A stretch of 64,000 nt of DNA from positions 1 through 64,000 of the forward strand of contig NZ_ADGX01000009.1 of the NCBI RefSeq assembly GCF_000177675.1. Reading direction: 5' to 3'. The notes under the pieces are model-generated. The model saw only the letters and a program-made list of their open reading frames with translations, had not been told where the DNA came from and ran no database searches. Made by a program: the position numbers and the translations under genes. Below are positions 1-64,000 of this stretch, one piece after another (positions within the stretch are counted from its first letter, which is position 1; every line of letters starts with the position of its first letter). Source of the DNA: Parafrankia sp. EUN1f. Lineage in GTDB: Bacteria > Actinomycetota > Actinomycetes > Frankiales > Frankiaceae.

Positions 1-1198
1 GGCCGCGGCCGGCACGCGGCGCCCGGCCGACCGCGATCGCGTCCATCGCGCGCAGCCGGCCCGCCCGCGCCGAGGCGAGCAGCGCGGCGAGGCCGACGAG
101 AAGGAGGACCCAGCCGGCGACGGCGATGTCCACCCAGGGCGGGATGGTCTGCGCCCCCACCTGGTAGGCCGAGGCCTGCTGGTCGAGGACCGGGACCGCC
201 GCGAGGTTGCCCAGAAGCAGCCCGAGTCCCGTGCCGACCGCGTTCGGTACCAGGGCCTGACCGACGTAGGCCCGCACCACCTGGACCGGCGTGAAGCCGA
301 GTGCCTTGAGCACCCCGATCCGCCAGGTCGAGGCGCCCACCGCCCCGCTGACCACGATGCCGATGATCAGTGCGGACATCGCGAGCGCCAGCAGCCCGAA
401 GGCGGCCACGAACGGGACGTAGACCGTGGTGTCCGCAAGCGCGCTCCTCCGGACGGGCAGATAGGACTGCGAGCCGGTCATCGTGCCGGCCGGCAGAGCC
501 TCGCTGATCGCGTCCCGCCCGGCCTGGACCTCGGCTTCGGTGGCGGCCGCGGTGAACCGGTAGAGCATCTGGTAGCCCGCCGACTCCAAAGCCTCCACCA
601 GGGCCGTGAGCTGATCCGGCGTGACCCAGCCGGACGCGCTGTGCGTCATGGATCGGCCCCGGCCGACAACCGTGAGAACCGGAGCGCCCGGCAGATCGGC
701 GAGCGTGAGCTTCAGTCCGGTCAACGGCGGCAGCGAAGCACCGGCGTCGAGCACGATCTCACCCGGCCCGGTCGGCCAGCGGCCGTCGACCAGGCTCACC
801 CTGTCGACCGCGCCGGCCGCGTCCGCCGCCGAGCGGCCGACCAACGTCAGCAGCGGCAGCTGTCCGTCCGGAATGTCCAGGCTGCCGCCGTCGGGCAGGG
901 TGACCGCGGTGGGGCGCGTGGACAGCGTCCGGAAAGGCCCGGCCGTGGCCGCGACTCCTGGAAGGGAACGGGTCGCGGCCAGCGTGTCGGCATGGACGGC
1001 GCCGCCGTCGAACCGCGCGGTGAGATGCGCCCCGGCCTGCCGGGCGAACGCGCGGTCGAAGGGCGCCCGGGAAGCGACGAGCAGGCCTGCCGCGAGGACC
1101 GAGGCGCTCACGGCGGTGACCACGGTCAGCACCATCACCGCGGTCTGCACCCGCCGGCGCGACACCCCGGAGCGCACCACCCGACCGACGGCCGGCAT
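1..1198 (-). CDS. ABC transporter permease, FtsX/MacB-like (partial)
   Basis: Inner-membrane subunit of an ABC exporter. The reading frame starts at an ATG at 1198 and runs open to the left edge, so about 400 N-terminal residues are visible and the C-terminus is missing. An N-terminal membrane segment (VMVLTVVTAVSASVLAAG) is followed by a large extracytoplasmic region, then three hydrophobic segments ending near residue 380, the FtsX-domain pattern. Its start overlaps the stop of the ATPase gene as TGATG, so the two are translationally coupled. A protein with two FtsX domains is possible, since the visible part ends right after one such domain. Substrate unknown; a peptide or lipid is typical for the family. 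Confidence 0.85.
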   Translation of the reverse strand, partial: MPAVGRVVRSGVSRRRVQTAVMVLTVVTAVSASVLAAGLLVASRAPFDRAFARQAGAHLTARFDGGAVHADTLAATRSLPGVAATAGPFRTLSTRPTAVTLPDGGSLDIPDGQLPLLTLVGRSAADAAGAVDRVSLVDGRWPTGPGEIVLDAGASLPPLTGLKLTLADLPGAPVLTVVGRGRSMTHSASGWVTPDQLTALVEALESAGYQMLYRFTAAATEAEVQAGRDAISEALPAGTMTGSQSYLPVRRSALADTTVYVPFVAAFGLLALAMSALIIGIVVSGAVGASTWRIGVLKALGFTPVQVVRAYVGQALVPNAVGTGLGLLLGNLAAVPVLDQQASAYQVGAQTIPPWVDIAVAGWVLLLVGLAALLASARAGRLRAMDAIAVGRAPRAGRG

Positions 1199-1953
1199 CA
1201 GGCGCCCACCGCGGAATCGCGCACCGTGGTACCGACCACCGCGGCGTCGCGCACGATCGCGCCGTCCACCAGCTCGATGACACGGGTCGCGGTCGCCTCG
1301 GCGAGCCGGACGTCGTGTGTGACGAGCACGACGGTCAGCCCTTCCCGGTTGAGCTCGGCGAGCAGCGCCGTCACCTCCTCGCCGGCGGCGGTGTCGAGCG
1401 CCCCGGTCGGCTCGTCCGCGAGCAGCAGCGCCGGGCGGTTGACCAACGCGCGGGCGACCGCGACCCGCTGCCGCTGCCCGCCGGACAACCGGCCGGGGTA
1501 GGCCGTCGCGTACCGGTCGATGTGCAGGTGGCGGAGCAGGCCGACGGCACGTTCCCGGGCCTGCGCGCGGGGCATCCCGGCGAGCTGGGCCGGCAGCAGG
1601 ACGTTGTCCAGCACGGTGAGGTCGTCGAGCAGGTTGAAGAACTGGAAGACCATGCCGACGCGGCCACGGCGGAACTTCGCCGACGCCGTCTCACTCATCT
1701 GGTCGATCCGGCGTCCGTCCACTGTGACGGCGCCCGAACTCGGCCGGTCGAGCCCGGCGATCAGGTTGAGCAGGGTTGACTTGCCGCTGCCCGACGGGCC
1801 GAGGATGGCGAGCGCCTCGCCGGGGCTCACCCGCAGCGACAGGCTGGCGAGCGCGGGCGCTCCGGAGTCGTACTTCTTGGTCACCTCCCGCAGCTCTATG
1901 ACCGGTGGTGCGCCCGCGGCGGGCTCCTTGATGAGGGGCTCGGTGCTGGTCAC
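1198..1953 (-). CDS. ABC transporter ATP-binding protein (MacB/LolD type)
   Basis: The 251-residue ATPase of the exporter whose permease follows. Walker A is at residues 52-60 (GPSGSGKST), the signature LSGGQ at 156-160, Walker B LLLADEP at 176-182 and the switch His in VTHD near 213. Closest in style to LolD/MacB ATPases, which work with FtsX-type permeases. I chose the GTG at 1953 because GAGGAGGAAC lies 7 bases upstream; the frame stays open further upstream but that part has no domain. Divergent from a histidine kinase gene 248 bp away, so the two-component system may control it (inference from position). Confidence 0.93.
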   Translation of the reverse strand: MTSTEPLIKEPAAGAPPVIELREVTKKYDSGAPALASLSLRVSPGEALAILGPSGSGKSTLLNLIAGLDRPSSGAVTVDGRRIDQMSETASAKFRRGRVGMVFQFFNLLDDLTVLDNVLLPAQLAGMPRAQARERAVGLLRHLHIDRYATAYPGRLSGGQRQRVAVARALVNRPALLLADEPTGALDTAAGEEVTALLAELNREGLTVVLVTHDVRLAEATATRVIELVDGAIVRDAAVVGTTVRDSAVGA

Positions 1954-2201
1954 GGACGGGGTTCCTCCTCGGCTGCAGGGCCGGCGCCCGGGGCCGCGGG
2001 ACGGCCGGGGGGGCGCCCGTGGTCGGGTCAACGCGGACGGTAGGCCCGGAGCAGGGCTCGGCACGTCGCCCGCGGGGGCGAGGTTCGGTACCGCTTCCGG
2101 CTGATCGACCGGCAGGTCATCCTGGGGATGTACGCGGTCGATGTAGTCAGCTGACCGCTGGGGTTGATGTGCCGGCTGTTCCGCCTTGCCACACTGGTCC
2201 G

Positions 2202-3674
2202 GTGACGCGCCCCAGCCCCGGTGACCGCTGGCGGCGGCTCCGACCTCGCGTCGACGGCCCGGCCGGCGGGCTGTCGGCCTGGGCCTGGGCGGCGGACGTG
2301 ATCCTGGCGGTGGTGCTCGCGGCCGCGACGATGATCGCGACCTGGCAGTCATCCGGCGATTTCAGCGTCCGAGTGCCTGTGTCAACCAGCGTCGGCGAGC
2401 ACTCGCAGGCGCAGGACCAGCGGAACCCGGTGGAACCGTCTGACCCGGCGGAACAACCAGAACAGCGAGGACGGCCAGAACAGCCAGAACGGCCAGAACA
2501 GCCAGAACAGCCAGAACGGCCGGACCCGCCGGACCCGCTGGTCCGCCAGGGCTGGCCGGGGGCCGCGCCGGTGGGGCCGTTCGAGTACGCCCAGCAGTTG
2601 CCCGGGCGCGCCCCGCTCTGGCAACTCGTCCTCGCCGGGCTGAGCGCGTTGCCGCTGCTCGCCCGCAGGTGGCGTCCACTCACCGCCTACGCCGCGGTGC
2701 TCGTCCCGGCGCTGCTGGTCCACGTGCGTGCCACCGGCGACGACACGACCGTGTTCACCTTCATCTCGGTCCTCATCGCGGCCTACAGCGCGGCGATGTA
2801 CAGCCCGCACCGGCGAGCGGCGGTCGCGTGCGTCCTGGTCGGCGCGGCGGTGGTCGCCGTGCGCCACGAGCGCACCGTGCCGGAGATCTCCTCCGCCTAC
2901 CTGCCGTTCCTGCTGCTGATCCCGATCGGGCTGGCGGCGAACGCCATCCACGGGCAGACGCAGCGGATCCGGCGCCTCGAGGCTGAGCAGGCCACGGCGA
3001 GCCGACGCGCGGTCGACCAGGAGCGGGCCCGGATCGCCCGGGAGCTGCACGACGTGGTCACGCACAACGTCAGCGTGATGGTCATCCAGGCCGGGGCCGC
3101 CCGCAAGGTGCTCGACCTCGCCCCCGACCGGGCGCGCGAGGCGCTGCTGTCGGTGGAGGCGGGCGGGCGGGCCGCGATGTCGGAGCTGCGGCATGTGATG
3201 GGCCTGCTGACGACGACAATGCCACCGGCGGAGACGAGGGATCGGGCCGAGAACGGGCTGGAGCCGCAGCCGGGCCTCGGCCAGCTCGACGCGCTTGTCG
3301 CCCGGGTCGGTGACGCCGGCGTCGCGGTCGAGGTGCGCACCGAAGGGACGCCGCTGGCGCTGTCCACCGGGGCGGACCTGACGGCCTACCGGGTGGTGCA
3401 GGAGGCGATGACGAACACCATGAAGCATGCCGCCGGGGCGCGCATCCAGGTCCGCCTCGGGTACGAGCCCGACCGGCTCCGGATCGACGTCACCGACTCG
3501 GGTGGCACGCCCACCGCGGCGGCGTCCGCCGGCAGCGGTGCCGGGCTGATCGGCCTGCGGGAGCGGCTCGCCGTGTACGGCGGCACGCTGGAGGCCGGGG
3601 AGCGGCCCACAGGTGGGTACCGCGTCACCGCCGTCATCCCGGTGCCGGGGCCGATCCCGGTGCCCGCGCCGTGA
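2202..3674 (+). CDS. Sensor histidine kinase, NarL-partner type (HisKA_3)
   Basis: 490-residue membrane sensor. TM1 is at about residues 26-48. A hydrophilic loop (about 50-130) rich in Glu, Pro and Gln follows, then four or five more hydrophobic segments up to residue 250. The dimerisation helix carries the phospho-acceptor His283 in ELHDVV, and a HATPase domain reaches the C-terminus. The GTG at 2202 fits the first hydrophobic segment; the frame is open upstream but without family-like sequence. The loop is encoded by 9-bp repeats and is probably variable in length. The response regulator follows 48 bp later, and the divergent ABC exporter is the likely target (inference). Confidence 0.92.
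   Translation: MTRPSPGDRWRRLRPRVDGPAGGLSAWAWAADVILAVVLAAATMIATWQSSGDFSVRVPVSTSVGEHSQAQDQRNPVEPSDPAEQPEQRGRPEQPERPEQPEQPERPDPPDPLVRQGWPGAAPVGPFEYAQQLPGRAPLWQLVLAGLSALPLLARRWRPLTAYAAVLVPALLVHVRATGDDTTVFTFISVLIAAYSAAMYSPHRRAAVACVLVGAAVVAVRHERTVPEISSAYLPFLLLIPIGLAANAIHGQTQRIRRLEAEQATASRRAVDQERARIARELHDVVTHNVSVMVIQAGAARKVLDLAPDRAREALLSVEAGGRAAMSELRHVMGLLTTTMPPAETRDRAENGLEPQPGLGQLDALVARVGDAGVAVEVRTEGTPLALSTGADLTAYRVVQEAMTNTMKHAAGARIQVRLGYEPDRLRIDVTDSGGTPTAAASAGSGAGLIGLRERLAVYGGTLEAGERPTGGYRVTAVIPVPGPIPVPAP
2455..2530 (+). repeat. 9-bp coding repeats in the sensor kinase loop
   Basis: A run of about seven imperfect copies of a 9-bp unit (CCAGAACAG or CCAGAACGG) encodes Pro-Glu-Gln/Arg triplets in the extracytoplasmic loop of the kinase. 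The unit keeps the frame, so copy-number changes would lengthen or shorten the loop without destroying the gene. Confidence 0.8.
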
Positions 3675-3722
3675 CACCCTGTCAGGTGTGAGGTCGGTGT
3701 TTGTCAGGACGGAAGCGGCACC

Positions 3723-4436
3723 GTGACCGGTGCGGCAACGGCAGGGGCGGCGCCGCCGCTGCGGGTGGTGATCGTCGACGATCAGGCGCTGGTGCGTGCC
3801 GGTTTCGCGATGATCCTGGCCGCAGACGGAATCGAGGTCGTCGCCGAGGCGGCCAACGGCGCGCAGGCGGTGGAGGCGGTGCGCAGGACCTGCCCGGACG
3901 TCGTGCTCATGGACATCCGCATGCCCGAGATGGACGGGCTGGAGGCCACCCGGCGCATCCTCGGCGGCGCCGCGGCGACCGGCGCGCCCCGGGTGATCAT
4001 CCTGACGACGTTCGACCTCGACCAGTACGTGTACGCGGCGCTGGCCGCCGGCGCCAGCGGTTTCCTGCTCAAGGACGTCAGCCCGGAGCAGCTGGTCGGG
4101 GCGGTGCGGCTGGTCCGGCTCGGCGACGCGCTGCTGGCACCGGCGATCACCCGGCGGCTCGTCGAGCGTTTCGCCCGCACCGACCGCGGCACCACGCTGC
4201 ACCGCGAGCTTTCCACCCTGACCCCGCGGGAGGTCGAGGTGCTCCAGCTGCTGGCGACCGGCCTGAGCAACGCGGAGCTGGCGGCGCGGCTCGTCCTGAG
4301 CGAGGCGACGGTCAAGACCCACGTCGCGCGGATCATGGCGAAGCTCGGACTTCGGGACCGCGCGCAGGCGGTTGTCGTCGCCTACGAGACCGGGCTGGTC
4401 ACGCCGGGCGCCGGAGTGGGCGGCGAGCCGGGCTGA
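3723..4436 (+). CDS. Response regulator, NarL/FixJ family
   Basis: 237-residue two-domain regulator. The receiver domain has Asp pair DD at 19-20, the phospho-acceptor Asp64 in LMDIRMPEMDG, and the conserved Lys in LLKDVSPEQL. A LuxR-type helix-turn-helix occupies about residues 165-225 (LTPREVEVLQLLATGLSN, then AELAARLVLSEATVKTHV). It is the cognate partner of the kinase just upstream. The GTG at 3723 has a purine-rich stretch (GGACGGAAG) in front. The likely target is its own operon or the divergent ABC genes. Confidence 0.94.
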   Translation: MTGAATAGAAPPLRVVIVDDQALVRAGFAMILAADGIEVVAEAANGAQAVEAVRRTCPDVVLMDIRMPEMDGLEATRRILGGAAATGAPRVIILTTFDLDQYVYAALAAGASGFLLKDVSPEQLVGAVRLVRLGDALLAPAITRRLVERFARTDRGTTLHRELSTLTPREVEVLQLLATGLSNAELAARLVLSEATVKTHVARIMAKLGLRDRAQAVVVAYETGLVTPGAGVGGEPG

Positions 4437-4455
4437 GCCGCGGCGCGTTGCGATC

Positions 4456-4520
4456 AGCGGGCCGTGGCGAGCCGGATGCGCGGGCCGCGGCGAGCTGGGA
4501 TGAGCGGGCTGCGGCGGGTA
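4456..4520 (+). repeat. Imperfect ~29-bp tandem repeat
   Basis: Between the response regulator and the thioesterase gene there are two and a half degenerate units built on GCGGGCCGYGGCGAGCYGG. No coding role is apparent; the 170-bp gap otherwise holds only the promoter and leader region of the next gene. Confidence 0.5.
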
Positions 4521-4605
4521 CGGCGTAGCCTCCAACCGTGGCCCTGATCCTTTCGTTTCGGCTGGTAGCCGTGCAGGAGTTGCCCGCCCTGGTACCGGCG
4601 GGCAG

Positions 4606-5472
4606 GTGGCGGTGACCGCGCAGCGGCCCGAGTTCTCGGACCTGCTGGCGCTGGAGCACATCGATCGCGACATCTTCCGTGGCTCGTGTCATGACGGCGC
4701 ACCGATGCGTGCCTTCGGCGGGCAGGTCGCGGCGCAGGCCCAGATCGCCGCGGGCCGGACGGTGGAGCCCGACCGGTGGATGCACTCCCTGCACGGCTAT
4801 TTCCTACGGCCGGGGCGCACCGATGCGCCGATCCTGTACCTCGTCGAACGCATCCGAGACGGCCGGTCGTTCTCCACCCGCCGCGTGAGCGCGGTCCAGA
4901 ACGGCGAGACCATCTTCTCGATGTCGGCGTCGTTCCAACGGCCGCGTGACACCCCCGAGGAGCACCAGCTGAAGGCACCGGACGTCCCGGCGCCGGAGAC
5001 GTTGCGCCGCTGGTGGGGGCCGATCGACGAGGCCCCCGAGTACCGGCCGTTCCTGCTGATCGACGTCCGCTCGATCCCGAGCGGCGCCGAGGGCGCGGCG
5101 CACCGGCCGACGTTCGATCGCGCGCTCGCGGCCGCCGACGGGATGCCGCGCCAGAACGTCTGGGTGCGGGTCGACCAGCCGCTGCCGGACGACCCGCTGC
5201 TGCATGCCTGCGCGCTGACCTACCTGTCCGATCTGACTCTGGCGAGCACCGCGAGCCTGCCCTACGGCGCCGGGCCGGGCCGCCTCGACGTGGTCTCCCT
5301 CGACCACGCGATGTGGTTCCACCGAACCTTCCGCGCCGACGACTGGCTGCTGTTCGCGCAGGACAGCCCCAGCGTCGGTGGCGCGCGCGGGCTTTCCCGG
5401 GGCACCTTCTTCACCCGGGACGGCCAGCTCGTCGCCTCGGCCATCCAGGAAGCCGGCCTGCTCCGACGCTGA
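4606..5472 (+). CDS. tesB: Acyl-CoA thioesterase II (TesB-like)
   Basis: 288-residue double-hotdog thioesterase that hydrolyses acyl-CoA to free fatty acid and CoA in the cytosol. Family hallmarks are visible: FGGQVAAQA near residue 38, HSLHGYFLRPG near 62, RRVSAVQNG near 95, and in the second hotdog WVRVDQPLPDDPLLHACALTYLSD with LDHAMWFHR. The length matches TesB (about 285). The start is uncertain between the GTG codons at 4606 and 4612; neither has a strong ribosome site. It stands alone and is not obviously coupled to neighbours. Confidence 0.93.
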   Translation: MAVTAQRPEFSDLLALEHIDRDIFRGSCHDGAPMRAFGGQVAAQAQIAAGRTVEPDRWMHSLHGYFLRPGRTDAPILYLVERIRDGRSFSTRRVSAVQNGETIFSMSASFQRPRDTPEEHQLKAPDVPAPETLRRWWGPIDEAPEYRPFLLIDVRSIPSGAEGAAHRPTFDRALAAADGMPRQNVWVRVDQPLPDDPLLHACALTYLSDLTLASTASLPYGAGPGRLDVVSLDHAMWFHRTFRADDWLLFAQDSPSVGGARGLSRGTFFTRDGQLVASAIQEAGLLRR

Positions 5473-5519
5473 CCGGGCGGTGGCGGCGGCGTGAGGACCG
5501 ACCGTGAGGACCGATCAGC

Positions 5520-7179
5520 TCACGGAGTGGGCGCGACGGTCTGCTCCTGCGCGACGGCCTGCTCCTGGTGGATCCACCACTGCAGCGCCGCCGCGGTGCG
5601 CAGAACGTCGGGGTGGCCGGCGCCGAGGAGCCGGCAGCGGTCGGCCCAGACGTTCTCGCCGATCGTGCGGGCCTCCTGGTAGCGGCCGAGCCGGCCCAGG
5701 TAGACGGCGAGGTTGAAGGCCGCGGCGAGGGTGTCGTCGTGGTCGGGGCCGAGCGTGCCGCGGCGCAGCCTGAGGGTTTCCTCGCCGAGAGCGCGGGCGT
5801 GCTCGTGCTCGTCGAGGGCGCTCAGCACGACCGCGAGGTTGAAGGCCGTGGTGAGGGTTCCCGCGTCGGCGGGGCCGAGGACGGCGCGGCGCCGGGCGAA
5901 GGTGTCCAGGTAGAGGTCGCGGGCACCGCGGTGGTCGCCGAGCGCCGCGAGGTCGGCGGCGAGGTTGTGTGCCGTGGCGAGGGTGTCGCGGTGGTCGGGC
6001 CCGAGGACGCGCAGGCGCCGGGCGAGCGTGTCCTCGTCGAGGGTGCGGGCGGCCTCGTGGTCGCCGACCTCGCTCAGCTCGCTGGCGTCGCTGTGCGCCG
6101 CGGCGAGGACTTCCGGATGGTCGTCGTGTCGGGTCTGCCGCTGGCTGGTGCGGGTGCCGCTGTGCTGGCTGGTGCGGGTGCCGCCGGGCTGGCCGGTGCG
6201 GGTGCCGCCGGGCTCGGGGTGCCGTCGCGGCCCGCCGTGCGTGACGATGGTCCGCTGGCCGGTGGTGTCCGCGGCGGATCCGCCGGGGACGCCGGATCCG
6301 GCGGCGGCCCGGACGGCGTCGTCGAGGTGCAGGGGGAGCCCGACCCGGGTGAGCCAACCCGGGCCGAAGGCCTCGCTTCCGGCCCGGGCGAGGGCGAGGG
6401 CGAACTCGACGGCGCTGGCGTAGCGGTCCGCAGGGAACCTCGCCAGTGTCCGCAGGATCACCGTGGCGACGGGGGTGGGCACGTCGTCCAGCGGGGTGGG
6501 GGTCCTTGCGCTTCTGGTAGCGCAGCAGGCCCCACTCCTTTGATCCGTCGTAGGGGGCGCGGCCCGCGAGCGCCTGGTAGAGCACGGTGGCCAGCGCGTA
6601 CAGGTCGGTCGCCGGGCTCAGCCGGTCGCCGTTGAACTGCTCGGGCGCCATGTACGCCGGGGTGCCGGCGAGCCCGCTGGCCGCGGCGCCCGATCCGTCG
6701 AAGAGCTTCGCGATCCCGAAGTCGCCGACCTTCGGTGTTCCGTCCGCGGCGAACAGGATGTTGTCGGGCTTGATGTCGCGGTGCAGCAGGCCCTGGGCCT
6801 GGCCACCCCGCCGGTGGATGTAGGCCAGCGCCGCGGCCACCGCCAGGCCGACCGCGCAGACCTGCGCCGGCCCGAGGTCGGCCTGCCGCTGGGTCAACGT
6901 TCCGCCGGGCAGCAGCTCCATCACCACGAGGCACAGGTCGTCGGTCCGCCTCGAGTCGTAGACCCGGACCACATGTGGGTGGTCGAGCTGACCGAGCAGC
7001 TTCGCCTCGTCGATGCGGTTGCCCCGCAAGGTCTTCGCCGGCAGCACCTTGACCGCCACCGGCCGGTCCATCTCCCGGTGCTGCGCGGCGAGCACGGCCC
7101 CGAAGGTTCCCGAGCCGAGATGCGCGCCGAGGACGTAGTCCGGCAGCGCCCGGGCGACCTGTTCCCGGTCGTAGATCAC
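5520..7179 (-). pseudogene. Ser/Thr protein kinase with C-terminal TPR repeats, frameshifted
   Basis: The kinase domain is read in one frame from a GTG at 7179: glycine loop GSGTFG, Lys in VAVKVL, HRDIKPDNILF, GDFG, GTPAYMAPE. It continues to about 6503. The rest of the kinase lobe (ILRTLARFPADRYASAVEFA) and about four TPR units of the form LGPDHxDTLxxAxNLA lie in the next frame, ending at 5520. The break sits in two runs of G (6493-6496 and 6498-6502); removing one base restores a single protein of about 552 residues. It is either a real frameshift or a sequencing slip in the homopolymer. Between the kinase and TPRs is a repetitive linker rich in Gly, Thr, Gln and His. Divergent from the GlnX-like gene, 293 bp away. 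Confidence 0.8.
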
Positions 7180-7472
7180 CGCACACCACCGTGGCCGCGC
7201 CGCCGCCCGGCCCGCCGCGCTGCCCACCGGCCCGTCGGCCACATGATCGTTCCTCCGTCGTCGCACTGGCGATCCGCGATCTCCAGCCAGGGGATATGCC
7301 AGACGTACCACGGGTCCTGGAGGGGAACACCGTCGACTGCGCGGATCACGGAAATCTTCGCAGGCTCTCCTGGCCGTTGTCAGGACGGCGTCCAGCGGAC
7401 AGATGTCGGGAACACGGCGTATTTCGGCGGCGGTGCGGACCAGGCGCATCGCGGAGAATATATTGCCGGATT

Positions 7473-8858
7473 GTGGCCAGTTCTGTGCAGCGCGTGGCAC
7501 TCGCCGGGGCGGCGGCCAGCCCCGTGGTCTCCCGGTGGAGCCGGGCCGACACACCGATCCGGCTCCGCGGAACCGCCCTCTTCGTCGTCGGTTGGCTGCT
7601 CGTCGCCGGGACTGCAATGATCTTCGTGGCGTCCGTGCGTGCCGACGCGCTGGCCGACGCCAGGAACCGGGCCGGTGAGGTCGTTATCGAGGCCCAGCTT
7701 GTCCGCAGCAAGGTGTCGAGCGCCGACGCGGCCGCGGCAGCGTCGGTGTTCGCACACGTGGCGCAGACGGACCCCGTTCACGACACGCCGGAGGAAAAAC
7801 GGGCCGCGTACGGCACCGCGGCCGACCGTGCCACGACCAACGATGACGTCGAGACGGCCGCGGCGGGTGTTGTCGAAATGCGGCGACTCGGTGTCGAGGG
7901 CTGCCCCTCCGGCGGCCCGTCAGTCGGGCGGGAGTGCGCCGACGACCTGTTGAAAAGGCTGGGGGAGCTGATCCCGCAGTACGTAGGCCTGGTGAACACG
8001 GCCCAGGCCTACGTGCGGACGGGAAGCTCGACCGCCGAGGCGTATCTCCGCAGGGCTTCCGACCTGGCTCGGCAGGAGATCATCCCGCGGGTCGACAGCC
8101 TGATCGGGATCGCGGGAAACGGGGTCGACGCCGATTTCCGCACCGCGACCGACGGCCGTGTCGACCTGCTCCTCGTCGTGTTCGTCGCCGGCGGCGGGAC
8201 GGTGCTGCTTGGGCTGCAGGTCTATTACTCCCGACGAAGCCGCCGGGTTTTCGAGATCCGGTTGGTGGCCGCGACCGGGTGTGTGCTGGCGGCGGCCAGC
8301 CTGTTCGGTGCCAGTGCTCTGCTCCAGGAATCCAGGGCCAGCAGCAGTGTGAACGAAGGGTACATCCCGATGACGACACTGTCGCAGGCACGGGTCTTCG
8401 CCTCGCAGGCCCGCGCCGACGAGAATCTGGCGGTGCTGTCGCTGGGCGTCAACGATGACTCCGAAAACGACTGGGACAACTCGCTCGCCGACCTCAGCGA
8501 GGCCATGACCGTCGAGGAGCTGCCGGCGGAGACCGTGGGCCAGATCAGGACCAATATCGCGCGCTGGCAGCGGAACCATGATGAGGTCACCAGAGCTCTT
8601 TCCGGAACCGGCACGGAGTTCCTGAGAGCGGCGCGGCTGACCGTCGGCGAGGGCGCGGCGGCCTTCGCGGATCTCGACAACAGTTTCGAGACCGCGGTCA
8701 GCGCCAGCACCAGGAGATTCCAGGCGCATATGGCGGCCGCCAAATCGCCGGTGCCGACGGCTTTGGGCTGGGCCGCCGGCTGCATGCTGTTCCTCGCGGC
8801 GATCCTCGTCCACATGGGGATGCGGCACCGCCTTCAGACCTACCGGTTCCAGCGGTGA
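7473..8858 (+). CDS. glnX: GlnX-like membrane sensor with two extracytoplasmic helical domains
   Basis: 461-residue membrane protein with hydrophobic segments at about residues 33-54, 230-250, 262-285 and 430-450. This gives two helical extracytoplasmic domains and very short cytoplasmic parts. The gene order (membrane protein, then substrate-binding lipoprotein, with a PknG-type kinase close by) matches glnX-glnH-pknG of mycobacteria and corynebacteria. There, GlnX relays amino-acid binding by GlnH to PknG. The assignment rests on topology and context, not on a recognisable motif. The GTG at 7473 is chosen because TM1 follows at the expected distance; the ribosome site is weak. It overlaps the next gene as GTGA. 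Confidence 0.7.
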   Translation: MASSVQRVALAGAAASPVVSRWSRADTPIRLRGTALFVVGWLLVAGTAMIFVASVRADALADARNRAGEVVIEAQLVRSKVSSADAAAAASVFAHVAQTDPVHDTPEEKRAAYGTAADRATTNDDVETAAAGVVEMRRLGVEGCPSGGPSVGRECADDLLKRLGELIPQYVGLVNTAQAYVRTGSSTAEAYLRRASDLARQEIIPRVDSLIGIAGNGVDADFRTATDGRVDLLLVVFVAGGGTVLLGLQVYYSRRSRRVFEIRLVAATGCVLAAASLFGASALLQESRASSSVNEGYIPMTTLSQARVFASQARADENLAVLSLGVNDDSENDWDNSLADLSEAMTVEELPAETVGQIRTNIARWQRNHDEVTRALSGTGTEFLRAARLTVGEGAAAFADLDNSFETAVSASTRRFQAHMAAAKSPVPTALGWAAGCMLFLAAILVHMGMRHRLQTYRFQR

Positions 8859-10069
8859 ACACCACCGGCGCTCCAACGCCGGCCCCGGCTCCACCCCAGG
8901 GCCGGTGGGCACGTGGTGGCCGTCGTGCCCGCCGTCGGTGGGTGTCCGCGCTGGTGATCGTCGTGGCCGCCGCCGTGCTCGGTGCCTGTGGGACGACCGG
9001 TGCGAGGTTCCCGGCAGAGATCGAGCCACGGCCTGCCGCCACCGCCACCAGGACAGCCGATATCACGGTTACGGGCACGGGCACGGGCACGAGCACGAGC
9101 ACGAGCACCGGCAGCGACGGGTCCGGCGCGGCGAAACCCTGCGCAGACGGGCGCCCCGTTCGCTGGAGCCCGGCTCCGCCAGCGTCGATGCCCACGCCCG
9201 GAGTCTTCCGCCCCGGCTCGATCATGGACGATATCTGGCGCAAGGGCGACCTGACCGTCGCGATCGTCACCGACGCTCCGCCCGCGGGCTCGATGAACTG
9301 GACGGAGCCCACGCTGGAGGGCTTCGACGTCGACATCGCCGGCGCCATCGCCACCGCCCTGTTCGGTAACGGGGGAGAAAGCAAGATCCGGTTCCGCGCG
9401 GTGACAACGAAGGACCGTGCCGCGCTCCTGAAGAACCCGAACTCAGGCGTGGATATCGTCGTCGCGACCTACACGATCACCTGCGAACGGAAGGAAAAGG
9501 AGAACATCCTGTTCTCCGGGGTCTACTTCGAGTCGCGCTTCGCCCTGCTGGTTCCCGCGAAGGCCGGATTCAAGACGCTTCGCGACTTCGCGGGTTACAC
9601 GATCTGCTCGACCGAGGGCGCGACCTCTGTGCAGAAGCTCGAGGATGCGGCCCGCAGTGCTTTGGCTCCGGGCGACCCGCCGCTGACAATCACCTTGCGC
9701 CCCCGCGCCGCCGACTGCCTCGTCGCGGTGCAGCAGGGCGAGGCTGACGGGGTCGCGACCGATGACATCATCCTCGCCGGAATGAAGGCACGGGACCAGT
9801 ATGTGGATGTCCCCCCCGGCGGCGTCACCGCTGCGGGCGACGACTTGGCCGAGCCTTACGGTGTCGCGCTGCATCGCAGCCACCTCGATGACCCGAACGC
9901 GAACAAGCTGCGCGATGAAGAGTTCGTCCAGTTCGTCAACGGCGTGCTGCGGGACATGATGGCCAGCGGGGGCTGGGCGACGAGCTATCAGAACTGGTTC
10001 CACGTGACCCGGGAGGAAGCCGAAGCCGCCGCGCCGCTGGCCCGGAACCCCGGCTGGCCGGCAGGGTGA
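8855..10069 (+). CDS. glnH: GlnH-like amino-acid-binding lipoprotein
   Basis: 404-residue exported lipoprotein of the family-3 solute-binding type. It has an Arg-rich N-terminus, a hydrophobic stretch and a lipobox ending LGAC near residue 45. A Thr/Ser/Gly linker encoded by hexanucleotide repeats comes next, then the binding domain (LTVAIVTDAPPAGS, EGFDVDIAGAIATALFG, DIVVATYTITCERK, YCxxxGATS-like ICSTEGATS). Members bind polar amino acids such as Asp, Glu or Gln. No ABC permease is adjacent; the partner is the upstream membrane sensor, with which it shares a GTGA overlap. That favours a sensing rather than a transport role. Confidence 0.82.
   Translation: MNTTGAPTPAPAPPQGRWARGGRRARRRWVSALVIVVAAAVLGACGTTGARFPAEIEPRPAATATRTADITVTGTGTGTSTSTSTGSDGSGAAKPCADGRPVRWSPAPPASMPTPGVFRPGSIMDDIWRKGDLTVAIVTDAPPAGSMNWTEPTLEGFDVDIAGAIATALFGNGGESKIRFRAVTTKDRAALLKNPNSGVDIVVATYTITCERKEKENILFSGVYFESRFALLVPAKAGFKTLRDFAGYTICSTEGATSVQKLEDAARSALAPGDPPLTITLRPRAADCLVAVQQGEADGVATDDIILAGMKARDQYVDVPPGGVTAAGDDLAEPYGVALHRSHLDDPNANKLRDEEFVQFVNGVLRDMMASGGWATSYQNWFHVTREEAEAAAPLARNPGWPAG
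9070..9108 (+). repeat. Hexanucleotide repeat in the lipoprotein linker
   Basis: About six copies of GGCACG or AGCACG encode alternating Thr-Gly and Thr-Ser in the linker between the lipid anchor and the binding domain. It is in frame and probably tolerates length change. Confidence 0.75.
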
Positions 10070-10076
10070 GCTCCGC

Positions 10077-10115
10077 ACTCCTGCCGGGCCGTGAGCCTGA
10101 CGGCCCGGCAGGAGT
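10077..10115. terminator. Bidirectional hairpin terminator
   Basis: A perfect 16-bp inverted repeat (ACTCCTGCCGGGCCGT and its complement) with a 7-base loop fills the gap between the convergent GlnH-like and VWA genes. It ends directly at the stop codon of the VWA gene. Intrinsic terminator by position and stem strength; there is no strong T-run. Confidence 0.8.
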
Positions 10116-11438
10116 TCAGCCGATGGGGACGGTCCACCGCGAGCGCAGCTCGTTGATGTTGAGCTGGTGCGCACTCACGTCTTCGCGGATCCGCACCTTG
10201 CCGGCCGCGGCGTCGATGACGGTGAGCAGCCCACGTTCCAGCTGATCGATCCTTTTCTGCTCGCCCGCCTCGTACGCGAGCCGGACCGCGCGGCCGAGGT
10301 GCTCGGCGGCCAGCGCCAGGTCGTGCTCGCTGTACGCGGCGACTCCGCGGCGGACGGCCTCGCCATACCCGACCAGCCCCGCGTACCTGGCAACCTCCCG
10401 GTTCACCACCGAGTAGCGGGAGGCGTCCTCGGTCCACAGCGCGAAGATCTCGCCGCCGGCGTCCAGACCCGTGCCCGTGCCGCTCGTACCGTGAGAACTC
10501 GGGCCGTCGTGGACGATCGTGACGCAGCCGGCCAGGCTCGCCTTCTCGCCCGGGCGGCGTCCCCTGTCCGCGCCCGGGTCCTGCAGGCCGCCGATGCCGA
10601 TCTGGTAGTCGCGCTGCTCGTTGCCCCAGTCGCCGATGGGGAAGTCGAACGTCTGGGGGTCGTCGGGATCCGGCACCGCGGTCAGGGCCTGGATGGTCGG
10701 TGCGACCTGCTTGACGTACCGGATCCTGGCGTCGAGGGGAATCCAGACCTGCAGCCGTACCGCGCTCGCCGCCCGGTACGCGGCCGCCGTGACCAGGTCG
10801 CGGAAGTCGCGCTGCAGGTCGTCGCCGGTGGGTGTGTCCAGGGAGGTGCCCTGGAGCCGGTCGGAGATCAACAGCAGGTCCTCGGCCTTCCAGCCGACAC
10901 CGATGCCCCGGCAGTCGCAGCGGAAGTGGCCTTCGCTGTATCTGACCGTGGCCTCGAGCTCTTCCCGCGGGGACTCGTTGTAGCCGTCGGTGAGCAGGAC
11001 TGCCTGCCGGATCGTCGCTTCCGGGTGCCGGTCGAACACCTCTCGGGCCCGGGTCAGCCAGGTGTCCATCGCCGTCCCGCCATGGGACCTGAGGTGGCGG
11101 ATGGCCGACCTCGCTTCCTCGCGGGTCTCCGGGTCGGCCCTGGCCAGGCCGGTGGCCGGGTAGACGGCCTCAGCCTGGTGATTGCCCGCGATGACGGCGA
11201 AGAGGGTCCCGGCGGGGAGGGCCTCGACCGCCGCTCGGGCCGCCGCCTTCGCGGCGATCTGTCGGTCGGGCACGGCTCCCATGGAGCTCGAGACGTCGAT
11301 GATCAGCACGATGGCCCGCTGCCCCGGGGTGGCCGTGGCCCCGTCCGTGCGGGCCCGCACGGACACGATGGCGTCGATGTCGGTCTCACCCGACGGCAGG
11401 AACTGGTTCTGGGCGACGCTGACCTCGAAGGCGATCAA
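10116..11438 (-). CDS. VWA-domain protein in a PknG-type signalling block
   Basis: 440-residue cytosolic protein with an N-terminal von Willebrand factor A domain. The metal-ion-dependent adhesion motif DxSxS is Asp48, Ser50, Ser52, with Thr in GGTAMDTW and Asp in LLTDGYNES completing it. The second half is a beta-rich domain (WIPLDARIRYVKQVAPTIQAL) and a helical tail. No signal peptide. The TTG start at 11438 is supported by GGGAGGAC 5 bases upstream. It follows the PknG-type kinase gene by 42 bp on the same strand, probably in one operon; a scaffold or substrate role for the kinase is inference. Confidence 0.88.
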   Translation of the reverse strand: MIAFEVSVAQNQFLPSGETDIDAIVSVRARTDGATATPGQRAIVLIIDVSSSMGAVPDRQIAAKAAARAAVEALPAGTLFAVIAGNHQAEAVYPATGLARADPETREEARSAIRHLRSHGGTAMDTWLTRAREVFDRHPEATIRQAVLLTDGYNESPREELEATVRYSEGHFRCDCRGIGVGWKAEDLLLISDRLQGTSLDTPTGDDLQRDFRDLVTAAAYRAASAVRLQVWIPLDARIRYVKQVAPTIQALTAVPDPDDPQTFDFPIGDWGNEQRDYQIGIGGLQDPGADRGRRPGEKASLAGCVTIVHDGPSSHGTSGTGTGLDAGGEIFALWTEDASRYSVVNREVARYAGLVGYGEAVRRGVAAYSEHDLALAAEHLGRAVRLAYEAGEQKRIDQLERGLLTVIDAAAGKVRIREDVSAHQLNINELRSRWTVPIG

Positions 11439-11480
11439 TGTAGTCCTCCCTTGCGTGCAGGTCTCAGCACCGTGCAGGTC

Positions 11481-13793
11481 TCAGTACCAGGTCCAGCGGC
11501 GGATCCGGTTCGCCTCGTCGACGAGCCGTACCCGGGTGCGGCGATCCTCCGTGTGGCTGGCCAGCTCCAGCAGCGTTTTCTCCACCGCGAGGCGCAGACT
11601 GTCCGGATCACAGGGGTGGCCGAGAACCGTGCCCCTTGCCGGGAGGGCACCCGCGGCCAACAGGGCACTCGCGACTCGGAAGATCCTCAGCCGCAGGCCG
11701 AGTCGCCGGGTCGCGGTCATCTCGCGCTCGCCGTTGCGGAGCAGCCGGCAGGCCCGCTCCAGGCGTTCCTCGGCCAGCTCCATCGACCGGTCGCGTGGGG
11801 TCGAGGCGTCCAGCTCCGCCGTGAGCGAGGCGACGAGCGCCTCGACCATGCGCGCGCGGGCCTCGGGATGGAAACGCGATGTCTCCGGTACCCGGGCGTA
11901 CGCGGCGATCCGGTCGGTGGGTTTCGACCGGCAGCGGGCCAGCCCGAAGGCGGCGCCGATCGCCGACCGGTCCGCAACGGAGACCACGTCGTAGTACTCG
12001 GCCGCCCGGTCGTGGTCGCCGGCACGTTCGTAGGTGACGGCCAGCGCCAGCCGAGGCGCGAGCTCCCCGGGAACGGCGGAGAAGACCCTGTCGAACGGTT
12101 CCGCCGCGTCCGCGGCCTTCCCCTCCGCGAGGGCCACGAGACCTCTGTACCAGTCCACCCGCCAGTCGGTCGGCCGTGGTGGGTCGCTCAGGACGCCCCG
12201 GGCCCCACCGCCCGGGGCGCCGTCATGCCCCAGAACGCGACCCACCTGGGGCGGACGCTGCCAGCCGAGCCCGAGTCCGGGCCGGGCGCCGAGGTCATCC
12301 CGGGCGATCTTCTCGAGCAGGTCGCGGGCCTTGCCCGGCCGCCCGGCGTCGAGTTCGAAACGCACCCGCCGCAGCTGTACCTCCACCGTCATCGGCGCGA
12401 GCTCGGCCAGCATCCGGGCGATGGTGGACGGATCGCCGTCGGCCGGGATGGCGGCGAGGGCAGCGGCGGCCGGGTCATCCGGATCGACCTGGGGGCTGGG
12501 GAGGATGGCGTCCGGCGGCGGATCGTCGTCCTCGCCGGTGAGGTAGGGCATCGGGGTGAACCGGCGGCTCAGCGGCGGAGGCAGCGCGCGATCGGTCTTC
12601 TGCCGGGAGTCCTGCCTGGCGAGGATCTCGTGCACCACACCGAGCATCTCGTGCTCCAGCTCGGCGATGTCGGTGAACCGGGCGGCCGGGTTCCGCTCGG
12701 TGGCGCGCAGCAGCAGCCGGTGCAGCGACTCGTGGTCGCGAAACACCTGGTGCTCGTCGCGGGCCGGGAGACTGTGCCGATGCTCGCCGCCCAGGCCCCA
12801 GCCGGTGCCGAGGAGAAGAACGGCGAGGGTCCGCCCGACGGCGTAGATGTCCGAGGCCACCGACGGGAACGCACGCGGTGCGGGACCCGGGCCGCCCGAG
12901 CCGTCCGTGTCGTCGATCTCCGGTGCGCGGAAACCCGGCGTGCTCAGATAGGCCGATGTCAGGTCGTCGGCCCGGCGTGCTCCGCCCAGGTCGATCAGCA
13001 TGATGGCGTCCGACCTGACCATGACGTTCTCGGGTTTCAGGTCACAGTAGACCAGGCCGCGTTCGTGCAGGTAGCGCAGCGCGGGTAACAGCCGCTGCAC
13101 GTAACGTGTCGCGTCGGCCGGGTCCAGCCGGCCGTTCTGGTCCCGTCGCAGTTTCTCCAGGGAATCACCGCGGACATAGTCCATCACGATGTATTCCGCG
13201 CCGTTGTGCGTGACGAAGTCGCGGATCCGGACGATGTCGGGGTGCTCCACGGCGGTGAGGAACACGCGTTCGCGTTCCGCGGCTATTCGGGCCTGGGCGT
13301 CCCCGGTGTCGAGCAGGCCTTTGAGGACCACCCAGCTACCGGACCGCTCGTCCTTCGCCGCGTAGATCCAGCCCTGGCCACCGCGGGCCATCCGACCGAG
13401 GATCCGGTAGCGCCCCTCCACGAGGTCGTCAGTGCGCAGCGCCGGCGTCGTCGAACCTGGGGAAACGGGGTTTCCGCAGCTGGGGCAGTGGCCGTTGGCC
13501 ACCGCGGCGGCGTTGAGATCGTTGCCGCATCCCTCGCATCGCCAGTCATCGGGCGGAACGTGCTGGTCCGAGATGACCGGTGGTGGGTCGGAAGCCGAGT
13601 CGTTCGCTGTTGACGGCGGCCGGGTCGGATCGGTGAGGTCTTCCGGTCGTGGGTGGGGCGGTTGTTCCTCGGCCTCGGGCTCGTCCTGCTCCGGAGGGTG
13701 CCCGCAGACGGTGCAACGCCCGCGCGGCCCGATGATCCCCTTGCCGTTGCAGCGCGGCCGGATGCAGGGGACGCCGGACGGCTCGTCGCTCAT
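11481..13793 (-). CDS. pknG: PknG-type Ser/Thr kinase (zinc/rubredoxin-like, kinase, TPR)
   Basis: 770-residue soluble kinase with the PknG layout. Two CxxCG knuckles at Cys86/89 and Cys103/106 precede the catalytic domain, and a helical TPR-like C-terminus (about 430-770) follows. Kinase residues: Lys158 in WVVLKG, YCDLKPENVM around Asp251 in place of HRD, DLG at 268-270 in place of DFG, and STPGFRAPE. The Arg-free catalytic loop is a PknG feature, implying activation without loop phosphorylation. An additional Cys cluster lies at residues 10-30. No membrane segment. The length is close to mycobacterial PknG (about 750). In mycobacteria PknG controls the TCA cycle and glutamate metabolism through FHA proteins. 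An FHA gene follows the same orientation 116 bp upstream. Confidence 0.9.
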   Translation of the reverse strand: MSDEPSGVPCIRPRCNGKGIIGPRGRCTVCGHPPEQDEPEAEEQPPHPRPEDLTDPTRPPSTANDSASDPPPVISDQHVPPDDWRCEGCGNDLNAAAVANGHCPSCGNPVSPGSTTPALRTDDLVEGRYRILGRMARGGQGWIYAAKDERSGSWVVLKGLLDTGDAQARIAAERERVFLTAVEHPDIVRIRDFVTHNGAEYIVMDYVRGDSLEKLRRDQNGRLDPADATRYVQRLLPALRYLHERGLVYCDLKPENVMVRSDAIMLIDLGGARRADDLTSAYLSTPGFRAPEIDDTDGSGGPGPAPRAFPSVASDIYAVGRTLAVLLLGTGWGLGGEHRHSLPARDEHQVFRDHESLHRLLLRATERNPAARFTDIAELEHEMLGVVHEILARQDSRQKTDRALPPPLSRRFTPMPYLTGEDDDPPPDAILPSPQVDPDDPAAAALAAIPADGDPSTIARMLAELAPMTVEVQLRRVRFELDAGRPGKARDLLEKIARDDLGARPGLGLGWQRPPQVGRVLGHDGAPGGGARGVLSDPPRPTDWRVDWYRGLVALAEGKAADAAEPFDRVFSAVPGELAPRLALAVTYERAGDHDRAAEYYDVVSVADRSAIGAAFGLARCRSKPTDRIAAYARVPETSRFHPEARARMVEALVASLTAELDASTPRDRSMELAEERLERACRLLRNGEREMTATRRLGLRLRIFRVASALLAAGALPARGTVLGHPCDPDSLRLAVEKTLLELASHTEDRRTRVRLVDEANRIRRWTWY

Positions 13794-13908
13794 GGCCGCG
13801 CTGCCCCGGACATCGCCAACCCCCGAAATCGTGTCGATCTGGTACGGAGAGTCATATCAGAGTAGGTCCTTTCCTGATTCGCTCCGGGCACGACGGCTCG
13901 GTGCGGTG

Positions 13909-14517
13909 TCAGGCGCGGGTGGGACGTTCGCTGCCCTCCGGGCTCGGCGGGCTCGGCGGATCCCAGCTGTGGCGAACGGTGACCCTGGTCCAGGAACCGA
14001 GGAAGAACGCGTCGCCGTCGCCCAGCCGGACGCACTCCTGCGGGCCCAGTCGCGGGTGGCCCGGGCGCAGCCGGATGCCGTTCAGGGAGCCGAGGTCATG
14101 CAGCATGTACCGCCCGTCGTACTGGAGGTCGAGCTGCGCGTGGAACGCCGACATGCCCGGGTCCGGCGGCGGCTTCACCAGATCGACCCCGGGAGGAAGG
14201 CGGCGCGGTGATGAATGGGAACCCAGCACGACGACCGCGGCCCGCAGCGGCGCGACCTGGGCCGGTGGCGGCTGGGCAGGGAAGACCGGATCCTGCCGGA
14301 GCGAGTCGTAGTACCCGCGGTCGGCCTCGATGTGCAGCTCCCAGCGCCTTCTGCGGAAAGGAACCAACCGGGGTGGCTGGGGCGGTCGCGGCGGCCGGGG
14401 TGGGTTACCGGTGGCGAACTCGAGCCGGCAGCCGAGGCAGAACGGCTCCTCCTGGCGGCGCGTGGTGCGGCAGACCGGGCACCGCTGATGGCGCAGTGTC
14501 GGAGGCTCCTCGGGCAT
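13909..14517 (-). CDS. FHA-domain protein with N-terminal zinc ribbon
   Basis: 202-residue protein. The N-terminal CPVC and CLGC pairs suggest a zinc ribbon. A Pro-rich stretch is followed by a forkhead-associated domain at about residues 95-185 (MSAFHAQLDLQ, LHDLGSLNGIRL, LGDGDAFFLG). The usual binding pattern GR-S-H-N is diverged: the His of SAFH and the Asn of SLNG are kept. FHA domains bind phosphothreonine, so this is a plausible partner or substrate of the adjacent PknG-type kinase (family knowledge plus position). Its ATG overlaps the stop of the upstream gene as TGATG. Confidence 0.85.
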   Translation of the reverse strand: MPEEPPTLRHQRCPVCRTTRRQEEPFCLGCRLEFATGNPPRPPRPPQPPRLVPFRRRRWELHIEADRGYYDSLRQDPVFPAQPPPAQVAPLRAAVVVLGSHSSPRRLPPGVDLVKPPPDPGMSAFHAQLDLQYDGRYMLHDLGSLNGIRLRPGHPRLGPQECVRLGDGDAFFLGSWTRVTVRHSWDPPSPPSPEGSERPTRA

Positions 14518-15101
14518 CAGCGGGCCTCGGGTGTGTCGGGCGCGTCCGGTGCGTCGGGGCCGTGCCGGTTCACGGCCGCGACATACTCCGCGACCAGCCG
14601 GGCGGCGGCGTCCAGATCGACCGGTGGCCGACCGAGTGCCTCCTGAGCCGCGGCATGCAGGCGGAACAACTCCGGCTCCTCGGCGACGCCGAAATGGCCC
14701 GCCTTGACCTGGAAGCCCTCCAGCCGGTGGCGCAGCTCGCTCAGGAGCTCGGTCGACTCCTGGATGACCCTGTCGTTGGTGTCGACCATGGTCCGCACGA
14801 TCTCGCGAGTGCTCTCGGCCCGCAGCCGCCAGGCGGCGATGCCGGTGGCGACGTCCTTCTCGTCGCGGCCGGACTCTCGCGCGGCCCGCAGGTCATCCAG
14901 CCAGGGGCGCAGACCGGACGGGCCGTCGAGGCACTCGGTGTCGGCGAGCTCGACCAGACCGGGTGCTGCGACGAAATGGCCCTCGGCCTGTGCCGCGAGC
15001 GCGGAACCGCTGCGCGCCAGGTACTCGATGTCGGCCATTGTCCTGGTGAGCGCGTCCAGGTCGTCGGCGGGCAGCTCGTCGCCGGTGCGTCCATGGGACA
15101 T
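14517..15101 (-). CDS. Helical protein of unknown function, coupled to the FHA gene
   Basis: 194 residues, mostly predicted helical, with no motif I recognise and no membrane segment. The C-terminus is an Asp/Pro/Ala-rich tail. The ATG at 15101 has GGGGGA 6 bases upstream; a TTG two codons earlier is also possible. It is the first gene of the block running toward the FHA and kinase genes and is translationally coupled to the FHA gene (TGATG), so it probably works in the same signalling complex. Function unknown. Confidence 0.75.
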   Translation of the reverse strand: MSHGRTGDELPADDLDALTRTMADIEYLARSGSALAAQAEGHFVAAPGLVELADTECLDGPSGLRPWLDDLRAARESGRDEKDVATGIAAWRLRAESTREIVRTMVDTNDRVIQESTELLSELRHRLEGFQVKAGHFGVAEEPELFRLHAAAQEALGRPPVDLDAAARLVAEYVAAVNRHGPDAPDAPDTPEAR

Positions 15102-15398
15102 CGACAATCCCCCGTCTCCGCCCGCGATTGCTTTGTGCGGAAAGCCGTTTTCGGTATCACGGCGTACCCCGCGCTGACGTCCGGATCATACTTTGGGTGA
15201 ACTGCCCCCGGGCGCGTCTCCTGCGGAGCGATGTGGGCGCACCGTGTACATAGTGGTGCGTCGGCGGCGGTTATCGCGGCATCTTGTGTGGCCGGTGTGC
15301 TGTGTGCTGCGGGTGGCGGGACGATCGGGAACGGAACTGGAACCGGCGGAACCGGCACGGACACGACGGCGAGACGATCGGCGACGGACGGAGTCATC
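15102..15398. other. Divergent intergenic region (297 bp)
   Basis: It separates the FHA/PknG-type operon from the LLM oxidoreductase gene and must hold both promoters. I see no clear -35/-10 pair and no long inverted repeat. A stretch of Gly/Thr-rich open frame next to the oxidoreductase start is probably not translated. Confidence 0.4.
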
Positions 15399-16322
15399 AT
15401 GCGTATCGGTATCACCCTCACGGATTCCCGCGGACCGGACGCGCTCACGCGGCTGCGCGACGAACTCGCCGACGCGGCGGCGAACGGCATGCAGTCCGCA
15501 TGGTTGTCGAACATCTTCGGGCTGGACGCGCTGACCGCCCTGGCGGTCGCCGGTGGCCAGGTCCCCGGCATAGAGGTCGGTACGGCGGTCGTGCCGACGT
15601 TCCCCCGCCATCCGGTGGCGCTCGCGCAGCAGGCGCTGACCACGGCACTCGCGGTGGGCGGGCGGCTCACCCTGGGCATCGGGCTGTCGCACCGCGTCGT
15701 CATCGAGGGCATGCTCGGCTACAGCTTCGACCGCCCGCTGCGGCACCTTTCCGACTATCTGGATGCGCTGCTGCCGCTGCTCGACGGGGAGCAGGCCGAC
15801 GTCAGGCGCGAGACGGTACGGGCCGTCGCCGGCCTCACCACGCCCCGGGTGGGCCGGGTACCGGTGCTGGTCGCGGCACTCGGGCCGAAGATGCTGCGGC
15901 TGGCCGGCGCCCGGGTCGACGGCACCGTGCTGTGGATGACCGGCGTGTCGACGGTCCGTGACCACATCGTGCCGACACTGCAGGCGGCCACGTTCGAGGC
16001 CGGGCGGCCACCGGCCCGGGTCGTGGCGATGCTGCCGGTGGCTGTCACCGACGACACCGACGCAGCGCGGGAGCGGGCGGCCCGGGAGTTCAAGGTGTAC
16101 GGAACGCTGCCGTCCTACCGGGCCATGCTCGACCGCGAGGGGGTCGCCGGCCCGGCGGACATCGCGCTGATCGGAGACGAGAAGTCGGTGCGGGCCCGGA
16201 TCGAGGAGTTCGGCGACGCCGGCGTCACCGACTTCGTCGCCGCCGCGTTCTCCGGCCCGGACGCGGCCCGTACCCGCGCACTGCTGGGCGAGCTGGCCAA
16301 CACTGCGGCCAACACTGCCTGA
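15399..16322 (+). CDS. LLM-class (luciferase-like) F420-dependent oxidoreductase
   Basis: 307-residue TIM-barrel protein of the bacterial luciferase superfamily. Visible features are MRIGITL at the start, a strand-helix pattern ending SAWLSNIFGLDAL, GTAVVPTFPRHPVALAQQALT, GRLTLGIGLSHR, PVLVAALGPKMLRLAG and the late GDEKSVRARIEEFGDAGV. Actinomycete members of this subgroup usually use F420; FMN cannot be excluded. The ATG at 15399 has GGACGGAG upstream; an open stretch before it looks like non-coding leader. Single gene ending at a strong hairpin. Confidence 0.9.
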   Translation: MRIGITLTDSRGPDALTRLRDELADAAANGMQSAWLSNIFGLDALTALAVAGGQVPGIEVGTAVVPTFPRHPVALAQQALTTALAVGGRLTLGIGLSHRVVIEGMLGYSFDRPLRHLSDYLDALLPLLDGEQADVRRETVRAVAGLTTPRVGRVPVLVAALGPKMLRLAGARVDGTVLWMTGVSTVRDHIVPTLQAATFEAGRPPARVVAMLPVAVTDDTDAARERAAREFKVYGTLPSYRAMLDREGVAGPADIALIGDEKSVRARIEEFGDAGVTDFVAAAFSGPDAARTRALLGELANTAANTA

Positions 16323-16334
16323 CCTTTACCTCTA

Positions 16335-16372
16335 CCTCCCGCCGGCCAGCCGGGTGCCGGGCCGGCGGGAGG
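16335..16372. terminator. Bidirectional hairpin terminator
   Basis: A perfect 13-bp inverted repeat (CCTCCCGCCGGCC and complement) with a 12-base loop lies between the convergent oxidoreductase and lipase genes. Confidence 0.8.
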
Positions 16373-16382
16373 GGGCGCGCTG

Positions 16383-17654
16383 TCAGCGCGGGCAGGTGTT
16401 CGTGGGCGCCCGCCCGCCGAAGCGGTCGGAGAGGAAAGCGAGTTTGTCGTTCTGGCGGACGATGGCCTCGAGAGCGTGTTCACCGATGAGGTCGCGGACG
16501 GTGTGGACCGTGGCCCCGGCGGCGCACCAGCGGCTTACGAGAGTGTTGTCCTGGGCGACCGGAACGATCTCGTCGGTGTCGGCGTGGTAGTCGTAGATCG
16601 GCATCGTGGGGGCCGCGGCACCGAGAGTGTTGGCGGCCAGGACGCGAGCCACAGAGGGTATGGCCAGCGGGTCGCGCACCGTGGTGTGGTCGGCCAGCTT
16701 CCTGAAGGCGAACCTGACGAGCAGATCGATGATGCAGATACCGCGGGCATTGGCCATCGCCTTTCTGCCCGCGGCGTTCAGGATCGCACCGATGCCGGCC
16801 TCCGGGTACTGGCTGTCGAAGCCCGCAGTGGCCGCGAAGACGAAGCCGGCGACCAGACCGCCGTCGATGTACCGGCTGACCGCGGCGGGGTCGGCGGGAA
16901 TGCCGCCTATCGCCGCTCCCACGAGCTGGACGTCAGGGGCGTAGGAACGCTGCAGCTGGGCGGCCCAGCCAGTGGCCTGGGCTCCACCGGAATAGCCCTC
17001 GACTGCCCATGGGTTGGCCGTTCCCACGCCGCCCAGGCCCGCGCTTCTGGTGGCACGGATGCTGTCCAGCACGACATGGCCGGCCAGTAGTCCGTCCATG
17101 AAGGCCGAGGCAGCGCCTTCGAAGTCGGGCAGGACCGCTGCCCAGCCCCGGTCGAGGATCGGCTGTGCCGATCCGGTGGCGATGATCGCGCCCACCCCGT
17201 TGCCGGACGCCAGCCCGTACGACGGGGCGCACTGGGTGCCGGTGGAGTCCTCGGCGACCTGGACGGACACGACCGGCCGAGGACCGGTGCCACGCCAGGG
17301 TGTTCTCGGCTCGAGCAGGGTGGTGACCGCGAGCTCGGGGGAGTCGTGGGCGTCGTTGGTGCGGAAGGAGATCTGCCAGGCACTGACGCCGGTCAGGCCC
17401 TTGGGTGTGACCGGCCTGGTGGCCACGACCTCGCCGGGTTGGTAGGAGGCGATGTCCGCGGGGGCGTCGTAGAAGGGGTCCTCGTCCGGGACGACCGACC
17501 CGGGAGCAGGGGCCGTGTCGGCGTGGGCCGGCCCGGCGGGGAACGCCGTCAGCACCGCGGCCACCGTCACGGCCAGTGCTAACGGTAAGACTCCCGCCTT
17601 GCGGCGCATCGCCCTCGGGCGCGCTCGACGCCCTGACCCTACCGATCTGTTCAT
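16383..17654 (-). CDS. Secreted lipase/esterase, LIP family
   Basis: 423-residue exported alpha/beta hydrolase. The N-terminus has Arg-rich and hydrophobic segments ending AHA before Asp-Thr, a type I signal peptide. The nucleophile Ser is in GYSGGA (about residue 219), the acid in YDYHADTDEIVP, and the His in GEH near the C-terminus. Pattern and length match the fungal/actinobacterial secretory lipase family (PF03583), which hydrolyses acyl esters outside the cell. The ATG at 17654 is preceded by AGGAGAG. Single gene facing the LLM oxidoreductase. Confidence 0.9.
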   Translation of the reverse strand: MNRSVGSGRRARPRAMRRKAGVLPLALAVTVAAVLTAFPAGPAHADTAPAPGSVVPDEDPFYDAPADIASYQPGEVVATRPVTPKGLTGVSAWQISFRTNDAHDSPELAVTTLLEPRTPWRGTGPRPVVSVQVAEDSTGTQCAPSYGLASGNGVGAIIATGSAQPILDRGWAAVLPDFEGAASAFMDGLLAGHVVLDSIRATRSAGLGGVGTANPWAVEGYSGGAQATGWAAQLQRSYAPDVQLVGAAIGGIPADPAAVSRYIDGGLVAGFVFAATAGFDSQYPEAGIGAILNAAGRKAMANARGICIIDLLVRFAFRKLADHTTVRDPLAIPSVARVLAANTLGAAAPTMPIYDYHADTDEIVPVAQDNTLVSRWCAAGATVHTVRDLIGEHALEAIVRQNDKLAFLSDRFGGRAPTNTCPR

Positions 17655-17799
17655 GATCTCTCCTGCCGTCGGAACAGGCCTCCGTACGGTTACCGGCGAG
17701 TGTTACCGAAGGGTTCTACCGGTGAGTACGGATGTCTTGACGGTAGGAGCGTGGTCACGATGCGTATGGGTCATCGTCGGTCGACGGCACTAAGGTGTG

Positions 17800-17815
17800 C
17801 CCCCGACCGCGGGGG
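17800..17815. terminator. Small GC hairpin after purU
   Basis: CCCCCG and CGGGGG around an ACCG loop, 24 bp downstream of the purU stop codon. The stem is short and there is no T-run, so a terminator role is only plausible. Confidence 0.4.
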
Positions 17816-17838
17816 TCGTCGCCAGCCGGGTGCCGCGC

Positions 17839-18711
17839 TCAGTGCAGGATGACGGTCTTGCCGTCGCTGAGGATGATGCGGTTCTCGGTGTGCCAGCGCA
17901 CGGCGCGGGCCAGCGCCCGGGTCTCCGCCTCGCGGCCGCGGGCGGCGAGCTGGTCCGGGTCGAGGGTGTGGTCGACCCGGATGAGCTCCTGCTCGATGAT
18001 CGGGCCCTCGTCGAGGTCCTCGGTCACGTAGTGGGCGGTCGCGCCGATGAACTTCACCCCGCGGGCGTAGGCCTGGTGGTAGGGCTTCGCGCCCTTGAAG
18101 CTCGGCAGCATCGAATGATGGATGTTGATCGCTCGGCCGGCGAGGTGCTCGCACAGGCGCGGGGAGAGGATCTGCATGTAGCGGGCCAGCACGACCAGGT
18201 CGACCTGCTCGGCGTGGACGAGATCGAGCAGGTCGGCCTCAGCCTCGTTCCTGGTGGCGGGCGTGACCGGGAGGTGCCGGAACGGGGCGTCGAAATGGCG
18301 GGCGATGCCGCCGAGATCGGGATGGTTGGACACGACCGCGACGACGTCGAGGTTCAGCTCGCCGATCGACGTACGGAACAGCAGGTCGTTTAGGCAGTGC
18401 GCGAACCTGCTGGCCATGATGACCGTGCGGGTGCGATGCGCGGTGTCGGCCAGCCGCCAGGTCATCCCGAACCGGGCGCCCAGTGGTGCGATCCGCGCCC
18501 GCAGCTCGTCGAGGTCGAGCCGGGAACCGTCGATGTGGGCGAACTCGACCCGAAGGTAGAAGGTGCGGGTGGCGGCGCTGCCGAACTGGTGGCTCGCCAC
18601 GATCGTGCACTTCTCCTGCAGCAGCAGCTCGGCGACGGCGTGCACGATGCCCGGCGTGTCCGGGCAGGAGAGCAGCAGCACCCCGTGCTGGGCGCCGGCG
18701 GGCGCGGTCAC
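17839..18711 (-). CDS. purU: Formyltetrahydrofolate deformylase
   Basis: 290-residue cytosolic enzyme that hydrolyses 10-formyl-THF to formate and THF. The N-terminal ACT domain (LLLSCPDTPGIVHAVAELL) covers about residues 12-90. The formyltransferase-type catalytic domain has ASRFAHCLNDLLFR, the catalytic Asn/His in INIHHSMLPSFKGAKPYHQA, and Asp in TEDLDEGPIIEQ. The length is normal for PurU. The GTG at 18711 overlaps the stop of the upstream molybdopterin oxidoreductase gene (GTGA), so the two are translationally coupled. PurU balances one-carbon pools, and its formate product links it to that neighbour. Confidence 0.96.
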   Translation of the reverse strand: MTAPAGAQHGVLLLSCPDTPGIVHAVAELLLQEKCTIVASHQFGSAATRTFYLRVEFAHIDGSRLDLDELRARIAPLGARFGMTWRLADTAHRTRTVIMASRFAHCLNDLLFRTSIGELNLDVVAVVSNHPDLGGIARHFDAPFRHLPVTPATRNEAEADLLDLVHAEQVDLVVLARYMQILSPRLCEHLAGRAINIHHSMLPSFKGAKPYHQAYARGVKFIGATAHYVTEDLDEGPIIEQELIRVDHTLDPDQLAARGREAETRALARAVRWHTENRIILSDGKTVILH

Positions 18712-21032
18712 GAAGCCCCCGGATCCCGCCCGGCAGCCAGCCGTGGCTCCAGCCGGACGACCAGGGACTTCGAGGTGGGGGTGTTGCTGCGCCGCGCGGT
18801 GCTGTCCAGGGGGACCAGGACGTTGGTCTCGGGGAAGTAGGCGGCGACGCAGCCGCGGGCGGTGGGGTAGGCGACGAGGCGGAAGTCCTCGACGCGGCGT
18901 TCGACGCCATCCGCCCAGACACTGACGACGTCCACCCGGCCTCCGTCGGACAGCCCGGCGGCGGCGAGGTCGTCGGCGTGGACGAAGACGACCCGCCGGC
19001 CCTGGCGGACACCGCGGTAGCGGTCGTCGAGCCCGTAGATGGTGGTGTTGTACTGGTCGTGCGAGCGGATCGTCTGCAGCAGCAGGTGACCGGGCGGTGG
19101 GCGCAGCACCTCCAGCGCGTTCACCGTCAGCACCGCACGACCGGACGGCGTCGGGAAACGCCGGTCGTCCCGCGGCGGGTGGGGCAGCCGAAACCCGCCG
19201 GGCTCGGCCACCCGCCGCTCGTAGTCGGCGAACCCGGGGATCACGGCCGCGATGTGGCCACGGATGCGCCGGTAGTCGGCGGCCAGGCCGGCCCAGTCGA
19301 CAGGCGTGGCCGGCCCGAGGGTGGCGGCGGCGAGCCCGCAGACGATCGCGACCTCCGAGCGCAGTGCCGGCCCGGCCGGCGTGAGCGTGCCGCGGGAGGC
19401 GTGCACCTCGCCCATGGAGTCCTCGACCGTGACGAACTGCGGGCCGGCCGGTTGGACGTCCAGCTCGGTGCGGCCGAGCGTGGGCAGGATGAGGGCCTGC
19501 TCGCCGGTGACAACATGGGACCGGTTGAGCTTGGTGGAGATCTGGACGGTGAGCCGGCAGCCGCGCAGCGCCGCCTCGCTGACGGCGGTGTCGGGCGCGG
19601 CGGCCACGAAGTTGCCGCCCATCCCGACGAAGACCCCGACCCGGCCGTCGCGCATCGCGCGGATCGCGTCGACGACGTCGTAGCCGTGCCGGCGGGGCGG
19701 GGTGAACGCGAACTCGGTGCCCAGGGCGTCGAGGAAGGCGTCCGGCATCTTCTCCCAGATGCCCATGGTGCGGTCGCCCTGCACGTTGCTGTGCCCGCGC
19801 ACCGGGCACACCCCGGCGCCGGGCCGGCCGATGTTGCCGCGCAGCAGGAGGAAGTTGACCACCTCGCGGATGGTGGCGACCGAGTTCGCGTGCTGGGTCA
19901 GGCCCATCGCCCAGCACACGACGATCCTGTCGGCGGCCAGCACCCGGCGGGTCAGCTCGTCGATCTCGGCGTCGGCCAGGCCGGTGGCCGCCCGCACCTC
20001 GTCGTCGGACAGCGTGCGCAGGTGCGCCGCGAAGGCCTCGAAACCGGTGGTGTGCTCGCGAAGGAAGTCATGATCGAGCACGGTGCCCGGGTTCGCGTCC
20101 TCGGCGTCCAGCAGGCGGCGCGACACCGCCTGGAACAGGGCCAGGTCGCCGTTCAGCCGGATCTGCAGGAACTGGTCGGCGAGGGTGGTGCCACGGCCGA
20201 GGACGCCGGCGGGCCGCTGCGGGTTGCGGAAGCGCAGCAGTGACGGCTCCGGCAGCGGGTTCACCGCGACGATGCTGCCGCCGCGCCGCTTGACCTTCTC
20301 CAGCGAGGTCAGCATCCGCGGATGGTTCGTCCCGGGGTTCTGCCCGACGACGAGCACCAGGTCGGCCGTTTCCAGGTCGTCCAGGGTGACGCTGCCCTTG
20401 CCGATCCCGATCGTCTCGACGAGGGCGGCCCCGGACGACTCGTGGCACATGTTCGAGCAGTCCGGCAGATTGTTCGTCCCGAACGCGCGGACGAACAGCT
20501 GATAGGCGAACGCGGCCTCGTTGCTGGTCCGACCGGAGGTGTAGAACGCGGCCTCGTCCGGGCTCGCCAGCCCGTTCAGCTCGGCGGCGATGATCCCGAA
20601 CGCCTCGTCCCAGCCGACCGGCTGGTAGTGGTCGCTACCGGCCGGCCGGAACATCGGCTCGGTCAGCCGGCCCTGCTGGCCGAGCCAGTAGCCCGACCGG
20701 CCGGCGAGATCCGTCAGCGAGTGGGTGGCGAAGAACTCCGGTGTCAGCCGCCGCAGCGTGGCCTCCTCGGCCACCGCCTTCGCGCCGTTCTCGCAGAACT
20801 CGGCCAGGTGGCGGTGCTCGTGGTCCGGGTCCGGCCAGGCGCAGCCCGGGCAGTCGAAGCCGGACGTCTGGTTGAGCAGCCGTAGCGTGGTCACCGTCCG
20901 CCGGACGCCCATCTGGCTCCAGGCCTGCCCCAGCGCGTGGGAGACCGCGGGCAGCCCCGCGGCCGACGTCGCCGGGCCACGTACCGAGAGCTGCTCGTCG
21001 CCCGGATCCGCGCTTACCGGTCCGCGTGCCAC
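18708..21032 (-). CDS. Molybdopterin oxidoreductase, FdhF/YdeP-like alpha subunit
   Basis: 774-residue cytosolic enzyme of the formate-dehydrogenase alpha-like family (YdeP group). The N-terminus has CPGC (Cys61, Cys64) and Cys80 in CENGAK as the likely iron-sulfur ligands. Cys196-His197 in NMCHESS stands where formate dehydrogenases have the catalytic Cys or Sec followed by His. Further landmarks are GQNPGTNHPRML, GLTQHANSV and IRSHDQYNTTIYG, typical of Mo-bisMGD binding. No TAT signal. The GTG at 21032 has GGAGGTGG 7-8 bases upstream. Coupled to purU by GTGA, so formate released by PurU is a plausible substrate. The exact substrate of this group is not established. Confidence 0.9.
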   Translation of the reverse strand: MARGPVSADPGDEQLSVRGPATSAAGLPAVSHALGQAWSQMGVRRTVTTLRLLNQTSGFDCPGCAWPDPDHEHRHLAEFCENGAKAVAEEATLRRLTPEFFATHSLTDLAGRSGYWLGQQGRLTEPMFRPAGSDHYQPVGWDEAFGIIAAELNGLASPDEAAFYTSGRTSNEAAFAYQLFVRAFGTNNLPDCSNMCHESSGAALVETIGIGKGSVTLDDLETADLVLVVGQNPGTNHPRMLTSLEKVKRRGGSIVAVNPLPEPSLLRFRNPQRPAGVLGRGTTLADQFLQIRLNGDLALFQAVSRRLLDAEDANPGTVLDHDFLREHTTGFEAFAAHLRTLSDDEVRAATGLADAEIDELTRRVLAADRIVVCWAMGLTQHANSVATIREVVNFLLLRGNIGRPGAGVCPVRGHSNVQGDRTMGIWEKMPDAFLDALGTEFAFTPPRRHGYDVVDAIRAMRDGRVGVFVGMGGNFVAAAPDTAVSEAALRGCRLTVQISTKLNRSHVVTGEQALILPTLGRTELDVQPAGPQFVTVEDSMGEVHASRGTLTPAGPALRSEVAIVCGLAAATLGPATPVDWAGLAADYRRIRGHIAAVIPGFADYERRVAEPGGFRLPHPPRDDRRFPTPSGRAVLTVNALEVLRPPPGHLLLQTIRSHDQYNTTIYGLDDRYRGVRQGRRVVFVHADDLAAAGLSDGGRVDVVSVWADGVERRVEDFRLVAYPTARGCVAAYFPETNVLVPLDSTARRSNTPTSKSLVVRLEPRLAAGRDPGAS

Positions 21033-21289
21033 GGTGGCCCACCTCCACAAGATCTTCGGAGCTGGACGGACCCAGCCCGGCTGATACCCGTCGCTTGGCG
21101 AGCCGTGTCATCCTACGAGGCCTGAGCGTGCGGACCGGGTCGCCGCGAGGTGCACCGAACGTATTCATTGCTGACCAGGTCCGGTCCGTACCGACCCTTG
21201 TCGCCGCGGTCTCGGAGCCGCCCAGCCTCGCCGACCGCATCGCCGAGACCGCGGCGGCGTAGCGCGCCCTGACCCGGCCTGACAGGTGG

Positions 21290-22420
21290 TTACTGGGCGG
21301 TGGCGGTGCCCGACGGGCCGGCCTGGCCGGTCATGTTGCCCTTGATCGGGACGATCCGGTACTCGGTCCTCAGCCCGGCTGGCAGGGTGCCGGTCGTCCA
21401 CGTGTTCGTCCCGGGCTTCGCCGCCAGCGGGTACGGCAGGCGGTAGAACGTCTGCTCGCCGTAGGAGAGCACCCGCTGCTCGACGAGGTAGGCGGACGCG
21501 CCGGGCGTCGCCGCCCAGGTCAACGTGTGCTGGCCGGGCTTCCCGACGGTGGTGACCGCGCGGCCGGTGCCGGGCCAGGGCACGGTGCCGTACAGCGGGC
21601 CGAAGGTCGTGCCGATCCCGAGCTGTGCCAGGGCGTTCGCGACCCCGCGGGCGATGACGAAGTCGCCGGTCGGGTTCGGGTGTGACCCGTCCCAGGTGTG
21701 CTGGTAGGGGTTCCAGTCGGCGTAGTCCCGCGCGACGACCACCTTGGACGTCGCGGTCTGCCAGTTGCCGATCTGCTGGTCGAGCAGGGTGTTGTAGGCG
21801 GTGGCCTGGGGCTGCAGGTTTCGACCGCCGGCGTAGTCGGAGCGGTCGAGGACCTGGGCGACGACGACGTCGATGTCGGGGTTCACCCGTCGGGCGTTGT
21901 TGATCAGCGCCAGCATGTCGTCGGCGGCCTGCTGCGGGGTCGAGAAGTAGGTGAGGTCGTTCGCGCCGAGCGCCACGATGAGCACGTCGGCGGGGGTCGC
22001 TCGCAGCAGGCCCTCGACCGCGTCGCGCTCGGTCCGGGTGGCGTCGCCCCAGATGGAGTGGTGGTCGCGGTCGAACCAGGCGTCGACGTAGTCGTTCGAG
22101 CCGGCAGTGTTGGCGGTGTTGTCCCAGACGTCGATGCGGTCCCCGACGAAGTCGACGGCGCCGGGCGCGCTGAGGCCCAGGTGCTGGGCGAGCCGGTAAC
22201 GCCAGGTGTAGTCCCCGGCGGTCTGGTGGGTGACCGAGTCACCCAGGATCATCACCCGGGTCTGGGTGGCTGCCGTGGCCACGGGGCTGGCCACCACCGT
22301 TCCGGCCAGTGTCACGCCGCCGGTGAGCACGATCGTCGTGCCTGCCACCCCCGCCACCCTGCGGATCGGCTGCCCCAACCGCGCGCCTGGGCTGGGCTGA
22401 ACGCGGCGGTGTCTGCCCAC
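21290..22420 (-). CDS. Secreted SGNH/GDSL hydrolase with C-terminal beta domain
   Basis: 376-residue exported hydrolase. The signal peptide spans a basic start and a hydrophobic stretch ending ATAATQ. SGNH blocks: ILGDSVTHQ (nucleophile Ser), Gly in VGDRID, GANDLT (block III Asn) and DGSHPNPTG (Asp-His). The last 100 residues (HTLTWAATPGASAYLVEQR) look like a fibronectin III-type module, perhaps for binding polymers. Substrate may be an acylated carbohydrate or lipid ester. The GTG at 22420 is backed by a strong GGAAGGAGGTG. Single gene. Confidence 0.9.
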   Translation of the reverse strand: MGRHRRVQPSPGARLGQPIRRVAGVAGTTIVLTGGVTLAGTVVASPVATAATQTRVMILGDSVTHQTAGDYTWRYRLAQHLGLSAPGAVDFVGDRIDVWDNTANTAGSNDYVDAWFDRDHHSIWGDATRTERDAVEGLLRATPADVLIVALGANDLTYFSTPQQAADDMLALINNARRVNPDIDVVVAQVLDRSDYAGGRNLQPQATAYNTLLDQQIGNWQTATSKVVVARDYADWNPYQHTWDGSHPNPTGDFVIARGVANALAQLGIGTTFGPLYGTVPWPGTGRAVTTVGKPGQHTLTWAATPGASAYLVEQRVLSYGEQTFYRLPYPLAAKPGTNTWTTGTLPAGLRTEYRIVPIKGNMTGQAGPSGTATAQ

Positions 22421-22902
22421 TGCTCGTCACACCTCCTTCCGCCCGATTCGCTTCCGCGCGATTCGCGAGGGACGTCGCCGATCCTGGCACTGAGCCGCCT
22501 CCGCCGGTCGGCCGTCGGGCATCCGGTGGGCGGCAACTCCTTCGGGTTCACCCGAAGGTGCCAGTCGGTGACGCGGCGCGGTAGGGCCCGGCCGACCCGG
22601 CCAGGGATCCTGCGCGTCGCGTGGCCGAATGCCGGCGTCATCTGGTGAATAATCCGATTTGCCGAGTTTGACCCCCGCGTTTGGGATTTTCTGCCCGGTG
22701 AGCGGTGACGGGTTTCCGCGGGACCATTCGCCAATGGCGGCGACCCGGGTACGCGTGCCGGTGTGACCCTGTTTGTTTCTGATAGTTAATTCGGTGACTC
22801 GGTGATCGGTAAAATCCGGCGTTCCGGGGTGCGTGGAGAACTGGGCTCGGGCTGCTGCCGAGTGCGCGACTTCGGCGTGCCCGTATCGAGAGGAACCTCA
22901 CG
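22421..22902. other. Divergent intergenic region (482 bp)
   Basis: It lies between the SGNH hydrolase and the substrate-binding lipoprotein. The part near 22765-22825 is unusually AT-rich for this genome (GTTTGTTTCTGATAGTTAA, then GGTAAAATCC) and is the best place for the lipoprotein promoter. I see no gene in it. Confidence 0.5.
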
Positions 22903-24315
22903 TTGCCACAGATCCTGCCGTCCCCACAGACCCCGCCGGCGTCACAGGCCCGACCAGCGTCCACAAGGCTATCCGTACAAAACGACAACCTTAGATTAAC
23001 AGACTCGCCGTCAATGCGCGGCGATTCGTCCACGCGGAATGGTTCGCGAACCCGATCCGGTCCGCTGGCGCGGTGGCGGCGGCGTGGCGGGGGACCAGTG
23101 CGTGCCCTGGCCGGTCGGTGCGCTGTGGCGGTCACCGTTCCGCTGCTTCTCTCGATGACGTCTGCCTGTTCGGGGAGCAGTGGTGCGCCGGCCGCCGAGA
23201 GCTGCGTCGCTCCGGGCGTCACCGCGGACCAGGTGAGGATCGGATTCGTCTACCCCGACACGGGCACGGACGCCGGTGCGTTCTCCGCGGCGCGCGGCGG
23301 GGTGGAGGCGCGGGTCGGTCTGGCCAACGAACAGGGCGGCATCAACGGCCGCCAGGTCAGCTACGAATGGCGCGACGACCAGATGTCGACGGAGACGAAC
23401 CGCCGGGTCGTCGGCGAGCTTGTCGACGATGTCGGTGTCGCGGGGCTTGTCGCGACCAGCTTCACGATGAGCGGCTCCGCGGCCTTTCTGGCCGAGCGGG
23501 GCGTCCCGGTGACGGGTGCGGGCACCGAGCCGGTCTGGTCCCAGTACGAGAACATGTTCGTGTTCGCCAACATGAGTGGTTCCGTCGACACCTGGGGGCG
23601 GTACCTCAGAAACAACGGGGGCACCCGGGCGCTGATCGTCATCCCGGAGAACGTCGCGTCGACGGCCATCTATGCCGACCGGCTTTCGCTCGGCCTACGG
23701 GCGGCCGGTGTCATCCCGGCGGGCATCGTGCAGTTCACCGAGGCCGCACAGAGCCCGCAACGGGTCGCCGAGGCCTTCGCCGGCGCCGGCGCCGACGTCC
23801 TTGTCAGCATCATCGACCCGCCGGTACTCGCCGGCATTCTCAACGCCCTGCGCAGTGCCGGGGCGACACTGCGGGCGACGCTCTCCGTCCCCGGCTACAG
23901 CGCGAATCTGCTCGGCCGGTACGGTCCCGCGCTGGCCGGGGTGTCGATCATGAGCTATGTGACGCCGCTGGAGCTGGGTGGGCCCGCCGCGGAGCAGTAC
24001 GCGGCCGCGATCGCCCACCACGCCCCGCAGGTGGGGAACCCGGAACAGGAGTTCACGATCCGTTCCTACATCGAGACGGACATGCTGCTGCGCGCGGTCG
24101 CTGCCGCGGGGGAATGCCCCGACCGGGAGAGTGTGATCAGGGCGCTCGACGGAATGCGCGACTACGACGCGGGTGGGCTGATCCAGCCCACGGACCTCAG
24201 TGACAGCCGCAGCCAACCGCAGAACTGTCTGGCCTTCGTCCGTGTCAATGACGCCGGCAACTCGTTCGACGTGGTGGACCGCAGGCTCTGCGGGAACGTG
24301 CTGCCGGCCCAGTGA
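22903..24315 (+). CDS. Branched-chain-amino-acid-type substrate-binding lipoprotein
   Basis: 470-residue lipoprotein of the Peripla_BP_6 (LivJ-like) family. A long basic N-terminus leads to a hydrophobic segment and the lipobox TSAC near residue 88. The two-lobed binding domain follows: QVRIGFVYPDTGTDAGAFSAARGG, LVDDVGVAGLVATSFTMSGSAAFL, GVPVTGAG, then VLVSIIDPPVLAGILNALR. No permease or ATPase genes are adjacent, so it is an orphan receptor. The TTG at 22903 has AGAGGAAC 5 bases upstream. An ATG at 23014 would give a more usual signal length but lacks a ribosome site. Confidence 0.85.
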   Translation: MPQILPSPQTPPASQARPASTRLSVQNDNLRLTDSPSMRGDSSTRNGSRTRSGPLARWRRRGGGPVRALAGRCAVAVTVPLLLSMTSACSGSSGAPAAESCVAPGVTADQVRIGFVYPDTGTDAGAFSAARGGVEARVGLANEQGGINGRQVSYEWRDDQMSTETNRRVVGELVDDVGVAGLVATSFTMSGSAAFLAERGVPVTGAGTEPVWSQYENMFVFANMSGSVDTWGRYLRNNGGTRALIVIPENVASTAIYADRLSLGLRAAGVIPAGIVQFTEAAQSPQRVAEAFAGAGADVLVSIIDPPVLAGILNALRSAGATLRATLSVPGYSANLLGRYGPALAGVSIMSYVTPLELGGPAAEQYAAAIAHHAPQVGNPEQEFTIRSYIETDMLLRAVAAAGECPDRESVIRALDGMRDYDAGGLIQPTDLSDSRSQPQNCLAFVRVNDAGNSFDVVDRRLCGNVLPAQ

Positions 24316-24360
24316 GGTACGGCCCCTGGAAGCTCGCCAGCTGACCGGACGGGAACGCCT

Positions 24361-24394
24361 GGCCCGGCCTCGGCGACAACCCGAAGGCCGGGCC
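24361..24394. terminator. Bidirectional hairpin terminator
   Basis: A perfect 10-bp inverted repeat (GGCCCGGCCT and complement) with a 14-base loop, between the convergent lipoprotein and MMPL genes. Confidence 0.7.
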
Positions 24395-24402
24395 GGGCCG
24401 TG

Positions 24403-26520
24403 TCAGCCATGCTCGACGATGCCGGTGCGCGGGCGCGGGGCCCGGTGGCCACCCCAGCTGGGCAGCCACCAGTTCGCCCTGCCCAGCAACGTCATGATCG
24501 CGGGGACCAGGATCATGCGGACGATTGTCGCGTCGAGCACGATCGCCGTCGCCAGCCCGAGGCCCAGCATCCGCACCAACGGCGACGGGTCGGCGACGAA
24601 ACTCAGGAACACCACCGTCATGATCAGGGCGGCTGAGGTGATCACGCGCCCGGTGCCGGCCAGGCCCCGGGCGACTGACTCGACGTTGTCGCCGCTGGCG
24701 TCGTACTCCTCGCGGATCCGGGAGAGGAGGAACACCTCGTAGTCGACGGACAGGCCGAAGAGCACCGCGAAGAAGATCGTCGGCAGTGGAGAGGCGATCT
24801 GGTAGGTCTCCTCCAGGCCGAACACGCTCCCGAACCACCCCCACTGGAACACGGCGACGACGACGCCGTACGCGCCACCGATCGACAGCAGGTTCAACGC
24901 GGCGGCCTTCAGTGGCACCACGATGGAACGGAACATCACCATCAGCAGAAGGAACGACGCCGCCAGAATCGCCGCGATGAAGATCGGAAGAGTGTCGCTC
25001 AGCTGCCGGTCGAGGTCGTCGGTCATCGCGGTCAGGCCCGCGACCGCGACGTTGCCCGGAACGAGACCACGGACGCGGGCGAGTGTCTCCGAGGTCGCGT
25101 CGTCCGCGGGTGCAGTGGTGGGCAGCATCGACAGCACAGCCGTGTCGCCGTCGGGTGAGAACCGGGGATCACCGACCTCCGCGATGCCAGGGTCGGCTTC
25201 GACCCGATCGGACAGCGCGGTGAGGGCACGATCCACACCTGGGCTGCGTAGGTCCGCGACCAGCAGTAACGGCGCGTTGACGCCCGGACCGAAGCCTTCG
25301 GCGAGCAGATCGTAGGCCCGGCGGGCGGAACTGCTGCTGGGCGATTCATCACCTGCGTCCGGGAAGCCCGTCTGCAGGCGCAGTGCGGGGGCGGCCAGCA
25401 CGAGCAGCACGGTTACCGAGAGGATCAGATACGGCCACGGCCGGCGGGCGACCCGGTGAGCGAAGCGCCACCACACGGTGCTCTCAGGCAGCGAGTGGAG
25501 GCGGCGGCCCGGGACTCGACCCGCGTCGACGCGGTCACCGAGCAACGAAAGCATCGCTGGCAGCAGGGTCAGCGCGCTCGCCACCGCGCAGACCACGACC
25601 AGCGCCGTGCTCAGACCGACCGAGGTCAGGAAGCCCAGACCGGTCAGTGCGAGGGCCGCCATCGCGGCGACGACCGTCCCGCCGGCCAGCACGACGGCGC
25701 TGCCTGAGGTCGCCATCGCCGCGGAGAGCGCGGCGGCGTTGTCCTGGCCGGCGCCACGGTTCTCCCGATAGCGGGCCACGATGAACAGGGCGTAGTCGAT
25801 GCCGACGCCAAGACCGATCATCGCGCCGATCGTCGGTGCCGCGGAGGAGACCTCCAGGACGTTCGCGAGCAGCAGCACGCTCCCCAGCCCCACGGCCACC
25901 GTGATCAGTGCGAGCGCGACCGGGATCAGCGCGGCCACGATCGTGCCGAAGGCCAGGAGCAGGACCACCAGCGCGGCCAGCAGGCCGATCGCCTCCGCAC
26001 CTGACGTAGCCGCCTCACCGTTGATGAACGCGGCGTCGCCGCCCAGCTCTGTCACGACACCCGCGTCGCGCGCCGGCCGCATGGCGTCGCCTATCGCGGT
26101 GAGTGCTCCTGGATCGAGATCGGTCGCCGGCACATCGAACGTGATCTGGGCGTAGCCGATCCGACCGTCCGGTGAGGTGGTACCGGCGGCGAACGGGCCG
26201 GCCACCGCGGCGACATGATCCACCGCCGCGATCTGCGCGACCGCGGCGGTGACGGCCGCACGGTGGCGGTCGAGTCGTTGGCCCGCCGACACGGCGAACA
26301 CCGCCTGTGCGCTGCCATCGGCGGCGTCGGGAAAGCGCTGCTCCAGCAGGTCCTTCGCCTTCTCGCTCTGGCTGCCGGGAGCGACGAAGTCGTCGACGAA
26401 CGACCCTCCGGCCGTGCTGGCAAGGGCGAGGGCGAGGACGGCGGCGAATACCCAGGCCGCGACTGTGCGCTGAGGTCTGCGTGCGCTCGCTGCTGCGATG
26501 TGGCGGGTGAGCCGATTCAT
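24403..26520 (-). CDS. MMPL/RND-family membrane transporter
   Basis: 705-residue transporter with the 1+5 and 1+5 membrane-segment layout. TM1 is at about 20-40 (TVAAWVFAAVLALALAS), the first large extracytoplasmic loop runs to about residue 190, then five segments. A second loop (about 380-520) and five more follow. MMPL features include GIDYALFIVARYRENR near residue 245 and GLSVDYEVFLLSRIREEY near 625. Actinobacterial members export lipids, siderophores or drugs using the proton gradient. The ATG at 26520 has GGAG 8 bases upstream. Divergent from a two-component system that may regulate it (inference). Confidence 0.93.
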   Translation of the reverse strand: MNRLTRHIAAASARRPQRTVAAWVFAAVLALALASTAGGSFVDDFVAPGSQSEKAKDLLEQRFPDAADGSAQAVFAVSAGQRLDRHRAAVTAAVAQIAAVDHVAAVAGPFAAGTTSPDGRIGYAQITFDVPATDLDPGALTAIGDAMRPARDAGVVTELGGDAAFINGEAATSGAEAIGLLAALVVLLLAFGTIVAALIPVALALITVAVGLGSVLLLANVLEVSSAAPTIGAMIGLGVGIDYALFIVARYRENRGAGQDNAAALSAAMATSGSAVVLAGGTVVAAMAALALTGLGFLTSVGLSTALVVVCAVASALTLLPAMLSLLGDRVDAGRVPGRRLHSLPESTVWWRFAHRVARRPWPYLILSVTVLLVLAAPALRLQTGFPDAGDESPSSSSARRAYDLLAEGFGPGVNAPLLLVADLRSPGVDRALTALSDRVEADPGIAEVGDPRFSPDGDTAVLSMLPTTAPADDATSETLARVRGLVPGNVAVAGLTAMTDDLDRQLSDTLPIFIAAILAASFLLLMVMFRSIVVPLKAAALNLLSIGGAYGVVVAVFQWGWFGSVFGLEETYQIASPLPTIFFAVLFGLSVDYEVFLLSRIREEYDASGDNVESVARGLAGTGRVITSAALIMTVVFLSFVADPSPLVRMLGLGLATAIVLDATIVRMILVPAIMTLLGRANWWLPSWGGHRAPRPRTGIVEHG

Positions 26521-26896
26521 GGCTACCTCTCCTGCGAGATTCGGCGTGGCTCGACCGGTCGCTCTGAAGGGCAGGACCGGCCGGGACTGCCCGGCGGCGG
26601 TGCCGTGTGCGCGGAAGGTGGGCCGGGCCGGTCCTCGACCCGAGCGCCGTGTGGGCTCAACTGTGCTGGCTGTGCCCCGAAGCTGTCGTCCGCCTGGGAG
26701 CGGATTTGGCAACCCGCCGCGAGAAGGATTGCGTCGTGTGGGTTCCGAGCCGTTCTCCGTCTGATGGGGGAGAACCATCCCCGCCGGAAGGCCGGAGACC
26801 GCACTGTCCCACTGGCATACCGTGAGCCCATGCCCACTGACGAAGCCGCGACCAGTCGCGGTTCACCTCGCTGAGAACCAAATGGAAAGCCGTGCG
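26521..26896. other. Divergent intergenic region (376 bp)
   Basis: It separates the MMPL transporter from the second two-component operon and should hold both promoters. I find no convincing -35/-10 pair, repeat or small gene. The frame of the histidine kinase is open back to a GTG at 26822, but that part has no family-like sequence. Confidence 0.4.
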
Positions 26897-28099
26897 ATGC
26901 CGAACACCCCGACGCCGCATGAGGACGTCCCGCGGAGGTTCCGAGGGCCCTTCGCCCGCTGGCCTCGCGCCGCCGACACCGTGCTCGTCCTCGCGCTCTA
27001 CTTCATGGCCGCTTTCATGGCCGACGGGCCCGGAGACGCGATAACGATCCGCCCGCTCGGCGATGTCCCGATCCTCGTCCTGCTGGTCTGCGCGGTGGCC
27101 AGTCCGGCCCTGTTCTGGCGCCGGCGCGCGCCGCTGCGTGTGCTCGGCCTGACGTTGGTCTGCTGGGCCGTGCTGGTCGGCAGCGACACCCAGCTGGGCT
27201 GCGTCCCGATCATCGCGCTGTACGCCGCGGGGCGGTACAGCTCGGCGGACTGGCAGGGCGCTGTCGGAGTCGTCGTCGCGACCGGCCTGGTCGGTCTCGA
27301 TGGCCTCGACGATCCGGGCCCGTGGTGGCAGGAGCCCGCGTTCGGCGGCCTCTTCATGGCCGGGGCGTGGTATGCCGGGCGCCGCATCCAGCTGCGCCGT
27401 GCCCGCACCGTCGAGCGCCGCCGCGAGCACGCGGCGGAGAACCGGCGGATCGTCATGGAGGAGCGGGCCCGCATCGCGCGGGAGCTCCACGACGTCGTCG
27501 CCCACCGGGTGAGCCTCATGACCGTGCAGGCGAGCGGAGCCCGGGCTGTCGCGGAGCAGGACCCGCAGGCCGCGCTGCACGCGATGACGGCGGTCGAGGA
27601 GGCGGGGCGCCAGGCCCTCGACGAGCTTCGCCATCTTCTCGGCGTCCTGCGTCCGGAGACAGGCCATGACGGCCTGGGCCCCCAACCCAGCCTCGCGGAG
27701 CTTCCCCGGCTGATCGAGCAGCTCCGCGGGGCCGGTGTGGTCGTGCAACTGGCGATGGACCTGCCGTCAGCGGAGATCTCTGCCCGGGCAGATCTGTTCG
27801 CCTACCGCATCATCCAGGAGGCACTGACCAACGTCCTCAAGCACGCCGGTCCTGGAACCCAGGCTGAGGTGAGTCTGCGTACCGGGCACAACGGCATGGT
27901 CATCGAGGTCCGCGATGATGGTCGCGGCAGCACCGCCGCCCCAAGGCCGGACGCCGGTGGTGACCATTCGGGAGGCCACGGCATCGTCGGGATGCGGGAG
28001 CGGGCTCTGCTGCTGGGCGGGAGCCTGGACGCAGGACCTCGCGTGGGCGGTGGGTTCCAGGTCGCTGCCCACCTGCCTTTCGGAGGGAAACCGGGTTGA
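26897..28099 (+). CDS. Sensor histidine kinase, HisKA_3 type
   Basis: 400-residue sensor with four or five membrane segments in the first 165 residues and almost no extracytoplasmic loop. It may therefore sense within or at the membrane. The phospho-acceptor is His198 in ARIARELHDVVAHRV. The HATPase domain has EALTNVLKHAG (N box), DDGRGS and GGHGIVGMRERA (G boxes). The ATG at 26897 has GGAAAG 8 bases upstream; an ATG at 26882 is the alternative. Its stop overlaps the start of the regulator gene as TTGA. Confidence 0.92.
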   Translation: MPNTPTPHEDVPRRFRGPFARWPRAADTVLVLALYFMAAFMADGPGDAITIRPLGDVPILVLLVCAVASPALFWRRRAPLRVLGLTLVCWAVLVGSDTQLGCVPIIALYAAGRYSSADWQGAVGVVVATGLVGLDGLDDPGPWWQEPAFGGLFMAGAWYAGRRIQLRRARTVERRREHAAENRRIVMEERARIARELHDVVAHRVSLMTVQASGARAVAEQDPQAALHAMTAVEEAGRQALDELRHLLGVLRPETGHDGLGPQPSLAELPRLIEQLRGAGVVVQLAMDLPSAEISARADLFAYRIIQEALTNVLKHAGPGTQAEVSLRTGHNGMVIEVRDDGRGSTAAPRPDAGGDHSGGHGIVGMRERALLLGGSLDAGPRVGGGFQVAAHLPFGGKPG

Positions 28100-28773
28100 C
28101 TGTTCGTGTTCTCATCGTCGACGACCAGGCCTTGGTCCGTGGTGGCCTGGCCATGGTGCTGCGGATCCACAGCGACATCGACGTCGTGGCCGAGGCAGGC
28201 AACGGGCTGGAGGCGATGGAGGCCGCCCGGGAGCATCGTCCCGACGTGATTCTCATGGACATCCGGATGCCGGAGATGGATGGCCTGGAAGCCACGTCGA
28301 GAATTCTCGCCGAGGCGGACTGGGGCGTGCGGGTGCTGATTCTCACCACCTTCGATCCGGACGAGTACGTCTATGAGGCGCTCCGCGCCGGAGCGAGCGC
28401 CTTTGTGTTGAAGGACATTCCGGCCGACCAGCTCGCTGTCGCCGTCCGCACCGTGGCCGACGGTGGCGCATTGATCGCGCCGTCGATCACCCGGCGCCTC
28501 ATCGGCCGGTTCACCGAACGCAGGCCTGTCAGCTCGACGGTCGCGCGCCGTGTGGAACGCCTGACCGACCGCGAACGTGACGTGGTGGTCGCGGTCGCCC
28601 GCGGGTCCAGCAATTCGGAGATAGCCAAGGAGCTCTTCATCGGGCCCGCGACAGTCAAGTCGCATGTGTCGAGCATCCTCACCAAACTCGGCCTGCGCGA
28701 CCGCGCGCAGGTCGTGGTCTTCGCCTATGAAAGCGGGCTGGTTGAGGCCGGCGACCACGACATCGGCCGGTGA
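28096..28773 (+). CDS. Response regulator, NarL/FixJ family
   Basis: 225-residue receiver plus LuxR-type DNA-binding protein. The phospho-acceptor is Asp55 in LMDIRMPEMDG, the conserved Lys is in FVLKDIPADQL, and the helix-turn-helix is at about 155-215 (LTDRERDVVVAVARGSSN, IAKELFIGPATVKSHV). The TTG start overlaps the kinase stop and has GGAGGG upstream, so expression is coupled. It resembles the regulator at 3723-4436 closely (LMDIRMPEMDGLEAT in both), so the two systems are paralogous. Confidence 0.94.
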   Translation: MTVRVLIVDDQALVRGGLAMVLRIHSDIDVVAEAGNGLEAMEAAREHRPDVILMDIRMPEMDGLEATSRILAEADWGVRVLILTTFDPDEYVYEALRAGASAFVLKDIPADQLAVAVRTVADGGALIAPSITRRLIGRFTERRPVSSTVARRVERLTDRERDVVVAVARGSSNSEIAKELFIGPATVKSHVSSILTKLGLRDRAQVVVFAYESGLVEAGDHDIGR

Positions 28774-28850
28774 GACTGGTGTCCCGGCCCGCCAGGCAGG
28801 CTCGTCGTAGCCTCGTCGAGATTCAACCGTGCGTCCGAAGGAGGGTCTTG

Positions 28851-29243
28851 GTGGCTGATGCCGACGACGTCCGGCGCCTCGCGATGAGCCTGCCGCATGT
28901 TGTGGAGATCGACAGCGACGGATTCGACTTCCGGGTCGCGGACAAGGGATTCGTCTGGTCCTACCCGGAACGTGTGCCGGGGAGGCCACGGGTGATCCGA
29001 ACTGACATCGCCGTGCTCTTCGTCGGTGACGAGGCGGAGAAGCAGGCGCTTCTGCTCGGCGAACCCGACCTCTTCTTCACCGCGCCCGGCTACGACGCCT
29101 GGCCGGTGGTCATGGTGCGACTGGGGGAGGTGACGGTCGAACGGCTGGCGGAGCTGGTGACCGACGCCTGGCGGATGCGTGCACCCGAAGAGGAAACGCT
29201 GGTGAGCGACCTGGACGAGGCGAGTCTCGGGCAGGCCCGCTGA
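28851..29243 (+). CDS. YjbR/MmcQ-like small protein
   Basis: 130-residue protein resembling the MmcQ/YjbR (CyaY-like fold) family: RRLAMSLPHVVEIDSDGFDFRVADKGFVW at the start, FTAPGYDAWPVVMVRLGEV in the middle, and a helix ERLAELVTDAWRMRAP. Family members are called DNA-binding-like, but the function is not settled. The GTG at 28851 has AAGGAGGG 5 bases upstream; the open frame before it overlaps the regulator gene and is not needed. It may belong to the two-component operon (gap 77 bp). Confidence 0.8.
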   Translation: MADADDVRRLAMSLPHVVEIDSDGFDFRVADKGFVWSYPERVPGRPRVIRTDIAVLFVGDEAEKQALLLGEPDLFFTAPGYDAWPVVMVRLGEVTVERLAELVTDAWRMRAPEEETLVSDLDEASLGQAR

Positions 29244-29358
29244 GCAGGGGAGTCCGCGGTGCCGGGCGCAGACGTTTCGGACGTGTCAGAAACGACGCTG
29301 CTACCCGGATGCGGGTCGGACTCACCGCGTCCCCTGCCCAGGGCGCCGAAAACACGAA

Positions 29359-29400
29359 CGCCGCTGCCGGCCCGTGACGATGGACGGGCTGGCAGCGGCG
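29359..29400. terminator. Bidirectional hairpin terminator
   Basis: A 17-bp inverted repeat with one mismatch (CGCCGCTGCCGGCCCGT) and an 8-base loop, between the convergent YjbR-like and peroxiredoxin genes. Confidence 0.8.
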
Positions 29401-29426
29401 CGGACGAACCCGAGCCGTCAGGCAGC

Positions 29427-30053
29427 TCAGGGAGCGTCGGCGTAGCGGAGGTAGGGCTTGACCTCTTCGACGTTGCTGAACTTGCCCTTGGCGTCCTCGG
29501 TCGACAGCGTCGGCGCGACGATCACCCGGTCGCCGGGCTTCCAGTCGACCGGCGTGGAGATCGGGTTCTTGTCGGTCGCCTGCAGCGCGTCGATGATCCG
29601 AATGATCTCGTCGAAGTTGCGCCCCACCGACTTGGGGTAGGTGAGGGTAAGACGGATCTTGTTGTTCGGGTCGATGATGAAGACCGAACGAACGGTGGAG
29701 GTGTCACCCTCGCCGGGGTGGATCATGTCGTACAGCTCGGCGACGGCACGGTTCGGGTCCGCGATGATCGGGAAGTTCAGCGCCGTCCCGCTCACCTCGG
29801 CGATGTCGGGTGCCCAGCCGCGGTGGTCCTCGACCGAGTCGACCGACAGCGCGATCGCCTTCGTGTTGCGCTTGTCGAACTCACCATGCAGAGCCGCGGT
29901 ACGCCCAAGCTCGGTGGTGCACACGGGGGTGAAGTCGGCCGGGTGGCTGAACAGCACCGCCCACGAGCCCTGCTTCCAGTCGTGGAAAGAGATCTCGCCA
30001 TCGGTGGTCGTGGCGGTGAAATCGGGCGCGATGTCGCCCAGGCGGAGGCCCAT
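29427..30053 (-). CDS. 1-Cys peroxiredoxin (Prx6/AhpC-TSA family)
   Basis: 208-residue thioredoxin-fold peroxidase that reduces H2O2, organic hydroperoxides or peroxynitrite. The peroxidatic Cys45 sits in the motif DFTPVCTTELG; the catalytic Arg is in STVRSVFIID. The long C-terminal part (PVDWKPGDRVIVAPTLS) is characteristic of the Prx6 group, whose members usually lack a resolving Cys; no second Cys is seen here. The start is the ATG at 30053. Single gene. Confidence 0.96.
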   Translation of the reverse strand: MGLRLGDIAPDFTATTTDGEISFHDWKQGSWAVLFSHPADFTPVCTTELGRTAALHGEFDKRNTKAIALSVDSVEDHRGWAPDIAEVSGTALNFPIIADPNRAVAELYDMIHPGEGDTSTVRSVFIIDPNNKIRLTLTYPKSVGRNFDEIIRIIDALQATDKNPISTPVDWKPGDRVIVAPTLSTEDAKGKFSNVEEVKPYLRYADAP

Positions 30054-30277
30054 AGGAGCGTCCCTTCGTCGTTGTCAGAGACCGCACGGCTGCCACGGCC
30101 CGAGGCGTGACAGTAGGCCAGAAACTACCTGAGATTGCGCTGCCCCCCGCACGTCCCCGGCGTCCAGCATCGCAGAGACGTCCGAGGTCACGACGGCCAC
30201 GAGCACACCGGCACCACCCATCCGCGGTTCGCCGCCGAGCGGCCTACCTCAGGTGTCGGCTACCTGCCCCAAAAGCA

Positions 30278-30319
30278 CTAGTCCGATGTAGCTACGATGG
30301 TGGTCGGCCAGTGCCATCC
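30278..30319 (+). promoter_or_regulatory. Promoter/operator shared with the paralogous small gene
   Basis: CTAGTC at 30278, a -10-like TACGAT at 30293-30298 and CAGTGCCATCC at 30309-30319 recur at 31694-31737 with the same order and spacing, ahead of the paralogous gene. The distances from CTAGTC to the start codon are 58 and 59 bp. Shared control is inferred from this conservation. Confidence 0.6.
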
Positions 30320-30335
30320 GAGAGGGAGCTTCGAC

Positions 30336-30539
30336 ATGAGCAACCGCTCTGACGTCTCCTACGTGCCGCCGCAACCAGACGCCGGCCCGGACGACTTCGC
30401 GTGGTGGGTACACGAGATCGACCCGTTCCACCGGCTCTCGCCGCCTGTCCGCCAGGCCCGCGCCCGAGCCGCCCGCCGCCATTGGCTCGCCGACAACGAG
30501 GCCGCCGCCATCCGCTGCCGCCTCGCCGAGAGCAGGTAG
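30336..30539 (+). CDS. Small protein of unknown function, WWVHEIDPFHRL family copy 1
   Basis: 67 residues with the core DDFAWWVHEIDPFHRL followed by an Arg/Ala-rich helix. No Cys, no membrane segment. The ATG at 30336 has GAGAGGGAG upstream. A paralog at 31753 shares the core, the downstream helix pattern and the promoter region. The high conservation between copies at protein level implies that the product is real. Function unknown; size and abundance of Arg suggest a binding partner rather than an enzyme (inference). Confidence 0.75.
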   Translation: MSNRSDVSYVPPQPDAGPDDFAWWVHEIDPFHRLSPPVRQARARAARRHWLADNEAAAIRCRLAESR

Positions 30540-30715
30540 CCGGCGCGACCGCCCGGGCGGAGGTCACCAGCCGCAGGGGCAGGTCGCCCAGCGCCAGACA
30601 GGTGGCCAGGTCGGCAGGTGGCCGTGGCTTGGGCTCCCCGGCTTCCGTGCTGCGCGCCCGCGCGGCACATGGGAGCATGCGGTCGCGCGGCGACCGAGAG
30701 ACGGTGATCGGCACA

Positions 30716-31489
30716 ATGGGTGCGCTTGACGGCAGCACGGCGCTGGTCACCGGGGCCAGCCGCGGCATCGGCCGGGCGATCGCGCGCCGGCTCGCCGCGG
30801 ACGGCGCGGTCGTGGCCGTCCACTTCGGCAGCAGTGAGGCCGCGGCGAAGCAGACCCTTGAAATGATCATCGCTGCCGGTGGCCGCGCGTTCCCGGTGCA
30901 CGCAACGCTGGGCGCGCCCGGCGACGCGGCGGCGCTCTGGGCCGCCTTCGACGCGGGGCTCGCGGCGGCCGGCCTCGACCCCGGGGTCGACATCATCGTG
31001 AACAACGCGGGCATCGGCCGGTCGGAGGACATCAGGAACGTGACGCCGGCGGAGTTCGACCAGCTGTTCGCGGTGAACGTGCGGGCACCGTTCTTCATCG
31101 TGCAGCACGGCCTGGTCCGGCTGCGTGACGGCGGGAGGATCATCAACATCTCCTCGGGCGTCACCCGCATCGCCACCCCGGACATCCTCGCCTACGCCAT
31201 GACCAAGGGCGCGCTCGACACGTTCAGCCTCGCGCTGGCCAAGGATCTCGGCGCGCGCGGCATCACCGTGAACTCGGTGAACCCCGGCATCATCGACACC
31301 GATGTGAACGCCGACTGGCTGCGCGGCGACGAACAGGCCCCCGCGGCGCGGTCCGCCGCCTCCCTCTCGGTCTTCGGCCGGGTGGGTCAACCGCAGGGCG
31401 TCGCCGATGTGGTCGCCTTCGTGGCCTCTCCGGACGCCCGCTGGGTCACCGGCCAGACCATTGACACCACCGGCGGCTCAGCGCTGTAG
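30716..31489 (+). CDS. Short-chain dehydrogenase/reductase
   Basis: 257-residue NAD(P)-dependent oxidoreductase, classical SDR. The cofactor motif is TGASRGIG near residue 13, then NNAG near 95, catalytic Ser in INISSGV, and YAMTK with the Tyr/Lys pair. The C-terminal GQTIDTTGGSAL is typical of FabG-like reductases. The ATG at 30716 is preferred over in-frame GTG codons upstream because the Rossmann strand starts right after it. It lies between two paralogous small genes. Substrate not predictable. Confidence 0.92.
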   Translation: MGALDGSTALVTGASRGIGRAIARRLAADGAVVAVHFGSSEAAAKQTLEMIIAAGGRAFPVHATLGAPGDAAALWAAFDAGLAAAGLDPGVDIIVNNAGIGRSEDIRNVTPAEFDQLFAVNVRAPFFIVQHGLVRLRDGGRIINISSGVTRIATPDILAYAMTKGALDTFSLALAKDLGARGITVNSVNPGIIDTDVNADWLRGDEQAPAARSAASLSVFGRVGQPQGVADVVAFVASPDARWVTGQTIDTTGGSAL

Positions 31490-31693
31490 GCCTGAGCCCA
31501 CTCCGGCAGGCGCACCTCCACGCCCCAGCTGTACGGCCGGAGCCTCCCTGCCGCTGGCGACCCGGTGCGAAGGCGGTTGTCGGTCCCGACCGGCACGACA
31601 CGCGGCGTGTCGGCGCCCGAAAGGCGCTGACCAGGACCTTTTCGAGCCAATGCCAATTCGCGGCCTCCCTTGAGCCCAGCTACACCCTTCGAT

Positions 31694-31737
31694 CTAGTCA
31701 GATATGACTAGGATTAGGTAGTCCATCAGTGCTATCC
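31694..31737 (+). promoter_or_regulatory. Promoter/operator, second copy
   Basis: CTAGTC at 31694, TAGGAT at 31709-31714 and CAGTGCTATCC at 31727-31737 match the region before the gene at 30336. The local sequence is markedly AT-richer than its surroundings (GATATGACTAGGATTAGG). Confidence 0.6.
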
Positions 31738-31752
31738 ACTGGAGTAGTTGAG

Positions 31753-32169
31753 ATGCGCATGCGCTCAGCCATCACCCACAACCCGCCTCAGCCGGACGTC
31801 GAACCCGACGACTTCGCATGGTGGGTACACGAGATCGACCCGTTCCACCGGCTCCCTCCGACCGAGCGCACGGCTCGTGCCTGGGCCGCCCGACAGGGAT
31901 GGCTCACGGATATCGAGGCAGCCGCCAGCCGGCACCGACTCGCCGGTTCCAGGCGGGCCTCGGATCGGACGGCGGGACGGCCACCACCCGTCCCGCCGCG
32001 CCGTGGGCAAGACCGGCCGCCAGCCGGCTCGTCCCGCCCACGGACGGGACGAGCCGCGCTTGCGCCCGGGCTCCGGACCACCCGGTTCGGGCCATGGGCG
32101 GCCCACCGGCCCGGTATCGCGCGAACGGCTTACTCCGGGGGACTGCCGGCCTCCTCCAGCCGGTCGTAG
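31753..32169 (+). CDS. Small protein of unknown function, WWVHEIDPFHRL family copy 2, extended
   Basis: 138 residues. The first 67 align with the protein at 30336: PPQPD..PDDFAWWVHEIDPFHRL, then AARxxWLxDxEAAAxRxRLAxSR. Where copy 1 stops, this one continues for about 70 low-complexity Arg/Pro/Gly residues and overlaps the 3' end of the HxlR gene by 40 bp. The extension looks like read-through after loss of the original stop. The ATG at 31753 has GGAG 8-12 bases upstream. Function unknown. Confidence 0.65.
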   Translation: MRMRSAITHNPPQPDVEPDDFAWWVHEIDPFHRLPPTERTARAWAARQGWLTDIEAAASRHRLAGSRRASDRTAGRPPPVPPRRGQDRPPAGSSRPRTGRAALAPGLRTTRFGPWAAHRPGIARTAYSGGLPASSSRS

Positions 32170-32546
32170 TCGCCCTGGGAGCGGAAGACCGTGGCCGCGT
32201 TGCCGCGTACCCACTGCAGGATCTGGCGGAGCGGCTCGGCGGCGTCGGCGCCCAGCGGTGTCAGGGCGTATGTCACGCTCGGCGGGGCCGTCGGCGCCAC
32301 CACCCGAGTCAGCAGCCCGTCCCGGGTGAGGGTGCGCAGCGTCTGGGACAGCATCTTCTCGCTGACGCCGTCGACCAGCGTGCGCAGCTCGTAGAACCGC
32401 AGTGGGCCGTCCTGGAGTGCCACCAGGACGAGGAGGCCCCAGCGGCTGGTGAGGTGGTTGAGCACGACACGCCCGGGACAGTCTCTGTTGAACACGTCAC
32501 ACGGATCGTCGATCGTTGGGCTGTTGACCTGCGAACCAACCTCCAC
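32130..32546 (-). CDS. HxlR-family transcriptional regulator
   Basis: 138-residue winged-helix regulator. The family Cys is in NRDCPGRVVLNHLTSRWGLLVLVAL; recognition helix region LRTLVDGVSEKMLSQTLRTLTRDGLL and wing VTYALTPLG follow. HxlR proteins often sense quinones or reactive electrophiles through the N-terminal Cys. The GTG at 32546 has no clear ribosome site and may be leaderless. Divergent from the DsbA/FrnE-like gene with a palindrome between them, so it probably controls that gene and itself. Confidence 0.92.
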   Translation of the reverse strand: MEVGSQVNSPTIDDPCDVFNRDCPGRVVLNHLTSRWGLLVLVALQDGPLRFYELRTLVDGVSEKMLSQTLRTLTRDGLLTRVVAPTAPPSVTYALTPLGADAAEPLRQILQWVRGNAATVFRSQGDYDRLEEAGSPPE

Positions 32547-32556
32547 GCCAGGAGCT

Positions 32557-32568
32557 TACCTCAAGGTA
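32557..32568. promoter_or_regulatory. Candidate HxlR operator
   Basis: TACCTCAAGGTA is a 5-bp-arm inverted repeat with a 2-base centre in the 52-bp gap between the divergent HxlR and FrnE-like genes. Its position just before the start codons fits a repressor site. Confidence 0.6.
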
Positions 32569-32598
32569 TGGGCTTTCTAAAAGTTAGCCCGGGTCCTA

Positions 32599-33318
32599 GT
32601 GTCCGCTCCCACGGAGACACCAGGAGTAACCGTCGGCCCACCTCCCGCGCGGGAGGTGGAGCCGCTCACCGTGGACATCTGGTCGGACTTCGTCTGCGGG
32701 CACTGCTACGTCGGCCAGCACCGGATCTCCACCGCGCTCGCGGGACTGGGCGCCTCGGGCTCCTTGCGGGTGCGGTGGCGCAGCTTCGAGCTCGACCCGC
32801 GGCCCGCTGATCAGCGACCGACCGGGGACCTGTACGACTACCTCGCGCGATTCAACGGCAGCCGGGAGGCCGGTCGGGCGGCCATGCAACGCATCAGCGT
32901 CACCGCGGCCGCCGAAGGGCTGGAGTTCCACCCGGACATCGCCCGCCCCGGGAACACCGCGAACGCCCATCGGCTGGTCCATCTGGCCGCCGAGTACGGA
33001 CTTCAGCGCACACTGGTCGACCGGCTGTACCGGGCGTACTGGGTCGAGGGCAGGCCGATCGCCGACCCGGACACGCTCGTCGCGCTGGCCCTGGAGGTCG
33101 GGCTACCGGCCGAGCGGGCCAGCGACGTCCTCTCGGGATCGGAGTTCGCCGAGGACGTCGCCGCCGATGAGCAGATGGCCGCGGCCTTCGGTGTGGGCGG
33201 GGTGCCGACCATCGTCGCGGGAGGCCGCTGGCGGATCGCCGGCACGGAGCCGGTCGCGGTCCTGTGCGGCATCCTGGAGCAGATCCTCGCCGACCGGGCC
33301 CGCGAAGGCGCGCGGTGA
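32599..33318 (+). CDS. DsbA/FrnE-family thioredoxin-fold oxidoreductase
   Basis: 239-residue cytosolic protein of the DsbA/FrnE group. The redox motif is CGHC at residues 33-36 (FrnE usually has CPWC); RWRSFELDPR, NTANAHRLVHLAAEYGLQ and the cis-Pro in GVGGVPTIV are typical. Members take part in thiol redox or isomerisation in polyketide and quinone metabolism. The GTG at 32599 has no ribosome site and lies 31 bp after the HxlR palindrome, so the mRNA is probably leaderless. Its stop overlaps an MFS remnant. Confidence 0.9.
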   Translation: MSAPTETPGVTVGPPPAREVEPLTVDIWSDFVCGHCYVGQHRISTALAGLGASGSLRVRWRSFELDPRPADQRPTGDLYDYLARFNGSREAGRAAMQRISVTAAAEGLEFHPDIARPGNTANAHRLVHLAAEYGLQRTLVDRLYRAYWVEGRPIADPDTLVALALEVGLPAERASDVLSGSEFAEDVAADEQMAAAFGVGGVPTIVAGGRWRIAGTEPVAVLCGILEQILADRAREGAR

Positions 33319-33688
33319 CCGCGGGCCCGGCCGCGGCCACACCGGCCGCCACCATCCCCGAGGCACCGTCAGCGAGCCCGTCGAAGGTGCTCGCCGCGCT
33401 GGTCGCCGCGGTCTTCGGATATGCCCTGATGCAGACCCTGCTCATCCCCGCGCTGGGGCTCCTGCAGCGGCGGCCCTGATCGCGTCCGGCACCTCGCGCA
33501 CCGGGGTGACGAGCGGGTCGACCTTCACCGTTGCCTTCTGGCTCGCCGCGGGGGCCGGAGCTCTCGGCACCCTGACCGCGCTGGGCACATCGGCCCGGCG
33601 CGGCCGTCCACAGACGCCGGAGCAGCCGATGGAACGGGCTCTGGCCGAGGGATCCCTTCGGCCAGATGCCAGCGCGGCCGATATCTGA
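33315..33688 (+). pseudogene. MFS transporter remnant (N- and C-terminal ends only)
   Basis: A GTG overlapping the FrnE-like stop begins a frame that gives one N-terminal MFS membrane segment (KVLAALVAAVFGYALMQTLLIPALGLLQRR) and stops at 33479. From about 33470 another frame encodes what looks like the last MFS helices (LIASGTSRTG, then FTVAFWLAAGAGALGTLTAL) and a hydrophilic tail to 33688. Around 400 residues of the middle are missing. The join lies within CTCCTGCAGCGGCGGCCCTG. The gene was probably an HxlR-controlled efflux pump in an operon with the FrnE-like gene. It is not functional as a transporter. Confidence 0.7.
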
Positions 33689-33897
33689 CTGACCTGCCGG
33701 CGTTGCGCCTGCTGGTACTCGTCTGCAGTGTCCGCCAGACCGGGACCGTACTTGAAAACTCTGTGCGGCGGCCTTCGGCGATGCTACTGTTCCGATCTGG
33801 AATTCTCGGACTGATGGTGCCGACAGAAGTCCCGCCAGGTGCATCCGCCGGCGGTGCTGGCCCGTTCCGTGCGGAAGGTTCCAAGGGGGGATTCATC

Positions 33898-34776
33898 ATG
33901 GTCGCCGATGTTCATATTCCCGTCCTCGACGACGTCGACCCAGGCACGGCGCTTACGGCTGTCATCGAGCACGGTGCGGCGTTCATCAAAAGGCCAGGAA
34001 CGACCCTGTTCGACTTCAGGGAGTTCACCGAGGCGCTCATGGTCCCGATGGTTCACCACGCAACCAACACCATCGAACGTGACCCGGTGGGCGCGGATCC
34101 AAGCACGTCCACCGTCAACAAGGGTATGGACGCGATTCCGCTGCACCGGGAGGGCTCCTACGCGCCGGGCTGCCCGGACCTGCTCGTCCTCTACTGCGAG
34201 CGCCCCGCCGCCGCCGGTGGTGAGACCGTCCTGTGCGACGGGGCGGAACTGCTGCGGCGCCTCGACGAGTCGACCCGTGCGTTTGTCTCCGACCTGGACC
34301 TTTACTGGAGCTGGGAGGCTACGCCGGCACGCTGGCAGCAGACCTTCGGCGTGACCGACGTGGCGCTGGCCCGGGTGGCGCTGGCTCGGGTCGGCGGTTT
34401 GCTGCGCCCCTACGAGCGGCTTGACGGCGACTTCCAGGGGGATGTGCTCCACGGCCGGTTCCGCACAAAGGCGGTGATACCGTCAAACGGCGGTGTTCCG
34501 TCCTTCTGCAACTCGCTGATGATCTATGCCTATCGGCAGAAAAGCGACTATTACGCCAGGGACAGCTTCCGTGTCGCGCTGGCGGACGGAAGCCCTTTCC
34601 CGGCTGATCTCCTCGCCGAGATCCGCGAGGTCGCCGAGACGGTCTCCGTGCGCGTCTCCTGGGAACCCGGGAACCTCGCGGTCTTCGACAACGCCCGTTT
34701 CATGCACGGCCGAACAGGGTTCGATGACACCGGTCGCCGGGTCCTCATCAGGATGGGTCATCTCAGGAAACGGTGA
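33898..34776 (+). CDS. TauD/TfdA-like Fe(II)/2-oxoglutarate dioxygenase
   Basis: 292-residue cytosolic oxygenase. The facial triad appears as His83-x-Glu85 (LHREGSY) and His270 in FMHGR, with the 2-oxoglutarate Arg in RRVLIRMG. Glu in place of Asp in HxD is seen in the clavaminate-synthase/SyrP-like branch that acts on amino acids in natural-product pathways. The ATG at 33898 has AAGGGGGG 6-9 bases upstream. First gene of a colinear block ending with murL-murD2; a 209-bp gap before it should hold the promoter. Confidence 0.88.
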   Translation: MVADVHIPVLDDVDPGTALTAVIEHGAAFIKRPGTTLFDFREFTEALMVPMVHHATNTIERDPVGADPSTSTVNKGMDAIPLHREGSYAPGCPDLLVLYCERPAAAGGETVLCDGAELLRRLDESTRAFVSDLDLYWSWEATPARWQQTFGVTDVALARVALARVGGLLRPYERLDGDFQGDVLHGRFRTKAVIPSNGGVPSFCNSLMIYAYRQKSDYYARDSFRVALADGSPFPADLLAEIREVAETVSVRVSWEPGNLAVFDNARFMHGRTGFDDTGRRVLIRMGHLRKR

Positions 34777-34846
34777 TCCTTTTTCGTCTCACGGTGCATG
34801 GCCAGGGATGCCGCAGGTCCGAGTCGACGACGGAAAAGGATCGGTC

Positions 34847-35413
34847 ATGATTGAAATCTTCGACGGGAGTGACGCGGCCCGCCTCGCCACGGTCCTCTCG
34901 CTTCGGAGGGCCGCATTCTCCGGCAGCCGGCGCGATCCGGCCCACCTCGACGCCTGGTCGTCGGACACGTACGACCGCGACTGCCGGCACATCGTGATGA
35001 CGGACGACACCGGCGCTCCGGTCGCCGCGGTGCGGGTCGTCCTCGAAGGCCGCTGGCCGCTGCAGGACCGCTATGACGGGCCCCTGGAGCAGACGAGGGG
35101 CGCGGAGTTCGGTCGGCTCTGCGTGCTGCGGCGGGAGACCGCCGACGCCAGGAACCTGTACGAGCTGATGGTCAACGCCGCCCGGCACTGCGTCGCGTTA
35201 CAACGGCCGATGATGTACGGCCTGACCATCGCACCCTTCTGGCGAGCCCTGGCCCGGGCGGGCGTTCCCCTGACGCCGCTCTCCGGCCCGATCCAGGCCT
35301 ACGGCGAGGAGGAGAACGTCATCCTCTTCGACGCCCATGATCTGATCGCCTTCTACGACGGCTGGCGCTCGCACCGGGCCACGCCGGACCACGGCGGACA
35401 CGGTGACCGGTGA
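34847..35413 (+). CDS. GNAT-fold acyltransferase resembling autoinducer synthases
   Basis: 188 residues. The layout MIEIFDGSDAARLATVLSLRRAAFSG, WSSDTYDRDCRHIVMTDDTGAPVAAVRVV, then AEFGRLCVLRRE resembles LuxI/FeeM-type N-acyl amino acid or acyl-homoserine lactone synthases, in which the Glu/Arg-containing strand precedes the acyl-donor site. Similarity is only by pattern. The ATG at 34847 has AAAGGA 7 bases upstream; its stop overlaps the amidase start as GTGA. It may load an acyl group on the amino acid-like product of the block (inference). Confidence 0.7.
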   Translation: MIEIFDGSDAARLATVLSLRRAAFSGSRRDPAHLDAWSSDTYDRDCRHIVMTDDTGAPVAAVRVVLEGRWPLQDRYDGPLEQTRGAEFGRLCVLRRETADARNLYELMVNAARHCVALQRPMMYGLTIAPFWRALARAGVPLTPLSGPIQAYGEEENVILFDAHDLIAFYDGWRSHRATPDHGGHGDR

Positions 35414-36909
35414 GCGGGCCTGAGCGCCCCGGGACGATCCCGGCCCGCGTTCTCGGGGAGCGGGCGATGCGGAAGCTGGCGGAGAACGCCACCCCCGGCA
35501 GCCTGCAGGAGACGGCCCGACTGCTGCGCACGGGGGAGCTCTCCCCACGGCAGGTCCTCGACGACTGCCACCGGCGCGCGACCCAGGCGAACGCGGCGCT
35601 GAACTGCTACGTCACCATCGGCGCGGTGCAGGCCCTGGAACAGGCGCTGGAGCAGGCGCTATCCCGCACCCGCACCCGCACGCCGGACGATCGGCCCCTG
35701 CTGTGGGGAATCCCGACCTCCGTCAAGGACCTGACCCCCACCGAGGGAATGCGCACGACCTTCGCGTCCCGTGCGTTCGCGGAGCACGTACCGCCGCACG
35801 ACGCGCCGGTGGTCGGACGGATGAAGGCTGCCGGCACGGTCGTGTTCGCGAAGACGAGCACGTCCGAGTTCGGCATCCTCCCGGTCACCGAGCCCGAGCT
35901 GAACGGTATCTGCCGAAATCCCTGGGATCACACGCTCAGCGCCGGCGGGTCGAGCGGAGGCGCCGCCGCGAGTGTCGCGGCCGGGGTCACCGCCGTCGCG
36001 CACGGAAGTGACGGGGCGGGATCGCTGCGCATCCCCGCCTCGTGCTGCGGGGTCTTCGCGGTCATGCCGGGGCCGGGCCGCCTTCCCGCGACCCCGCGCC
36101 CGACCCTGGGCGCGGGCGCCCAGGACGGTGTTGTCAGCCGCACGGTCGCGGACGCGATCTACTGGCTGACCGCGTTGGGTGCGCTCGACCTCGACGAGGT
36201 GGCCCTGGCGGTGTCCGAGGATCCGTGGCCGGCGGTCGACCACCGGGTTGTGATGACGAACGTCCCGCCGGTCGACTGCGAGGTCGACCCGGCGTGCACC
36301 GCCGCCGCCGTGGCGGCCGCGGACCTGCTGGCAGGGGCGGGGTGCCGCGTCGAGGAGGTGTCACCGGACTGGTCGGCCGACGCGGTTCTCGACGACCTGA
36401 TGCTGGTGCGCAGCACGGTTCCGGTGGCGTACGGGGATCCTCGGCCCGAGCTGCTGGACGCGACGACGCGGGCGGGCCTCGAGCTTGCCGGCCGGACCAG
36501 CGCGCTCGACCTGCACCGGGCCATCGCACGGCTCGGCGCATACACCCAGCGGGCCAGCCGCCTGCTCGCCGAAGGCGACGTCCTGCTGACACCGACCGTC
36601 GCGAGGCCGTCGGTCCCGCACGGCTGGGTCACCAGCCCCGCACATCCGGCGGACGTCTTCCGACGCGCGGCGCACTTCGCGCCGTTCGCCGCGTTCGCCA
36701 ACCTCGCGGGCCTGTGCGCGGTCTCGCTGCCGCTGGGCGCAGCGGGTGCAGCGGGTGCACCCGGTGCACCGGGTGTCGGTGGACCCGTTCCGGTCGGGGT
36801 CCAGCTCATGGCACGGCCGCGAGACCTGGCGGGCCTGCTCGGGCTGGCCCTGCGGCTGGAACGGCTCGCCCCCTGGGCGGACCGGGTGCCGCCCGTCTGG
36901 GTCGGCTGA
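35410..36909 (+). CDS. Amidase-signature-family hydrolase
   Basis: 499-residue amidase. The catalytic triad is Lys106 (SVKD), cis-Ser181 (in GGSSGG) and Ser205 (DGAGSLRIPAS), with the spacing of the family. It hydrolyses an amide bond; substrates of this family range from simple amides to peptide amides and acyl-amino acids. An Ala/Gly/Pro repeat (AAGAAGAPGAPGVGG) near residue 447 is encoded by a short tandem repeat. The GTG start overlaps the GNAT stop (GTGA). Translational coupling suggests that acyltransferase and amidase act in one pathway, for example adding and removing an acyl group. Confidence 0.92.
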   Translation: MSGPERPGTIPARVLGERAMRKLAENATPGSLQETARLLRTGELSPRQVLDDCHRRATQANAALNCYVTIGAVQALEQALEQALSRTRTRTPDDRPLLWGIPTSVKDLTPTEGMRTTFASRAFAEHVPPHDAPVVGRMKAAGTVVFAKTSTSEFGILPVTEPELNGICRNPWDHTLSAGGSSGGAAASVAAGVTAVAHGSDGAGSLRIPASCCGVFAVMPGPGRLPATPRPTLGAGAQDGVVSRTVADAIYWLTALGALDLDEVALAVSEDPWPAVDHRVVMTNVPPVDCEVDPACTAAAVAAADLLAGAGCRVEEVSPDWSADAVLDDLMLVRSTVPVAYGDPRPELLDATTRAGLELAGRTSALDLHRAIARLGAYTQRASRLLAEGDVLLTPTVARPSVPHGWVTSPAHPADVFRRAAHFAPFAAFANLAGLCAVSLPLGAAGAAGAPGAPGVGGPVPVGVQLMARPRDLAGLLGLALRLERLAPWADRVPPVWVG

Positions 36910-36952
36910 CCAGGCACCGTCATACCCGAGCCGCCACACAGGAGCGCTCCCC

Positions 36953-38326
36953 TTGACAACCTCCGAAACGCTCAGGCCGATCTCGGCGCCTGCCAGCCCC
37001 CGCTTCTACAACGCCGCATCGCTCGACGGCCTGCTCGAGCGGGCCGGCCTCGCCGGGCCCGACCGCCTGATGGCCCGCGCCGTCGCGGCTGTGCTGCCGT
37101 TCCGCGTCAACGACTACGTGGTCGACGCGCTCATCGACTGGGATGCGGCCCCCGACGACCCGATCTACCGGCTGGTCTTCCCGCAGCCGGACATGCTGCC
37201 CGCCGAACAGGTGGCGCCGATCGCCCAGCTCCTGGCGCGCGGCGCGCCCACGCGTGAGGTTCAGGCCGCCGCGGCGGCGGTGCGTGCGGCGCTCAATCCG
37301 CATCCGGCGGGCCAGCGGGAGCTCAACGTCCCGGAGCTCGCCGGCACCCGCCTGGACGGGCTCCAGCACAAGTATCCCGAGACCGTCCTGTACTTCCCCG
37401 CCCACGGGCAGACCTGCCACGCGTACTGCACCTACTGTTTCCGGTGGGCGCAGTTCGTCCAGGAGCCGCACCTGCGGATGGCCTCGCGCAACGTCGACGA
37501 CCTCGTGACGTACGTGCGTGCGCATCCCGAGGTCACCGACGTCCTGATCACCGGTGGTGACCCGATGGTGATGTCGGCCGAGATGCTGGCGCGGTGCGTT
37601 CTGCCGCTGCTCGACGAACCCGGGCTCGGGCATCTGCAGTCGATCCGCATCGGCACGAAGTCGTTGTCGTACTGGCCCGCGCGGTTCGTCACGGATCCGG
37701 GGGCCGACGACACCCTGCGGCTGTTCGAACGAGTGGTGGCCAGCGGGCGCAGCCTCGCCCTGATGGCCCACTACTCACACCCGCGTGAGCTGGAGACCGA
37801 CGTCGCCGAGCACGCGGTGCGCCGGGTGCTCTCGACCGGGGCGGTGATCCGGACCCAGGGCCCGGTCATCCGCTCCGTGAACGACGACGCCGGGGCCTGG
37901 GCGGCCATGTGGCAGCGCCAGGTGCGGCTCGGCATGGTTCCGTACTACATGTTCGTGGAGCGTGACACCGGGCCGCGCGGCTACTTCGAGGTCGCGCTGC
38001 TGCGCGCCTACGAGATCTTCAGCGCCGCCTACCGCTCCGTGTCCGGTCTGGCACGCACCGTCCGTGGGCCGGTGATGTCCGCCACGCCGGGAAAGGTCGT
38101 GGTCGACGGTGTTCACACCGTGGGTGCGGAGAAGTACATCGCGCTGAGATTCCTGCAATGCCGTGATCCGGAGCTGGTGAACCGGCCGTTTCTGGCCCGG
38201 TATGATCCGCGGGCGTGCTGGTGGGACGACCTGCGCCCGCCGGTTGGCGCGGCGCCCGGAGTGCCCTGGTCCTCCTGGGGTGTGGACCACGGCCCGGATA
38301 TTCCCCTGGCGCGGGAAGAAAACTGA
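36953..38326 (+). CDS. Lysine-2,3-aminomutase-like radical SAM protein (KamA family)
   Basis: 457 residues. The radical SAM cluster is Cys155, Cys159, Cys162 (CHAYCTYC, CxxxCxxC). KamA-type features are TGGDPMVM, MAHYSHPRELE, QGPVIRSVND and PYYMFVERDTGPRGYF. The PLP-Lys motif PGGGGK of true lysine 2,3-aminomutase is reduced to ATPGK, so PLP binding is plausible but the substrate may differ from lysine. Members convert an alpha-amino acid to a beta-amino acid. The TTG at 36953 has AGGAG 9-10 bases upstream. Same-strand block from the dioxygenase to murD2. Confidence 0.88.
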   Translation: MTTSETLRPISAPASPRFYNAASLDGLLERAGLAGPDRLMARAVAAVLPFRVNDYVVDALIDWDAAPDDPIYRLVFPQPDMLPAEQVAPIAQLLARGAPTREVQAAAAAVRAALNPHPAGQRELNVPELAGTRLDGLQHKYPETVLYFPAHGQTCHAYCTYCFRWAQFVQEPHLRMASRNVDDLVTYVRAHPEVTDVLITGGDPMVMSAEMLARCVLPLLDEPGLGHLQSIRIGTKSLSYWPARFVTDPGADDTLRLFERVVASGRSLALMAHYSHPRELETDVAEHAVRRVLSTGAVIRTQGPVIRSVNDDAGAWAAMWQRQVRLGMVPYYMFVERDTGPRGYFEVALLRAYEIFSAAYRSVSGLARTVRGPVMSATPGKVVVDGVHTVGAEKYIALRFLQCRDPELVNRPFLARYDPRACWWDDLRPPVGAAPGVPWSSWGVDHGPDIPLAREEN

Positions 38327-38404
38327 CCGCGGGTCCGGCCGGCTCGGGTGCGCTCCGTGCTCACTGTGGCTCACTGGTAGGATTGGCCTCCAGTGCTGGC
38401 ACGG

Positions 38405-38431
38405 TGATGAGTTGCATGATGATAAGTTGCA
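38405..38431 (+). repeat. Direct repeat in the murL leader
   Basis: TGATGAGTTGCA (38405-38416) and TGATAAGTTGCA (38420-38431) lie 15 bp apart, 31 bp before the murL start. One-sided, direct and spaced by 1.5 helical turns, they may be a regulator site. The 135-bp gap also holds a -10-like TAGGAT at 38381. Confidence 0.45.
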
Positions 38432-38461
38432 CGGTCGAGCGCGGGAGGAAATTCGAGCACG

Positions 38462-39886
38462 ATGTTCGATCCGGCTGGATTCAGCGAATTCTCCTATGAG
38501 GGCTATTCCTTCGATTCGACCGGGGAGACCTTTCGCGCGTTCTACTCACTGCTGGGGCGGGCTGGGAGCATCGAGTTCGTCGAGACGATCCGCCTCCCGA
38601 ACGGGAACCAGGGTCGGCCCGCTGGAGTGCCGTCGGCGCGGACGGCCCGGCTGCTGGCACTGGCGAGTGGCCTGAGCTACTACAAGGCGGCCGCTCCCGG
38701 CACGGTCCGGGTGGGGTTCGGTCTCACCGACGGAGAGCACACGTTCCTGTCGGAGCTGATCAGGAACGGGCTCGGCGAATTCGCGTTCCGTAACCAGCTG
38801 CCCGGCGCCCTCACGCCCCAGATCACGGGCAAGCGCCTGGACGAGGTCCCCGACGAGATCACGGGCGCGGGCGGCGGCGGAGCTGCTGGCGGCGGTAACG
38901 GAGCTGGCGGCGGTGCGGTGGCCGCGGCACCGGCCGCGCCGCTTGTTCCGGTCGGCGGCGGCAAGGACTCCGTGGTCACGATCGAGTCGCTGAAGGCCGC
39001 GGGCTTCGGCCCGGTGCTCTTCTCCGTCAACGCGTTCGCGCCGATCACCCGCTGCGCGCGGGTCAGCGGGCAGCCACTGGTCTCCGCCCAGAGGTCGATC
39101 GACCCCGCCCTGCTCGAGGCCAACCGGCAGGGGGCTCACAACGGCCATGTGCCCGTCACCGCGGTCGTCAGCCTGATCGCCCTGATGGCGGCGGAGCGCC
39201 TGGGTCTCGGTCCGGTGGTCATGTCCAACGAGCGGTCGGCGGAATACGGAAACCTCTCCTGGAACGGCCACACCATCAATCATCAGTGGTCGAAGAGCAT
39301 TCATTTCGAGGCATTGCTCCGCTCGGCGCTGGAGAGTTCCGGGGGAGCTGCTTCCGGAGGAACCGGTGCCGACGCGTACTTCTCGCTGCTTCGCCCGCTC
39401 TCGGAGCTGGAGATCGCCCGCCGGTTCGCCGGGTTGCCGGCCTATTTCGAGGCTTTCACCAGCTGTAACCGCAGCTTCCGGATCGACGAGTCCGAACGGG
39501 CGTCGTCCTGGTGCCGTGAATGCCCGAAGTGCCAGTTCGTCTTCCTGGTGCTCGCCCCCTTCATGTCGACCGGGCGGCTGACGGAGATCTTCGGGGGAAA
39601 CATGCTCGACGACCCGGCGAACCTCGACGGCTACCTGGAGATCCTGGGTCTTCGCGGGCACAAGCCCTTCGAATGCGTCGGCGAGTACGACGAGGCGCTG
39701 GTCGCCCTGGCCCTGCTGGGGCGCGATTCCGGGTGGGCCCGGGCCCGGCTGGTGGGGCCGCTCACTGACGAGATGAACGCCCAGGGCCAGGCCCCGGCCC
39801 CGGGGCTCGACGCTGCGTTGCTCGAGCCTTCGGCCACCCACTTCATCCCGCAGCCCTTCCGCGAGGCACTCGATGCGCTTGGCTGA
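38462..39886 (+). CDS. murL: MurL-type glycopeptidyl-glutamate epimerase
   Basis: 474-residue cytosolic enzyme. In this family MurL converts the terminal L-Glu of UDP-MurNAc-L-Ala-L-Glu to D-Glu using ATP. The PP-loop-like motif GGGKDS is at residues 165-170, followed by VVTIESLKAAGF. The domain also has SNERSAEYGNLSWNGHTINHQWSKS and a Cys group in SSWCRECPKCQF. A Gly-rich insert (GAGGGGAAGGGNGAGGGA) precedes the PP-loop. The ATG at 38462 follows GGGAGGAAA. It overlaps murD2 by 14 bp, the pair being diagnostic for the MurD2-MurL route. The assignment is by motif pattern and context. Confidence 0.88.
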   Translation: MFDPAGFSEFSYEGYSFDSTGETFRAFYSLLGRAGSIEFVETIRLPNGNQGRPAGVPSARTARLLALASGLSYYKAAAPGTVRVGFGLTDGEHTFLSELIRNGLGEFAFRNQLPGALTPQITGKRLDEVPDEITGAGGGGAAGGGNGAGGGAVAAAPAAPLVPVGGGKDSVVTIESLKAAGFGPVLFSVNAFAPITRCARVSGQPLVSAQRSIDPALLEANRQGAHNGHVPVTAVVSLIALMAAERLGLGPVVMSNERSAEYGNLSWNGHTINHQWSKSIHFEALLRSALESSGGAASGGTGADAYFSLLRPLSELEIARRFAGLPAYFEAFTSCNRSFRIDESERASSWCRECPKCQFVFLVLAPFMSTGRLTEIFGGNMLDDPANLDGYLEILGLRGHKPFECVGEYDEALVALALLGRDSGWARARLVGPLTDEMNAQGQAPAPGLDAALLEPSATHFIPQPFREALDALG

Positions 39887-41273
39887 GATCGCCACCAGGC
39901 GCGTCGGGATCTGGGGTCTCGGCCTGGAGGGGCGCGCCGTCCTCGGCGCCGTCGCGGCCTCGCCCGCCGGGGTGGTCGTCGTGGATGAGCGGGAGGCGTC
40001 CGCGCACGTGGCCGAGACTCTCCCCGGGGTCGAGTACGACTGGGGCGCCGGCAGCCTGGAGCGGCTGCTCGACTGCGACCTCGTCGTGGTGAGCCCGGGG
40101 ATACCGAGGACCCACCCGTTCCTGGAGACGCTGCGGGCGAAGGAGATCCACCTGACCTCGGGCTCCGCGGTCTGGCTCGAGTCCGAGGCCGAGCGGGCCG
40201 TCGGGGTCACCGGCACCAAGGGCAAGAGCACCACGGCGTCCCTCATCCACGCCATCCTGAACCAGCCGACCGGCACCGGCACCGACGCCGACGCCGGCAC
40301 CGGCACCGACGCGGGCGCGGGCGCCGTGCTCGCCGGGAACATCGGCCTGCCGCTGCTGGCCGTGCCGCCGGGCCCGGCCGCGGTGGTCGCGGAGCTGTCG
40401 AGCTACCAGTGCTTCTGGATCACCCGGTCGCCACGGGTGGCCGTCGTCACCAACCTCTACGAGGAGCACCTTCCCTGGCACGGCTCACTGGAGCGGTACT
40501 GGCAGGACAAGGCGCGGATCGCGGTGCACGGCGCCGCGGCGCTGGTCTGCGACGAGCCGACCCTGGCGAAGCTGCTCTCGGTCGAGCCGCGGGTCCGCGG
40601 GCTGCCCACCCTGTTGGCCGCCACGTCCGGCGAGGACATCGTGGACCGCGACGGCACCCGCCTGCTGACGGTGCGCGAGCTGCCGCCGCACCTGCGGGCC
40701 GGCCATCTGGTCTCCAGCGTGCGACTGGCGGTGCTGGCCGCCGGCGCGGCCCTCGAAACGCCGCTGTCGCCGGACGCCGTGCGCCGAGGCCTCGCCGGGC
40801 ATGCGCCCCTCCCACACCGGCTGGAGACGATCAGCCACGGCGGCGGGCTCGTCTGGGTTGACGACACGTTGTCCACCACGGCGAACAGTGTCATCGCCGC
40901 GGTCGAGGCGTTCGACGCCGAGCACACGGTCCTCATCGTCGGCGGCCAGGACCGCGGCATCTCCTACCAGCCGCTCAACGACTTCCTGCTGGGCAGCCCC
41001 CGCAGGGTGGACGTCATCGCGATCCCGTCGAACGGTCCCGCGGTGGTCGCGGAGTTCGGCGAGCGCCACCCGGATCGGGTCCACCCCGCCGCCGGGCTGC
41101 GGGAAGCGGTAGCCCTGGCGGCCCGCCTGGGTTCGCCGGGCTGCCACGTGATTCTCTCGCCGGGCGCGCCGAGCTACGACCGGTACGCGAACTACGCCGA
41201 GAAGTCCGCGGAGTTCCACGACGCGGTGACCCGGCTCTACCCCCCGACCCCCCAGATCGCCCAGATCGCCTGA
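39873..41273 (+). CDS. murD2: MurD2-type UDP-MurNAc-L-Ala--L-Glu ligase
   Basis: 466-residue Mur ligase. The N-terminal UDP-binding domain has VGIWGLGLEGR, the ATP P-loop is GTKGKST at 114-120, and the central domain has ELSSYQCFW and NLYEEHLPWHGSLERYWQDKARI. The C-terminal domain has HRLE, DDTLSTTANSVIAAV and LIVGGQDRG, all close to MurD. MurD2 adds L-Glu rather than D-Glu, and MurL then epimerises it. The pairing with murL supports MurD2 over housekeeping MurD. A Thr-Asp-Ala-Gly repeat (TGTDADAGTGTDAGAGA) near 133-150 is encoded by a hexamer repeat. The ATG at 39873 lies inside murL with GAGG upstream. Confidence 0.9.
   Translation: MRLAEIATRRVGIWGLGLEGRAVLGAVAASPAGVVVVDEREASAHVAETLPGVEYDWGAGSLERLLDCDLVVVSPGIPRTHPFLETLRAKEIHLTSGSAVWLESEAERAVGVTGTKGKSTTASLIHAILNQPTGTGTDADAGTGTDAGAGAVLAGNIGLPLLAVPPGPAAVVAELSSYQCFWITRSPRVAVVTNLYEEHLPWHGSLERYWQDKARIAVHGAAALVCDEPTLAKLLSVEPRVRGLPTLLAATSGEDIVDRDGTRLLTVRELPPHLRAGHLVSSVRLAVLAAGAALETPLSPDAVRRGLAGHAPLPHRLETISHGGGLVWVDDTLSTTANSVIAAVEAFDAEHTVLIVGGQDRGISYQPLNDFLLGSPRRVDVIAIPSNGPAVVAEFGERHPDRVHPAAGLREAVALAARLGSPGCHVILSPGAPSYDRYANYAEKSAEFHDAVTRLYPPTPQIAQIA
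40265..40322 (+). repeat. GC-rich coding repeat in murD2
   Basis: Imperfect copies of ACCGGCACCGACGCC encode the Thr-Gly-Thr-Asp-Ala insert beside the P-loop. It is in frame and absent from the MurD core, so it is probably a surface loop. Confidence 0.7.
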
Positions 41274-41377
41274 CGGCCCGCGCTACCCGAGGGGTGGCCG
41301 TTGATGCCGAGCACCGAAAAGTACTGGCGATTCAACCCTAATAGGGGCAAATAGCGCGCGGAGTCGCTTGACGGCTC

Positions 41378-41429
41378 GCAAGAAGTGAGGATGTCGGCTG
41401 TTGCCGCAGCCAATATCCTCACTTCTTGC
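41378..41429. repeat. 52-nt structured inverted repeat, copy 1
   Basis: The outer arms GCAAGAAGTGAGGAT (41378-41392) and its perfect complement (41415-41429) enclose a 22-base loop. The loop itself contains a 5-bp stem GGCTG/CAGCC around the hexaloop TTGCCG, with 3-base internal loops. A second copy at 61233-61284 keeps the same geometry with compensating changes. It lies in a 295-bp gap between convergent murD2 and acyl-CoA dehydrogenase genes. It could be a bidirectional terminator, a REP/MITE-like element or a small RNA; the sequence alone does not decide. Confidence 0.85.
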
Positions 41430-41568
41430 TCGGTGACAACGACGGCAGCGGCGGCAGCGGCGGAAGCCCGAAGCCCGAAGCCCGAAGCTCGGGATTCTGC
41501 GACGGCTGCTGGACGACGAACATCTCCAGCTCGTCGGACGGGCTGGGCCCCCGGCGGCGCGCCGAGCG

Positions 41569-42759
41569 CTAGTGCGGAGCTCCCGGCAGGTGCACCAGCG
41601 ATGCCAGCAGGGCGCGATGGGCACCCGGGGTGCCGAACGCGATCTGGTCGGCCTTGGCCTTCTTCAGATACAGGTGCGCCGGGTACTCCCAGGTCATGCC
41701 GATGCCGCCGTGCAGCTGCACCGCCTCCTCCGCGGCGACGACCGCGAGGTCGCCGCAGAACGCCGCCGCGACGCTGGTGGCCACGGCCAGATCCGGGTCG
41801 CCGGACGCCAGTGCCGCGGCGGCGTAGCGGGCGGCCGCGGCCGCGGACTCGACGCCGGCGTAGAGGTCGGCCAGCCGGTGCTTGAGTGCCTGGAAGCCAC
41901 CGACCACCCGGCCGAACTGCCGGCGTGTCCTGAGGTACTTCACGGTCTCGTCCAGGCACCAGCTCGCCACGCCGAGCTGCTCGGAGGCGAGCAGGGCGGT
42001 GCCCGCGGTCAGCCCGGCGCGAATCGCCCGCTCGGCGGCTCCGGGGTCGTCCGGGTCGTCGAGCACTGGTGTGGCCTCGACGTCGAGCAGGTGCACATCG
42101 GCGAGCTGGCGGGTCATGTCGAACGAGACCACGGGCCGCCGATCCACCAGGGCCGCGTCGACGGCGTAGAGCGTGACGCGTCCGTCCCGGTAAGCCGGCA
42201 CGAGCAGCAGGTCCGCCTCGAGCGCGCCGGCCACGGTGGTCACCGTGCCGGTGAGCGTGTGCGGCCCGACCACGTCGACAGCGGCCAGCCGAGCACCCGG
42301 CGCCTCCGCGCCCGACGCCTCCGCACCCGGCGCCTCCGCGCCCGACGCCGCCGTGAACGGTGCCGCCGTGAACGGTACGACCAGCACAGCGGTCCGCTCA
42401 CCGGCCGCGAGTGACGCCGTGAGCGTGGCCGCGAGATCGGAACCGGCCGCCAGCAGCACCGTCGTCGCGACGACCGCGCTGGTCAGGAAGGGGACCGGTG
42501 CCGCCGCGCGGCCGAGCTCCTCCAGCACGACGGCGGCTTCCCGGGCCGAGGCCCCGGCGCCGCCCCGGTCCTCGGGAACGAGCAGCCCCGCCAGGCCGAG
42601 ATCGACAGCCAGGGCCTGCCACAGCGGGTCGACGAGCGTGCGGTCGCCGTCGTACACGGCGATGACCGCCGCCGGCGGGCAACGATCCGCGAGCAGGTCG
42701 CGCACGGTCGAGCGCAGGTCTTCCTCGACCTCGGAGTAGAGCAGATCGAGATCGGTCAC
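41569..42759 (-). CDS. Acyl-CoA dehydrogenase (third of three)
   Basis: 396-residue FAD-dependent enzyme that introduces an alpha,beta double bond in an acyl-CoA. The N-terminal helical domain, middle beta domain and C-terminal helices (YLRTRRQFGRVVGGFQALKHRLADL, then QLHGGIGMTWEYPAHLYLKKA) are recognisable. The FAD motif of the middle domain is weak, and a repetitive insert GAEAPGAEASGAEAPGA replaces part of it. Enzymes of this shape often act as heterodimer partners of a catalytic ACAD in steroid or side-chain degradation. The stop is at 41569; its ATG overlaps the preceding gene's stop by 4 bp. Confidence 0.9.
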   Translation of the reverse strand: MTDLDLLYSEVEEDLRSTVRDLLADRCPPAAVIAVYDGDRTLVDPLWQALAVDLGLAGLLVPEDRGGAGASAREAAVVLEELGRAAAPVPFLTSAVVATTVLLAAGSDLAATLTASLAAGERTAVLVVPFTAAPFTAASGAEAPGAEASGAEAPGARLAAVDVVGPHTLTGTVTTVAGALEADLLLVPAYRDGRVTLYAVDAALVDRRPVVSFDMTRQLADVHLLDVEATPVLDDPDDPGAAERAIRAGLTAGTALLASEQLGVASWCLDETVKYLRTRRQFGRVVGGFQALKHRLADLYAGVESAAAAARYAAAALASGDPDLAVATSVAAAFCGDLAVVAAEEAVQLHGGIGMTWEYPAHLYLKKAKADQIAFGTPGAHRALLASLVHLPGAPH

Positions 42760-43970
42760 CGGGCTGTGTCCTTCCAGGGAACGTCCTTGTCGACGCGTGG
42801 CTCACCGGGCAGGCCGAGCACCCGCTCGGCCAGGATGTTGCGCAGGATCTCCGAGGTGCCGCCCTCGATCGAGTTCCCCTTGGCACGCAGATACCGGTAG
42901 CCGGCGTCGCGGGCGGTGAACTCGACCCGCTCCGGTCGGACCATCGTCCAGTCGGAGTAGCGCAGGCCTTCCTCTCCGAGCAGTTCGAGCTCGAGGCCGG
43001 ACAGCTGCTGGTTGATGCGGGCGAAAGCCAGCTTGATGGCGGAGCCTTCCGGGCCGGGCTGCCCCTGGGCCAGCTTCTGCGCCAGCCGCCGACCGGTCAG
43101 CCGGGCGACCTCCGCCTCGACCCAGAGCTTCATCAGACGGTCGTGCAGCTCGGGTGTGCGCAGCTCGGGCCGTACCCGCCAGGTATCGGCGACGACTCCG
43201 ATCATTCCGGCCTCGCGCACGGTCGCCTTGCCGCCGATCGAGACGCGCTCGTTGTTGAGCGTGCCGGTGGCCACCCGCCAGCCGTCCCCGACCGCCCCGA
43301 GCCGCTGGCTGTCAGGAATGCGGACGTCGGTGAGGAACACCTCGTTGAACTCCGCCTCGCCGGTGATCTGCCGCAGCGGGCGCACGTCGACCCCCGGATC
43401 GTGCATGTCGCACAGGAAGTAGGTCAGCCCGCGGTGCTTGGGCAGGTCGATGTCGGTGCGGGCGACGAGGATCGCCAGGTCGGAGTGATGGGCACCCGAC
43501 GTCCACACCTTCTGCCCGTTGACGATCCAGGTGTCGCCGTCGCGCACGGCGCGGGTGGCGACGTTCGCGAGGTCCGAACCGGCGCCCGGCTCGCTGAACA
43601 GCTGGCACCAGATCTCCTCGCCGGTCCACAGCGGGCGCAGGTACCGCCGCTTCTGCTCCTCCGTCCCGAAGGCGGCGATCGTGGGCGCGGCCATGCCCAG
43701 CCCGATGCCGTTGGCGTGCGGTCGGTTGTCGGGCGCGCCGGCGGCGGCGAAGCTCGCGTCCACCTCGGACTGGTACGACTGCCCCAGCCCCAGGCCGCCG
43801 TGGCCGACGGGGAACGCGACCCAGGCCAGGCCGGCGTCGTACCGGCTGCGGAGGAACTCCAACCGGTCGGCGTCGGTGCGCACCCCCGCCGGGTCGTGGT
43901 CCGCGAGGAACGTCCGCACCCGCGTGCGCAGGTCCGCGTGGATCGCCTCTATCGCGTGCTCGTCAGCCAC
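42756..43970 (-). CDS. Acyl-CoA dehydrogenase (second of three)
   Basis: 404-residue FAD-dependent acyl-CoA dehydrogenase with the full fold. The FAD/substrate motif is LFSEPGAGSDLANVATRAV, then WIVNGQKVWTSGAHHSD, and the C-terminal GNSIEGGTSEILRNILAERVLGLP. The position in the second helix bundle does not show an unambiguous catalytic Glu. It resembles the FadE-type enzymes that pair with a weaker partner, such as the gene downstream. The GTG at 43970 overlaps the first ACAD by 8 bp; all three form one translationally linked unit. Confidence 0.92.
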   Translation of the reverse strand: MADEHAIEAIHADLRTRVRTFLADHDPAGVRTDADRLEFLRSRYDAGLAWVAFPVGHGGLGLGQSYQSEVDASFAAAGAPDNRPHANGIGLGMAAPTIAAFGTEEQKRRYLRPLWTGEEIWCQLFSEPGAGSDLANVATRAVRDGDTWIVNGQKVWTSGAHHSDLAILVARTDIDLPKHRGLTYFLCDMHDPGVDVRPLRQITGEAEFNEVFLTDVRIPDSQRLGAVGDGWRVATGTLNNERVSIGGKATVREAGMIGVVADTWRVRPELRTPELHDRLMKLWVEAEVARLTGRRLAQKLAQGQPGPEGSAIKLAFARINQQLSGLELELLGEEGLRYSDWTMVRPERVEFTARDAGYRYLRAKGNSIEGGTSEILRNILAERVLGLPGEPRVDKDVPWKDTAR

Positions 43971-45198
43971 GGCGGGCCTCCCGTGCCTTGGCCTGGCGGC
44001 GCAGCTCGGCCCGCGCCAGGGCGTTCTTGTGGACTTCGTCGGGGCCGTCGGCGAACCGCAGGGCTCGAATGCCGGCGTACTGGCGGGCGAGGGGGAAGTC
44101 CGGCGAGAGCCCGCCGGCGCCGTGGGCCTGGATGGCCTTGTCGAGGATCCACTGGACGGTCGCCGGCGTCGCGATCTTGATGGCCTGGATCTCGGTGTGG
44201 GCGCCCTTGTTGCCGACCGTGTCCATCAGCCAGGCCGTCTTGAGCACGAGCAGGCGCAGCTGTTCGACCCGGACCCGGGACTCGGCGATCCAGTCCCTGA
44301 TCACGCCCTGCTCCGAGAGCGGCCGGCCGAACGCGACCCGGCCCTCCACCCGCTCGCACATCAGCGCGATCGCCTTCTCCGCGACGCCGATGGAGCGCAT
44401 GCAGTGGTGGATCCGGCCCGGGCCGAGGCGGGCCTGCGCGATCGCGAACCCCGACCCCTGGGCGCCGACCAGGTTCGCGGCGGGCACCCGGACGTCGTGG
44501 AAGGCCAGCTCGGCGTGGCCACCGTGATCGTGGTCGTCGTACCCGTAGACCTCCAGGCCACGCCTGATCTCCACGCCGGGGGTGTCGCGGGGGACGAGGA
44601 TCATCGACTGCTGCCGGTGGCGGTCGCCGGAGGGGTCGGTCTTCCCCATGACGATGAAGATCCGCGCGTTGGGGTTCATCGCCCCGGTGATCCACCACTT
44701 GCGGCCGTTGACGACGTACTCGTCGCCGTCCCGGGTGATCCGGGTGGCGATGTTGGTCGCGTCGGAGGAGGCCACGTCGGGCTCGGTCATGGCGAAGGCG
44801 CTGCGGATCTCGCCGGCCAGCAGCGGCTCGAGCCACGCCCGCTTCTGTTCCGGCGTGCCGAAGTCGCGCAGGACCTCCATGTTGCCCGTGTCGGGGGCGG
44901 AGCAGTTGACCGCGGCCGGCGCGAGACGGCTGTGGCCGGTGATCTCGGCGAGCGGCGCGTACTGCAGGTTGGTCAGGCCGGCGCCGTCGCCGCCGGGCAG
45001 GAAGAGGTTCCACAGGCCACGCTTACGCGCCTGCGCACGCAGATCCACGAGCGCCGGGACGGTGTCCCACGCCCACCGGTCCGGCTGCGCGGCGAGCTGG
45101 GAGTCGAAGTCCGCCTCCGCCGGCTCGACGCAGGTCTGCACGAAGTCGAGCAGGTCGGCGCGCAGATCCTCGGTGCGGGCGTCGAGCGAGAACTCCAT
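43963..45198 (-). CDS. Acyl-CoA dehydrogenase (first of three)
   Basis: 411-residue FAD-dependent enzyme, longer than classical ACADs and like the ACAD10/11-type or CaiA-like dehydrogenases. Motifs: FAMTEPDVASSDATNIATRI, YVVNGRKWWITGAMNPNARIFIVMGKTD, RIHHCMRSIG and VAFGRPLSEQGVIRDWIAESR. The C-terminus LRFADGPDEVHKNALARAELRR is typical for this group. The ATG at 45198 begins the operon; a palindrome lies 57 bp upstream. It probably acts on a bulky or branched acyl-CoA. Confidence 0.93.
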   Translation of the reverse strand: MEFSLDARTEDLRADLLDFVQTCVEPAEADFDSQLAAQPDRWAWDTVPALVDLRAQARKRGLWNLFLPGGDGAGLTNLQYAPLAEITGHSRLAPAAVNCSAPDTGNMEVLRDFGTPEQKRAWLEPLLAGEIRSAFAMTEPDVASSDATNIATRITRDGDEYVVNGRKWWITGAMNPNARIFIVMGKTDPSGDRHRQQSMILVPRDTPGVEIRRGLEVYGYDDHDHGGHAELAFHDVRVPAANLVGAQGSGFAIAQARLGPGRIHHCMRSIGVAEKAIALMCERVEGRVAFGRPLSEQGVIRDWIAESRVRVEQLRLLVLKTAWLMDTVGNKGAHTEIQAIKIATPATVQWILDKAIQAHGAGGLSPDFPLARQYAGIRALRFADGPDEVHKNALARAELRRQAKAREARRG

Positions 45199-45255
45199 CG
45201 GCCCCTCCAGAGACTGGTCGGTGGGATGCCGTCGCCGTCCGGCACGGCGGCTGAC

Positions 45256-45269
45256 TAAGCGACCGCTTA
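45256..45269. promoter_or_regulatory. Palindromic operator upstream of the ACAD operon
   Basis: TAAGCGACCGCTTA is a perfect 6-bp inverted repeat with a 2-base centre, in the 260-bp gap before the first acyl-CoA dehydrogenase. Such CTTA-type palindromes are usual for TetR repressors of actinobacterial acyl-CoA catabolism. The TetR gene at 45990-46631 is the nearest candidate. Confidence 0.65.
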
Positions 45270-45458
45270 TTTCTGGCTGTCAGCCTGCCGTCAGCTTCCC
45301 GCAGTGTCAACCACTGCCGTGGCTACGAGCCCCTGTGAGCCCACGACCAGGAACGTCGCGCCGATGGTCCGCGGATCCGCGGTGAACGCCGAGCCGACGC
45401 CTTTGGAGGCGCCGGCGCCCGGCGCCCGGCGACCACGACCGGTAACCACGGGTGAGGG

Positions 45459-45887
45459 TCAGGAAGCTCCGCCGGCCGGGTCCTCGGGTGCCCCGATGGC
45501 GCCGGTGTGGACCGAGGTGAAGTGTCGCCGGGCGATCCGCCAGCCGCCCGCGGTCCGGACGAGGTCGTCGTCGTAGAAGCCGTGTGCGGTGACACCGCCG
45601 CGCCCGTCCGACAACATGATCAGTGCGTTGACGTAGGTGCGTGCCTGGGCGCGGTCACCGTCGAGACGGATGTCGATGTTGCTGAGACTGTGCATGGTGT
45701 GACCGAGGGGGGCGTGCAGGGCGGTGAAGACCTCGGTGAACGCCGCGGCGTCTCGCCACGAGCCGATCTCGCCGTAGTCCAGGTCGCAGTCGTCGGTGAA
45801 GCATGAGCGGAACAGATCCCAGTCGCGGCGATCGATACCGGTCGAGTAGCGCAGGAGCACGTCGGCGATCGCGTCTCGGTCACTCAT
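45459..45887 (-). CDS. SnoaL-like NTF2-fold protein
   Basis: 142-residue alpha+beta barrel protein of the SnoaL/limonene-epoxide-hydrolase-like group. RDAIADVLLRYSTGIDRRDWDLFRSCFTDDCDLDYG at the start and HTMHSLSNIDIRLDGDRAQARTYVNAL in the middle are typical. The His and Asp residues that would sit in the pocket are present. The group includes hydratases, isomerases and non-enzymatic binding proteins, so activity is uncertain. Same strand as the ACAD operon, 260 bp upstream, with the palindrome in between. Confidence 0.85.
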   Translation of the reverse strand: MSDRDAIADVLLRYSTGIDRRDWDLFRSCFTDDCDLDYGEIGSWRDAAAFTEVFTALHAPLGHTMHSLSNIDIRLDGDRAQARTYVNALIMLSDGRGGVTAHGFYDDDLVRTAGGWRIARRHFTSVHTGAIGAPEDPAGGAS

Positions 45888-45989
45888 ACGGGTCTCCGTT
45901 CGGACGAGCCACGAAGCCGTGGCGGGGCGTCGGACCTTCGGGCCAGGCCGAACGCCTCGGTCTCGGGAGCCGCCCTGGCCGGAGATGCT

Positions 45990-46631
45990 CTAGGGGGCGG
46001 GCTCGTCCACCGGCTGACCGCTGCCGCGTTCGACGGTGCCGTGGGCGGCCTGAGGTTGCAGTACGCGCAGGATCATCTCGACGGTGCGCTCGACGGGACG
46101 GCGCCGGGCGGTGGTGTTGAACAGCAGCGTGCGGGTCAGGACGGCGCCGAGGAGCAGGTCGAAGACGTCGTCCGGGTCCACGGCGGGGTCGACGCTCCCC
46201 GCCGGGGCGGCGCACAGGATGTCCTGGAACTGCGGCCGCGCCGACACCCGCAGGTAGAGCTCTGGCGGGCGTTGCCGGCCGCCGGTCTGATGGTGGGCGA
46301 GCAGGCCGGCGGCGGCCGCGCGTGCTGCCGGTGCGTCGAAGGCCGCCACGTAGGCACGGATGAAGCGGCGCAGGTCGCGCCGGAGGTCTCCGGTCGGCCG
46401 GACGCTCAGCGGGCTGAGGCCGGGAAACGTGGCCTCCTCGATCAGCTCGATCCGCGACCCCCAGCGGCGGTAGATGGCGGAGGCGTGTACCCCGGAGTGC
46501 CCGGCGACCGCCTGGATGGTCGTCGCGTCGAAGCCGCGCTGCACGAGCAGCTCGCGGGTCGCGGCCAGCGCCCGCTCATCGATGCTCGTGTCGCGGGGGC
46601 GACCCGGGCGGCGGCGGGCGGGCTCTGTCAT
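45990..46631 (-). CDS. TetR-family transcriptional regulator
   Basis: 213 residues. The N-terminal helix-turn-helix spans about 12-60 (ALAATRELLVQRGFDATTIQAVAGHSGVHASAIYRRWGSRIELIEEA). The C-terminal ligand domain includes GDLRRDLRRFIRAYVAAFDAPAARA, in the style of the TetR_C_11-like group. The ATG at 46631 has no clear ribosome site and may be leaderless. Divergent from the alcohol dehydrogenase gene across 164 bp of relatively AT-rich DNA. Its target is likely that gene and possibly the ACAD operon. Confidence 0.92.
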   Translation of the reverse strand: MTEPARRRPGRPRDTSIDERALAATRELLVQRGFDATTIQAVAGHSGVHASAIYRRWGSRIELIEEATFPGLSPLSVRPTGDLRRDLRRFIRAYVAAFDAPAARAAAAGLLAHHQTGGRQRPPELYLRVSARPQFQDILCAAPAGSVDPAVDPDDVFDLLLGAVLTRTLLFNTTARRRPVERTVEMILRVLQPQAAHGTVERGSGQPVDEPAP

Positions 46632-46682
46632 GGCAACGATCGTAAGGGGTGGTGCGTCCGACCAGCGTCGCCGGCGCCGATT

Positions 46683-46710
46683 TACAGGACAAGATCTTCT
46701 ATAATTTTTT
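46683..46710. promoter_or_regulatory. AT-rich promoter region with consensus -10 TATAAT
   Basis: TATAAT at 46700-46705 on the + strand, within a TATAATTTTTT stretch, points at the dehydrogenase gene 91 bp downstream. No good -35 lies at 16-18 bases. The segment is the most AT-rich patch of this half of the window and sits between the divergent TetR and dehydrogenase genes. Confidence 0.5.
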
Positions 46711-46795
46711 AGGACGCCCTCTTCTGTAACTCCAAAACCGTGGCTACAGTCCCGTGACGGGACAGGTCCCGGTCGCGAACGAGAGGGAGAGGCCG

Positions 46796-47851
46796 ATGCG
46801 TGCTGCGGTGCTGCGGGGCGGAACGGTGCAGGCACGCGTCATCGACGATCCGGTCCCGGGGCCGGGGCAGCTGCTCGTCCGGTCGCTCGCCTGCGGGATC
46901 TGCGCGTCGGACCTCCACTTCATGGATCACCTGGAGGCCGGCGCCGACGACGACAGCGGGATGTCGACCTACGACCGGGACGTGGACATCGTGATGGGCC
47001 ACGAGTACTGCGCGGAGGTCGTCGACCACGGCCCCGGTACCGAGCGCCGCATCCCCGTCGGCACGCGGGTGAGCTCCCTGCCGGTCCTGTCCACCGCCAC
47101 CGGCCGGAGGATCATCGGCCAGAACCCCGAGTCGCCCGGTGGGTTCGGCGAGTACTTCCTGCTGGACGAGTCCCTCACCCGCGTCGCGGTCTCGGAGCTC
47201 CCGAGCGAGATCGTGTGTGTCGCCGACGCGATCTCGGTCGGCTGGTCGGCCGCCTCCCGGGCCCAGCTGACGACGAAGGAGGTGCCGCTGGTCATCGGCT
47301 GCGGGGCGATCGCCCTGTCGGCCATCGCCCAGCTCAGGCGCCTCGGCGTGGGCCCGATCATCGCGGTCGACTTCGTCGCCTCGCGGCGCGCGACCGCGCT
47401 GGCCATGGGCGCCGACGTGGTCATCGACCCCGCCGAGATCTCGCCGTACCAGGCGTGGCGGGAGGTTGCCTACGGCTCAACCGAGTCGATGCGGGAGATG
47501 ATGGCGACGGCCAGCCTGCCGGGCTGCGTGGTCTTCGAATGCGTCGGTGTCCCCGGCGTCCTCGACTCGATCATCAAGGGGTGTGAGCGCGGCACCCGGA
47601 TCTTCTCCTTGGGCGGCCCGCCGGAGGGCGACCACCTGCACACCCTGACCGCCAAGCGGAAGGGCCTGAACATCCAGTTCGGTGGCGGCCCGTCGCTGCA
47701 GCACTGGGACGAGGCGTTCGAGGCGGTCTGCTCGGGCAGTCTCGACGTCACCCCGATGCTGGGCCGAACGGTCGGGCTCGACGAGGTCGCGGCGGCGCTC
47801 GACGCGTCACGCGACGCCAACGGGCCGGTTCGCATCGTGGTCGTCCCCTGA
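46796..47851 (+). CDS. Zinc-binding medium-chain alcohol dehydrogenase
   Basis: 351-residue NAD(P)-dependent dehydrogenase. Catalytic zinc ligands are Cys36 in CGICASD and His69-Glu70 in MGHEY. The structural zinc Cys lobe of classical ADHs is absent. The Rossmann motif is present as VIGCGAIALSAIAQLRRLGVGPIIAVD. The length is normal. The ATG at 46796 has GAGAGGGAGAGG upstream. First gene of a same-strand run (SnoaL-like, two beta-hydroxyacid dehydrogenases, SDR) that probably oxidises hydroxylated intermediates. Its stop lies inside a 14-bp triple repeat. Confidence 0.93.
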   Translation: MRAAVLRGGTVQARVIDDPVPGPGQLLVRSLACGICASDLHFMDHLEAGADDDSGMSTYDRDVDIVMGHEYCAEVVDHGPGTERRIPVGTRVSSLPVLSTATGRRIIGQNPESPGGFGEYFLLDESLTRVAVSELPSEIVCVADAISVGWSAASRAQLTTKEVPLVIGCGAIALSAIAQLRRLGVGPIIAVDFVASRRATALAMGADVVIDPAEISPYQAWREVAYGSTESMREMMATASLPGCVVFECVGVPGVLDSIIKGCERGTRIFSLGGPPEGDHLHTLTAKRKGLNIQFGGGPSLQHWDEAFEAVCSGSLDVTPMLGRTVGLDEVAAALDASRDANGPVRIVVVP

Positions 47852-47888
47852 ACCGCGTCGCCTGAACCGCGTCGCCTGAACCGCGTCA
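47847..47888 (+). repeat. Three tandem 14-bp repeats spanning the dehydrogenase stop
   Basis: CCTGAACCGCGTCG is repeated at 47847, 47861 and 47875 (last copy ends A). Each copy carries a TGA; the first is the stop of the dehydrogenase. Probably a slippage duplication. Confidence 0.9.
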
Positions 47889-47917
47889 CATCGCCGTCCC
47901 TGGAGGGGCTGTCGCGT

Positions 47918-48460
47918 ATGAGTGAGATGGACGATCTTCGTGCCGTGGTCGAGAAACTGGCGGCCAGGGTCCGCGCCCTGGAGGACCAGGTCGAGATCAT
48001 GCAGCTCGTCGCCCAGTACGGGCCCGCCGTCGACAGCGGCTCGGCCGAGGCCACCGCGGCGCTGTGGACCGAGGACGGCACCTTCGACGCCGTTCCCCAC
48101 CTGCGGATGCGGGGTCGGGGCGACATCGTCGACATGGTCAACGGCGGCCACCAAAGCCTGATCCGCAGCGGCTGCGGCCACGTTCTGACGGTGCCGCATG
48201 TCGTGGTCGACGGCGATGAGGCGACCGGCCGCAGCTACGCGCTCAACATCCGCTGGGACGCCGGCGCCGACCGGTTCTGGGTGGCCCGGGTCTCCGCGAA
48301 CACCTGGCGGTGGGCGCGCACCGCGCAGGGCTGGCGCATCACCGAACGGGTCAACGCCAACCTCGACGGCACGGCCGAACACCGCGAGATGCTGGCACCG
48401 CCGCGGCAGCCCCCGTCGGAGCAGTCGTCCGTTCGTGGCGCCGACCGCGGGTCGACCTGA
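47918..48460 (+). CDS. SnoaL-like protein with N-terminal coiled coil
   Basis: 180 residues. An N-terminal heptad-rich helix (MDDLRAVVEKLAARVRALEDQVEI) is followed by an NTF2-like barrel (VAQYGPAVDSGSAEATAALWTEDGTFD, HVLTVPHVVVDGDEATGRSYALNI) and a disordered tail. The coiled coil may mediate oligomerisation. The group contains dehydratases and isomerases. The ATG at 47918 follows GGAGGGGCT by 9 bases. In line with the flanking dehydrogenases. Confidence 0.85.
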   Translation: MSEMDDLRAVVEKLAARVRALEDQVEIMQLVAQYGPAVDSGSAEATAALWTEDGTFDAVPHLRMRGRGDIVDMVNGGHQSLIRSGCGHVLTVPHVVVDGDEATGRSYALNIRWDAGADRFWVARVSANTWRWARTAQGWRITERVNANLDGTAEHREMLAPPRQPPSEQSSVRGADRGST

Positions 48461-48507
48461 CCGCGTCGGCACGGTGGCCAGCACGCTGTCTGGAGGATCG
48501 AGGATCA

Positions 48508-49365
48508 ATGAAGATCGGGTTTATCGGCGCGGGCCGCATGGGTCGGCCGATGGTCGACCGGCTGATGGCCGCGGGCCACTCCGTCACGGTCCTGGCACGT
48601 CGCCCGCAGGCCCGGGCGGCGGCTGAGGCCGACGGGCTCACCTGGGCCGACACCGTGGCTACGACGGTCCGCGACGCCGATGCGGTGTTCGTCGTCGTGT
48701 TGACCGACGAACAGGTCCGCTCGGTGTGCCTCGGCCCGGACGGAGCCATCGCGGGCATGAGACCCGGTGCGACGCTTGTCCAGCACACGACGTCCGACCC
48801 GGAGACCGCGCACCAGCTCGCAGCGGCGGGATCAGGCCGGGGGATCGGGGTGCTCGACGCCGCGCTCTCGGGCGGCCCGCACGACATCGCCGCCGGCCGG
48901 CTGACGTTGTGGGTGGGCGGTGACGAGGCGCTGCTGGAGCGGATGCGCCCGGCGCTCGGTACGTACGCGTCGCCCATCCTGTCCGTCGGGCCGGTCGGTA
49001 ACGGCCAGCGGGTGAAGCTGGTGAACAACGCGCTGTTCGTGGCGCAGGTGGGTCTCGCGATCGACGCGGTGCGCCTCGCGGGCTCGCTCGGGATCGAGGA
49101 GAAGGCGATCCTGGCCGCCCTGCAACACGGCAGTGGCGCCAGCCGCGGGCTCGGCGTCGTCGCCGGAGGCGGTTCGGTCGACGCCGTCGCGGGCCGCATC
49201 GGCGACCTCATGCTCAAGGACGTCACGGTGGTGCGCGAGGTGGCCCGAGGCGCGGGTGCGGACCTCGGGATCATCGGAACGGTCCTGGCCTCGGAGGCGG
49301 TAGAGAAGAAGGTGCTGTGCCCGCCGGATGCGCCGGAGTCGACATTTGCGAGGAGGGCACAGTGA
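48508..49365 (+). CDS. Beta-hydroxyacid dehydrogenase, 3-hydroxyisobutyrate dehydrogenase family (1)
   Basis: 285-residue NAD(P)-dependent enzyme. The N-terminal Rossmann motif is GFIGAGRMGRPM; the substrate loop is DAALSGGPHDIAAGRLTLWVGG (SGGP); the catalytic Lys is in VKLVNNALF. Members oxidise beta-hydroxy acids or reduce the semialdehyde. The ATG at 48508 has GGAGGATCGAGGATC upstream. The stop overlaps the next gene as GTGA. Two related enzymes in tandem could act on different stereoisomers or form a heteromer. Confidence 0.93.
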   Translation: MKIGFIGAGRMGRPMVDRLMAAGHSVTVLARRPQARAAAEADGLTWADTVATTVRDADAVFVVVLTDEQVRSVCLGPDGAIAGMRPGATLVQHTTSDPETAHQLAAAGSGRGIGVLDAALSGGPHDIAAGRLTLWVGGDEALLERMRPALGTYASPILSVGPVGNGQRVKLVNNALFVAQVGLAIDAVRLAGSLGIEEKAILAALQHGSGASRGLGVVAGGGSVDAVAGRIGDLMLKDVTVVREVARGAGADLGIIGTVLASEAVEKKVLCPPDAPESTFARRAQ

Positions 49366-50171
49366 GGGTTGGATTCATCGGTCTCGGCAGCATGGGGCTG
49401 CCGATGGCACAGCGGATCCAGGCCGAAGGCCACGAGCTCACCGTCTACGCTCGGCGGCCGGCTTCTCTGGAACCGTTCGCGGGCACCGGCGCGAAGGTCG
49501 CGGGGACCCCGGCGGAGCTGGGGGCGGCGGTCGAGACCGTTGGCATCTGTGTCTTCGACGCGGCGGGTGTGGAGGAGGTCATGTTCGGCCCGAACGGCCT
49601 GGCCGAAACCCTCGAACCCGGCGCGGTGGTGCTCGTGCACAGCACGGTGGCGCCTGCGCACATACAGAAGATCGCCCAACAGGCGGCGACACACCGCCTC
49701 CGCGTTCTCGACGCGCCGGTGAGTGGCGGCAGCCCACGGGCGCTGACCGGCGAACTGACGATCATGGTCGGCGGCGACGCCGAGGCCCTCGCTGATGTCG
49801 CCGACCTGATGTCGGCGCTGTCCAACCATGTCGTGCACCTCGGCGGGATCGGGACGGGTTCGTACGCGAAGCTCATCAACAACACCCTGTTCTCCGCGCA
49901 GGTCGCTCTCGCGGACGAAGCGATGAAGGCAGGGCGGTCGCTCGGCGTCGATCCCGCTGGCCTCGCGGCGATCCTGACGACGAGCAGCTCGGCGTGCGTG
50001 GCATCCGCAATGTTGCTGCGCGCGGGCTCCATCGCGGCTCTCGCGGATTCTCCCGCCAACCTGCCGCTCACCAAGGACGTCACCTTGATGGCGGACGTCC
50101 TGGGCGATGCGCCCGGAAAGGAACTCGTCGAGGTGGCGCGGCGCTTCGTCACCGCGATCCGGTCCAGCTGA
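49362..50171 (+). CDS. Beta-hydroxyacid dehydrogenase, 3-hydroxyisobutyrate dehydrogenase family (2)
   Basis: 269-residue paralog of the previous protein: Rossmann GFIGLGSMGLPM, DAPVSGGSPRALTGELTIMVGG, and the catalytic Lys in AKLINNTLF. The GTG at 49362 overlaps the upstream stop (GTGA) and has GAGGAGGG 4-5 bases upstream. The two proteins are clearly diverged, so the duplication is not recent. Substrate unknown; the neighbours suggest an intermediate of side-chain or ring degradation. Confidence 0.93.
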   Translation: MRVGFIGLGSMGLPMAQRIQAEGHELTVYARRPASLEPFAGTGAKVAGTPAELGAAVETVGICVFDAAGVEEVMFGPNGLAETLEPGAVVLVHSTVAPAHIQKIAQQAATHRLRVLDAPVSGGSPRALTGELTIMVGGDAEALADVADLMSALSNHVVHLGGIGTGSYAKLINNTLFSAQVALADEAMKAGRSLGVDPAGLAAILTTSSSACVASAMLLRAGSIAALADSPANLPLTKDVTLMADVLGDAPGKELVEVARRFVTAIRSS

Positions 50172-50172
50172 C

Positions 50173-50300
50173 ATGGAACGACCGGGGATAGAGCATCAGA
50201 CCGTCTTCGGGCTGCCACCGGTGGAGTTCGCGAACCTGGCCGCCGACCTCGGCTGCCGGCACATCGCCGTCGTGCTCGCCGGAAACCCGGTCAACCCGGA
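50173..50300 (+). pseudogene. N-terminal remnant of a sugar-phosphate-isomerase-like TIM barrel
   Basis: An ATG two bases after the preceding gene opens a frame beginning GIEHQTVFGLPPVEFANLAADLGCRHIAVVLAGNPVNPDG. This is the first beta-alpha unit of xylose-isomerase-like TIM-barrel proteins, which commonly sit in such catabolic operons. After about 45 residues the similarity ends, and the frame runs out inside the next gene at 50427. The rest of the roughly 280-residue protein is missing, so this is a 3'-deleted relic in a 197-bp gap. Confidence 0.65.
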
Positions 50301-50368
50301 CGGGCGGGGGTCGGTCGAGCCGCTCCCAAAGACGCCACCGAGCCACCAGGAACGCCGAGAGACGAGGA

Positions 50369-51211
50369 ATGGATACCGCGATGACAAGTGCGTACGGGCC
50401 GTGGGGGATCGTGGCCGGTGGATCTGACGGAGTCGGGGCCGCGTTCGCCCACGAGATGGCAGCCAGGGGCCTGAACGTCGTGCTGGTGGCACGGCGGGTC
50501 GCCGTGCTGGAGGCGTTCGCCGAAGAACTCCGCGCGAAGCACGGCGTCGAGGTCCGCGCGGTCACGCTCGATCTCAGCGCCCCGGGCGCGGTGGCGGAGC
50601 TCGCGAGCGTGACGTCCGACATCGAGATCGGGCTCTTCGTGTACAACGCCGGCGGCGACGACTTCAGCACCCCGTTCCTCGACAAGGACCTCGACACCCA
50701 CCTGAGGCTGATCCACCGCAACTGCGACAGCGTGCTCGAGGCGGCCTACCGCTTCGGCGGGCCGATGGTGGCGCGCGGGCGGGGCGGCATGGTGATCGTG
50801 ACGTCGGGAGCGGCCTGGGTGGGTGGCGCCACGCTCGCCACCTACGGTGCGACCAAGGCGTTCGACCTCGTCCTGGCCGAGGCGCTGTGGGCCGAATGGC
50901 GTTCCCGCGGGGTCGACGTCCTGGGCCTGGTGCTCGGCAAGACCGACACACCGTCGATGCGCCGGGTGTTCGACGCCAAGGGTGAGCCGTACGGCGACGC
51001 CGCCGACCCCGACGACGTCGCCCGGGAGGCGCTCGACCACCTCGCCGACGGACCGACCTGGATCTTCGGTAGTGCGGAGCCGACCGGCGGTTCGCCGTTC
51101 GGTGCGATGCCCCGCCGCGACGCGGTGCTCGCGATGAGCCGTGCCAGCTCCGCCTCGACCAGCCACGCGGACGACGCGGCTACCGCACCGGGAACCGATC
51201 AGTCAGATTGA
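50369..51211 (+). CDS. Short-chain dehydrogenase/reductase
   Basis: 280 residues. The cofactor loop is GGSDGVGAAFAHE, the strand-4 motif VYNAGG, catalytic Ser in VTSGAAW, and YGATK. The family resembles bacterial SDRs next to steroid or terpenoid oxidation genes. The ATG at 50369 follows GAGAGACGAGG; an ATG at 50381 is the alternative. It is the last gene of the run starting at 46796 and converges with the aldehyde dehydrogenase gene. Confidence 0.92.
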   Translation: MDTAMTSAYGPWGIVAGGSDGVGAAFAHEMAARGLNVVLVARRVAVLEAFAEELRAKHGVEVRAVTLDLSAPGAVAELASVTSDIEIGLFVYNAGGDDFSTPFLDKDLDTHLRLIHRNCDSVLEAAYRFGGPMVARGRGGMVIVTSGAAWVGGATLATYGATKAFDLVLAEALWAEWRSRGVDVLGLVLGKTDTPSMRRVFDAKGEPYGDAADPDDVAREALDHLADGPTWIFGSAEPTGGSPFGAMPRRDAVLAMSRASSASTSHADDAATAPGTDQSD

Positions 51212-51254
51212 TCGGTCCCGGTCCCGGTCCCGGCGCCGGTGTCACGGGCCGGTG

Positions 51255-52703
51255 TCAAGGGGCCGCGACGGAGATGGATTTGACGTCGAGGTAGCTCTCG
51301 ATGCCCTCCCGGCCGAGCTCGCGGCCGTAGCCGCTGGCCTTCACGCCCCCGAACGGAGCCGCGGGGTCCATCACATAGCCCTGGTTCACGCCGAAGGTGC
51401 CGGTTCTGACCTGGGCCGCCACCGCGAGCCCCCGCTCGACATCGGCGGTGAAGACCGATCCGGCCAGACCGTACTCGGAGTCGTTGGCGATGCGGACGGC
51501 CTCGTTCTCGTCGTGGTAGGGAATGACAACCACGACCGGGCCGAAGATCTCCTCCTGGGCGATCGTCATCGCGTTGTCGACATCGCTGAAGACGGTCGGG
51601 CGTATGTACCACCCACGGTCGACACCGTCGGGCAGCTCGGTGCCTCCGGTGACGAGCCGGGCGCCCTCCCGTATGCCGGTGTCGATGTACCCACGCACCC
51701 GCTCCTGCTGGCGCCTGGCGACCAGCGGGCCCATCTGTGTCGCGGGGTCGGCCGGGTCGCCGACCCTGATGGCGGACAGGGTCGCCGCGAGCGCGTCGGC
51801 GTGCTCGTCGATGCGGTTCGCGGGCACGACCACGCGGGTGAGGGAGTTGCAGATCTGCCCGGCCATGCCCATGCCCGAGAGTCGGACCGCCAGCGCCACG
51901 GCGGCCGGGTCGGCGTCCGCCAGCGCGATGGCCGCCGACTTGCCGCCGAGCTCCAGGCTGACCTTGGTGAGCTGGGCGGCGCACGCCGCGGCCACCTGCC
52001 GGCCGGCGCCCGAGGAGCCGGTGAACGAGACCTTGTCGATCCCGGGATGGCCGACCAGGTAGGCGCTCACGTCGCGGTCGGCGGGAACGACGTTCAGGAC
52101 GCCCGCGGGCAGGCCGATCTCCTCGACGAGGTCGGCGAAGAAAAGTGCGTCCAGCGACGATTCGGGGGCCGGCTTCAGAATGACCGCGCAGCCCGCGAGC
52201 AGCGCCGGGATCACCTTTGTCACGGTCAGGAACTGGGGCATGTTCCAGGGGACCACCGCGGCCACGACACCGACCGGCTCCCTGCGCAGGATGATGTCCC
52301 GGCCGTACACGCCCGGCCGTTTCTCCTGCCACGGGTAGCCGGCCGCGATGTCGGCGAACGCGTTCATCATCGTGCCCGGCAGGCCGACCTGCGCACGCCT
52401 GGCGAAGGAGATCGGTGCGCCCAGCTCGGCGCAGATGAGCGCGGCCAGTTCGTCACCGCGCTTTCCGTAGAGCGCGGCCAGCCGGCGGATCGCCTCGACC
52501 CGCTCGGCCGGGTCCGTGCGCGGCCAGGGCCCCTCGTCAAAGGCCTGCCGGGCCGCGGCGACGGCGCGGTCGACGTCGGCGACGCTCGCCGCTGCCACCT
52601 GACCGATCGGTTCCTCGGAGTGCGGAGAGATCATCTCGATCCGCCGGTCGGTGCTCGGCGCGACCCATGCGCCGCCGATGAACAGGTGCTGCCGATCCCA
52701 CAT
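51255..52703 (-). CDS. Aldehyde dehydrogenase (NAD+)
   Basis: 482-residue ALDH superfamily enzyme. Motifs: PWNMPQFL (Asn-Met), the cofactor loop KVSFTGSSGAGRQ, general base Glu in LELGGKSA, nucleophile Cys in AGQICNS, EEIFGPVV and PFGGVKASGYGRE. It oxidises an aldehyde to an acid in the cytosol. The ATG at 52703 has GAGGGAGC 4-5 bases upstream; an ATG at 52721 is possible. Divergent from the first Rieske oxygenase gene, with tandem repeats and two operator-like motifs in the gap. Confidence 0.95.
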   Translation of the reverse strand: MWDRQHLFIGGAWVAPSTDRRIEMISPHSEEPIGQVAAASVADVDRAVAAARQAFDEGPWPRTDPAERVEAIRRLAALYGKRGDELAALICAELGAPISFARRAQVGLPGTMMNAFADIAAGYPWQEKRPGVYGRDIILRREPVGVVAAVVPWNMPQFLTVTKVIPALLAGCAVILKPAPESSLDALFFADLVEEIGLPAGVLNVVPADRDVSAYLVGHPGIDKVSFTGSSGAGRQVAAACAAQLTKVSLELGGKSAAIALADADPAAVALAVRLSGMGMAGQICNSLTRVVVPANRIDEHADALAATLSAIRVGDPADPATQMGPLVARRQQERVRGYIDTGIREGARLVTGGTELPDGVDRGWYIRPTVFSDVDNAMTIAQEEIFGPVVVVIPYHDENEAVRIANDSEYGLAGSVFTADVERGLAVAAQVRTGTFGVNQGYVMDPAAPFGGVKASGYGRELGREGIESYLDVKSISVAAP

Positions 52704-52726
52704 GCCTGCTCCCTCGTCCATGCCAA

Positions 52727-52812
52727 CCGCGGGCTCCGCCGATGCCGACCCTGGGCTCCGCCGATGCCGACCGTGGGCTCCGCCGATGCCGACCACAGGC
52801 TCCGCCGATGGG
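52727..52812. repeat. Four tandem ~22-bp repeats upstream of the aldehyde dehydrogenase
   Basis: GGGCTCCGCCGATGCCGACC, with a 2-base variable link, recurs three times in full and once degenerate. It ends 65 bp before the first operator motif and lies in the leader of the aldehyde dehydrogenase transcript. It is not part of either flanking protein. Confidence 0.85.
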
Positions 52813-52877
52813 GTGCTGTGGGCGCCAACGCCGCCTGCCGCGGGCTCCGCCGGACCTTGCGGTCCGGAGGGTCCTCA

Positions 52878-52897
52878 TGTTAGTCACTTGTAGAACA
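52878..52897. promoter_or_regulatory. 20-bp TetR-operator-like motif, site 1
   Basis: TGTTAGTCACTTGTAGAACA. It shares GTTAGTC and GAACA at fixed distance with two other sites (52901, 56278). The ends TGTT and AACA are inverted. It lies in the divergent promoter region between the aldehyde dehydrogenase and Rieske oxygenase genes. Confidence 0.75.
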
Positions 52898-52900
52898 GAA

Positions 52901-52920
52901 AGTTAGTCGAGTGTTGAACA
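52901..52920. promoter_or_regulatory. 20-bp TetR-operator-like motif, site 2
   Basis: AGTTAGTCGAGTGTTGAACA, 23 bp from site 1 start to start, so on nearly the same DNA face. It lies 44 bp before the Rieske oxygenase start codon. Confidence 0.75.
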
Positions 52921-52963
52921 TGCCGATCTGGTGATCTCCACGGATGCGAACGGAGGGCTAGCC

Positions 52964-54253
52964 ATGGCGCATGCCGGCAAGCCGGCGGAGGCCAGCTGGA
53001 CCGGGCGTTACCCGGACCTGGGCACCGGGCTCGTGTCGTATGAGGACTCGATCTCCCCGGAGTTCTACGAGCTCGAACGCGAGGCGATCTTCAAGCGGGC
53101 CTGGCTGAACGTCGGCCGGGTCGAGCAGCTGCCCCGCAAAGGAAGCTTCTTCACCAAGAACCTGGACGTCGCGAAGACGGCCGTGATCATCGCGCGCGAC
53201 ATGGACGGCCGGGTTCGGGCCTTCCACAACGTCTGCCGGCACCGGGGGAACAAGCTGGTGTGGGAGAACACCCCGAAGCACGAGACGAGCGGTGTATGTC
53301 GCCAGTTCATGTGCCGGTACCACGGCTGGCGCTACGGGCTCGACGGGCAGCTGAAGTTCGTCCTCCAGGAGGAGGAGTTCTTCGACTTCGACAAGGCCGA
53401 CTTCCCGCTGGTGTCCGTCCACTGCGAGGTCTGGGAAGGCTTCATCTTCATCAACCTGGCGGACGAGCCCAGCCAGACGCTGCCCGAGTTTCTCGGGCCG
53501 ATGGTGCGTGGGCTCGAAGGCTATCCGTTCCATCTCGTCACCGAGCGGTACGCGTACAAGGCTGATCTCCTCAGCAACTGGAAGATCTACCTGGACGCGT
53601 TCCAGGAGTACTACCACGCCTCCGTCCTGCACTCGCAGCAGCAGGTCCCGAGCCTGCGAAGCTTCGAGTCCGGTTTCAAGGCCCCGTATTACCAGACCGA
53701 CGGGCCGCACCGGCTGGTGAGCACCGGTGGCTGGAAGGGCGTGCCGCGCCATCTGCTGCCGCGCGACCAGATGTACCCGATCGAGCCCAACATCGAGGCC
53801 GGGCTCATGGGGCCCTGGCAGCGCCCGGACATTCCCGAGCTCGACCCGGCGAACCTGCCGGCGGGCCTCAACCCCGGCGGTCTCGACCCCTGGTCGATCT
53901 CGAATTTCCAGATCTTCCCGAACTTCGTGATTCTGGTCTACGAGCGGGGCTGGTACCTCACGTACCAATACTGGCCGACCTCCCACAACACCCATTCGTG
54001 GGAGATGTCGTACTACTTTCCGCAGTCCCAGAATGCCAGCGAGCGGATCCGGCACGAGCTCACCGCCGTCATCTCCAAGGAAGCCGGACTCCAGGATGCC
54101 GGCACCCTCGACGGCACCCAGATGGGCCTGGAATCCCGGGTCATCGACAGGTACCCGCTCTCCGACCAGGAGATCACCGTTCGGCATCTCCACAAGGTCA
54201 CCGAGAACTGGGTGCAGTCCTACCTCCGTGCCGAAAAGGCGGTGCGGGCATGA
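52964..54253 (+). CDS. Rieske aromatic-ring-hydroxylating oxygenase alpha subunit (1)
   Basis: 429-residue oxygenase. Rieske ligands are Cys91, His93, Cys117 and His120 (spacing CxH-X23-CxxH, longer than the usual 15-17). The mononuclear iron site has His218 and His223 in DAFQEYYHASVLH, with a late Asp probably in LDPWSISNF. The protein starts at the ATG at 52964, preceded by GGAGGG. It lacks a neighbouring classical beta subunit; a 115-residue protein overlaps it instead. It hydroxylates a ring or related substrate using electrons from a ferredoxin, probably the one at 56299. Confidence 0.94.
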   Translation: MAHAGKPAEASWTGRYPDLGTGLVSYEDSISPEFYELEREAIFKRAWLNVGRVEQLPRKGSFFTKNLDVAKTAVIIARDMDGRVRAFHNVCRHRGNKLVWENTPKHETSGVCRQFMCRYHGWRYGLDGQLKFVLQEEEFFDFDKADFPLVSVHCEVWEGFIFINLADEPSQTLPEFLGPMVRGLEGYPFHLVTERYAYKADLLSNWKIYLDAFQEYYHASVLHSQQQVPSLRSFESGFKAPYYQTDGPHRLVSTGGWKGVPRHLLPRDQMYPIEPNIEAGLMGPWQRPDIPELDPANLPAGLNPGGLDPWSISNFQIFPNFVILVYERGWYLTYQYWPTSHNTHSWEMSYYFPQSQNASERIRHELTAVISKEAGLQDAGTLDGTQMGLESRVIDRYPLSDQEITVRHLHKVTENWVQSYLRAEKAVRA

Positions 54254-54597
54254 GCGACCCGTCGGGCGGGCCGTTGCTCCCGGCGGAGTTCGCCGACCTC
54301 GAGCCCTTCGCGCGACGCTGGTGCCTCGCGACCGAGCCGGCCCGGTACGCCGAGCGGCTCAACAGCACGATGGCCGACATGGAGGCCTTCTACGACGCCG
54401 CGTTCGGGCGGGTACGGGACGCCATGGCCTATCTCGACAGGTTCCCCCTGCAGGAACTTTCCGCAACGCAGGAGAACCTTCTCCACCTGGTCTATTCGCT
54501 CATCATGGTGTCGCTGCCCGTCGAGGTCTGGCACCAGCCCCGGGTCATCGATTCCGGGACCGCCTACTTCGACCGTTACCTGGAGCCCGCACCGTGA
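54250..54597 (+). CDS. Small oxygenase-associated protein (1)
   Basis: 115-residue, helical, soluble protein that begins LLPAEFADLEPFARRWC after a short lead, with PVEVWHQPRVIDSG near the end. I recognise no family. A clear paralog at 59220 also directly follows a Rieske alpha gene with the same ATGA overlap, so it is very probably a partner of the oxygenase. It could be a small subunit or an assembly or regulatory protein. Overlaps the next gene as GTGA. Confidence 0.85.
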   Translation: MSDPSGGPLLPAEFADLEPFARRWCLATEPARYAERLNSTMADMEAFYDAAFGRVRDAMAYLDRFPLQELSATQENLLHLVYSLIMVSLPVEVWHQPRVIDSGTAYFDRYLEPAP

Positions 54598-55438
54598 CGC
54601 CGACCATCATCTGCGAGCCGCTCGCCGCGACGGTCGGCGCCGAGGTCAGCGGGGTCGACGCGGAACAGCTCGGTCAGGACGACGCGGTCGCCGGAGCCGT
54701 CCTGGCGGCACTCGAGCAGTACGGAGTGCTCGTATTCCGCGGTCTGGACCTCGACCCGGAATCCCAGGTCGCCTTCTCCCGGCGCCTCGGCGAGATCGAC
54801 TACGAGCCGGGGCACCACCCCGTCCCCGGGATCTACCGGGTCACCCTCGATGCGTCGAAGAACTCCTCGGCGGACTACCTGAAGGCCACGTTCGAGTGGC
54901 ATATGGACGGCTGCACCCCGCTGCACGGAGAGCCACCGCAGAAGGCGACGGTGCTCAGCGCCAAGGCGGTGGCGGCGACCGGCGGGGAGACCGAGTTCGC
55001 CAGCACCTACGCCGCCTACGACGCGCTCGGTGACGAGGAGAAGGAGGCGTTCGCCGCCCTGCGGGTCGTCCACGCCATGGAGGCCTCCCAACGCCGGGTC
55101 ACCCCCGATCCGACCCCTGAGCAGCTCGCGCGGTGGCGGGCCCGCCCGACGTCGGTCCACCCGCTGGTGTGGAGGCGCCGCACCGGCCGGCGGTCGCTCG
55201 TCATCGGCGTCCAGGCCGGCCACGTCGTCGACATGGATCTCGCCGAGGGCCGGCGGCTGCTGCAGGACCTGCTCGACCGGGCGACGGCGCCCGAACGGGT
55301 CTACCGCCACCGGTGGTCCGTCGGCGACACCGTCATCTGGGACAACACCGGGGTGGTGCACCGGGCGGCGCCCTACGACCCGCGCTCGCCGCGGGAGATG
55401 CTGCGGACGACCGTGTTCGGTGACGAGCCGATCCGTTG

Positions 55439-55439
<1 letters not shown>
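54594..55439 (+). CDS. TauD/TfdA-family Fe(II)/2-oxoglutarate dioxygenase
   Basis: 281-residue oxygenase. Iron ligands are His103-x-Asp105 (WHMDG) and His256 in GVVHRA, with the 2-oxoglutarate Arg in REMLRTTVFG. The start resembles taurine/alpha-ketoglutarate dioxygenases (PLAATVGAEVSGVD). It cleaves or hydroxylates a substrate such as a sulfonate, aryloxyacid or ether. The GTG at 54594 overlaps the upstream stop (GTGA), so it is part of the oxygenase operon. Confidence 0.93.
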
Positions 55440-55492
<53 letters not shown>

Positions 55493-55510
55493 AGCTTGCC
55501 GCCGGGCTGG

Positions 55511-56164
55511 TCAGCCGGCCTGACCTGCGGCGCCCTGACCTGCGACGGCGTGGCCGGCGACGGCGTGGCCGCTCGCCAGGCGGCGCTCTCCCTCCAGGGC
55601 GCGGATCTCACGTTCGATCACGGCGACCATCTCGGCGTGGCCGACGGTGACGTCGAAGTCCTCCTCGATCTGCAGGAATCGGGAGATCGCGGTCATGGCG
55701 AGGATCAGCGACACCGGCGGCCATCGCTCACGGTCCACTCCGTAGTCCTTGAGCACCTCGGTGAGGGCATCGAGCTCCAGCTTGCGGAAGGTACGCGAAT
55801 AGGCCGCTATCTCGGCTCGGATCGCCTTGCGGTGATTGGCCAGTGCGGTGAACTCCATCGTGAGTGCGTTGCTGGAGAAGTCGTGGGTCAGGTCCCAGAG
55901 GGCCCACAGCGGCTGCGGGGACTGCAGGATGAGCCGCAGGCGCGCCAGGCTCCGCTCGGCGCCGCGCCGGAACAGCTCGATGTACAGGCCGTCCATCGTC
56001 CCGAAGTAGTAGTAGACGAGCCCGTTGTTGACACCGGCCTTGCTGGCCAGCCGGCGGGTGGTGACGGCGGCGTAGCCCTCTTCCAGCATCAGGCTCTCGG
56101 TGGCGTCGAGAAGCGCTGTGCGGGTGATCGAGTCCTCGACGGGGCTCCGCCGTGCCGGCGCCAT
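55511..56164 (-). CDS. TetR-family regulator, likely controller of the oxygenase operons
   Basis: 217 residues. The helix-turn-helix is at about 15-62 (ALLDATESLMLEEGYAAVTTRRLASKAGVNNGLVYYYFGTMDGLYIELF). The C-terminal domain is helical, with a short His/Ala/Val/Gly repeat tail (GHAVAGHAVAGQGAAGQ). The ATG at 56164 has GGGAGGAC 4-5 bases upstream. It sits between the two oxygenase operons; operator-like motifs at 52878, 52901 and 56278 flank both, and the last lies between it and the ferredoxin gene. A repressor lifted by a pathway metabolite is the simplest model (inference). Confidence 0.93.
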   Translation of the reverse strand: MAPARRSPVEDSITRTALLDATESLMLEEGYAAVTTRRLASKAGVNNGLVYYYFGTMDGLYIELFRRGAERSLARLRLILQSPQPLWALWDLTHDFSSNALTMEFTALANHRKAIRAEIAAYSRTFRKLELDALTEVLKDYGVDRERWPPVSLILAMTAISRFLQIEEDFDVTVGHAEMVAVIEREIRALEGERRLASGHAVAGHAVAGQGAAGQAG

Positions 56165-56277
56165 GAACGTCCTCCCGCAGGTCGGCGGTGCTGCAGCTGC
56201 ACTCAGCTGCCCTCAACTGCACTCCCAGTGTTACGCCGCCGGCACCGGTGGGCTGCTCGCACATCCGGCCATCGTGA

Positions 56278-56297
56278 TGTTAGTCATATGGAGAACA
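56278..56297. promoter_or_regulatory. 20-bp TetR-operator-like motif, site 3
   Basis: TGTTAGTCATATGGAGAACA, 14 of 20 positions identical in all three sites. It overlaps the GGAG ribosome site of the ferredoxin gene and ends two bases before its start. A bound repressor would block both transcription and the leader. Confidence 0.75.
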
Positions 56298-56298
56298 C

Positions 56299-56580
56299 GT
56301 GTCAGATGACGTCGAGGTGACCATCAGGCTCGGCGGCAGGACGATCACGACCGCCTACCACCGGGGCTCCACGCTGCTGCAGACTGCGCGGTCCGCGGGC
56401 CTGCGGCCCCCCTCGTCGTGTGAGACGGGAAGCTGCGCCACCTGCATGGCCCAGATCGTGCGGGGGCGGGCCGAGATGCGCAACAACGACGCGCTGACCC
56501 TCGACGAGGTCGCCGAGGGCTGGGTGCTCACCTGCCAGGCCGAACCCGCCACCCCGACCGTCGAAGTGGTCTACGAGTGA
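56299..56580 (+). CDS. 2Fe-2S plant-type ferredoxin
   Basis: 93-residue electron carrier. Cluster ligands are Cys41, Cys46, Cys49 (CETGSCATC) and Cys79 (LTCQ). The pattern is of the adrenodoxin/plant-type fold, not Rieske. It probably feeds electrons to the two Rieske oxygenases; no reductase gene is present in the window. The GTG start has GGAG 5 bases upstream, embedded in operator site 3. Its stop overlaps or abuts the next gene. Confidence 0.93.
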   Translation: MSDDVEVTIRLGGRTITTAYHRGSTLLQTARSAGLRPPSSCETGSCATCMAQIVRGRAEMRNNDALTLDEVAEGWVLTCQAEPATPTVEVVYE

Positions 56581-56594
56581 GGAGGCAGACAGGT

Positions 56595-57359
56595 ATGTCA
56601 GGTACCAGGCCGCGGAGGTCCCGGGTGGCGGTGGTCACCGGCGGGGCGTCGGGCATCGGCGAGGCCACCTGCCACCAGCTGGCCGAACGAGGTCACCGCG
56701 TCGCCGTGCTCGACCTCGACCGCGAGACGGCGGACCGGGTGGCCAAACAGGTGCGGGCCGCCGGCGGGCAGGCCATCGGCCTCGCCGCGGATGTCACCGA
56801 CCGGCCCGCCCTCGACGCAGCCTTCGCCGAGATCCGTTCGACGCTGGGGCCGACGGAGATCCTGGTGACCAGCGCGGGCCTCGTCGCGTTCGACCCGTTC
56901 GAGCAGATCACGCTCGACCAGTGGAACCACGTCCTCGACGTGAACCTCACCGGCACGTTCCACAGCTGCCAGGCGGCGATCCCCGACATGGTCACGGCGC
57001 GCTGGGGCCGCATCGTCACGATCGCCTCGTCGAGCGCCCAGCGCGGTTCGCCGAACATGGCGCACTACGCCGCGGCCAAGGGCGGTGTGATCGTCCTGAC
57101 CAAGTCGCTGGCCCGTGCGTACGCCTCGCACGGAATCACCGTCAACAGCATCCCGCCGTCGGGCATCGAGACGCCGATGCAGCACCAGTCGCAGGCCGAG
57201 GGGAACCTCCCGGCCAATGAGGTGATGGCCGCGACCATCCCGCTCGGTCACCTCGGGACTCCCGACGACATCGCCGCGGCAGCCGTGTTCCTCGCCTCCG
57301 AAGAGGCCGGTTTCATCACCGGGCAGGTCCTCGGGGTCAACGGCGGGTCCGTGCTTTGA
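56595..57359 (+). CDS. Short-chain dehydrogenase/reductase
   Basis: 254 residues, classical SDR: TGGASGIGEA, a variant of NNAG read as TSAG, catalytic Ser in IASSSAQ, YAAAK with Tyr/Lys, and GQVLGVNGGSVL at the end. The ATG at 56595 has GGAGG 9 bases upstream; an in-frame GTG at 56577 overlapping the ferredoxin stop is the alternative. It probably oxidises the hydroxylated product of the oxygenases. Stop overlaps the next start (TTGA). Confidence 0.93.
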   Translation: MSGTRPRRSRVAVVTGGASGIGEATCHQLAERGHRVAVLDLDRETADRVAKQVRAAGGQAIGLAADVTDRPALDAAFAEIRSTLGPTEILVTSAGLVAFDPFEQITLDQWNHVLDVNLTGTFHSCQAAIPDMVTARWGRIVTIASSSAQRGSPNMAHYAAAKGGVIVLTKSLARAYASHGITVNSIPPSGIETPMQHQSQAEGNLPANEVMAATIPLGHLGTPDDIAAAAVFLASEEAGFITGQVLGVNGGSVL

Positions 57360-57937
57360 ACCGCTCCGCCACGCCCCGGCTGGGCCCGCTGCCGGTCGCG
57401 CAATGGTCCGAACAGGACCGCGAGACGCTGCGTGGCAGTTTCGCCCGCGCCGATCGCTACCTCTCCGGTGACGCCGAAGCGCCACCGATGCCACCCATCC
57501 TCGGCCTTCTCGCCCGGCACTCGCGGGTGGGTGGGCCCTGGCTCGCCTTCAACGGCCGCCTGCTCGACGCCGGGACGCTCGACCCGCGCGACCGGGAGCT
57601 GCTGATTCTGCGGGTCGCCTCCCGGACGGGTTGCCGCTACCTGTGGGTGGAACATGTCGGCCTCGCCCGCTCCGTAGGGCTGACGCGGGAGCGAATCGCC
57701 GCCGTCACCGAGGGCCCCGAGGCCGCCGGGTGGGACGAGCGGGACCGTGACCTGCTGCGCGCCACCGATCAGCTCGTTGCCGACCATGCCCTCGACGACG
57801 CTCTCTGGGCGCGACTGGCCTCGTATCTCGACGAGCGACAGCTCCTTGAGATGATCTTCGTGGTCGGAAGCTACACGTGCCTCGCCATGGTGCTGAACAG
57901 CGTTGGGCTGGAACCGGCGACCAAGCCCGTTCCCTGA
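57356..57937 (+). CDS. Carboxymuconolactone-decarboxylase-like protein
   Basis: 193-residue helical protein of the CMD/AhpD-like superfamily. The motif region is RDRELLILRVASRTGCRYLWVEHVGLARSVGL, with one Cys rather than the CxxC of AhpD. It is therefore more like the decarboxylase or a gamma-lactone-type member than a thiol peroxidase. Roles in aromatic catabolism are known for the family. The TTG start overlaps the SDR stop. Confidence 0.9.
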   Translation: MNRSATPRLGPLPVAQWSEQDRETLRGSFARADRYLSGDAEAPPMPPILGLLARHSRVGGPWLAFNGRLLDAGTLDPRDRELLILRVASRTGCRYLWVEHVGLARSVGLTRERIAAVTEGPEAAGWDERDRDLLRATDQLVADHALDDALWARLASYLDERQLLEMIFVVGSYTCLAMVLNSVGLEPATKPVP

Positions 57938-57963
57938 CACCGATCCTTCGAAGGAGGCGGCCC

Positions 57964-59223
57964 ATGCCACGTTTCCCGAAACCACCGGAAGGCAGCTGGA
58001 CCCAGCATTACCCGGAGCTTGGAACGGCCCCGGTGTCCTACGAGGACTCGACCTCACCCGAGTACTACCAGCGCGAGAAGAAGGCCGTCTTCAAGCGTGC
58101 GTGGCTGCATGTCGGCCGGGTGGAACAGCTGCCCCGCGTCGGCAGCTACTTCACCAAGGACATCCGTGCCGCCAACGCGTCGATCGTCGTCGTCCGCGAC
58201 CGGGCGGGGCAGGTCCGCGCGTTCCACAACGTCTGCCGCCACCGTGGTAACAAGCTCGCCTGGACGGAGGACCCGAAGCTCGACAGCCAGGGCATCTGCC
58301 GGCAGTTCACCTGCAAGTACCACGGCTGGCGCTACGACCTCGACGGTGCGCTGAAGTTCATCCAGCAGGAGGGGGAGTTCTTCGACGTCGACAAGAGCAG
58401 GTACGGCCTGGCGCCGGTGCACTGCGACGTATGGGCCGGGTTCGTCTTCGTGAACTTCGCCCCGGAGCCGGAGCAGTCACTGCGCGAGTTCCTCGGCCCG
58501 ATGGTGACGGCGCTGGAAGGCTATCCCTTCGACAAGCTCACGGCCCGCTTCGGGTACAGCACGACGATCCAGTCGAACTGGAAGCTGTACATGGACGCGT
58601 TCGCCGAGTTCTACCACGCGCCGATCCTGCACGCGAAGCAGTCGCCGGAGAAGTATTCGGCGGCCGCCGCGCAGGCCGGCTTCGAGGCGCCGCACTACCA
58701 GCTCGACGGGCCGCACCGGTTGGTGAGCACCTCCGGCGTCCGTTTCTGGGAGATGGACGCGGACCTGCTCAAGCCGATGGAGATCATCACTCGCAGTGGG
58801 CTGTTCGGCCCGTGGGAGAAGGCCGAGCTGGGGGAGATGCCACCCGGGCTCAACCCGGCCGGGTGCGACCCGTGGGGGCTGGACTCGTTCCAGCTGTTCC
58901 CGAACTTCGTGATCCTGATCTGGAGCCAGGGCTGGTACATCACCTACCAGTACTGGCCGACGGCGTACAACACCCATGTCTTCGAGGGCAGCGCGTACTT
59001 CCCGCCGGCCACGAACATCAGGGAGCGGGTCGCGCAGGAGATGGCGGCGGTGACGTTCAAGGAGTTCGCGCTGCAGGACTCCAACACGCTCGAGGCCACC
59101 CAGATGATGCTCGAGAACGACTACGTCAACGAGTTCCATCTCAATGACCAGGAAATACTCTGCCGACACCTGCACAAGGTCGTCCGTGACTGGGTCGCGG
59201 ACTTCGAGGGGGCCCGCCGATGA
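57964..59223 (+). CDS. Rieske aromatic-ring-hydroxylating oxygenase alpha subunit (2)
   Basis: 419-residue paralog of the protein at 52964. It keeps the same Rieske ligands (Cys91, His93, Cys117, His120) and the iron ligands His218 and His223 in DAFAEFYHAPILH. The N-terminus (GSWTQHYPELGTAPVSYEDSTSPEYY) matches the first copy. The ATG at 57964 has AAGGAGG 6-7 bases upstream. The two copies are diverged enough to have different substrates or successive steps. The stop overlaps the small partner gene as ATGA. Confidence 0.94.
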   Translation: MPRFPKPPEGSWTQHYPELGTAPVSYEDSTSPEYYQREKKAVFKRAWLHVGRVEQLPRVGSYFTKDIRAANASIVVVRDRAGQVRAFHNVCRHRGNKLAWTEDPKLDSQGICRQFTCKYHGWRYDLDGALKFIQQEGEFFDVDKSRYGLAPVHCDVWAGFVFVNFAPEPEQSLREFLGPMVTALEGYPFDKLTARFGYSTTIQSNWKLYMDAFAEFYHAPILHAKQSPEKYSAAAAQAGFEAPHYQLDGPHRLVSTSGVRFWEMDADLLKPMEIITRSGLFGPWEKAELGEMPPGLNPAGCDPWGLDSFQLFPNFVILIWSQGWYITYQYWPTAYNTHVFEGSAYFPPATNIRERVAQEMAAVTFKEFALQDSNTLEATQMMLENDYVNEFHLNDQEILCRHLHKVVRDWVADFEGARR

Positions 59224-59552
59224 CCACGCTGCTGCCGGCGGAGTTCGCCGACCTCGAACCCTTCGCCGCGAAATGGTGCCTGCCGACCGAACATGAGCGG
59301 TACCACACCCGGCTGGCCTCGACCATGGACGAGATGCAGGCGCTGTACGACGCCGCGAAACCTCGGGTCACCGACGCCATGGTGTACCTGGAGAAGCTCC
59401 CGTTCGACGCGTTACCCGAGGACGCGGTGAACCTCCTGCACCTGCTGTACTCCACGATCGAGGTGTCGTTCCCGGTCGAGGTGTGGCGCCAGCCCCGGGT
59501 CCCCGACACCGGATCGGCGTCCTTCGACTGCTTCATCGAGCCAGTGCCCTGA
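59220..59552 (+). CDS. Small oxygenase-associated protein (2)
   Basis: 110-residue paralog of the protein at 54250: LLPAEFADLEPFAAKWC, STMDEMQALYDAA, LLHLLYSTIEVSFPVEVWRQPRVPD. The conserved pieces span the whole length, which argues for a defined fold. Always placed directly after a Rieske alpha subunit in this window. Function unknown. Its TGA overlaps the next ATG (TGATG). Confidence 0.85.
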   Translation: MTTLLPAEFADLEPFAAKWCLPTEHERYHTRLASTMDEMQALYDAAKPRVTDAMVYLEKLPFDALPEDAVNLLHLLYSTIEVSFPVEVWRQPRVPDTGSASFDCFIEPVP

Positions 59553-60832
59553 TGGCGACGGCCCCGACCACCATCCTGCGCGCGCGGCGCTGGCTGGACG
59601 TCGACGCCGGGGAGGTCCGGTCGCCGGCGGTGATCGTCGTGGAAGGCGACCGGATCAGCGCGGTCAACCCGACCGATCTCCCCGCGGGCATGGACCCGGA
59701 TGCACCCGCGGGCGTGGATGCGGTCGAGATCGACCTGGGCGATGTCACCCTGCTGCCCGGGTTGATGGACATGGAGCTCAACCTGCTCATCGGCGGGCCG
59801 GAGACCCCGACGGGCCTGCCGCTGCCGATGCACGGCGTCCAGGACGACCCCGCGTACCGCACGCTGCGGGCAACCGTGAACGCCCGCACGACCCTGCACG
59901 CCGGCTTCACCACGGTTCGCAACCTCGGGCTGATGGTCAAGACCGGGGGCTACCTGCTCGACGTCGCGCTGGCGCGCTCGATCGAGCAGGGCTGGGTGGA
60001 AGGGCCACGGATCATTCCGGCCGGTCACGCGGTCACGCCGTACGGCGGGCACCTCGACCCGACCGTGTTCCAGCGCCTGGCACCCGGGATCATGCCGTTG
60101 AGCGTCGCGGAGGGGATCGCGAACGGGGTGGCCGACGTGCGGGCCTGCGTCCGCTACCAGATCCGCCACGGCGCCAAGGTGATCAAGGTGTCTGCGTCCG
60201 GCGGCGTGATGTCGCACAGCACCGGCCCGGGAGCCCAGCAGTACTCCGACGAGGAGCTGGCGGCGATCGCCGACGAGGCGCACCGGGCCGACATCCGCGT
60301 CGCCGCGCACGCCGTCGGCGACCGGGCGGTGCAGGCCTGCGTCCGGGCGGGCATCGACTGCATCGAGCACGGCTTCCTCGCCAGCGACGAAACCCTGCGG
60401 ATGATGGTCGATCACGGCACCTTCCTGGTGTCGACGACGTACCTGACCGACGCCATGGACATCGCGCGGGCAGCACCCGAGCTGCGGAAGAAGGCGGCCG
60501 AGGTGTTCCCCCGCGCCAAGGCGATGCTGCCCAGAGCCGTCGCCGCCGGCGTCAGGATCGCCTGCGGCACCGACGCCCCGGCAGTTCCGCACGGCGACAA
60601 CGCCAAGGAGCTGGTCGCGCTGGTGTCGCGGGGCATGACCCCGGTACAGGCGCTGCGGGCCGCGACCGTGACCAGCGCGGAGCTGATCGGGCTGGACCAC
60701 GAGCTCGGCCGGCTGCGGGAGGGCTACCTCGCCGACATCATCGCCGTCCCCGGCGACCCCTCCCAGGACATCACCCGCACCCAGGACGTCCGGTTCGTCA
60801 TGAAGGACGGGCACATCCACAGGAAACCCTGA
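59552..60832 (+). CDS. Amidohydrolase-superfamily protein lacking the N-terminal HxH
   Basis: 426-residue TIM-barrel hydrolase like imidazolonepropionase/Xaa-Pro-dipeptidase-type amidohydrolases. Later metal-site residues are present: Lys in KVIKVSASGGV, His in VAAHAVGD, His in CIEHGF, Asp in CGTDAP. The usual first site PGLxDxHxH is MDMELNL, so both His are replaced (Glu and Asn). The enzyme is thus mono-metal or altered, unless a different residue substitutes. It may hydrolyse a lactone or amide formed by the pathway. Last enzyme of the second oxygenase operon. Confidence 0.88.
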   Translation: MATAPTTILRARRWLDVDAGEVRSPAVIVVEGDRISAVNPTDLPAGMDPDAPAGVDAVEIDLGDVTLLPGLMDMELNLLIGGPETPTGLPLPMHGVQDDPAYRTLRATVNARTTLHAGFTTVRNLGLMVKTGGYLLDVALARSIEQGWVEGPRIIPAGHAVTPYGGHLDPTVFQRLAPGIMPLSVAEGIANGVADVRACVRYQIRHGAKVIKVSASGGVMSHSTGPGAQQYSDEELAAIADEAHRADIRVAAHAVGDRAVQACVRAGIDCIEHGFLASDETLRMMVDHGTFLVSTTYLTDAMDIARAAPELRKKAAEVFPRAKAMLPRAVAAGVRIACGTDAPAVPHGDNAKELVALVSRGMTPVQALRAATVTSAELIGLDHELGRLREGYLADIIAVPGDPSQDITRTQDVRFVMKDGHIHRKP

Positions 60833-60867
60833 TCGGCACCATCGATCTGAACGTGAACGGAGCAGGA

Positions 60868-61173
60868 ATGGCAAGCGGTGTTCTGATCGTCGAATCGCGT
60901 CCCGCCTCGCCGGAGGAGGCCGCGGCCTATCACGACTGGTACGACAACACGCACCTGCCCGAGATCCTCAAGGTGGACGGCTTCGTCGCCGCCCGGCGGC
61001 TCGCGTCCCTCGGCGGCGACACCTTCATCGTGATCTACGAGATCGACGGCGACGTCGAGGCGGCGAAGGCCGCGCTGGCTCAGGCACAGGCCTCCGGGAC
61101 GATGTCGCGCCCGACAGGAGTCGAACTCGCACCACCTCCGACGGTTCGCTACTTCACCCAGCTCATCCGCTGA
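60868..61173 (+). CDS. Small dimeric alpha/beta-barrel (EthD-like) protein
   Basis: 101-residue protein with the ferredoxin-like fold pattern VLIVESRPASPEEAAAYHDWYDNTHLPEILKVDGFVAARRL, close to EthD/stress-responsive barrel proteins. The conserved His in NTHLPEI is typical. Members act as small oxygenase auxiliaries or isomerases. The ATG at 60868 has GGAGCAGGA upstream. Same strand, 35 bp after the amidohydrolase, and probably the last gene of the operon. Confidence 0.85.
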   Translation: MASGVLIVESRPASPEEAAAYHDWYDNTHLPEILKVDGFVAARRLASLGGDTFIVIYEIDGDVEAAKAALAQAQASGTMSRPTGVELAPPPTVRYFTQLIR

Positions 61174-61232
61174 TGCAGCTGCTTTCGAGCAGGTAGTTGG
61201 GATTTCGGCCGCCAAGGCTCGCTTTGCACTCC

Positions 61233-61284
61233 GCAAGAAGTGAGGGTTTCGGTTGCGTTCACGACCATAATCCTCACTTCTTGC
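61233..61284. repeat. 52-nt structured inverted repeat, copy 2
   Basis: Arms GCAAGAAGTGAGGGT (61233-61247) and ATCCTCACTTCTTGC (61270-61284) pair throughout, with one G-U wobble. The 22-base loop contains GGTTG/CGACC around a 6-base loop. Compared with copy 1, the third inner pair changes from C-G to T-A and the fourth from T-A to T-G, so pairing is kept. It lies between the convergent EthD-like gene and the regulator region, just upstream of a decayed Fic gene. Confidence 0.85.
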
Positions 61285-61319
61285 TCGGGGCCGGCCTCCC
61301 TGCTTGCGGATTGTCGGGT

Positions 61320-61642
61320 TGTACACCGACGACGGCACCCACCCGCTGGTGCGGGCGGCTGCACCTGGTGTCCATCCACCCCTGGGCCGACGGGAACGGC
61401 CGGATGTCCCGCTCGCTGCAGACGCTCATGATCGCCCGCGGAGGTGTCCTCGCCCCGGAGTTCTCCTCCATCGAGGCGTGGCTCGGTCGCCCCGGCAACA
61501 CCTGGGAGTACTACCGCGAGCTCGCCGACCGAGGCCGACCTACCTTCCCGACCAGGACGTCTCCAGCTGGATCAGGTTCAGCCTGACCGCCTGCCACCAG
61601 CAGGCTCAGACCGTTGCGGGACGGCTCGGCGAGGAGCCGTAG
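61320..61642 (+). pseudogene. Fic-family protein remnant
   Basis: Three pieces in two frames recover the Fic core: YTDDGTHPLVRAA, then in the next frame LHLVSIHPWADGNGRMSRSLQTLMIARGG with the HPxxxGNGRxxR motif and FSSIEAWLG, then back in the first frame PDQDVSSWIRFSLTACHQQAQTV up to a stop at 61642. Two frameshifts and a missing N-terminal half make it non-functional. Fic proteins add AMP to targets. It overlaps the 3' end of the regulator gene on the other strand. Confidence 0.75.
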
Positions 61643-62491
61643 GCCGTCGGCGGCGGGGGTGCCGGGCGGCGCGGTGTAGACGACCAGCGTGAGGCCGGGA
61701 TGGGACGGGAACTCCATGGCCTCGAACGTGAGGTCGAGGGCGCCGATCACGGGGTGATGGAGCCGTTTGCGGCCGGTGCGGTGGAGGCGGACGTTGTGCG
61801 CGGCCCAGCGGGTGCGGAACTCCGCGCTGCGGGTGGACAGCTCGCCGATCAGTTCGATCAGCTGCCGGTCGTGGGGGTTGCGGCCGGCTTCGGAGCGCAG
61901 CATGCCGGCGGTGTCGTCGGCGGCGCGTTCCCAGTCGGCGAAGAACGCACGCGACGCGGGGTCGAGGTAGATGAAGCGGGCGGTGTTCGCCGGCCGCCGC
62001 GGGTCGGCGAGCACCGGGGCGTACAGGGCACGGGCCAGTCGGTTGGTGGCCAGCAGGTCGTGGCGGGCGTTGCGGACCCAGGCCGGGGCTTCGGTGATGG
62101 CGTCGAGGACCCGCTGGATCCCGTCGGTGACATCCGGTGTCACCGCTCGGCGTTGCCGGGTGGGAGCGGGTTGCGCGGCGCGGGCGAGGTCGAACAGGTG
62201 CTCGCGCTCGGCGTCGTCGAGCTGCAGCGCGGTGGCGAGACTGCCGAGGACGGCGTCCGAGGTACCGGCGAGGTTTCCGCGTTCCATCCGAACGTAGTAG
62301 TCGACGCTCACCCCGGCGAGCAGGGCGACCTCTTCGCGGCGCAGTCCCTTGACGCGGCGGTTGGCGCCCCCGTAGGCGGGCAGCCCGGCCTGCTCGGGGG
62401 TGATCCGCTCCCGCCGTGAGACGAGGAACTCGCGGACCTCGGCTCGGTTGCCCGCCCGGTCGGCTTCCCGCACGCCCGCCTGGTTGTCCAT
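61511..62491 (-). CDS. MmyB/XRE-type transcriptional regulator
   Basis: 326 residues. The N-terminal helix-turn-helix is at about 15-80 (RREEVALLAGVSVDYYVRMERGNLAGTSDAVLGSLATAL). The MmyB ligand-binding domain follows (ARHDLLATNRLARALYAPVL, RFIYLDPASRAFFADWERAADDTAGMLRSEAG). Family proteins normally end near DGLRLLAE; here about 35 extra residues (SRNGLSLLVAGG and a tail) read through DNA antisense to the Fic remnant. The original stop may therefore have been lost. The ATG at 62491 has a weak ribosome site. It diverges from the dehydrogenase gene. Confidence 0.88.
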   Translation of the reverse strand: MDNQAGVREADRAGNRAEVREFLVSRRERITPEQAGLPAYGGANRRVKGLRREEVALLAGVSVDYYVRMERGNLAGTSDAVLGSLATALQLDDAEREHLFDLARAAQPAPTRQRRAVTPDVTDGIQRVLDAITEAPAWVRNARHDLLATNRLARALYAPVLADPRRPANTARFIYLDPASRAFFADWERAADDTAGMLRSEAGRNPHDRQLIELIGELSTRSAEFRTRWAAHNVRLHRTGRKRLHHPVIGALDLTFEAMEFPSHPGLTLVVYTAPPGTPAADGLRLLAEPSRNGLSLLVAGGQAEPDPAGDVLVGKVGRPRSASSR

Positions 62492-62642
62492 ACATCCACG
62501 GTAGGCACGGCCGACGCCGGGGATCGGCGAGCAGGGAGGTACTGCCGTTACCTGGAAGGCCAGGCACTCCCCGGACGTCCCGACCGGCCCCAGAGTGGGG
62601 ACTGCCCGACCGGGCCCCTGCCGCCCGCGAGTCACGGCGCGG

Positions 62643-62674
62643 GCAGGGCACAACGCAGGCAGGGCACGACGCAG
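62643..62674 (+). repeat. Two tandem 16-bp repeats
   Basis: GCAGGGCACAACGCAG and GCAGGGCACGACGCAG, one difference, directly before the ribosome site of the short open frame. Could be an operator of the MmyB-like regulator (inference). Confidence 0.6.
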
Positions 62675-62691
62675 GCAAGGGAGGGACGACC

Positions 62692-62727
62692 ATGCGGCAC
62701 GTCAGACTGGGAGTGATCGAGCGCTGA
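62692..62727 (+). CDS. Possible 11-codon leader peptide
   Basis: ATG with GGGAGGGAC 3-5 bases upstream encodes MRHVRLGVIER and stops 71 bp before the dehydrogenase. The ribosome site is stronger than that of the dehydrogenase. It may be a leader peptide or the relic of a lost gene start; evidence is only the ribosome site. Confidence 0.35.
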   Translation: MRHVRLGVIER

Positions 62728-62798
62728 CCACGTGCTGGTGCAGGTGCTGGTCAAGCCGCCGTCCCGCGCTGTCTCGGCACACGGAAGGTAACCGTTCC

Positions 62799-63836
62799 AT
62801 GCGAGCAACATTCATGTACGGCGCCGGTGACGTCCGCGTCGAGGACGTCCCGGACGCGAAGCTGCACGAGCCGACGGACGCCGTCGTGCGGGTGGTGCTG
62901 GCGTGCGTGTGCGGGTCGGACCTGCACCCGTACCGCTCCATGTCCGCCACCGGCGACGGTGTTCCGATGGGGCACGAGTTCATCGGCGTGGTGGAGGAGG
63001 TCGGCGCGGCGGTGACGGGCCTTGCGCCCGGTGACTTCGTCGTGTCCCCGTTCGCGTTCTCCGACAACACCTGCGAGTTCTGCCGCGAGGGCTTCCACAC
63101 CTCCTGCGTGCACGGCGGCTGGTACGGCGCCGGTGGGGTCGGCGGCGCGCAGGCCGAGGCGGTGCGGGTCCCGCAGGCCGACGGCACCCTGGTGAAGCTC
63201 CCCGCCGACGTCGACGAGGCGTTGTGGCCCTCGCTGCTGACCCTTTCGGACGTCTACCTCACCGGCTGGCACGCCGCGCACATGGCCCGGGTCGCGCCCG
63301 GGCGGACCGTCACCGTGATCGGTGACGGCGCGGTGGGGCTGTCCGCGGTGCTGGCCTCGAAGCGGATGGGCGCCGAGCGGATCATCCTCATGGGCCGGCA
63401 CACCGACCGTACCGACCTGGGGCGTGAGTTCGGTGCCACCGACGTCGTCGCGGCACGCGGCGAGGAGGGCGTCGCCGCGGTCCTCGCGCTCACCGGCGGC
63501 GCGGGCAGCCACGTCGTGCTCGAAGCCGTCGGGCACCTGCCCGCCTACGAGCAGGCGTACGGCGTGCTGCGCCCCGGCGGCACCATCTCCCGGGTCGGGG
63601 TGCCGCAGTACGAGCAGGCCCCGATCGGGTTCGGATCCCTGTTCCGCAAGAACGCCACCCTCAACGGCGGGCCCGCCCCCGTCCGCGCCTACATCGAGCA
63701 GGCCCTGCCCGACGTGCTCGAAGGCCGGATCGACCCCGGCCGGGTGTTCGACCGCACCGTCGACCTCGACCACGTCGCCGACGCCTACCAGGCCATGGAC
63801 TCCCGCCACGCCCTGAAGGTCGTCGTCCGCCCTTGA
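62799..63836 (+). CDS. Zinc-dependent alcohol dehydrogenase
   Basis: 345-residue medium-chain dehydrogenase. Catalytic zinc: Cys of VCGSDLH (about residue 38), His-Glu in MGHEF. Structural-zinc lobe partly kept as CEFCREGFHTSC. The Rossmann motif is VIGDGAVGLSAVLASKRMGAERIILMG. The length is normal. The ATG at 62799 has GGAAGG 10 bases upstream; an open frame upstream of it is not family-like. MmyB-like regulators next to such dehydrogenases commonly control them. Confidence 0.94.
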   Translation: MRATFMYGAGDVRVEDVPDAKLHEPTDAVVRVVLACVCGSDLHPYRSMSATGDGVPMGHEFIGVVEEVGAAVTGLAPGDFVVSPFAFSDNTCEFCREGFHTSCVHGGWYGAGGVGGAQAEAVRVPQADGTLVKLPADVDEALWPSLLTLSDVYLTGWHAAHMARVAPGRTVTVIGDGAVGLSAVLASKRMGAERIILMGRHTDRTDLGREFGATDVVAARGEEGVAAVLALTGGAGSHVVLEAVGHLPAYEQAYGVLRPGGTISRVGVPQYEQAPIGFGSLFRKNATLNGGPAPVRAYIEQALPDVLEGRIDPGRVFDRTVDLDHVADAYQAMDSRHALKVVVRP

Positions 63837-63905
63837 CGTGACCCGGCCGCCCGGTGGAGGGGAGGCGGCGTGCGCAGGCCTCCTTTCCGAGACCGCTGGC
63901 TGAAC

Positions 63906-63958
63906 GCGAGCGCCCGGCCAGGTCGGTCCCCCAACGTCGGACCTGACCGGGTGCTCGC
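63906..63958. terminator. Hairpin terminator after the alcohol dehydrogenase
   Basis: A 19-bp inverted repeat with three mismatches (GCGAGCGCCCGGCCAGGTC) and a 15-base loop, 69 bp downstream of the dehydrogenase stop. It probably serves both this gene and a gene entering from the right edge. Confidence 0.75.
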
Positions 63959-63978
63959 AGCCTCGGCGGCCGGAGGTG

Positions 63979-64000
63979 CTACCGCTTGTTCAGCAGGCCC
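63979..64000 (-). CDS. Possible C-terminus of a gene cut by the right edge
   Basis: On the minus strand the last 22 bases read GLLNKR followed by TAG. The strong hairpin just downstream of this stop and the absence of other features fit the end of a convergent gene. Too short to identify. Confidence 0.3.

What the first reader, a model, noticed from the sequence alone, without database searches (positions are those of the whole stretch)
52964..59552. Rieske oxygenase paired with a novel ~110-residue protein, twice
Seen: two diverged Rieske alpha subunits, each overlapped (ATGA) by a paralogous 110-115-residue gene with conserved stretches across its whole length. No classical beta subunit or reductase is nearby; a single 2Fe-2S ferredoxin lies between the two sets. 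The Rieske Cys-His spacing is X23 instead of the usual 15-17 in both. Inference: the small protein is an obligatory partner, perhaps a minimal beta subunit.
Basis: partly seen in the sequence, partly recalled or inferred. Interest (0 to 1): 0.68.

Follow-up and report, generated by a model that had tools for sequence, protein, structure and literature searches.

The report
Helical partner protein of Rieske oxygenases
A small helical protein that no database names travels with one branch of the Rieske oxygenases (iron enzymes that oxidise aromatic and related compounds) and is predicted to bind them, which suggests a type of enzyme subunit that has been overlooked; the binding still has to be shown at the bench.

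Summary
Two Rieske alpha genes (52964-54253, 57964-59223) each overlap by ATGA a paralogous gene for a 115- or 110-residue protein; both alphas have C-X-H-X23-C-X2-H; no classical beta gene (PF00866) lies on this contig.

The small protein matches nothing in Pfam, NCBIfam, PDB or BFVD. It occurs in Actinomycetota and on plasmids of Pseudomonadota; of 156 distinct copies all but about four adjoin a Rieske gene, and the exceptions look like broken clusters or a contig edge. Among 395 genomes of the class, the same 49 carry the alpha subfamily and the small protein. Alpha and small distances correlate, and true pairs beat swapped pairs 14/14. One alpha clade lost the small gene, so it is not universally obligatory.

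AlphaFold gives a confident four-helix bundle with a conserved but disordered tail. In a natural locus read through in frame, it docks on alpha (pTM 0.90) and the tail orders into a strand.

Best reading: a dedicated, non-catalytic Rieske oxygenase subunit, perhaps working like a beta subunit but not homologous to it. 'Obligatory partner' is largely supported, 'minimal beta subunit' is not. X23 is not tied to the small protein. Binding and role remain unproven.

The parts
52964..54253 (+). Rieske oxygenase alpha 1 (429 aa)
   Evidence: PF00355 and PF00848 matches; C-X-H-X23-C-X2-H; ligand and bridging positions conserved in the alignment
54250..54597 (+). small partner protein 1 (115 aa), ATGA overlap with alpha 1
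   Evidence: no family match
54594..55439 (+). TauD-family 2-oxoglutarate dioxygenase, overlaps small 1
   Evidence: PF02668 E=9e-60; follows alpha-small also in L004, L006-L013, L015-L019
55511..56164 (-). TetR-family regulator
   Evidence: PF00440; conserved in related clusters
56299..56580 (+). plant-type 2Fe-2S ferredoxin, likely electron donor (inference)
   Evidence: PF00111 E=2.2e-14
56577..57359 (+). SDR dehydrogenase (start at 56577 or a downstream start)
   Evidence: PF13561; conserved in cluster
57356..57937 (+). carboxymuconolactone decarboxylase/AhpD-like protein
   Evidence: PF02627; conserved upstream of alpha-small in many clusters
57964..59223 (+). Rieske oxygenase alpha 2 (419 aa)
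   Evidence: PF00355 and PF00848 matches; X23 spacing
59220..59552 (+). small partner protein 2 (110 aa), ATGA overlap with alpha 2
   Evidence: AlphaFold four-helix bundle, pLDDT 90, disordered tail 91-110
59552..60832 (+). amidohydrolase-family protein directly behind small 2
   Evidence: PF01979; conserved neighbour in most related loci
47918..48460 (+). SnoaL_4 (NTF2-like) protein, possible but unproven beta-like or separate enzyme
   Evidence: PF13577 E=5e-31

Best explanation
The 110-115 residue protein is a dedicated, non-catalytic subunit of one branch of the Rieske oxygenases. It is made next to its own alpha subunit by overlapping genes. It folds as a four-helix bundle, docks on alpha, and its conserved C-terminal tail, disordered when free, becomes ordered and adds a short beta strand, most likely to an alpha sheet. 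One copy per alpha would give a C3 assembly such as alpha3-gamma3 (inferred from the C3 symmetry of known Rieske oxygenases). Its role would be to stabilise or tune the oxygenase (trimer, substrate entrance, or ferredoxin docking), while alpha keeps all the chemistry and a Fer2-type ferredoxin or VanB-type reductase supplies electrons. Shown by computation: gene coupling, phylogenetic co-occurrence, matched distances, the isolated fold, absence of conserved metal ligands. Predicted: the docking. Inferred: stoichiometry, docking site, role, substrate.
For: Adjacency: 62/62 small copies in 35 genomes of the order adjoin a Rieske gene. Of 156 distinct copies, 146 lie downstream within 250 bp of a Rieske ORF, 90 of these overlapping it. 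Gene order is reversed in three proteobacterial loci (L103, L106 third pair, L127). Co-occurrence: the same 49 of 395 genomes have both, the other 346 neither at the thresholds used. Co-evolution: distance correlation r=0.78 (126 actinobacterial pairs), true pairing better than swapped pairing 14/14. Fold: four helices, pLDDT 90; tail blocks 91-110 at 69 and 58, yet the tail is as conserved as the rest (2.92 against 2.99 bits in 52 actinobacterial sequences). Docking: the in-frame read-through of natural locus L033 gives pTM 0.90 over 544 residues, tail blocks 93/88/85, strand 537-540; a freely floating small domain would hold pTM below about 0.79. No invariant Cys or His in the small protein.
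Against: 13 of 73 subfamily alphas in the order lack the small gene beside them, so alpha can do without it, or uses it from elsewhere. Three copies lie without a Rieske neighbour (L039, L104 linC block, L124), though these look like broken clusters. Paired direct-coupling analysis gave no usable signal (Neff about 50). No experiment exists.
Confidence: 0.7

Rival explanations
1. The small protein is a dedicated assembly chaperone or maturation factor: it binds nascent or apo alpha (folding, Fe-S or Fe insertion, trimerisation) and leaves the finished enzyme.
For: Same adjacency, coupling and co-evolution evidence; ATGA overlap would give co-translational delivery; disordered conserved tail ordering on binding; alphas that lost it exist.
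Against: A strict 1:1 pairing per alpha, even for paralogues in one genome, is more typical of a subunit than of a chaperone; no conserved Cys/His for metal handling.
Confidence: 0.15
2. The small protein is a separate pathway protein (binding protein or enzyme) linked to the Rieske gene only because both serve one pathway.
For: Gene clusters are conserved in several genera with TauD, SDR, CMD and amidohydrolase genes; L124 keeps a small gene next to a cupin gene, and the linC block keeps it next to an EthD gene, without Rieske.
Against: It stays with the Rieske gene when all other neighbours change, in both orders; helical bundle with few invariant polar residues (R27, R31, nearly E87); docking prediction.
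Confidence: 0.09
3. It is a strongly reduced classical beta subunit (homologue of the NTF2-like beta of alpha3-beta3 oxygenases).
For: Position directly behind alpha is that of beta genes; no PF00866 gene on the contig.
Against: All-helical fold at pLDDT 90, whereas beta subunits are NTF2-like; no PF00866 or PDB match for a 63-row profile; SnoaL_4 proteins of the NTF2-like superfamily occur near the pair in 44 of 91 loci, so a beta-like protein can be present as well.
Confidence: 0.03
4. The oxygenase is alpha plus an NTF2-like SnoaL_4 subunit, and the small protein is a third, regulatory or electron-docking component.
For: SnoaL_4-like gene in 44 of 91 loci longer than 7 kb, including one by the third pair of this genome and one 4.5 kb upstream of alpha 1; alpha, small, then SnoaL_4 in Acinetobacter, Novosphingobium, Paroceanicella and Azospirillum plasmids.
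Against: About half of the loci show no such gene; where present in actinobacteria it is usually behind the amidohydrolase, not beside alpha; SnoaL_4 proteins are often separate enzymes.
Confidence: 0.1

Closest known systems
alpha3-type Rieske oxygenases (CntA carnitine monooxygenase, Stc2 stachydrine demethylase, GbcA glycine betaine monooxygenase)
   Same: The best sequence match in PDB is stachydrine demethylase (3vca, E=8e-27), the best NCBIfam match GbcA (128 bits, cut-off 670), the best fold match CntA; alpha has Glu at the bridging position before the two His ligands, as I recall for CntA.
   Different: Only about 20% identical; far below the GbcA cut-off; X23 spacing; accompanied by a small helical protein, which these do not have in the published subunit table (PMC12445004).
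alpha3-beta3 Rieske dioxygenases (NDO, BPDO, HcaEF, TPADO)
   Same: Two-gene alpha plus small-gene unit; alpha has PF00355 and PF00848.
   Different: Their small subunit is an NTF2-like beta (PF00866); this one is a helical bundle with no match.
SkaCDFG oxygenase of skatole degraders (Rhodococcus; PMC13101512) and gene1684-1690 of Acinetobacter piscicola p38 (PMC11434297)
   Same: The p38 numbering (1684 alpha, 1687 styrene monooxygenase, 1690 ferredoxin) fits the order alpha, small, SnoaL_4, monooxygenase, flavin reductase, SDR, ferredoxin of L101; alpha is induced by skatole there.
   Different: Neither paper, as searched here, discusses a small protein; identity of gene1685 with this family is inferred from order only.

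Membership tests
Rieske oxygenase alpha subunit | Rieske domain and ring-hydroxylating catalytic domain | tested here: met
   PF00355 E=2e-15 to 4e-14 and PF00848 E=4e-36 to 7e-44 for both alphas
Rieske oxygenase alpha subunit | C-X-H-X15-17-C-X2-H cluster motif | tested here: inconclusive
   All four ligands present, but spacing is X23 in 155 of 169 alphas with a small neighbour, X17 or X18 in 14
Rieske oxygenase alpha subunit | 2-His-1-carboxylate iron site and acidic bridge | tested here: met
   E215-X2-H218-X4-H223 and D372 (alpha 2 numbering) invariant in the four own copies; assignment of roles is from knowledge of CntA and NDO
Classical beta subunit (Ring_hydroxyl_B, PF00866) | Match to PF00866 | tested here: not met
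   No match at E<=1 for the window proteins, and PF00866 not among the weak matches of the 63 members
Classical beta subunit (Ring_hydroxyl_B, PF00866) | NTF2-like alpha+beta fold | tested here: not met
   AlphaFold: four helices, no strand, pLDDT 90; no PDB fold match at E<=0.001
Classical beta subunit (Ring_hydroxyl_B, PF00866) | Stable stoichiometric complex with alpha | not testable with these tools
   Only a docking prediction
Ferredoxin or other electron-transfer component | Conserved Cys/His cluster ligands or cofactor motif | tested here: not met
   Only two Cys/His columns are even the commonest residue, each in about half of the sequences (C20, H74)

The most novel reading that the evidence does not exclude
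A subunit type not described for Rieske oxygenases: a helical protein with a beta-augmenting tail that forms a heterohexamer with alpha (for example alpha3-gamma3) and controls its stability, substrate access or electron partner, spread over Actinomycetota and Pseudomonadota and overlooked because it matches no family.
Probability: 0.6. Interest if true: 0.75.

Novelty: new variant of a known kind. Interest (0 to 1): 0.62.

Why it matters
Rieske oxygenases are among the best-studied bacterial oxidases, and a 2025 review lists only alpha3, alpha3-beta3, alpha3-alpha'3 and alpha3-alpha3 assemblies (PMC12445004). A conserved non-homologous partner in a large uncharacterised branch would add a new assembly type. 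It could also explain failures when such alphas are expressed alone, and would give a simple test of what a second subunit does for these enzymes, because a natural clade that lost it exists for comparison.

Tried and rejected
Sequence and profile searches of the small protein against Pfam, NCBIfam and PDB: nothing. Fold searches of the small model in PDB and BFVD: nothing at E<=0.001. Viral contigs: none. A natural fusion of alpha and small was looked for and not found; an in-frame locus (L033) was folded instead. Direct-coupling analysis on 139 pairs showed hub artefacts only. Five alpha columns separate alphas with and without the small gene, but this is confounded by descent and not used. 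A phylum scan centred on the genome of L048 gave 1 of 297 genomes and no proteobacterial chromosomes. Ten literature searches found no paper on this protein. Considered and rejected: electron carrier (no conserved ligands), reduced beta subunit (wrong fold), X23 as a signature of the partner (uncoupled), random adjacency.

Full report
What is there. The window (contig C388 of a 9.35 Mb genome whose closest relatives in the searches are Frankiaceae) holds two Rieske alpha genes, each overlapped by ATGA by a gene for a 115- or 110-residue protein. Small1 in turn overlaps a TauD-family gene, and small2 is followed at once by an amidohydrolase gene. Between the sets lie a TetR gene, a plant-type ferredoxin, an SDR and a CMD-family gene. 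The genome has two more copies of the small gene on other contigs; both are directly behind a Rieske alpha. Classical beta genes (PF00866) occur only on other contigs, once strongly, on C309, which also carries a classical alpha; so the search can find them. Ferredoxin reductase domains are on other contigs; one FAD_binding_6 plus Fer2 protein is on C359, about 13 kb from the third alpha-small pair.

The alpha subunits. Both have Rieske and catalytic domains. The four cluster ligands are present with X23 between the pairs; the iron-site residues and an acidic bridge are conserved. Nearest solved relatives are stachydrine demethylase by sequence and CntA by fold, both alpha3 enzymes without beta (PMC12445004). 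Missing beta is therefore not unusual for such relatives. The subfamily is sharply set off: in 35 genomes of the order, 73 alphas score 629-805 bits and everything else below 240.

The small protein. No Pfam, NCBIfam or PDB relative was found with single sequences or with a 63-row profile. AlphaFold gives four helices (7-19, 24-33, 36-58, 67-89), mean pLDDT 90, and a low-confidence tail 91-110. No PDB or BFVD fold matches at E<=0.001, though small helical bundles often give weak matches only. The tail is as conserved as the core, which is expected of a segment that folds on a partner. There is no invariant Cys or His.

Link to the Rieske gene. In the order, all 62 copies adjoin a Rieske gene, and 60 of 73 alphas have the small gene. 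Of 13 without, five were placed in a tree; they form one nested clade, which fits a single loss (support 99 for the clade, 88 for its place). In 395 genomes of the class the lists of carriers are identical, 49 genomes each (because of first-look limits only the best candidates per genome were scored). Over all loci there are 156 distinct small sequences: 146 downstream within 250 bp (90 overlapping) and five counted as upstream, of which L018, L142 and L153 are cases flanked by a second alpha or cut by a locus edge. Remaining cases: L039 (alpha missing, amidohydrolase still follows), the linC block of HCH-degrader plasmids flanked by IS6100, L124 (only a cupin left), L014 (contig end), L127 (small ahead of Rieske). 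Distant members at 24-43% identity on plasmids of Sphingomonas, Novosphingobium, Acinetobacter, Cupriavidus, Variovorax, Azospirillum and Rhodococcus mostly sit by a Rieske gene too. Alpha and small distances correlate (r=0.78 in actinobacteria), and in 14 loci with two pairs the true pairing always beats the swap.

Physical contact. Locus L033 has alpha, one TGA, and small in the same frame. Read through with TGA as glycine, with alpha-only and small-only rows as alignment, AlphaFold gives pTM 0.90 and pLDDT 91.5 over 544 residues; the linker 421-437 is disordered, the small domain is at about 94-98, and the tail rises to 93, 88 and 85 per block and gains a strand 537-540. Since the small protein alone has no strand, the partner is presumably in alpha. 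If the small domain floated, pTM could not exceed roughly 0.79 (430 of 544 residues).

Mechanism. The best-supported reading is a bound, non-catalytic subunit that stabilises or tunes alpha. For classical beta subunits, published work gives structural, ferredoxin-docking and selectivity roles (PMC9361823, PMC12445004); the small protein may do the same work with another fold. A chaperone role cannot be told apart with these data. Conservation of the clusters in several genera points to a catabolic pathway whose substrate is unknown. One proteobacterial cluster of the same order is linked to skatole breakdown by gene numbering in PMC11434297.

Known or new. Alpha is an ordinary, if divergent, Rieske oxygenase. 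The small protein fails the tests for a beta subunit and for an electron carrier. No described assembly has such a partner in the review read. I rate it a new variant of a known kind.

Noticed in passing
window 38462-41273: MurL-like epimerase (NF041275, 361 bits, below its cut-off of 700) directly followed by a MurD-type ligase, next to a KamA-family radical SAM gene (36956-38326) and an amidase (35410-36909): possibly a biosynthetic cluster that borrowed cell-wall enzymes.
   Followed up: partly
L104 4971-5333, L122 5971-6333: On HCH-degrader plasmids a distant small gene sits behind linC and an EthD gene between two IS6100 copies, without Rieske gene; its function there is unexplained.
   Followed up: partly
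L161 4779-6823: An alpha without small gene is followed by a TauD gene that seems frameshifted, where related loci have alpha, small, TauD: a cluster in decay.
   Followed up: no
window 60853-61173: 106-residue ORF with no Pfam or NCBIfam match, kept behind the amidohydrolase at 48-86% identity in other genera.
   Followed up: no
window 47918-48460: SnoaL_4 protein upstream; similar genes lie in 44 of 91 related loci, often behind the amidohydrolase.
   Followed up: partly
L098 1489-1809: A mycobacterial paralogue of the small protein has a TGA near the end of the tail, repeated in several genomes, so its tail seems a few residues shorter.
   Followed up: no
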